From positions 1 through 21,481 of IMG/VR virus record IMGVR_UViG_3300024346_000603: a stretch of DNA of 21,481 nt; one strand, written 5' to 3'. The position numbers and the translations under genes were made by a program. Shown piece by piece: positions 1-21,481 of this stretch (its first letter is position 1; every line of letters begins with the position of its first letter). This DNA comes from a virus. The notes beneath the pieces were generated by a model. That model was given only the letters and a program-made list of their open reading frames with translations, did not search any database and was not told where the DNA came from.

Positions 1-35
1 ACTTTATATAATATACAGTCTATACTATCACCACA

Positions 36-251
36 ATGAACAACCACCATAGAGATAATCCCCACGGATGGACCAACAACGGAACCGATACCGACCACCT
101 CGCTGACTATCGCAGAAAACCCAAAGGCCCAAAATGGACTTGCCCCTGTAATAAATGCATCCCCACCACCAAACCCACTAAGGCCACTACGCCCACGCTT
201 AACATACTGCACCTGAATGGGAAGAAATATCAGCTGACCGAAATCAAGTAA
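36..251 (+). CDS. Small CxCxxC protein, unknown function
   Basis: This encodes a 71-residue protein that I do not recognise. The middle holds a compact cysteine cluster (WTCPCNKC, about residues 34-41), which could be half of a metal-binding site, followed by a Thr/Lys/Pro-rich linker and a C-terminal stretch with a hydrophobic pattern (LHLNGKKYQL). Support for it being real is that a rho-independent terminator follows the stop by about 20 bases and that AT-rich DNA containing TATAAT (7-12) lies just upstream; any -35 box would be outside the window. Its third codon positions are strongly C-rich, unlike every gene downstream, which are G/T-rich or A/T-rich. That may reflect a strand-composition switch at about 480. 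No Shine-Dalgarno sequence is visible. Confidence 0.55.
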   Translation: MNNHHRDNPHGWTNNGTDTDHLADYRRKPKGPKWTCPCNKCIPTTKPTKATTPTLNILHLNGKKYQLTEIK

Positions 252-273
252 CCCAACCTCATACCAGCCACGC

Positions 274-309
274 AAACCCCTATCCCATCATGGACAAGGG
301 GTTTCCCTT
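274..309 (+). terminator. Rho-independent terminator after the 71-aa gene
   Basis: An 8-bp perfect stem (AAACCCCT at 274-281 with AGGGGTTT at 297-304) encloses a 15-base loop and is followed by CCCTTTTT. It lies 23 bases after the stop at 251 and would end the short upstream transcript before the gene-free region. Confidence 0.6.
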
Positions 310-498
310 TTTACCAGCCACTACCCTCACTCACCCCCGCCTTTTTATACAACCCCTTACACCATGTACCTCCTCCATCCCCCCAAAAATGACACCCTCT
401 CCCCCCTATATAGGGTAGTAACCCCCCTCAAAATCGACGGGGACCACTTCTGAATAGGGGGGCACCCGGACCCCCTGGCTCGCGCATGCCTGCGCACG

Positions 499-523
499 AC
501 ACACGGCAAAATTTTCTATTGGG
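499..523 (+). repeat. 25-bp direct repeat, copy 1
   Basis: An exact 25-bp copy with core ACGGCAAAATTTTCTATT, repeated at 559-583 with a 60-bp period. The first base outside the repeat differs on both sides, so the identity is limited to these 25 bases. The core includes the near-palindromic AAAATTTT. Confidence 0.9.
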
Positions 524-558
524 CGTTTTTTATGTTTTATGGTGTTTTCTTTTTTGCA

Positions 559-583
559 ACACACGGCAAAATTTTCTATTGGG
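559..583 (+). repeat. 25-bp direct repeat, copy 2
   Basis: An exact second copy of the repeat at 499-523, in the same orientation, separated by 35 bases. Both copies are in non-coding DNA at the point where the + strand turns from C-rich to G-rich. Confidence 0.9.
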
Positions 584-784
584 GGAATTGAGTTGAGGGT
601 ATGAGATTTGGGTGGGCACTTTTGGATGTTTTTGGGAGAATGTGGTTTGCGCAACGGGGAGAAATTTTTCTTTGGGGAAATCTCGTAAATGGGTAGATTC
701 CATAAAAGGGATGCGCGGAATATTCCTTAAAATGGGAAATTCCGTTAAATGAGGAAATTGTTGAAGGGTAATCAGATTTTTAAT

Positions 785-792
785 ATATTTAT
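785..792 (+). promoter_or_regulatory. ATATTTAT motif (candidate late promoter) before the 728-aa gene
   Basis: ATATTTAT followed by exactly 7 bases and then ATG at 800. The surroundings match the site before 4427 almost base for base (TATATTTAT, A/G, AT, C/G, TATATG). This match is the reason for choosing the start at 800. Confidence 0.6.
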
Positions 793-799
793 GATGTAT

Positions 800-2986
800 A
801 TGAGAATGAAAGATTTATTATTGGAGTCTGCTGATACATTGATATTGAATGGGAAATATTATCCATTCAGGAGTTCGTATAATGTGGTTACAGGGTTCAC
901 ATATGATGATGGTCTGACTGGTAAGAACGGTGCATATGTGGGGTGCAGCAGTGTTAATGGCACTCTATTAGTGGATACTGGGAAGAATGAGATGGATAAT
1001 AAGTTGAGAGATTCGATGGCGTCATTTTTGAAGTCATTTATTGATGATGCATATGTTGCTAAGGGTCATTCTGATTTGGAAGATGAGATGTATACGTATG
1101 ATGGGTATCGTAATTCTGTTATCAGATTTAGGGTATATTTTGTGGAGGGGAAGTATTATTTTACGTTTTGGGGAGCTAACATTGGCGTATTGAAGAAGAA
1201 TCGTGGGGTATTTGATCGTATAATACGTGATTCTGGTATAGAGACTAAGGATGTGGTATTTGAGATAGCGCAGCGGGATGTGAGCAAGTCTGGGTATATG
1301 GAATTTGTGGAGTATGCGAATGCGTTTGAATCATCTGATGGTGAAGGCGTGAAGGTTGAGGGTGAGATTGAGAAGCGGATAAAGGAATTGAACAGTAGGT
1401 TGGCGGAGCTTATAGCTGATGAGCATGTTAGGGGTGCGATATGGACGATTGGGGAGAAGAAGAAGTATAAGTTAGAGGTTAAGAATTTGGAATTGGCTGC
1501 GGAAGCGTTGCGAGGTGCGTTGCGGGCTGGGGAGACAGATTTGAGCAAGGTTATAATAAAGACGGTGGATAAGTTAGAGGATGAGCTGGAGGTTGTTCCG
1601 TCATCGGTATTGTATGCGAAGTTGGAGAAGGAGTTAAAGCAGTATGGGACGAGTGCGGTGGCGATAATGCAAAAGTTGAGGGGTATGGGAATAAATCCTC
1701 GGGATGTTATACGTGAGATAGCGGATCGGTGTGGCGGCGTTATATCGACGGGGCGTTTGATGGAGGAGTTGAGTGATTATGTCGAGCGGGGCGTGTGTAC
1801 GATATACATGACAAAAAAACTGGGCGGCGGTATGTTGATGATTTGGCAGGGCGATGTGATTGATAAAGAGACGAGTGGCGCGGCGGACGTGGTTATCAAG
1901 GATAAGGGTGAGATAGATGGGATACTGGCTGAGTTGACTGATGTGGAGGTTAAGATGTTAAAGGATGGGAATCCTGTTGTGGTTAGTAATTTGAGTGGTG
2001 GGATTGGTAAGATGAATGAGTCGGCTGAGATGGTTAAGATGGTTAAGTATGATGATATTGAGAAGTTAAGTAAGAGTGTTAAGACGTTTGAAGGGTTTCT
2101 TGCGTCATTTGTGGGCAAGCGGTTAAAGGATTTATTGGATGGTCTTAGTTTCTCTCGATTATATGTGATGAACAAGTATGATGATATGAGGGGAGATAAT
2201 CCGCAGCAACTTGTTACTATGTTAATGGATACGACGGTTGCGTATATTAATTTTAGGTTAATATTACCTATCAGAAAACAGTTAGATGATGTGGATGTAT
2301 TGGATAAACAGACAGATGAGTATAAAGAGTATCATCGTAATCGGATGGGTATAGTTAAGCAAATTTTGGTAGCGAGCAGGTCAAATGATAAGGAGAAAGA
2401 AGTTGAGTTGAGGAGTCGGTTGAGTTTATTAAAGGATCCTAGTTCTTATTCTAATAATATGAAGGATATGGATATTCTGGTTAAAGAGATACACGGCCGG
2501 CCGCTTACATTGAAGGATGTAATGCCGAGTGATAGTGATAGTGAGGATGACAAGAAGAGGTATAAGAGTGCGGTGGAAGCGTTTGATAATTTTAAGAATA
2601 GAATGTTAAGTGAGTCGGATAAAACCGTGAAAACTGATAAATTTAAAGAGTCGTTGAGAAAACTGGTAAAGGAAGTTATGGGAGGGGGAGGCAAGTATCC
2701 GAAGGATCCATATTATAGTCCTACAGATTCCGCCGATAAGTTTGATAAACGTGGTGGAGTTGGAAAGCTTTTGGGGAATTCGGTGGAGGTTGATGTAACA
2801 GTGAATGGGGTTAAGTATAAGGTTACATATGACACGAAGAGTGTACCTTACAATCCTTCATTTGGTGAGAACTGGAAAGACATTGATATAACTCGTATCA
2901 GGTTGAGTGGCAAGGATATATTGGGAGATTTGGATATGGGCGTTCGTAAGTCTATAACGTTGGAGTTGGCGGATTTAATTGGTTAA
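800..2986 (+). CDS. Large unrecognised phage protein (728 aa)
   Basis: I do not recognise this family. The frame is open from 749, but the ATATTTAT motif lies inside that longer version, so the start is placed at ATG 800, giving 728 residues. The protein begins MRMKDLLLESAD and has a mixed alpha/beta N-terminal part rich in aromatic residues (about 15-150). A charged, probably helical middle follows (about 190-600). The C-terminal region contains a short helix KFKESLRKLVKEVM (about 614-627), a Gly-rich linker and a final beta-looking domain. A similar helix begins the proteins at 4427 and 15368. There is no signal peptide or clear catalytic motif. Third codon positions are strongly G/T, different from the later tail genes. 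Structural, scaffold or injected protein are all possible; this is a guess from size and neighbours. Confidence 0.75.
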   Translation: MRMKDLLLESADTLILNGKYYPFRSSYNVVTGFTYDDGLTGKNGAYVGCSSVNGTLLVDTGKNEMDNKLRDSMASFLKSFIDDAYVAKGHSDLEDEMYTYDGYRNSVIRFRVYFVEGKYYFTFWGANIGVLKKNRGVFDRIIRDSGIETKDVVFEIAQRDVSKSGYMEFVEYANAFESSDGEGVKVEGEIEKRIKELNSRLAELIADEHVRGAIWTIGEKKKYKLEVKNLELAAEALRGALRAGETDLSKVIIKTVDKLEDELEVVPSSVLYAKLEKELKQYGTSAVAIMQKLRGMGINPRDVIREIADRCGGVISTGRLMEELSDYVERGVCTIYMTKKLGGGMLMIWQGDVIDKETSGAADVVIKDKGEIDGILAELTDVEVKMLKDGNPVVVSNLSGGIGKMNESAEMVKMVKYDDIEKLSKSVKTFEGFLASFVGKRLKDLLDGLSFSRLYVMNKYDDMRGDNPQQLVTMLMDTTVAYINFRLILPIRKQLDDVDVLDKQTDEYKEYHRNRMGIVKQILVASRSNDKEKEVELRSRLSLLKDPSSYSNNMKDMDILVKEIHGRPLTLKDVMPSDSDSEDDKKRYKSAVEAFDNFKNRMLSESDKTVKTDKFKESLRKLVKEVMGGGGKYPKDPYYSPTDSADKFDKRGGVGKLLGNSVEVDVTVNGVKYKVTYDTKSVPYNPSFGENWKDIDITRIRLSGKDILGDLDMGVRKSITLELADLIG

Positions 2987-3004
2987 TTTTGGGGATATTG
3001 GTAT

Positions 3005-3427
3005 ATGACCGGCGAATTTTCAAAATTGAGTCATCGTGAGTTTGATCAATCTAAAGTGGGTTGGCGTAAATTTGGCGAAGACTACAAATCCGCTCGACAA
3101 TCGATTTATGCATTCGCCAAGGAAAAGGGGTGGGGAAAAAATGAAAACGGGCACGTTCTATTGTGGCATCTTTTTCAGTTGTATGCAATGGATGACATGA
3201 ACGTAGAAGCCAAAAAGCTGCTTCAACACATTATAAAAAGTGGCAACTGGGATGATTATTATTCACGCGGAACCCTTGCATGGATGAATGGGGATGAAGA
3301 ATCGTTGAAGAAGGAAATTAAAGCTGCGGAAGATGATGTAGATTATGCGTCTGGGAACGGTGGCAACGTGGAAATATTACGTCGAATGCTAGGTGGCATT
3401 GGTAAAAAATACCGAGAAGTTTATTAA
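3005..3427 (+). CDS. Conserved-looking small protein, unknown function
   Basis: A 140-residue protein without a recognised motif. It starts 18 bases after the preceding stop. The sequence is charged and largely helical by eye, with paired helices (LLWHLFQLYAMDDM, AKKLLQHIIKSGNW, TLAWMNGDEESLKKEIKAAE) that resemble a helical-repeat (TPR-like) arrangement. A strong terminator follows, so this gene probably ends the transcript that starts before the 728-aa gene. Codon use is less G-biased than in its upstream neighbour. No signal peptide or membrane segment is present. TPR-like is only a resemblance of helix spacing. Confidence 0.75.
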   Translation: MTGEFSKLSHREFDQSKVGWRKFGEDYKSARQSIYAFAKEKGWGKNENGHVLLWHLFQLYAMDDMNVEAKKLLQHIIKSGNWDDYYSRGTLAWMNGDEESLKKEIKAAEDDVDYASGNGGNVEILRRMLGGIGKKYREVY

Positions 3428-3463
3428 CGTCTTAGATCGATTCTTTCGTTAAAGTGGTATATG

Positions 3464-3498
3464 AACCGCTGGAGATTTTATAATTCCAGCGGTTTTTA
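3464..3498 (+). terminator. Rho-independent terminator
   Basis: A 10-bp perfect stem (AACCGCTGGA at 3464-3473 with TCCAGCGGTT at 3485-3494) is followed by a T tract. It separates the 800-3427 transcript from the beta-barrel gene. Confidence 0.85.
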
Positions 3499-3501
3499 TA
3501 T

Positions 3502-3529
3502 TTGACACTTTGGATTTTTTGGGTATAGT
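3502..3529 (+). promoter_or_regulatory. Sigma70-type promoter for the beta-barrel gene
   Basis: Perfect -35 TTGACA (3502-3507), 16-bp spacer, -10 TATAGT (3524-3529). It lies directly after a terminator and before an exported protein gene. The expected start is near 3536, leaving an mRNA leader of about 57 bases. Confidence 0.75.
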
Positions 3530-3592
3530 TATGAAAACCTACGTTTGGATACGTTGTCCGAGTGTAGTTTTAAAATAAAGGAAAAAATAAAT

Positions 3593-4342
3593 ATGATGAA
3601 ACAAGTAAGAAATATAATTCTGACGGCCATTTTGGCAGTTGTGATGACAGGTGTAGTTAAAGCAGCAGCGCCGGTTGTCCAAGCTGCTGCCGCTAAGGTT
3701 CCTGAGTTCACGATTACTCCAAAGGTGTCGTTTGATGTTGGGTATGTTACGCGTGCTAATCATTTGGGTTTGCAGATTCAAAAGAACAGTGCGTTTGGTT
3801 CAGCTACAGTATCGTTGGAGAATTCGGTTGTGACTCCTACTGTTGGTATGACTTATTACGCGGCTGGTGAGAACGCTGATCAGGTGGTATTGGATGGTAG
3901 TTTGTCCAAGGTTTTGGGCAATGATTCCATGAAGGTTGTTACCACGGCGGGAGTTCAGCAGCGTATTATCGGTGGAGCTTTGGAAGATTCGTTTTCGGCG
4001 TATGCTGGAGTTCGACTTGTCAAGTTTCCGCTTTTGACTGTTTTGGCCACGCCGTATGTTACGGTTGCTAGAGATTTCAATTATGATCTATTGGGTGCCA
4101 CGGTTGGGCTTGATAGAACGATTTCTATTAGCAGTTTGAAGGTTGATGTGACTCCACGGGCTGAGGCGTATTTGTATGATAAGCATACCGCGTATACCTT
4201 TGGTAGTTCGGTGACTTACACTGGCCTCAAGTATGTTAAGCCATACGTTGATGTTAGTTACGTTACGAGTGACACCACATTGGCTGCTCGTAAGTTTGAA
4301 GGTAATCTCGCATTGGTTACTGGTGTCAAGCTTAGTTTCTAA
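3593..4342 (+). CDS. Exported outer-membrane beta-barrel protein (porin-like)
   Basis: A 249-residue protein. The start is placed at ATG 3593 (ATG 3596 is also possible), with AAGGA about 10 bases upstream. The open frame begins at 3545, but only the later start gives a classic signal peptide: basic MMKQVRN, a hydrophobic core, then alanine-rich sites (VKAAA or VQAAA, about residues 24-36). The mature part is a run of alternating hydrophobic/polar strands rich in Tyr, Val, Thr and Gly. It ends in GVKLSF, the C-terminal Phe typical of outer-membrane barrels recognised by the BAM machinery. No cysteine for lipidation is present near the cleavage site. It is monocistronic, with a sigma70-type promoter and its own terminators. 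It may alter receptor display, permeability or superinfection; those roles are inference. Codon use is richer in G than in the tail genes. Confidence 0.8.
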   Translation: MMKQVRNIILTAILAVVMTGVVKAAAPVVQAAAAKVPEFTITPKVSFDVGYVTRANHLGLQIQKNSAFGSATVSLENSVVTPTVGMTYYAAGENADQVVLDGSLSKVLGNDSMKVVTTAGVQQRIIGGALEDSFSAYAGVRLVKFPLLTVLATPYVTVARDFNYDLLGATVGLDRTISISSLKVDVTPRAEAYLYDKHTAYTFGSSVTYTGLKYVKPYVDVSYVTSDTTLAARKFEGNLALVTGVKLSF

Positions 4343-4366
4343 GTTAGTATAAAATAAGTTACATAT

Positions 4367-4402
4367 AAACCACCGGCTTTTAAATAAGTCGGTGGTTTTT
4401 TA
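4367..4402 (+). terminator. Rho-independent terminator after the beta-barrel gene
   Basis: A long stem, AAACCACCGGCTT (4367-4379) with AAGTCGGTGGTTT (4386-4398), containing one G-U pair and a 6-base loop, followed by a run of T. It lies 24 bases after the stop codon. Confidence 0.85.
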
Positions 4403-4411
4403 TTTAGAAGT

Positions 4412-4419
4412 ATATTTAT
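4412..4419 (+). promoter_or_regulatory. ATATTTAT motif (candidate late promoter) before the 381-aa gene
   Basis: ATATTTAT immediately after a terminator, 7 bases before ATG 4427. The spacing is identical to that before 800 and 15368. Confidence 0.6.
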
Positions 4420-4426
4420 AATCTAT

Positions 4427-5572
4427 ATGACTAAGACTGAATTAAAAAAACTGGTGACTGAGGTTATGTTAGAATCGTCTGATAATCCGTCATATATTGT
4501 GCGGGCGGATAAGTTTTATTCAAGTCGGGATCCCGATGCGGAGAAAGAGGTCATATATCAAGTTTTCAAAATAGTGAAAATCGATGACCCTGAAAGTTAC
4601 GTCGTCGATTACGATGAGGAATTGGTTGGTGAATATGACTCTAAAAAAGAAGCCGATGCAGTGGCTGTCAGATTAAATAATAAAGATTCTAATTTAAAGG
4701 AAAACGAAGAAGTTCAGTATGTTGAATATGTTAGGGATATGAGTGGAGAAGTGCCATTCCTGATGGGTGCGAAGAAATTTGAATATGTTTGGGCTAAGTA
4801 TCCGACTGGTAAGTTAGATATTGGAGTATATGCATTTGGTGAGGATATGGTATATGCGTATGAATTTTTCAGAAAGATGTATAACATCAATGAGGCGCCT
4901 GGTGTCGTTAAAAGTCCGGTCAGAACGTCCTACCACGTAGATACATATGACCTCTCACGAACAAGTCGCGATCCCGATGCGGAACGTGAAGATGTGTATC
5001 AAGTTAAAAGGATAACGTCCGATGTTCAGGGAGATGATTACGATGAGGAATTGGTTGGTGAATATGACTCTAAAGAAGAAGCTGATGCAGTGGCGGCCAG
5101 ATTAAATAATAAAGATTCTAATTTAAAGGAAAACGCGGAAGTGCAGTATGTTGAATTTGCTAGGGATATGTATAACATAAGCGAAGACGGCGGTAAAACC
5201 AAGAATCCCGGCCGTAAAGGAAAAGTTTCCGATAAATTAGAAGCATCGACGAAATCGAATAATAGATATGATGGTGGAGTATATCTTCCACCAGGATTAA
5301 GAGAAAATGACGAAGAATTCGAAAAGGCCTATGGAACGGTTACGTTAAACGATGTGGATTATGACTATGAAGCGAAAGTTACGTTAAATATATCAAATCA
5401 CGATGAGTATCATGGTCAGCCGGAGATGAATCCGGAGGGTGTGAGTGAGATTGAAATTTCGGATATTGATGTAATTTCTATAGAACCGGAACCAGCAACT
5501 GATTCAGATGGATCCAAAGTTTCAAAATTGATAGATAATGATATAAGAGAGAAGTATGGATCGGGCATGTAA
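4427..5572 (+). CDS. Acidic protein with duplicated module, unknown function
   Basis: A 381-residue acidic protein that I do not recognise. It begins with a short amphipathic helix (MTKTELKKLVTEVMLE) similar to helices in the 728-aa protein and in the protein at 15368. Two copies of one module follow, each starting SRDPDAE and containing YDEELVGEYDSK and EADAVA.RLNNKDSNLKEN, at about residues 34-105 and 179-248. The segment between the copies (KKFEYVWAKYPTGKLDIGVYAF) and the C-terminal part (about 300-381) are unrelated to the module. It has its own ATATTTAT motif and lies just upstream of the tmRNA promoter. No signal peptide or catalytic motif is seen. A virion or scaffold component is possible but unproven. 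Confidence 0.75.
   Translation: MTKTELKKLVTEVMLESSDNPSYIVRADKFYSSRDPDAEKEVIYQVFKIVKIDDPESYVVDYDEELVGEYDSKKEADAVAVRLNNKDSNLKENEEVQYVEYVRDMSGEVPFLMGAKKFEYVWAKYPTGKLDIGVYAFGEDMVYAYEFFRKMYNINEAPGVVKSPVRTSYHVDTYDLSRTSRDPDAEREDVYQVKRITSDVQGDDYDEELVGEYDSKEEADAVAARLNNKDSNLKENAEVQYVEFARDMYNISEDGGKTKNPGRKGKVSDKLEASTKSNNRYDGGVYLPPGLRENDEEFEKAYGTVTLNDVDYDYEAKVTLNISNHDEYHGQPEMNPEGVSEIEISDIDVISIEPEPATDSDGSKVSKLIDNDIREKYGSGM
4607..4741 (+). repeat. Internal 135-bp coding repeat, copy 1
   Basis: This copy is matched by 5036-5170 at an offset of 429 bases (143 codons) with only about ten substitutions by eye, many of them silent. Weaker similarity extends upstream (AGTCG.GATCCCGATGCGGA). It encodes the YDEELVGEYDSK module. 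Confidence 0.85.
5036..5170 (+). repeat. Internal 135-bp coding repeat, copy 2
   Basis: Second copy of the 4607-4741 segment, in frame. The close identity at DNA level points to a recent duplication or to ongoing gene conversion. Confidence 0.85.
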
Positions 5573-5581
5573 TAATTTTGT

Positions 5582-5609
5582 TTGACTTTCTATTTATAGG
5601 GGTTAGGAT
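5582..5609 (+). promoter_or_regulatory. Sigma70-type promoter for the tmRNA
   Basis: -35 TTGACT (5582-5587), 16-bp spacer, -10 TAGGAT (5604-5609). The predicted start near 5616 leaves a short 5' leader that would be removed at 5633. A CTATTTATAG sequence overlaps the spacer, so late transcription is not excluded. Confidence 0.65.
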
Positions 5610-5632
5610 TGGTTAGTTCTTTGAATAATATT

Positions 5633-6011
5633 GGGGATGTACTGGTATCGACTTTGTGTAAGCGATATTTGGGGCACGTAGAGGATGATAGTCGGCCTCT
5701 TAAAAAAACTATTAAAAAGATAAACGCTAAAAACGTAATCGCATACGACTTCACACCGGAAGGTGTCGAGGTCGAAGTTGCAGCCTAATTAGGTTGCCCG
5801 TAGTATAGGATGACGCACGATGGTTCTATATTACGATATTTATGGTGCTAGGTAATTCATTTGATTTGGGTGAGTTATCGAAACAAATCGAATCTAAGGA
5901 TGGGGAACTTTCGAGTTTTAGTATCACCATCACGAAAAAACAAAAACTATAAACGTGTAGTCTTGAATAAAGTTAATGCAGAGGACTTGGGTTCGACTCC
6001 CAACATCTCCA
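5633..6011 (+). ncRNA. ssrA: Transfer-messenger RNA (tmRNA), one-piece
   Basis: tmRNA rescues stalled ribosomes by acting first as an alanyl-tRNA and then as an mRNA for a degradation tag. The 5' end GGGGATG (5633-5639) pairs with CATCTCC (6004-6010). The G3-U70 wobble that identifies alanyl-tRNA synthetase substrates is present, and the discriminator is A6011. CCA is not encoded (GAG follows). The T arm is perfect: TTGGG, loop TTCGACT, CCCAA. The 5' domain has the family-typical CTGGTATCGACTTTGTG. The reading frame resumes after GTAATC at GCA 5741 and ends at TAA 5786-5788, giving tag AYDFTPEGVEVEVAA. AGAGG/CCTCT near 5690-5700 can form part of the first pseudoknot. At 379 nt the length is normal for one-piece tmRNAs. 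It sits between phage genes with its own promoter. Confidence 0.93.
5741..5788 (+). other. tmRNA tag-peptide reading frame
   Basis: Resume codon GCA (5741-5743) to stop TAA (5786-5788). The encoded residues are AYDFTPEGVEVEVAA, which follow the alanine carried by the tmRNA itself. The upstream GTAATC resembles the GTAGTC that sets the resume frame in E. coli tmRNA. The tag is longer and more acidic than the E. coli tag (ANDENYALAA encoded) but keeps the terminal hydrophobic-Ala-Ala that ClpXP-type proteases read. Confidence 0.85.
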
Positions 6012-6071
6012 GAGCACAGTAGAATACCACCTTCACGTTGGTTGTGCTTGAGTCACGCTAAGAGTATTCTG
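6012..6071 (+). ncRNA. Possible pseudoknotted RNA directly after the tmRNA
   Basis: Two interleaved 7-bp helices can form. GAGCACA (6012-6018) pairs with TGTGCTT (6043-6049, one G-U), and AGAATAC (6021-6027) pairs with GTATTCT (6064-6070). Their order makes an H-type pseudoknot; ACCA/TGGT could form a small hairpin inside. The element begins at the first base after the tmRNA discriminator, so it would be the 3' trailer of the precursor or a separate small RNA. No reading frame explains it. Confidence 0.4.
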
Positions 6072-6079
6072 AGTTTTAA

Positions 6080-6150
6080 TAGATAAACACCTGACCGGAG
6101 GATTCCCTAAAGGTTAACCATATATCTTTGATATAGTTTATCTATTTTTT
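6080..6150 (+). terminator. Structured RNA element ending in a T run (terminator-like)
   Basis: A perfect 9-bp helix, TAGATAAAC (6080-6088) with GTTTATCTA (6136-6144), closes a 47-base loop and is followed by six T. The loop contains a TATATC-TTT-GATATA hairpin (6121-6135), the palindrome GGTTAACC, and CCTGACCGGAGGATTCCC. It is larger than an ordinary terminator hairpin. It may end the tmRNA transcript, or be a small structured RNA with a built-in terminator. Confidence 0.45.
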
Positions 6151-6224
6151 AAAAATTGCTCGTTTGATCCCACTGACGAAAAAAGAAAGCTTGGTTTTAA
6201 AATCTTTATATAAAATATTTCCGA

Positions 6225-6252
6225 TTGACAATTTAAATATTATGTATAGAAT
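6225..6252 (+). promoter_or_regulatory. Sigma70-type promoter before the 93-aa gene
   Basis: TTGACA (6225-6230), 16-bp spacer, TAGAAT (6247-6252). The predicted start near 6259 gives a leader of about 70 bases that holds two minicistrons before the gene at 6328. Confidence 0.7.
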
Positions 6253-6273
6253 ACAAGTCGTATGGAGATATAT

Positions 6274-6291
6274 ATGTTTGAACCGTCCTAA
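6274..6291 (+). CDS. Possible leader minicistron MFEPS
   Basis: A five-codon frame (ATG TTT GAA CCG TCC TAA) preceded by GGAG at a good distance for ribosome binding (6264-6267). An in-frame ATG at 6262 would extend it to nine codons. A second tiny frame, MRIS (6294-6308), follows at once. Such minicistrons in a leader can regulate the downstream gene, but chance occurrence is quite possible at this size. Confidence 0.2.
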   Translation: MFEPS

Positions 6292-6313
6292 CAATGCGTA
6301 TCTCATAGGGACA

Positions 6314-6321
6314 TATAAATA
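6314..6321 (+). promoter_or_regulatory. TATAAATA, T4-type late promoter match before the 93-aa gene
   Basis: This is an exact match to the classical T4 late -10 element, ending 6 bases before ATG 6328. It is also the reverse complement of TATTTATA, the core of the ATATTTAT(A) motif seen before other genes here. A late transcript from it would be almost leaderless. Confidence 0.35.
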
Positions 6322-6327
6322 TCAAAT

Positions 6328-6609
6328 ATGAACACCAATAATCGATTTTTTAAGTGTGAATGTGGAACTCATACATTGGAAACTGAGTATGATGATGAGT
6401 TTAATCAATATAATTTCACTATATGGCACTATGGTCATCAGGGTGATGTTCCGATGTCATTTAAAGAGAGAGTTAGATGGTGTTGGAGGATATTAACTAC
6501 TGGAAATCCGTGGGCTGACGCGGTTATTTTGTCGGAGAAAAGTAAGGTTGAATTAGTTAATTATTTGAATAATAAAGGTAAATCTGAAAAACAAACACTG
6601 CTTGGTTAA
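6328..6609 (+). CDS. Small CxCG protein, conserved phage type, unknown function
   Basis: A 93-residue protein beginning MNTNNRFFKCECGTHTLE. The CxCG...H motif near residues 10-15 suggests half a zinc knuckle. A tryptophan-rich helix, KERVRWCWRILTTGNPWAD (about 46-64), is characteristic of a small hypothetical protein found in many marine tailed phages, from memory and unverified. No function is known to me. It has its own sigma70-type promoter with a leader, and possibly a T4-type late promoter. The next gene starts 48 bases downstream with a separate promoter in between. Confidence 0.8.
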   Translation: MNTNNRFFKCECGTHTLETEYDDEFNQYNFTIWHYGHQGDVPMSFKERVRWCWRILTTGNPWADAVILSEKSKVELVNYLNNKGKSEKQTLLG

Positions 6610-6621
6610 AAAACAAATAGG

Positions 6622-6649
6622 TTGACAAAAAAGAACAAGGTGATATTAT
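6622..6649 (+). promoter_or_regulatory. Sigma70-type promoter giving a leaderless transcript
   Basis: TTGACA (6622-6627), 16-bp spacer, TATTAT (6644-6649). The expected start (about 6656-6658) coincides with ATG 6658, so the mRNA would have essentially no leader. The first bases of the apparent TTG-started frame are this -35 box, which is why 6622 is not used as the start. Confidence 0.7.
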
Positions 6650-6657
6650 TAAGAGGT

Positions 6658-6867
6658 ATGTTAAACAACAAATTGAAAAACCAAAAAGAAAAATCGAAGA
6701 AGTATGTCGTTATTCGTGATGGTCATCGCGTTTCCGACGTAGAATATATCAACATGGAAGATGCATCCACGGAATATGCATATTGGGGTGGATTGATTAG
6801 GAAGTGGGATCATACATCCAAGATTGAAATTTTAGAGAAGAATGACCGACTTCATAGAACCTTCTAA
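6658..6867 (+). CDS. Small basic phage protein, unknown function
   Basis: A 69-residue protein beginning MLNNKLKNQKEKSKKYVVIRDG. A short lysine-rich N-terminus precedes a compact mixed domain (YVVIRDGHRVSDVEYINMED, then EYAYWGGLIRKWD and KIEILEKND). It has the look of small conserved proteins in T4-like phages, but I cannot assign a function. The start at 6658 is chosen because the promoter occupies the sequence upstream. AAGAGG lies too close to the ATG to act as a normal Shine-Dalgarno sequence. A strong terminator follows. Confidence 0.75.
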   Translation: MLNNKLKNQKEKSKKYVVIRDGHRVSDVEYINMEDASTEYAYWGGLIRKWDHTSKIEILEKNDRLHRTF

Positions 6868-6891
6868 AACCACATAATAAAACATAAGTAT

Positions 6892-6926
6892 AACACGTTC
6901 ATTAACTTGAACGTGTTTTTATTTTT
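6892..6926 (+). terminator. Rho-independent terminator
   Basis: A 10-bp perfect stem, AACACGTTCA (6892-6901) with TGAACGTGTT (6908-6917), with a 6-base loop and a tail of T (GTTTTTATTTTT). It closes the accessory block that began near 3500. Confidence 0.9.
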
Positions 6927-6955
6927 CAGAATATGAGGTTTGATCTATAATTTTG

Positions 6956-6963
6956 ATATTTAT
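6956..6963 (+). promoter_or_regulatory. ATATTTAT motif (candidate late promoter) before the 103-aa gene
   Basis: ATATTTAT located between a terminator and ATG 6978, 14 bases upstream of it. This is the longest spacing among the copies. Confidence 0.5.
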
Positions 6964-6977
6964 TTTCAGATTGATAT

Positions 6978-7289
6978 ATGAAAAAAGTATCATATAAACC
7001 TATTATATTGCCATCTGAGGATTCAGAATTAAAGAGTTTCATCGAGAAAAACAAGACGAAAATGATGGAGAATGTATTAAATTCTATAGAATATTCTCTT
7101 GATAACGATCTATCTTCCGTTGAGGTTTTCAAATTCAAACAGTCAGATTTCATTATAACTTTGAACAGAGATTGTTTTTTAGAAAATGTGGAAAATATAT
7201 ACAAGTATTACATTGAAAATCAAGAATATGAATTGTGTCCGAGAGTTAAGAATATTAATTTTAGATTAACAAAAAACTATGAAAGATAA
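6978..7289 (+). CDS. Conserved hypothetical protein upstream of phoH
   Basis: A 103-residue protein with no known motif. It is mostly helical at the N-terminus (SELKSFIEKNKTKMMENVLNS), followed by a segment of probable beta strands (VEVFKFKQSDFIITLN) and a C-terminal helix (YKYYIENQEYELCPRV). It overlaps the PhoH-like gene by 11 bases, so the two are translationally coupled. Similar proteins sit next to phoH in marine T4-like phages as far as I recall, but no function is established. It is the first gene of a unit that starts after a terminator and an ATATTTAT motif. Confidence 0.8.
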   Translation: MKKVSYKPIILPSEDSELKSFIEKNKTKMMENVLNSIEYSLDNDLSSVEVFKFKQSDFIITLNRDCFLENVENIYKYYIENQEYELCPRVKNINFRLTKNYER

Positions 7290-8004
7290 AAAAAATAGAA
7301 AACCAGATACGAGTCCTGTAATACCACAAAATCAAAAGATAAAAAATAAACTTAATATACGAGAGGACCAAATATTAACGGAAAAACAAAAGATTTTTAT
7401 AGAATTGGCGTTAAATAAGGATGTAAAGATGATATTCGTCAATGGTCCAGCTGGAACTGGAAAAACGTATTTATCTGTATTAGTTTCATTACTCTTAATG
7501 AATGAAAGACGTGTGAGTGATTTACTTTATATAAGAAGTGCGGTTGAAAGTAGTGATAGTAAACTTGGATTTTTGCCCGGTGAAAGCAGTGAGAAAATGG
7601 CACCGTATCTTCAGCCACTCTTAGATAAGTTACATGAATTCCTACCTAATTCAGATGTTGTTACATTACAAAAGGAAGGAAGAATAGACTCTATTCCGCT
7701 TGGATTTTTGAGAGGATTAAACTGGAATGCTAAGGCTATCATAGCAGACGAAGTTCAGAATATGACACAGAAGGAAATAGTGACGCTTATTACTAGAGTG
7801 GGTGAGTTTAGCAAAATATTCATCTTAGGGGATCCTGACCAGAGTGATATCGGTGGTAAGAGTGGTTTTAAAAAGATGTATGATGTGTTCGATGACGAGG
7901 AGAGTAGAAATAATGGAATTTTCACATTCACATTTGATGACGATGATATAGTTCGTTCTAAACTTGTTCGATTCATCATTAAAAAAATTAAAAAAGCAGT
8001 TTAA
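7279..8004 (+). CDS. phoH: PhoH-like P-loop ATPase
   Basis: A 241-residue P-loop ATPase of the PhoH-like family, widespread in marine phages and in bacteria. Visible are Walker A GPAGTGKT (56-63), an LLYIRSAVE segment with downstream LGFLPG typical of the family, Walker B IIADEVQN (about 154-161), and GDPDQSD (sensor region, about 188). A basic tail ends the protein. The family is linked to RNA metabolism and, in some bacteria, to phosphate starvation; its role in phages is unsettled and no phosphate control box is apparent here. It starts inside the end of the preceding gene. The next gene has its own ATATTTAT motif. Confidence 0.92.
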   Translation: MKDKKNRKPDTSPVIPQNQKIKNKLNIREDQILTEKQKIFIELALNKDVKMIFVNGPAGTGKTYLSVLVSLLLMNERRVSDLLYIRSAVESSDSKLGFLPGESSEKMAPYLQPLLDKLHEFLPNSDVVTLQKEGRIDSIPLGFLRGLNWNAKAIIADEVQNMTQKEIVTLITRVGEFSKIFILGDPDQSDIGGKSGFKKMYDVFDDEESRNNGIFTFTFDDDDIVRSKLVRFIIKKIKKAV

Positions 8005-8008
8005 TCTC

Positions 8009-8016
8009 ATATTTAT
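8009..8016 (+). promoter_or_regulatory. ATATTTAT motif (candidate late promoter) before the fibre-like gene
   Basis: ATATTTAT 8 bases before ATG 8025, in the 20-base gap after the PhoH-like gene. A virion-type protein follows, as expected for a late promoter. Confidence 0.6.
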
Positions 8017-8024
8017 TCTTCGAT

Positions 8025-8474
8025 ATGGCAAATAAAAGAATAACAGAATTGGCAGCCACGACGTCATCTAGCTTAGATTCACAAGATCTACTATTGGTCG
8101 TTGATAGAAGTATTTCGGAAACACAAAACATCACGGTTGCGGAGTTCTCCGGTTATATTGCTGACAATGTAAAGGTATTAAACGCCCTACACTCAGATAA
8201 ATCATCGGTGTCTGAATATTCCAATGTCGCAATCACATCGACTGAGTCGGAACACTCTGTCACATCTGATACATCCATTTCGTCGTCATTTTCGGATATA
8301 AGTACTTATTCATTTAAGGGTGGGTCTTCTACGTCTCCCTTTCTATTTCCAAGTTTTACTGAACTTGAGAGGAATAATATGACTAATATACCGGTAGGTT
8401 CTGTAATATATAATACTACTGATACTGGTTCTTTTCAAGGATACACGGCTACTGGTTGGGTAAGTCTATCATAA
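8025..8474 (+). CDS. Tail-fibre-like virion appendage protein
   Basis: A 149-residue Ser/Thr-rich protein. The N-terminus ANKRITELAATTSSSLDSQD, followed by LLLVVDRS, matches the attachment segment common at the start of phage fibre and appendage proteins (KRITEL...D.L.VVD.S..ET..IT). The C-terminus IPVGSVIYNTTDTGSFQGYT, followed by ATGWVSLS, is the small beta motif common at the ends of phage structural appendages. The middle is a low-complexity Ser/Thr region suited to a fibrous trimer. It is very short for a complete fibre, so it may be a connector or a minor head or tail fibre. Family assignment is from motif resemblance only. Confidence 0.7.
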   Translation: MANKRITELAATTSSSLDSQDLLLVVDRSISETQNITVAEFSGYIADNVKVLNALHSDKSSVSEYSNVAITSTESEHSVTSDTSISSSFSDISTYSFKGGSSTSPFLFPSFTELERNNMTNIPVGSVIYNTTDTGSFQGYTATGWVSLS

Positions 8475-8482
8475 AGAATTTT

Positions 8483-8641
8483 ATGAAAAATTCGAAACAA
8501 ACTGATGCAGAGAAACTGGAGAATATTTTTGACGAGATATTGAAACTTACATTTGAGAAGGCAAAAAACGGAGATAGTGATGCATCTAAGATAAATTCAT
8601 TAGCATATGAAGCTAAAAAAATAGTCAGTCGTTTTAATTAG
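8483..8641 (+). CDS. Small helical protein, unknown function
   Basis: A 52-residue charged protein beginning MKNSKQTDAEKLENIFDEIL, predicted by eye to be two helices. An upstream in-frame TTG at 8456 overlaps the previous gene and is unlikely to be the start; ATG 8483, 8 bases after the previous stop, is preferred. Nothing identifies its function. Confidence 0.6.
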   Translation: MKNSKQTDAEKLENIFDEILKLTFEKAKNGDSDASKINSLAYEAKKIVSRFN

Positions 8642-8674
8642 TTATAATAAGTTGTGTTTTGTTAAAGAGTTGGT

Positions 8675-9370
8675 ATGATTCTTTTAATGAAAGAATATAC
8701 TGAAACTAGGTTACAAGAAAACTATGATGTATTCATAGATTTACTAAAGAAAACATTTAAAGGGGATCGGTTGAAGGGGCTTCTCAATCTTTACAGTGAA
8801 GATGAATATGGTATTAGACTTATAACTGCACCAGCATCCGCTAAAGCTCATTTTCATAACGCTTACATCGGCGGATATTTGGATCACATTATGAACGTGT
8901 ATAAGGGTTGTCTCGGATCCAAGAAGTTATGGGCGATGATGGGTGCTACCATCGATTTCACCGATGAAGAAATGATTTTTTCCGCTTTACACCACGATTT
9001 AGGTAAATTGGGAGATAAGAATCAAGGAGAGTATTATCTTCCTCAAGACAGTGAATGGCACAGGAAAAATCGCGGAGAAATTTATAAGTTCAATTCCAAT
9101 CTCCAATATATGAATGTAACAGACCGTGCTCTATTTATTCTTCAATCATATGGGATACAATGTTCTTGGAAAGAAACTCTTTCAATAAAACTTTCAGATG
9201 GATTGTATGACGAGAATAACGAGTCGTATTTAAAAAGTTATAATCCTGACCACGAGCTCCGCACGAATCTCCCACGTATAGTTCACAATGGAGATTTTAT
9301 CGCATGTAGGTCTGAATATGATATGTGGAAACGTGAAAATTCGTGTGAAAAAATTATTAACGAAATTTAA
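8675..9370 (+). CDS. HD-domain metal-dependent phosphohydrolase
   Basis: A 231-residue HD-superfamily protein. Candidate metal ligands are His59/His61 (HFHNAYIGG), His71 (YLDHIMNVY), and the signature His107-Asp108 within FSALHHDLGKLGDK (103-116). A further Asp lies in the C-terminal RIVHNGDFIACR segment. HD proteins hydrolyse phosphate mono- or diesters of nucleotides, and several T4-like marine phages carry one, but the substrate is unknown. The start could also be ATG 8690, which removes four residues (MILL). It is followed by a terminator. The gene is placed among metabolic genes rather than structural ones, apart from the appendage gene just upstream. Confidence 0.85.
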   Translation: MILLMKEYTETRLQENYDVFIDLLKKTFKGDRLKGLLNLYSEDEYGIRLITAPASAKAHFHNAYIGGYLDHIMNVYKGCLGSKKLWAMMGATIDFTDEEMIFSALHHDLGKLGDKNQGEYYLPQDSEWHRKNRGEIYKFNSNLQYMNVTDRALFILQSYGIQCSWKETLSIKLSDGLYDENNESYLKSYNPDHELRTNLPRIVHNGDFIACRSEYDMWKRENSCEKIINEI

Positions 9371-9397
9371 ATTACCGATTTCTTTCTCCGTTCATAC

Positions 9398-9424
9398 AAC
9401 CCACTAATAATAGTGGGTTTTTGG
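9398..9424 (+). terminator. Rho-independent terminator
   Basis: A 9-bp perfect stem, AACCCACTA (9398-9406) with TAGTGGGTT (9411-9419), with a 4-base loop and a T tract. It lies 27 bases after the HD gene stop. Confidence 0.88.
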
Positions 9425-9435
9425 TTTATAAATTA

Positions 9436-9443
9436 ATATTTAT
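9436..9443 (+). promoter_or_regulatory. ATATTTAT motif (candidate late promoter) before the membrane protein gene
   Basis: ATATTTAT (9436-9443) directly followed by a near copy, ATATTTAC (9444-9451), 4 bases before ATG 9456. It lies immediately downstream of a terminator. Confidence 0.55.
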
Positions 9444-9455
9444 ATATTTACAACT

Positions 9456-10265
9456 ATGAATCTATTTTCATTTAAATCCCTAACTATATTTACTTCTTTA
9501 TGTATAGCATCATGTGCGGCCTATTTCTCAATAATAGGAATTGCTATGTTATTTTCCGGTTCTAAAGTGGCAGCTATAGTGATGGCTACCGTCCTCGAAT
9601 TGGGAAAACTCGTATCCACCAGTTTCCTATTTCGTTACTGGAACAAAACAAAGTCTTTTTTAAAGGTATATCTTACATTAAGCGTATTAATATTAATGTT
9701 TATCACATCACTTGGGATATTTGGTTATCTAACCTCATCATATCAGAAGTCTTCGTTGGATAGTAAACTTATGGATGAAAAGATAGTAATATATGAATCT
9801 CAGAAGTCGTCCGCGATGTTGAAAATTGGACAATCCAAAACACGAATAGAAAATATAACTCTACTTAGGAATGCACAGGAAAAAAGATTAAGTGAGGCAA
9901 TGACCAATAATTTAATAGCTAGGAATCCTATACAATTACAGGAAATGCAATCACAGACTATGGAGTTGATTTCTAAAAGTGAATCCAATATAGAGAGTGA
10001 GGATAAAAAAATTCAAACAACGTTAGATGATGTGGATAGAATTAACAAAAATATAACCGATTTGAAAATTGAGTCACACGGTAAATCTGATATAATCACG
10101 TTCAAGTTTGTATCGGATGAGTTTAATATAAACATGGATACAGCTGTGAAGTGGTTTATAATCTTACTTATATCAGTATTTGATCCGCTTGCTATATGTT
10201 TATTATTAGCATATAACACAACTTTGTTTGATGACGAAGATTTAAAAAAAAAGATGAATCTCTGA
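9456..10265 (+). CDS. Four-helix membrane protein with long coiled coil; ends at a -1 slippery site
   Basis: The zero-frame product has 269 residues. Membrane helices are visible at about 11-33, 39-58, 71-93 and 232-253. Between the third and fourth lies a long charged coiled coil (about 100-215). The segment IVMATVLELGKLVSTSFLFR in the second helix, followed by YW, resembles a conserved membrane protein of marine T4-like phages of unknown function (from memory). The reading frame ends just after A AAA AAG (10247-10253). A -1 shift there continues in frame for 48 codons to TAA 10397-10399, giving about 314 residues. Without a shift only MNL is added after the slippery site. It may act at the host inner membrane during infection or as a virion membrane-contact protein; this is inference. 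Confidence 0.8.
   Translation: MNLFSFKSLTIFTSLCIASCAAYFSIIGIAMLFSGSKVAAIVMATVLELGKLVSTSFLFRYWNKTKSFLKVYLTLSVLILMFITSLGIFGYLTSSYQKSSLDSKLMDEKIVIYESQKSSAMLKIGQSKTRIENITLLRNAQEKRLSEAMTNNLIARNPIQLQEMQSQTMELISKSESNIESEDKKIQTTLDDVDRINKNITDLKIESHGKSDIITFKFVSDEFNINMDTAVKWFIILLISVFDPLAICLLLAYNTTLFDDEDLKKKMNL
10247..10253 (+). promoter_or_regulatory. A AAA AAG ribosomal frameshift heptamer (-1)
   Basis: A run of nine A followed by G sits three codons before the zero-frame stop. Read in the zero frame it is A AAA AAG, the same heptamer used by E. coli dnaX. The -1 frame then stays open for 48 codons of coding-like sequence. A weak TGATG/CATCA hairpin lies downstream (about 10267-10281). The same picture could arise from a one-base homopolymer error in the assembly. 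Confidence 0.55.
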
Positions 10266-10399
10266 TTGATGATACGACATCACACTCAAACTCGGAAAAT
10301 TCAGATAATAAGTTGACAATTCCAACAAATAAACGTATTGTCAACTCAGATTCATCTATAAGACGGCATGATTATTTTTCAAGGTTATTTAAGAATTAA
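10253..10399 (+). CDS. -1 frame extension of the membrane protein
   Basis: From GAT 10253 the -1 frame reads 48 codons to TAA 10397-10399, beginning DESLIDDTTSHSNSENSDNK and ending IRRHDYFSRLFKN. It has no start codon in a sensible place of its own, has coding-like composition, and directly abuts the slippery site. It is therefore best read as the C-terminal tail of the membrane protein, cytoplasmic and Ser/Asp/Asn-rich with a basic-aromatic end. A 10-bp inverted repeat lies within it. Confidence 0.55.
   Translation, partial: DESLIDDTTSHSNSENSDNKLTIPTNKRIVNSDSSIRRHDYFSRLFKN
10311..10346. repeat. 10-bp perfect inverted repeat with 16-base loop
   Basis: AGTTGACAAT (10311-10320) and ATTGTCAACT (10337-10346) are perfect complements. 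There is no T run after it, so it is not a terminator. It lies about 58 bases downstream of the slippery site, inside the -1 frame extension. It could be an operator-like site, an mRNA structure or chance. Confidence 0.6.
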
Positions 10400-10437
10400 T
10401 TATTGTTTATCAAATTTGATGATATGTAATTCATATT

Positions 10438-10581
10438 ATGAATGATAATGACATTAAAACGGTTTTAAATTTACTAAAAACTTCTATCAGGAGAACTGAT
10501 TGGGAATGTGTGTGTGAAGCGGTGGAATATTTGGAAGAATTTTCATCTTCCGATATATCCGACGAAGACGATACTATATGA
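10438..10581 (+). CDS. Small acidic protein coupled to the next gene
   Basis: A 47-residue frame, MNDNDIKTVLNLLKTSIRRT followed by DWECVCEAVEYLEEFSSSD and an acidic end (DEDDTI). The stop TGA (10579-10581) overlaps the next start in an ATGA arrangement, the usual sign of translational coupling, and it fills the gap exactly. A 12-bp palindrome ATCAAATTTGAT (10409-10420) lies just upstream. No function can be given; a helical adaptor-sized protein is all that is visible. Confidence 0.65.
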   Translation: MNDNDIKTVLNLLKTSIRRTDWECVCEAVEYLEEFSSSDISDEDDTI

Positions 10582-10862
10582 CAATTATTATAACAATCAT
10601 ACTGTGCGTAATTTCTTTGATTTTAAACATATTTCTAATTACTTCTTTAAATATTAATTTAAAAAAAATTGAAATTTACGAGAGTTGGATTTTAAATTAC
10701 CAAAAGATAGTTAAAGAAACATATCTATTGTTAAAAGAAGTAGATGATAAGGAAATTTTTGAAAAAGACGACGAAGTAGGCGCTGTATTTTCAAATATAA
10801 GGGAAATAATACAAGATTTAAAAGAAAAAACATATGAAGAAGACTTCGACAAAAAAAACTAA
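10578..10862 (+). CDS. Small single-pass membrane protein
   Basis: A 94-residue protein with one strongly hydrophobic N-terminal helix (TIIITIILCVISLILNIFLI, residues 2-21) followed by a charged helical, probably coiled-coil, tail. Its stop lies 26 bases inside the late sigma gene, and its start overlaps the previous stop, so this is a translationally coupled operon with the sigma factor. A membrane anchor for a small cytoplasmic domain is visible; the function is unknown. Confidence 0.75.
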   Translation: MTIIITIILCVISLILNIFLITSLNINLKKIEIYESWILNYQKIVKETYLLLKEVDDKEIFEKDDEVGAVFSNIREIIQDLKEKTYEEDFDKKN

Positions 10863-11736
10863 AACCCCTTCGTCAAAAAACTTAAAAACGAAAAACGCCA
10901 CAGGTAAAACTACGGCTAAATCAATCACAAGTAAAACTGCGGTTAAAAATGTAAAGATCGTTACAATTAAAACTAAGGTTGTGGAACATATAAACAAAAA
11001 AACAACTTTACCATCTGTGGTGGTGTCAGTCGTGGCAGTGGAATCTACACCAAAAAAGATTTCGATTGAAAAGATGTATTTTACAAAAGACACCGAGGAT
11101 TCTATAATCGCTTTCAATAAAGAAACGGATGATGATAGACGGAATGAAATATACAATACGAAGATAAAATATGCATTTGAAAAGTTGGTGGAAAATGTAT
11201 TTAATACATTTAAGTTTAGTTATTTCGACGTTGGTCCGTTGGATGCTCAAAAAGAAACTTTATCACATTTGGTAGCCAATATTAGTAAATTTGAAGAAGG
11301 AAAGGGAAAAGCATTCTCTTATTTTAGTATAATCGCAAAGAATTATTTAATATTTAACAATAATTCAAATTATAAAAGATTCAATCAACAGGTTGATATA
11401 AGTGAAGAAAAAGAAGAACATACAGTTAGATTACAGACGGTCGATGCTCATCATAAAAAAGTAGAAAATCAAGAATTCATGAAAATGATGATCGAGTATT
11501 GGGATGAAAATATAAAGGATATTTTCCCCAAACAAAGAGACCTAAAGATAGCCGAGGCAGTTATAGAACTATTCAGAAACAGCGATAGAATAGATTACTT
11601 CAATAAAAAGGCGTTGTATCTCTATATAAGAGAAATATCAGAATGCAAAACGCAGCAGATAACAAAAATAATTAACAAAATGAAGGAACATCAACAAAAA
11701 ATTACTAAAATGTATGTCAACGAAGGTGTTATCTAA
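10834..11736 (+). CDS. 55: gp55-type late transcription sigma factor
   Basis: A 300-residue sigma factor that directs host RNA polymerase to late promoters in T4-like phages. The core, about 75-240, contains KMYFTKDTEDSIIAFNKE (80-97), KIKYAFEKLVENVFNTFKFS (110-129) and GKAFSYFSIIAKNYLIFNNN (158-177). These match the reduced sigma region 2 of the gp55-like proteins of marine T4-like phages; the FSYFSIIAKNYLI helix is the -10 recognition helix. Residues 1-72 are an added Lys/Thr-rich, low-complexity, very basic segment. The C-terminal part is helical and basic. It overlaps the preceding gene by 29 bases and the homing endonuclease by 23. Its likely targets are the ATATTTAT motifs in this window, by inference. 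Confidence 0.85.
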   Translation: MKKTSTKKTKTPSSKNLKTKNATGKTTAKSITSKTAVKNVKIVTIKTKVVEHINKKTTLPSVVVSVVAVESTPKKISIEKMYFTKDTEDSIIAFNKETDDDRRNEIYNTKIKYAFEKLVENVFNTFKFSYFDVGPLDAQKETLSHLVANISKFEEGKGKAFSYFSIIAKNYLIFNNNSNYKRFNQQVDISEEKEEHTVRLQTVDAHHKKVENQEFMKMMIEYWDENIKDIFPKQRDLKIAEAVIELFRNSDRIDYFNKKALYLYIREISECKTQQITKIINKMKEHQQKITKMYVNEGVI

Positions 11737-12460
11737 TTTAGAAAAATATTATGTTTATCACTTGATAGATCCTTCAACAAACATTCCATTTTATGTCGGA
11801 AAAGGTTGTGGAAATAGAATGTATAAACACGAAAAAGATGTTTTACGTGGAAATGTTCCAAATAAAACAAATTACGATCTTTTTGATAAAATAAGTGAAA
11901 TTCATAAAAATGGAAAATCGGTTATACACGAAAAGATGTGTGACGAAACCAATGAAATCACATCTTTAGCATTAGAATCCGCTTTCATAGAACACTATGG
12001 AATGGAAAGTTTATGCAACTATACGAGGGGTTGGTTTGGTGATAGTCAACGAAGTGAGGAGACTAGACGAAGACAAAGTGTAGCTAATAAAGGCGTTCGT
12101 TCTTATATGTTCGGAGTCAAAAAAACCGAAGAACAGAAACAGAAAAATCGTTTAGCTCACACAGGAACAAACAACTCACGGTATGACCTCACTATCTATA
12201 AATTCTACAATTTCCATCTAAATATCGTAGAGGAATGTACCCAATTTGAATTTCGCAAAAAATATAAAATAGGAAGCCCAGGATTGCATAGACTAATCTC
12301 AGGAAAGAGAGCATCTGTAAATGGTTGGACGTTGGGTAAACGACTTGAAGATATTGAATCCGAACGCCGGATTAAAATAAGTCAATATAGTAAAGGCCGT
12401 CCGAAAAGCGATGAACATAAACGAAACTTGTGGAAAAATAGAACAAGAAATATCAAATAA
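11714..12460 (+). CDS. Free-standing GIY-YIG homing endonuclease
   Basis: A 248-residue endonuclease. The GIY-YIG core is at the N-terminus: YYVYHLIDP (12-20) in place of GIY, FYVGKGCGNR (26-35) in place of YIG with conserved Arg35, His39, and the catalytic-helix region LALESAFIEHYG (85-96) with Glu88/Glu93. The C-terminal half has small DNA-binding modules of the NUMOD type (RRQSVANKGVRSYMFGVKKT; a modular LHRLISGKRASVNGWTLGKR; a final GRPKSDEHKRNLWKNR). Such free-standing genes (Seg-like) cut neighbouring loci in related phages and spread by repair. It starts inside the sigma gene and there is no intron. It is probably translated from the sigma transcript. Confidence 0.88.
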   Translation: MSTKVLSNLEKYYVYHLIDPSTNIPFYVGKGCGNRMYKHEKDVLRGNVPNKTNYDLFDKISEIHKNGKSVIHEKMCDETNEITSLALESAFIEHYGMESLCNYTRGWFGDSQRSEETRRRQSVANKGVRSYMFGVKKTEEQKQKNRLAHTGTNNSRYDLTIYKFYNFHLNIVEECTQFEFRKKYKIGSPGLHRLISGKRASVNGWTLGKRLEDIESERRIKISQYSKGRPKSDEHKRNLWKNRTRNIK

Positions 12461-12464
12461 TCCA

Positions 12465-12472
12465 ATATTTAT
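12465..12472 (+). promoter_or_regulatory. ATATTTAT motif (candidate late promoter) opening the baseplate cluster
   Basis: ATATTTAT 5 bases before ATG 12478, in the 17-base gap after the endonuclease. It would drive the whole gp5 to gp25 run. Confidence 0.6.
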
Positions 12473-12477
12473 AGGTT

Positions 12478-12855
12478 ATGGAATTGAATGATATAGAGAT
12501 ATACAAGGGGAAAAACTTCTCTTCATTATGTAAGGAAATTGTAATTAATCAGAACGAGAAGAAGGATCAGTTGGATATATTAGTGAGTGAACTTCGGGGT
12601 CTTATAAAGACTGTAAATGATGCTATTGTGGTAGTTCCTCTTATAAAAGAATACCTAGATGTAGGTGTTAAAAACGACGAACAACTTGTTAAATTGGCAG
12701 CCATAATCCAAAGAATTCTATCAAGACCGAATGATGGCGTGGACGCTGGTTCTCCATTTATGATGACCGATGAGGAACGAAAACAACTAATGGATGAGGT
12801 GGAAATTCTAAAGATGGATAAATCCTCATCCATTAAAGTGAAAGATATAAAATGA
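12478..12855 (+). CDS. Small protein preceding gp5, unknown function
   Basis: A 125-residue, mainly helical, charged protein with no recognised motif. Its stop overlaps the gp5 start (ATGA), so the two are coupled, which hints at a role in building the baseplate hub. A small assembly factor is conceivable, but the sequence does not show it. Helices are visible at about 30-65 and 95-115 with a Gly-Ser-Pro turn between them. Confidence 0.75.
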   Translation: MELNDIEIYKGKNFSSLCKEIVINQNEKKDQLDILVSELRGLIKTVNDAIVVVPLIKEYLDVGVKNDEQLVKLAAIIQRILSRPNDGVDAGSPFMMTDEERKQLMDEVEILKMDKSSSIKVKDIK

Positions 12856-14612
12856 GTTATACTATAGAGAATAATGCGGTCGATTACTCACATGAAGATG
12901 TTAATCTGTTAGCCACAAAGAGAGACCTATACGCTCAACAGGGAAAAACGGAGGTTCAATTTGAGCCGGGGATAGTATTGGATATTGTATTAGATCACAA
13001 CCATCCTCTGTTTAAAAACGAAAAGTTGGGAAAAATAATAATTCCCGATGATTTTCCGCTAAATTATAAAAACATTCGTTCGGAAAGTGATGATAACAAT
13101 TATTTTGCTATAGGTACGATTTTGGTGAGATTGTGTTATTCTCAACAGAAGGTCGAGAAGGAAAATTTAATTTGGGCCGTTCCGATGGATGATAGTTTTT
13201 CAACCTTCCCGTTATTAAATGAAATCGTTCATGTAGTTAAAATCTTTGACAAGTTTTACTATACAAATAAGGTAAACACAAAAAACTCATGTAATACGTC
13301 GGCAGATTTTAGATATGAACAGACTTATGGTAAAAAAATATCAAATCGTTCATATTCCGGTGTAGAGTTATCTGGCCCTGAGTCTAAATTTGATTCTCTG
13401 AAGGATGAACCTTCATATCTCGGGTTCAGAGGAATACTTGGAAATTACTTCTGGTTTAACAATAAAATAAGAAATTTAAGACGATTTGAAGGTGATAGCA
13501 TATTTGAAAGTAGATTTGGACAGTCTATACGTCTTGGTTCATATGACGATGAACGGAAAAACGATAAAGGTTATAACGGTGACTATAAAAGTGGATCCGA
13601 TTCATTTGGCGGCGGCAATCCAATGATTTTGATAAGGAATCGTCAGAAACCACTTGCAACTGATAATCCTCAAATATTACATCCTTTATTAAATACTATA
13701 TTACCCATATCGTCGGAATTTAATGAGAAGAATGTTAGTGGGTATATGTCGGAGGATATAAACAATGACGGTTCATCCATTCATATAACCAGCGGGTTGA
13801 CAAAATCTAAGTTTAGGACTACGTGTTACAAACGTTATTTTTCAACAGATAAATCGGAGGAACAGATTAAGTTTATTCCAAGTGGTGCTACAAATTTTAA
13901 AACTCCTATATTTGATAAGGATCAAATTGTGATTCACAGTGATAGATTGATATTCGCTTCGAGATTCTCGGAAACCATGCATTTCTCGAAAAAACGTTAC
14001 ATGGTTACTACGGATAGTGAATATACCGTTGATGCACATGACCAAATCGTATTGACAACAAATAAGAAAACCGTAATTAATTCACCTGCTATTTACTTGG
14101 GGGAGTATGATAATACTAACGAACCAGCGTTATTGGGGCAAACGTCGGTCGATTGGTTATATGACTTATGTATATGGCTTTCAAAGCATACTCATTGGTA
14201 TAAGCATTCTCACCCGGACGCGGGCGGAGCATCGCCAGATAAAACTCAAGTACCGGTTGAACTTACAGAGTTAAAGGAACTTACTTCTCGGTTACACAGT
14301 CTATTAAGTCGTAGAGTTTTTCTAACAGGTGGGGGATATGCTCCAGGATCAAATGGTGGGTCTATCACAGATGGTTCGGTCCCTGTTAAGATATCAAATA
14401 TCCAAAGTGAAACGTTGGTCGAGGGGGTCCCCGGCGGATGGAAGGGGAGAAGTAGAAGACAGGATGGAATTTTCGATGATCCCGTAATTTCAGCAGCGGA
14501 AGCCCAGCTCGCATCTTTTATGGAAAATATAATAGAACAATATGGAAGTCAATTATCTGAATCAGAGTTGACACAATTGTTAGAAGAACTTATAAATCAG
14601 TCTATGGAATAA
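12852..14612 (+). CDS. 5: gp5-type baseplate hub / central spike protein
   Basis: A 586-residue protein that looks like the gp5 spike of marine T4-like phages. Visible are an N-terminal OB-fold-like part (FEPGIVLDIVLDHNHPLF, then FPLLNEIVHVVKIF), the family-typical FEGDSIFESRFGQSIRLGSY (about 218-237), a region ending NPMILIRNRQ, and repeated short strands (about 370-430) that suggest the triple-stranded beta-helix spike. A His-rich HTHWYKHSH (446-454) follows, and a charged helical end. I see no lysozyme domain like the one inserted in T4 gp5, which fits the marine relatives. It lies in the baseplate run just ahead of the Pro-rich and gp25 genes. The gap to the next gene is one base. Confidence 0.82.
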   Translation: MSYTIENNAVDYSHEDVNLLATKRDLYAQQGKTEVQFEPGIVLDIVLDHNHPLFKNEKLGKIIIPDDFPLNYKNIRSESDDNNYFAIGTILVRLCYSQQKVEKENLIWAVPMDDSFSTFPLLNEIVHVVKIFDKFYYTNKVNTKNSCNTSADFRYEQTYGKKISNRSYSGVELSGPESKFDSLKDEPSYLGFRGILGNYFWFNNKIRNLRRFEGDSIFESRFGQSIRLGSYDDERKNDKGYNGDYKSGSDSFGGGNPMILIRNRQKPLATDNPQILHPLLNTILPISSEFNEKNVSGYMSEDINNDGSSIHITSGLTKSKFRTTCYKRYFSTDKSEEQIKFIPSGATNFKTPIFDKDQIVIHSDRLIFASRFSETMHFSKKRYMVTTDSEYTVDAHDQIVLTTNKKTVINSPAIYLGEYDNTNEPALLGQTSVDWLYDLCIWLSKHTHWYKHSHPDAGGASPDKTQVPVELTELKELTSRLHSLLSRRVFLTGGGYAPGSNGGSITDGSVPVKISNIQSETLVEGVPGGWKGRSRRQDGIFDDPVISAAEAQLASFMENIIEQYGSQLSESELTQLLEELINQSME

Positions 14613-14613
14613 T

Positions 14614-15312
14614 ATGACATTACCCACTCTACCACCGGTTCCAAGTTTGCCAACGGTTCCAAGTTTGCCAACGGTTCCAAGTTTGCCAACGGTTCCAAGT
14701 TTACCAACGATTCCAGACCTCAAAACGGTTACACTTAATCCCGCATTAAAAAATCTTTCCTCTAAAGTATCGGGATTACAAAATATAAAACTGCCTCCAA
14801 TCGGAGATAATCTTAAAAAAATACAATCAATTGAACTTAAAAAGCCCCTTCCAGCAATTCCGGGTTTTACAAAACCTCAAATTGGAGGATTTTCATCAAA
14901 ACTAATTATTTCAGTTGCAATTCCCAAATTACCCGGTTTACCATCGGTTCCTAAATTACCCGGGTTACCATCGGTTCCTAAATTACCCGGTTTACCGCCG
15001 ATGCCCAAATTACCACCTATGCCGAATATGGCGAATCTAAACAAGATGAAAGGTGCCATTTCTTCTAATATGAAAAATAAAATAGCAAACATGATAAAAG
15101 GTTTTAAATCCAAGATTCCATCCGTTCCAAGTTTACCTTCATTACCCAGTTTACCTTCGGTTCCAAGTTTACCTTCGGTTCCAAGTTTACCTTCATTACC
15201 CAGTTTACCTTCGGTTCCAAGTTTACCTTCATTACCCAGTTTACCCTCGGTTCCAAGTTTACCATCGGTTCCTAAATTACCCGGTTTACCATCGGTTCCT
15301 AAATTAATTTAA
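14614..15312 (+). CDS. Pro-Leu-Ser repeat protein between gp5 and gp25
   Basis: A 232-residue protein built largely of short repeats: PSLPTV x4 near the N-terminus, a KLPGLPSVP unit (9 residues) in the middle, and a long PSLPSL/PSLPSV stretch in the last third. Non-repeat segments around 30-100 and a basic Met-rich helix (KMKGAISSNMKNKIANMIKG, about 147-166) separate them. Proline every third or so residue suggests a polyproline-II or extended rod. The position between the hub/spike gene and the gp25 gene suggests a tail-tip or baseplate part, perhaps a spike tip or a tape-like linker; this is inference. No enzyme motif or signal peptide is present. Confidence 0.75.
   Translation: MTLPTLPPVPSLPTVPSLPTVPSLPTVPSLPTIPDLKTVTLNPALKNLSSKVSGLQNIKLPPIGDNLKKIQSIELKKPLPAIPGFTKPQIGGFSSKLIISVAIPKLPGLPSVPKLPGLPSVPKLPGLPPMPKLPPMPNMANLNKMKGAISSNMKNKIANMIKGFKSKIPSVPSLPSLPSLPSVPSLPSVPSLPSLPSLPSVPSLPSLPSLPSVPSLPSVPKLPGLPSVPKLI
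14641..14712 (+). repeat. 18-bp tandem repeat array
   Basis: Four tandem units of CCAAGTTTGCCAACGGTT, three exact and the fourth with two or three changes, encoding PSLPTV. Such arrays vary in copy number by slippage. Confidence 0.9.
14926..14995 (+). repeat. 27-bp tandem repeat (KLPGLPSVP)
   Basis: Two and a half units of 27 bases starting at 14926, 14953 and 14980, encoding KLPGLPSVP. An exact distant copy of the first unit occurs at 15274-15300. Confidence 0.85.
15121..15300 (+). repeat. PSLPSL/PSLPSV repeat array
   Basis: Interleaved 18-base units of two kinds, one reading TTCCAAGTTTACCTTCGG and the other with CATTACCCAG, repeat about nine times, followed by the 27-bp KLPGLPSVP unit at 15274-15300. 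The mixture of unit types suggests shuffling by recombination. Confidence 0.85.
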
Positions 15313-15352
15313 ACTGGTTTCCGTCAATTCTGGCAGGATTTAATATTATTTG

Positions 15353-15360
15353 ATATTTAT
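15353..15360 (+). promoter_or_regulatory. ATATTTAT motif (candidate late promoter) before the 132-aa gene
   Basis: ATATTTAT exactly 7 bases before ATG 15368, in the gap after the Pro-rich gene. The spacing equals that before 800 and 4427. Confidence 0.6.
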
Positions 15361-15367
15361 ACCATAT

Positions 15368-15766
15368 ATGAAGACTGATGATTTTAAAAACATATTGAGG
15401 AATACGGTAAATGAAGAACTCCGAAAGGTTTTGCCGGAATTATTAAATGAGTATTTTAATAAATCTGATAAATCCACGGTTTCAGACCGTAAATCTCAAA
15501 CGATTCCGATTTCAACTCAACAACCGTCTACTATAATTGATAAAACTGTCAAAAAGGAACTTAAACAATATGTTAAAAATCCTATTTTAAATCAAATTTT
15601 AAATGAAACCGTTGTTAAAATTCCAACAGACGGGTCCGTGGTTAGTTCCGGTCAATACATCCAGTCGGCCGTGGATTCCACAGAAATACCTCAATCACTA
15701 TCTAATGTATTTAATAAGAATTATTCGACTCTTTTAAAAGCAATAGATGCTAAGACAAAAAAATAA
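15368..15766 (+). CDS. Baseplate-cluster protein, unknown function
   Basis: A 132-residue protein. A longer TTG-started frame would begin at 15350 but would contain the promoter motif, so ATG 15368 is used. It opens with a helix, MKTDDFKNILRNTVNEELRK, resembling the N-terminal helix of the 4427 protein. A Ser/Thr/Gln-rich linker follows, and then a second helical part (KKELKQYVKNPILNQILNET). The C-terminal segment ends in lysines. Its place just before gp25 and gp6 suggests a baseplate or assembly component such as a gp53-like part, but the sequence does not establish this. Confidence 0.72.
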   Translation: MKTDDFKNILRNTVNEELRKVLPELLNEYFNKSDKSTVSDRKSQTIPISTQQPSTIIDKTVKKELKQYVKNPILNQILNETVVKIPTDGSVVSSGQYIQSAVDSTEIPQSLSNVFNKNYSTLLKAIDAKTKK

Positions 15767-15778
15767 ATTTAATAGATT

Positions 15779-16192
15779 GTGGCAAATTCTAATTCACATT
15801 CTCCTATAGGGTTGAAAGTTCCATTTGTTAATGGAACCGGTGGATATTTTCAACAATCGTTCGATACTAATGATCAAGTTAAACAAAATCTAATAAATTT
15901 TTTAAAAACCAAAAAGGGTGAACGAAGAATGATGCCGGAGTTTGGAACTAAACTTTATAACGTTTTATTTGAACAGAAGGACGAAAATTTTAATAGTATA
16001 GCGAAGAACATAATATCCGAGGAGATAAATTATTGGATTCCCGAAGTTTCAATTCAAGATATTCAGATTATTAATGTTGAAAACCCAATAGGAGACGATA
16101 ATTATAAACTGAGAGTATCTATCAATTTTATGGTAAAACAAACTAAACAGTTAGATACTGTCATATTTGAATTGCAAAGTACCAGATTATAA
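15779..16192 (+). CDS. 25: gp25-type baseplate wedge protein
   Basis: A 137-residue protein of the gp25/IraD-like family, which joins the wedge and helps start sheath assembly. The family pattern is visible: GGYFQQSFDTNDQVKQNLIN (19-38) with TKKGERRMMPEFGTKLYNVL (42-61), which includes the conserved EFG turn, then a two-strand C-terminus (YKLRVSINFMV). The start is GTG 15779, 12 bases after the previous stop; no ATG is available in a suitable place. The stop is four bases before the gp6 start. Its length is normal for the family. Confidence 0.9.
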   Translation: MANSNSHSPIGLKVPFVNGTGGYFQQSFDTNDQVKQNLINFLKTKKGERRMMPEFGTKLYNVLFEQKDENFNSIAKNIISEEINYWIPEVSIQDIQIINVENPIGDDNYKLRVSINFMVKQTKQLDTVIFELQSTRL

Positions 16193-16196
16193 ATTT

Positions 16197-18161
16197 ATGG
16201 CAACCGTATTAGATAAGAACTTTACACCCCAATCCCGTGATATTCGGTATCTTGGTAGAGACTTTGATCAATTAAAAGCCAATTTAATTGAGTTTTCCAA
16301 ACATTATTATCCCAAAACTTATAAAGATTTTAATAATGCATCTCCGGGCATGATGTTTATTGATATGGCATCATATGTCGGAGATGTTTTATCTTTTTAT
16401 ATAGATTATCAATTTAAAGAAGGGTTGATAAACTTCGCGGAGGAGAGAAAGAATATAATAAATTTAGCAAAATATCTAGGATATAACACACGGCCGTCTA
16501 GACCATCAACTACGTCTTTAGATTTATATCAAATTATTCCATCAAAGAGGGTGGCGAATGGTTCATTTGAACCAGATGAAAGATATTCACTCCGATTGAA
16601 GGAAGGATTGGAAGCACTATCATCAAATAGAGTTTCCTTCATAACTACAGAGGCGGTGGATTTCTCTCTTAACAGTTTAATGTTTCCACGCGTAGATGAA
16701 GTTTTTTCTAGAAACAGTTTAGGGGAGCCGGAATTTTTTCTTCTTAAGAAGTCCGTTAAAGCCTACTCCGGTAAGACAGTAACTAGAACGTTTAATGTAC
16801 AGGGAACGACTCCGAATTTGAGAATAGAATTATCAGATGACAATGTTATTAAAATAGTGAATGTAAAAGACGCGGACAATAATACATGGCATCAGGTGGA
16901 GTATTTGGCGCAGGATCTGATACAATTGCCCGTAGAAAATAATCAATTAAATTTTGAAAATTTTTCAAATTATAAATCTACGGTTCCAAATATTATAAAA
17001 TTTTTGAGAACCAATCGGAGATTTATAACAGAGGTCGATGCTAATAATAAGACATTTTTACAATTCGGAACATCTACGGATAGTTTGGAAGAAGAAATAA
17101 TCGTTCCAAATTCGGAAATATTAGGTGTTGGATTTTCCAACATAAGCAAATATAACTTAACTTTAGATCCTACCAGTTTTATAAAATCAAATTCATATGG
17201 AATGTCACCATTCAACACAACATTAGAAGTTAAATATATAATCGGCGGCGGAATGGATTCAAATACAAATGTGGATGATATTACAATAATAGGTAAGGTT
17301 GAATATGACGATAAGGTGGAATATTTACCAATCGAATTGAACTTGGTTAATACTATAAAAAATAGTCTACGGGTGAACAACTCTATACCGGCTACGGGTG
17401 GATCTGGTCAAGAAAGCGCAATGGAAATAAAACAAAACGCAATTTCCAATTTTGCTGCTCAAGATAGAGTCGTGACGCGGGAAGATTATATTTCTAAAGT
17501 GTTGAATATGCCCGCTGAATTTGGCAGTATTTCCAAGGTGACGGTCGCATCCGAATCAGATTTACATGTTAATAACATAAAACCAATTCAAGGTTTAATT
17601 GATGAAAACAGTAATATATTAGTTGATGAAACTAATAAAGATTTTAGAAAAATAAATCTGGATGGTGTTAATCCGTTTGGGGTAAATTTATATGTTTTAA
17701 CTTATAATGAAAATAAAAACTTAACTAAAGCAAATGAAGCTCTCATTTATAATCTGAGACATTACTTATCTAAATATAGAATGATATCGGATAGAATTAA
17801 TATCATAGATGGATTTATAATAAATATTGGTGTGGATTTCACAATATTAACATATTCCACATACAACAAAAAAGAAGTTTTAACAGAGTGCCTTAATGCT
17901 GTTAAACAATTTTTCGATATAGAATTATGGCAGTTTTCTCAGCCAATAAACATTGGACAGTTGGAATTGGAGATAGCAAAGGTGAACGGCGTTCAAGCTG
18001 TTGCTAAATTAGAAATAATAAATTTAGCTGGAAATGGATACTCAATTTACGAATATGATTTAAAATCCGCCACAAGGAATAAAATTATATATCCTCCCAT
18101 CGATCCATCTGTATTTGAAATTAAAAATCCCGAGGTTGATATACGGGGAAATGTATTATAA
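16197..18161 (+). CDS. 6: gp6-type baseplate wedge protein
   Basis: A 654-residue wedge protein of the gp6/baseplate J-like family, which forms the ring of the baseplate. The start ATG 16197 lies four bases after the gp25 stop; an upstream in-frame TTG at 16167 overlaps gp25 and is rejected. The N-terminal FSKHYYPKTYKDFNNASPGM, then MFIDMASYVGDVLSFYIDYQ and LAKYLGYNTRPSRPS, is the family opening. Later, ISNFAAQDRVVTREDYISKV and LNMPAEFGSISKVTV are the J-like core. The C-terminal beta-rich part follows (RHYLSKYRMISDRINI). Order gp5, gp25, gp6 agrees with other T4-like baseplate runs. Confidence 0.9.
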   Translation: MATVLDKNFTPQSRDIRYLGRDFDQLKANLIEFSKHYYPKTYKDFNNASPGMMFIDMASYVGDVLSFYIDYQFKEGLINFAEERKNIINLAKYLGYNTRPSRPSTTSLDLYQIIPSKRVANGSFEPDERYSLRLKEGLEALSSNRVSFITTEAVDFSLNSLMFPRVDEVFSRNSLGEPEFFLLKKSVKAYSGKTVTRTFNVQGTTPNLRIELSDDNVIKIVNVKDADNNTWHQVEYLAQDLIQLPVENNQLNFENFSNYKSTVPNIIKFLRTNRRFITEVDANNKTFLQFGTSTDSLEEEIIVPNSEILGVGFSNISKYNLTLDPTSFIKSNSYGMSPFNTTLEVKYIIGGGMDSNTNVDDITIIGKVEYDDKVEYLPIELNLVNTIKNSLRVNNSIPATGGSGQESAMEIKQNAISNFAAQDRVVTREDYISKVLNMPAEFGSISKVTVASESDLHVNNIKPIQGLIDENSNILVDETNKDFRKINLDGVNPFGVNLYVLTYNENKNLTKANEALIYNLRHYLSKYRMISDRINIIDGFIINIGVDFTILTYSTYNKKEVLTECLNAVKQFFDIELWQFSQPINIGQLELEIAKVNGVQAVAKLEIINLAGNGYSIYEYDLKSATRNKIIYPPIDPSVFEIKNPEVDIRGNVL

Positions 18162-18165
18162 TATC

Positions 18166-18447
18166 ATGCATAAATTTATATTATCATCTTCAGATTCATT
18201 TGTAACTAATAATATAAATTTCACATCTAAAAATTTTGGCAGAGATGAGATTTTAGAAATTTCATCGGAAAAAACTTCCGTGAGATCCTTCGAAATTACT
18301 TCGTCTAGGTCAGCGAATACAAGCTTCGTTGGATTGGAATTAAAATATTTCGTGGGAAAGATAAGCGGATCACTTGTTGGGACGGGTCACGTGAGCGGAT
18401 CGATAAACTGTTGTGGATTGGTTATACCCGATCCGCATAAATGTTAA
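18166..18447 (+). CDS. Small tail-cluster protein, paralog 1
   Basis: A 93-residue protein starting MHKFILSSSDSF. An open frame exists from 18115 inside gp6, but ATG 18166, 4 bases after the gp6 stop, aligns with the start of its neighbour. The shared pattern with the next gene includes MHxFI, DS, SKNFGxD, SRxF/VRSF, and near the C-terminus GxVSGSINC versus GSISGSVNC. It ends Cys-rich (GSINCC, HKC). It is probably a structural component attached to the wedge; the function is unknown. Confidence 0.75.
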   Translation: MHKFILSSSDSFVTNNINFTSKNFGRDEILEISSEKTSVRSFEITSSRSANTSFVGLELKYFVGKISGSLVGTGHVSGSINCCGLVIPDPHKC

Positions 18448-18450
18448 AAT

Positions 18451-18807
18451 ATGCACCATTTCATATTTTGTAAAAAAGATTCTCTGATATATAATGATGA
18501 ATCCGTTAGTTCTAAAAATTTTGGACTTGATCCTTATATTGAGGTGGGGTGTGTAAATAAACTCTCCCGAACGTTCAAAACTTCATCATTGGTATTGATG
18601 GGCAACTCCAATGAATTGATAGCCCGATATGTTCACAATTTCAACGGTATATTCACCGGAGCCATGTTCTGTTCAACCGGTAGCATCAGTGGATCTGTAA
18701 ACTGTAATTGTGACCCAACACGTATGGTGGACGAGTTTAATGATTCCATGATAGATGAGTCTGGTAATTTTATATGGTTAATTCCGCCTGAAGACATAAT
18801 TCCATAA
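18451..18807 (+). CDS. Small tail-cluster protein, paralog 2
   Basis: A 118-residue protein starting MHHFIFCKKDSL, three bases after the preceding stop. It shares the MHxFI...SKNFG and (G)SxSGSxNCxC features with paralog 1 and adds a C-terminal extension (ESGNFIWLIPPEDIIP). The two genes look like a tandem duplication that has since diverged strongly. No catalytic motif is visible. Confidence 0.75.
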   Translation: MHHFIFCKKDSLIYNDESVSSKNFGLDPYIEVGCVNKLSRTFKTSSLVLMGNSNELIARYVHNFNGIFTGAMFCSTGSISGSVNCNCDPTRMVDEFNDSMIDESGNFIWLIPPEDIIP

Positions 18808-18824
18808 ATTGCTCTGACATACTT

Positions 18825-18832
18825 ATATTTAA
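18825..18832 (+). promoter_or_regulatory. ATATTTAA, variant of the ATATTTAT motif
   Basis: A one-base variant of the candidate late motif, 4 bases before ATG 18837 in the 29-base gap between tail genes. Confidence 0.35.
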
Positions 18833-18836
18833 ACAT

Positions 18837-20081
18837 ATGGCATTAACATTTACAGTAACTCAATTTATAGGAACAACCGGAAGCAGTTGTGTTTCAGGAA
18901 GTGTAGTAGGGGCATTCAGTGGGTCGACATGTGGATTCACTGGTAGTCTTACCGATTTTACAGGTACATTGACTGGATATATATCAGGTTCATATTATGT
19001 AGAAACGAATAGATATGTTACTGAATATAAGAATTTTATAAAGAGATCTCTTATTAAATTTGATTTATCTGAAATAAGCAAATCCATTGCATCCGGTGAC
19101 ATTGATGATCCAAAGTTCACTCTCAATTTAAAAACAGCTGAATCTAGAGAACTTCCATTGGAATATAAAATATATGCATTTCCCATAAGTCAGAGTTGGA
19201 CAATGGGAACTGGTTTGTTTGTTGGAAATGGTTCCAGTGACGGTGTGAGTTGGTTATTTAAAAATTCACAAGATACATCTACGACGTGGTATCCGAACAT
19301 TGACGTGGATTTTAACATATCCAGTTCAAACTATTTAGACACATCTTCAACAGCTTCATTTTTGAAAGGAGGCGGAACTTGGTATTATTCGTCTCCACCA
19401 AGCTGTTCCAATAATCTCAGTCTAAGCTTTTGTTCCAACATATCCGGTTCAAGTTATATATGTTCTCAATCTTTTTATAATGAATCATCCGATCTAAAAA
19501 TAGACATAACCAGAATTTGTAGCGCTTGGATATGTGGGTGTATACCAAATGAGGGAATAATCCTCATGACTTCCGAGGAGTTAAATCCAGCTGCTTCGAA
19601 TAATTTAAAGTTCTTTAGCAGAGAAACTGATACCATTTATTCGCCATACATAGATGTTAAGTGGGACGATTCTACCTTTAACACGGCTAGTTTATCTCCC
19701 GTTACGTCTAGTTTGGGTGTGAACGTGTCTATAAAGGGGATTAAAAAAGAATATAAAAACGGAACAAAGATTAAATTCATAGTTTTTTCTAGAGAAACCA
19801 ATCCGGTTAAACAGTTCGTTTCCGCACAGTCAAACTATTTAACTCCGAAATATTTACCGTCATCTAGCTATTATTCTATAAAAGACAACGAAAGTGAAGA
19901 AGTAATTATAGATTTCGATGATTACACAAAACTTAGTTGTGATCAGTATGGAAACTATTTCTACTTGGATACAACTGGATTGCCGCAAGAAAGATATTAT
20001 AGAATATTAATAAAATCCGAATTCGCTGACGGATCTATTCAGATTTTTGATAATCCAAATATATTTAAAATAACAAGATAA
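18837..20081 (+). CDS. Tail structural protein with DNRLRE-like beta-sandwich
   Basis: A 414-residue protein. Residues 1-55 are Gly/Ser/Thr-rich strands (SGSVVGAFSGSTCGFTGSLT) similar in style to the Cys-containing ends of the two preceding genes. A segment around 60-250 (NFIKRSLIKFDLSEISKSIA, LPLEYKIYAFPISQSWTMGT, KIDITRICSAWICG, GIILMTSEE, LKFFSRET) follows the order of a DNRLRE-type domain, a beta sandwich found in surface and carbohydrate-binding proteins. The C-terminal part has two Ig-like beta segments. It is most likely a baseplate or tail-surface protein; comparison with gp7 or gp8 cannot be settled here. Confidence 0.75.
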   Translation: MALTFTVTQFIGTTGSSCVSGSVVGAFSGSTCGFTGSLTDFTGTLTGYISGSYYVETNRYVTEYKNFIKRSLIKFDLSEISKSIASGDIDDPKFTLNLKTAESRELPLEYKIYAFPISQSWTMGTGLFVGNGSSDGVSWLFKNSQDTSTTWYPNIDVDFNISSSNYLDTSSTASFLKGGGTWYYSSPPSCSNNLSLSFCSNISGSSYICSQSFYNESSDLKIDITRICSAWICGCIPNEGIILMTSEELNPAASNNLKFFSRETDTIYSPYIDVKWDDSTFNTASLSPVTSSLGVNVSIKGIKKEYKNGTKIKFIVFSRETNPVKQFVSAQSNYLTPKYLPSSSYYSIKDNESEEVIIDFDDYTKLSCDQYGNYFYLDTTGLPQERYYRILIKSEFADGSIQIFDNPNIFKITR

Positions 20082-20084
20082 AAT

Positions 20085-20543
20085 ATGTCAGATTTAAATA
20101 AATTTGGTTACGAAATAAACTCTTTCAGAAATGGAACTTTGGATTATGAATTCAGCTTCAATTCGGTTGGTAATTTATTCTTCAAAAAAAACAGCGAGGT
20201 GTTCAATCAACAATTTTTAAAGTTAATAGTTTCTAATTTAGAATATGATGATGATAAGATTTCAAAAATTTATAATTTGGAATTTGAGGAATTTAAATCT
20301 GAAAATAAACCTAAAAATTCTATGACGGATGAAACAGAGAATAAGATACAAGAATTAGAGAATAATATCGAAGATTTGCGGTCTCAATTAAAATCAAATA
20401 CCACATCTACAGATGTGGATAGATTGAAAGCCGAATTGAACGCAAATAGAGATATAATAATACAATTGAGAATTGACTCCGGTGAGGGAACTTCACCAGA
20501 TGATTTTTCAGATGAATTTCCATACTTCTCAAAAACACTCTGA
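20085..20543 (+). CDS. Coiled-coil tail-cluster protein
   Basis: A 152-residue protein starting three bases after the preceding stop. Residues 1-75 look like a small beta/alpha unit (GYEINSFRNGTLDYEFSFNS). Residues 78-130 form a clear coiled coil (ENKIQELENNIEDLRSQLKS, then DRLKAELNANRDIIIQLRID), with an acidic, aromatic tail. It lies in the tail operon, so a structural or assembly role is likely, but the family is not recognised. Confidence 0.72.
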   Translation: MSDLNKFGYEINSFRNGTLDYEFSFNSVGNLFFKKNSEVFNQQFLKLIVSNLEYDDDKISKIYNLEFEEFKSENKPKNSMTDETENKIQELENNIEDLRSQLKSNTTSTDVDRLKAELNANRDIIIQLRIDSGEGTSPDDFSDEFPYFSKTL

Positions 20544-20571
20544 GACAGTTCTCTAATTAATCTACTAAAAT

Positions 20572-21481
20572 ATGTCACAACTAAACATAATAGGAGAATC
20601 TAAGAATCGGATAAATACTGTAAGTTATCTGAATTCTAAAGAAACCTCTTTGTTTTCCATATCTTCGAGTAAAGAATTTTTCTTCGGCGGTGCGGCTGAA
20701 GATGTAATAGAAGTGGGCATATATAACAGCCAAAAAGAATTAAGCACATTTACAGTTCTAAGCGGTTCTTCTTCGGAGGTTAAGGTATTTTATCAACATG
20801 AGGATGTCGATGGAAATATATTTACTGATTATTTTAACTCTAAGAAAAATAATCTCATACAAGACGGTGAAAAAAACATCTTAATTTCCATAGAAGATAT
20901 AGTTAATTCACAATCTATAACTTCAGATAATTTTTATCTATCTTTGAATCCAGTTTCCAACGTATTTTCACAGAATAATCCGTTGACAATTAAGGAAATA
21001 AGTAATTCCAGAAAAGAAGTAAAATTAATAAAGTCATTTAAATCGGAAAAGATATATGATGATATAAATGTCACGTTCAACGGTGACCAAATATTATTTG
21101 ATGGAAAACAATATATATCGATTAAACATGGAACAGTATATACACTGAAGATAAATGGTAACATCGACTTAATACAGTTCAGCGAAACGAAAGATGGAAA
21201 ATTAAATGGTGGCGTGCAATTCACCGGGAATATAGTATATAAAAAGAGTACGCGTGAAATAATACTAGATACAACTGAGTATTTTCCACTGACGTTGTTT
21301 GCTTATAACAAAACCAAAAAAGAAAGCGGTGTAAAGATAATCTCCGATGGCAAAATAGATTCAAACTTATTTAGATTAAACACGGAGTTTTTATCTTTAA
21401 GTCCAAACAATTTTATTAATAAACGAATTTACGATGATGTAGATTATTACATCAACTTGTTTAATTTGACGGATAGATTTG
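20572..21481 (+). CDS. Large tail/baseplate protein, partial (runs off the window)
   Basis: The frame opens at ATG 20572, 28 bases after the preceding stop, and stays open to the last base (at least 303 residues), so the 3' end is outside the window. It begins MSQLNIIGESKNRINTVSYL with SLFSISSSKEFFFGGAAEDV (about 27-46) and continues with alternating beta segments. The position after gp6 would suit a gp7-like wedge or another large baseplate component, but the visible part carries no diagnostic motif and I do not assign a number. Confidence 0.78.
   Translation, partial: MSQLNIIGESKNRINTVSYLNSKETSLFSISSSKEFFFGGAAEDVIEVGIYNSQKELSTFTVLSGSSSEVKVFYQHEDVDGNIFTDYFNSKKNNLIQDGEKNILISIEDIVNSQSITSDNFYLSLNPVSNVFSQNNPLTIKEISNSRKEVKLIKSFKSEKIYDDINVTFNGDQILFDGKQYISIKHGTVYTLKINGNIDLIQFSETKDGKLNGGVQFTGNIVYKKSTREIILDTTEYFPLTLFAYNKTKKESGVKIISDGKIDSNLFRLNTEFLSLSPNNFINKRIYDDVDYYINLFNLTDRF

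Follow-up and report, generated by a model that had tools for sequence, protein, structure and literature searches.

Identification of a tmRNA gene in a virus contig

The locus at positions 5633-6011 of the virus record analyzed here raises the question of whether a phage lineage maintains a tmRNA (ssrA) gene of its own and, if it does, how such a gene might be expressed and used. The window, by which we mean the whole stretch of DNA analyzed (21,481 bases), is the virus record itself and is unfinished. An original prediction, made from the letters of the window, had placed a complete tmRNA gene here and had named the Rfam covariance model as its check. ARAGORN returned a single, complete, one-piece gene on the plus strand with exactly these ends, and RF00023 matched 5633-6014 across all 374 model positions with 130.6 bits (E 2.8e-51), far above the gathering cut-off of 47 bits. 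The gene is confirmed, with the following tRNA-like parts.

5633..6011, plus strand: one-piece tmRNA (ssrA), from ARAGORN, RF00023 (130.6 bits) and covariation
5633..5639, plus strand: 5' strand of the acceptor stem, G3 at 5635; paired 100% in 17 sequences, G3-U70 invariant
5987..6003, plus strand: T arm, TTGGG-TTCGACT-CCCAA; paired 100% in 17 sequences
6004..6011, plus strand: 3' strand of the acceptor stem, CATCTCC and discriminator A, U70 at 6008; CCA unencoded

The individual parts that had been predicted were likewise all found. Positions 5633-5639 pair with 6004-6010 at 7/7 positions, the third pair being G5635-U6008; the T arm is perfect around TTCGACT; the 5' signature CTGGTATCGAC lies at 5642-5652; and the resume codon GCT at 5726 opens a tag frame (5726-5788) that stops inside the H5 loop. 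The encoded 3' end reads TCTCC-A-GAG, the CCA not being in the gene. The locus thus combines the RF00023 score with the tRNA-like domain, the mRNA-like domain and the four pseudoknots of a tmRNA.

Secondary structure and covariation

Relatives were gathered through two genes of the window, PhoH (39 loci) and gp6 (47 loci).

7279..8004, plus strand: phoH-like gene (PhoH-like ATPase), the syntenic neighbour used for finding relatives
16167-18161: gp6 baseplate wedge

A full-length RF00023 match above cut-off was present in 20 of 48 related IMG/VR records, some of which represent one population assembled from different samples, and four more family members were recovered by the tag pattern. This recurrence shows that the tmRNA is maintained.

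5680..5712, plus strand: pseudoknot PK1 (5680-5684/5696-5700 and 5688-5692/5708-5712), which covaries
5780..5797, plus strand: helix H5, whose loop holds the stop codon of the tag; the helix covaries
5799..5848, plus strand: pseudoknot PK2, stem 1 of which covaries across the family
5851..5892, plus strand: pseudoknot PK3, perfect in the window; family cells paired 68-73% in a poorly aligned region
5899..5937, plus strand: pseudoknot PK4, which covaries

The structure derived from the window, including all four pseudoknots (92 pairs), was tested for covariation on 17 distinct sequences. Paired cells amounted to 87.2%, against 71.0% in shuffles and 41-45% with slid partners; 62 pairs were changed on both sides (42.8 in shuffles), and double-changed cells numbered 271 (86.8 in shuffles). 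None of 500 shuffles reached the observed value on any measure, and the test excludes chance as the source of the structure. Acceptor pairs 1-3 are invariant, pair 3 being G-U in 17/17 sequences, and pairs 4-7 have all been swapped for other Watson-Crick pairs by compensatory changes. Each of the four pseudoknots is paired in the window. Covariation within the family backs PK1, PK4 and stem 1 of PK2, and support for PK3 is less even. The weaker rows of PK3 and H5 are places where the alignment slips, the poorly paired H5 rows being misaligned, and H5 can be re-formed by eye in the slipped sequences (for example GCTGCC/GGTAGC in G010). Resemblances to PreQ1 (20.6 bits, cut-off 39) and SAM-II (19.2 bits, cut-off 44) inside PK1 were below threshold and were taken as chance likenesses of a small pseudoknot.

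A conserved leader with a boxA-like element

5582..5609, plus strand: sigma70-type promoter TTGACT-N16-TAGGAT, a 9/12 match, weak alone; TTGAC kept in most relatives
5616..5624, plus strand: boxA-like element GTTCTTTGA, exact in 12/16 members and similar to elements before bacterial 16S

The prediction that the gene has its own sigma70-type promoter is borne out in part. The match itself is weak, and a scan of promoter-like sites found 3 against a mean of 4.7 in shuffles, but the TTGAC block persists in most relatives, and the leader of one of them (G003/L138) reads TTGACA-N16-TATAGT. Across the 110 nt before G1, TTGAC and GTTCTTTGA are retained and much of the remainder drifts.

The second of these blocks stands, exact, 5-10 nt before G1 in 12 of 16 family members, with one mismatch in two more, and occurs in 5 of 3000 random 45-mers of the window, its own site counted. 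Most of the Actinomycetota 16S leaders examined carry the same 9-mer or a one-mismatch form before 16S, at about 180-190 nt in several, and one (L264) has a promoter-like block followed by TGTTCTTTGAGAACT; the exact 9-mer preceded none of 28 Actinomycetota tmRNA genes. For gamma-proteobacteria the boxA consensus has been published as GYTCTTTAANA (PMC5725501). Two related phages whose records contain no tmRNA, L072 and L081, have TTGACA, TATAGT or TACAGT, and then GTTCTTTGA ahead of another conserved non-coding block. Given its conservation in tmRNA leaders, its copies in 16S leaders and this shared layout, we read the element, an rrn-type consensus in a leader before the RNA, as a probable boxA.

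A boxA in this place would start near the first base of the transcript, at about +1 to +3, whereas in rRNA leaders it comes later, and the motif could therefore belong to the promoter or initiation region, or else serve as a 5' processing signal, with the tmRNA working just as proposed below. We give this a substantial though smaller chance than boxA. Its position near the expected +1 (6 nt after the -10 of the window) and just ahead of the site of RNase P cleavage speaks for it; the distance from the -10, however, varies (6, 9, 7 and 18 nt in the window, L138, L072 and L081), and the 16S-leader copies and the published consensus also argue for boxA. G010 and L194 have no boxA and carry instead TATAAATA, which is T4-late-like, the T4 late promoter motif being given as TATAAAT (PMC9004378); G028 also is without boxA.

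The non-coding block of L072 (2846-3240) and L081 (2910-3470), approximately 390-560 nt long, lies in a tRNA array. It had no Rfam match, so that identity with a known family was rejected, and only these two IMG/VR contigs hold it.

A structured trailer

6012..6071, plus strand: element A, conserved trailer RNA with a predicted H-type pseudoknot (GAGCACA/TGTGCTT crossing TAGAATAC/GTATTCTG)
6078..6150, plus strand: probable intrinsic terminator, an 11-bp stem then TTTTTT, from the fold and a parallel in G010

Element A starts directly after A73 and is found in the window, G017, G005 and G010, with a diverged form in G014 in which the first stem can pair only after a shift of register. Stem 1 changes from GAGCACA/TGTGCTT to AAGTGCA/TGTACTT in G010, and stem 2 from GAATAC/GTATTC to GAATAT/ATATTC or GAATGC/GCATTC in relatives. 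Across all of IMG/VR the element A core was found only directly behind the tmRNA of this clade, and element A in the window had no Rfam match, so it was rejected as a known RNA. In G010 a perfect hairpin with a T-run lies right behind element A; the corresponding hairpin of the window was not listed by a simple terminator scan. Because terminators come after element A in both G010 and the window, the element most likely belongs to the tmRNA transcript; that it acts in 3' processing or stability is a guess.

Other members carry a different trailer element, B (L137, L140, L141, L149, L152, L154), which is about 120 nt long and conserved and shows compensatory changes such as TATTCGT/ACGAATA to TATCCGT/ACGGATA. 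A short protein was considered and rejected, since in-frame stops in G005 mark element B as non-coding.

The tag peptide

5726..5788, plus strand: tag frame of 20 aa, AKNVIAYDFTPEGVEVEVAA, stop TAA, from ARAGORN; homologous tags in relatives

The family tags have the core NVIAYDF in common. Among 16 sequences its codons change at 4/7 third positions and at 0/14 first or second positions (Fisher p = 0.006), which, for these few sites in related sequences, points to selection on the peptide. The C-termini differ (VAA, AVA, VVA and VAT), the tag of the window ending VAA. When one genome per species from 84,980 species was searched with the tag-core pattern, which needs GCW-RAN before NVIAYDF and would miss extra-codon variants, a single stretch was found and no bacterial tmRNA with the tag. 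That one match, L166, was rejected as a tmRNA, the tmRNA of that genome lying elsewhere with the tag GENNYALAA.

The differing ends invite the proposal that the phage tmRNA competes with the host tmRNA and gives chains a weaker or different tag, so that ClpXP is spared or another protease or adaptor is engaged. Ends other than AA occur in 8 of 13 distinct family tags against 3 of 28 Actinomycetota tmRNA tags, other viral-contig tags deviate too (VAV, QTV, LVA, KVA), the core is conserved at the peptide level, and degradation in E. coli is affected when the last three residues are changed (PMC9382460). On the other hand, the window's tag has an ordinary end (VAA), in E. coli the variants LVA and AAV continue to act as degradation tags (PMC9382460), and the deviating family tags are related and hence not independent. 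We consider such redirection possible but rather unlikely.

Deviating ends were also seen more widely. In a set of 33 viral-contig tags obtained with a tag-blind 5' pattern, 13 have them, and the tmRNAs L002, L003, L012, L019, L024, L026, L046 and L049, many of which are two-piece, end VAV, QTV or LVA, with KVA also among the set. The tmRNA of the 193,745-bp record G028 (L155) has a 30-aa tag, ANNDISEMLGEISANPDAVLAEFASENVLV, without any usual degron end.

Phage context and maintenance of the gene

15779-16192: gp25 baseplate wedge

In a broad sense the genome is T4-like, as it has both gp25 and gp6. The description does not hold more strictly, since gp6 is only 34-38% identical to its nearest named relatives, the closest isolates being Microcystis phage Mel-JY01 (37%) and Flavobacterium phage immuto (34%). 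RF00023 gave no match in immuto and none above cut-off in Mel-JY01, and a match was present in the huge phage LR756508.1. Neither the window nor its tmRNA matched phages or plasmids by megablast or blastn, and nothing similar to 5500-6200 was found at the blastn level among 50,697 phage records.

The locus had been called no host fragment, and this stands: gp25, gp6 and phoH share the contig, and the same tmRNA locus occurs in many phage contigs, in most cases upstream of phoH within a few kb (the distance being about 10 kb in G010 and G020). A T4-type phage lineage has its own tmRNA, with gene, structure, identity pair, tag, leader and trailer conserved. Co-inheritance of tmRNA and phoH is only partial (rho 0.65, or 0.41 without G028); strict co-inheritance was rejected on this partial correlation and on mosaic pairs such as G007-G012, which indicate exchange among related phages.

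Imprecise prophage excision capturing the host ssrA has been proposed for other phages (PMC9004378), and a host gene taken up not long ago, and carried by chance in a neutral or decaying state, would be an analogous case. We consider this very improbable here, because the tmRNA is intact over a clade diverged by up to about 43% in tmRNA sequence, with an invariant identity pair and strong covariation, and no bacterial genome searched has the tag pattern inside a tmRNA. A host-phage chimera, conceivable in an unfinished 21.5-kb record, was checked as the original prediction had suggested and can be dismissed with near certainty, since the tmRNA locus recurs in many independently assembled phage contigs, one of which (L039) carries a tmRNA identical to that of the window.

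The protein encoded at 4427-5572, upstream of the tmRNA, has an internal repeat present twice; it begins ELKKLVTEVM, resembling SLRKLVKEVM within the 745-aa protein at 749-2986. Used as queries, the upstream neighbour P0002 and the 745-aa gene gave no additional relatives useful for context.

SmpB and the proposed role

A search of 43 related records, which are genome fragments, turned up no SmpB gene, and so a self-contained system of tmRNA and SmpB is not seen in these incomplete genomes. Host SmpB would therefore be used, unless the gene sits in the missing parts. That the identity pair and the tag are conserved speaks for an RNA working in trans-translation, and the role that we consider most likely is ribosome rescue in infected cells by means of host SmpB, with expression through an rRNA-style leader.

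Beyond this we infer a scheme that runs from transcription through NusB binding and charging to rescue and what becomes of tagged proteins. Host RNA polymerase would transcribe the phage tmRNA from the sigma70-type promoter, and a boxA at the 5' end of the transcript would recruit host NusB-S10, as in rRNA operons, allowing a long untranslated structured RNA to be completed and to fold. RNase P and 3' trimming would free the tmRNA, host enzymes would add CCA, and host alanyl-tRNA synthetase would charge it through G3-U70. With host SmpB the tmRNA would then free ribosomes stalled on broken mRNAs. The rescued chains would receive a tag peculiar to the phage, whose end is a protease signal of the usual or a slightly changed kind. 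For phage tmRNAs already known, the suggested roles are upkeep of the hijacked machinery or the recycling of host proteins (PMC9004378). A more speculative extension, which we put forward only tentatively, is that in this lineage rRNA-style promoter-boxA leaders express long structured RNAs, namely the tmRNA and a further RNA in relatives, via host antitermination and that an NVIAYDF tag with an altered end changes the fate of incomplete proteins.

Relation to known systems

That tmRNAs occur in a limited set of phages is right insofar as carriers are a minority, but their rarity was somewhat overrated: about 2.3% of 18,146 phage genomes have one (PMC9004378). Given this prevalence and the 79 unique phage sequences among 97,179 in a 2025 tmRNA database (PMC11915505), the core of the gene is of an already known kind. 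The leader, the trailer and the tag family set it apart as a variant; the original prediction, correct about the gene, had overlooked these features, namely the leader resembling boxA, the pseudoknot and terminator on the 3' side and the family of phage-specific tags, and also the absence of SmpB.

With the bacterial one-piece tmRNA (RF00023) the window's gene has in common the tRNA-like domain with G3-U70, H2, PK1-PK4, H5, the resume codon and the tag frame; it differs in being phage-encoded, in its NVIAYDF core, in the unencoded CCA and in the boxA-like leader. Methylophage Melnitz and pelagimyophages are likewise T4-type phages of aquatic bacteria with an early-type promoter (PMC9004378). 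The Melnitz tmRNA, however, is a permuted two-piece form of alphaproteobacterial type with a glutamine riboswitch (PMC9004378), whereas that of the window is one-piece, with a boxA-like leader and a different 3' element; no riboswitch reached its Rfam threshold in the window. A phage-borne ssrA is also shared with Bacillus phage G and mycobacteriophages Bxz1, Cali and Wildcat (PMC4131195), which are different phages. The boxA of rRNA operon leaders and lambdoid phages (PMC5725501) has the same motif in a 5' leader of a long untranslated RNA behind a sigma70-type promoter; the putative boxA described here precedes a tmRNA and lies very close to +1.

The clade thus provides a family that is conserved and covaries and in which the identity pair, the tag peptide and the expression signals all bear clear marks of selection, and why phages carry tmRNA becomes testable, in terms of which tag residues count and whether an rRNA-type leader raises yield. 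If the boxA reading is true, the range of Nus-factor antitermination, described for rRNA, for lambdoid phages and for a small number of genes, would come to include viral structured RNAs.

Two tmRNA-type loci were also observed in LR756508.1, a 484-kb uncultured phage: L214 (92434-92880) and L216 (414804-414915). One is a full tmRNA whose tag is at most 32 aa long and ends PAAV; the other, a tag-less mini-tmRNA of 112 nt with G3-U70, is like the inhibitory form of phage DS6A (PMC4131195).
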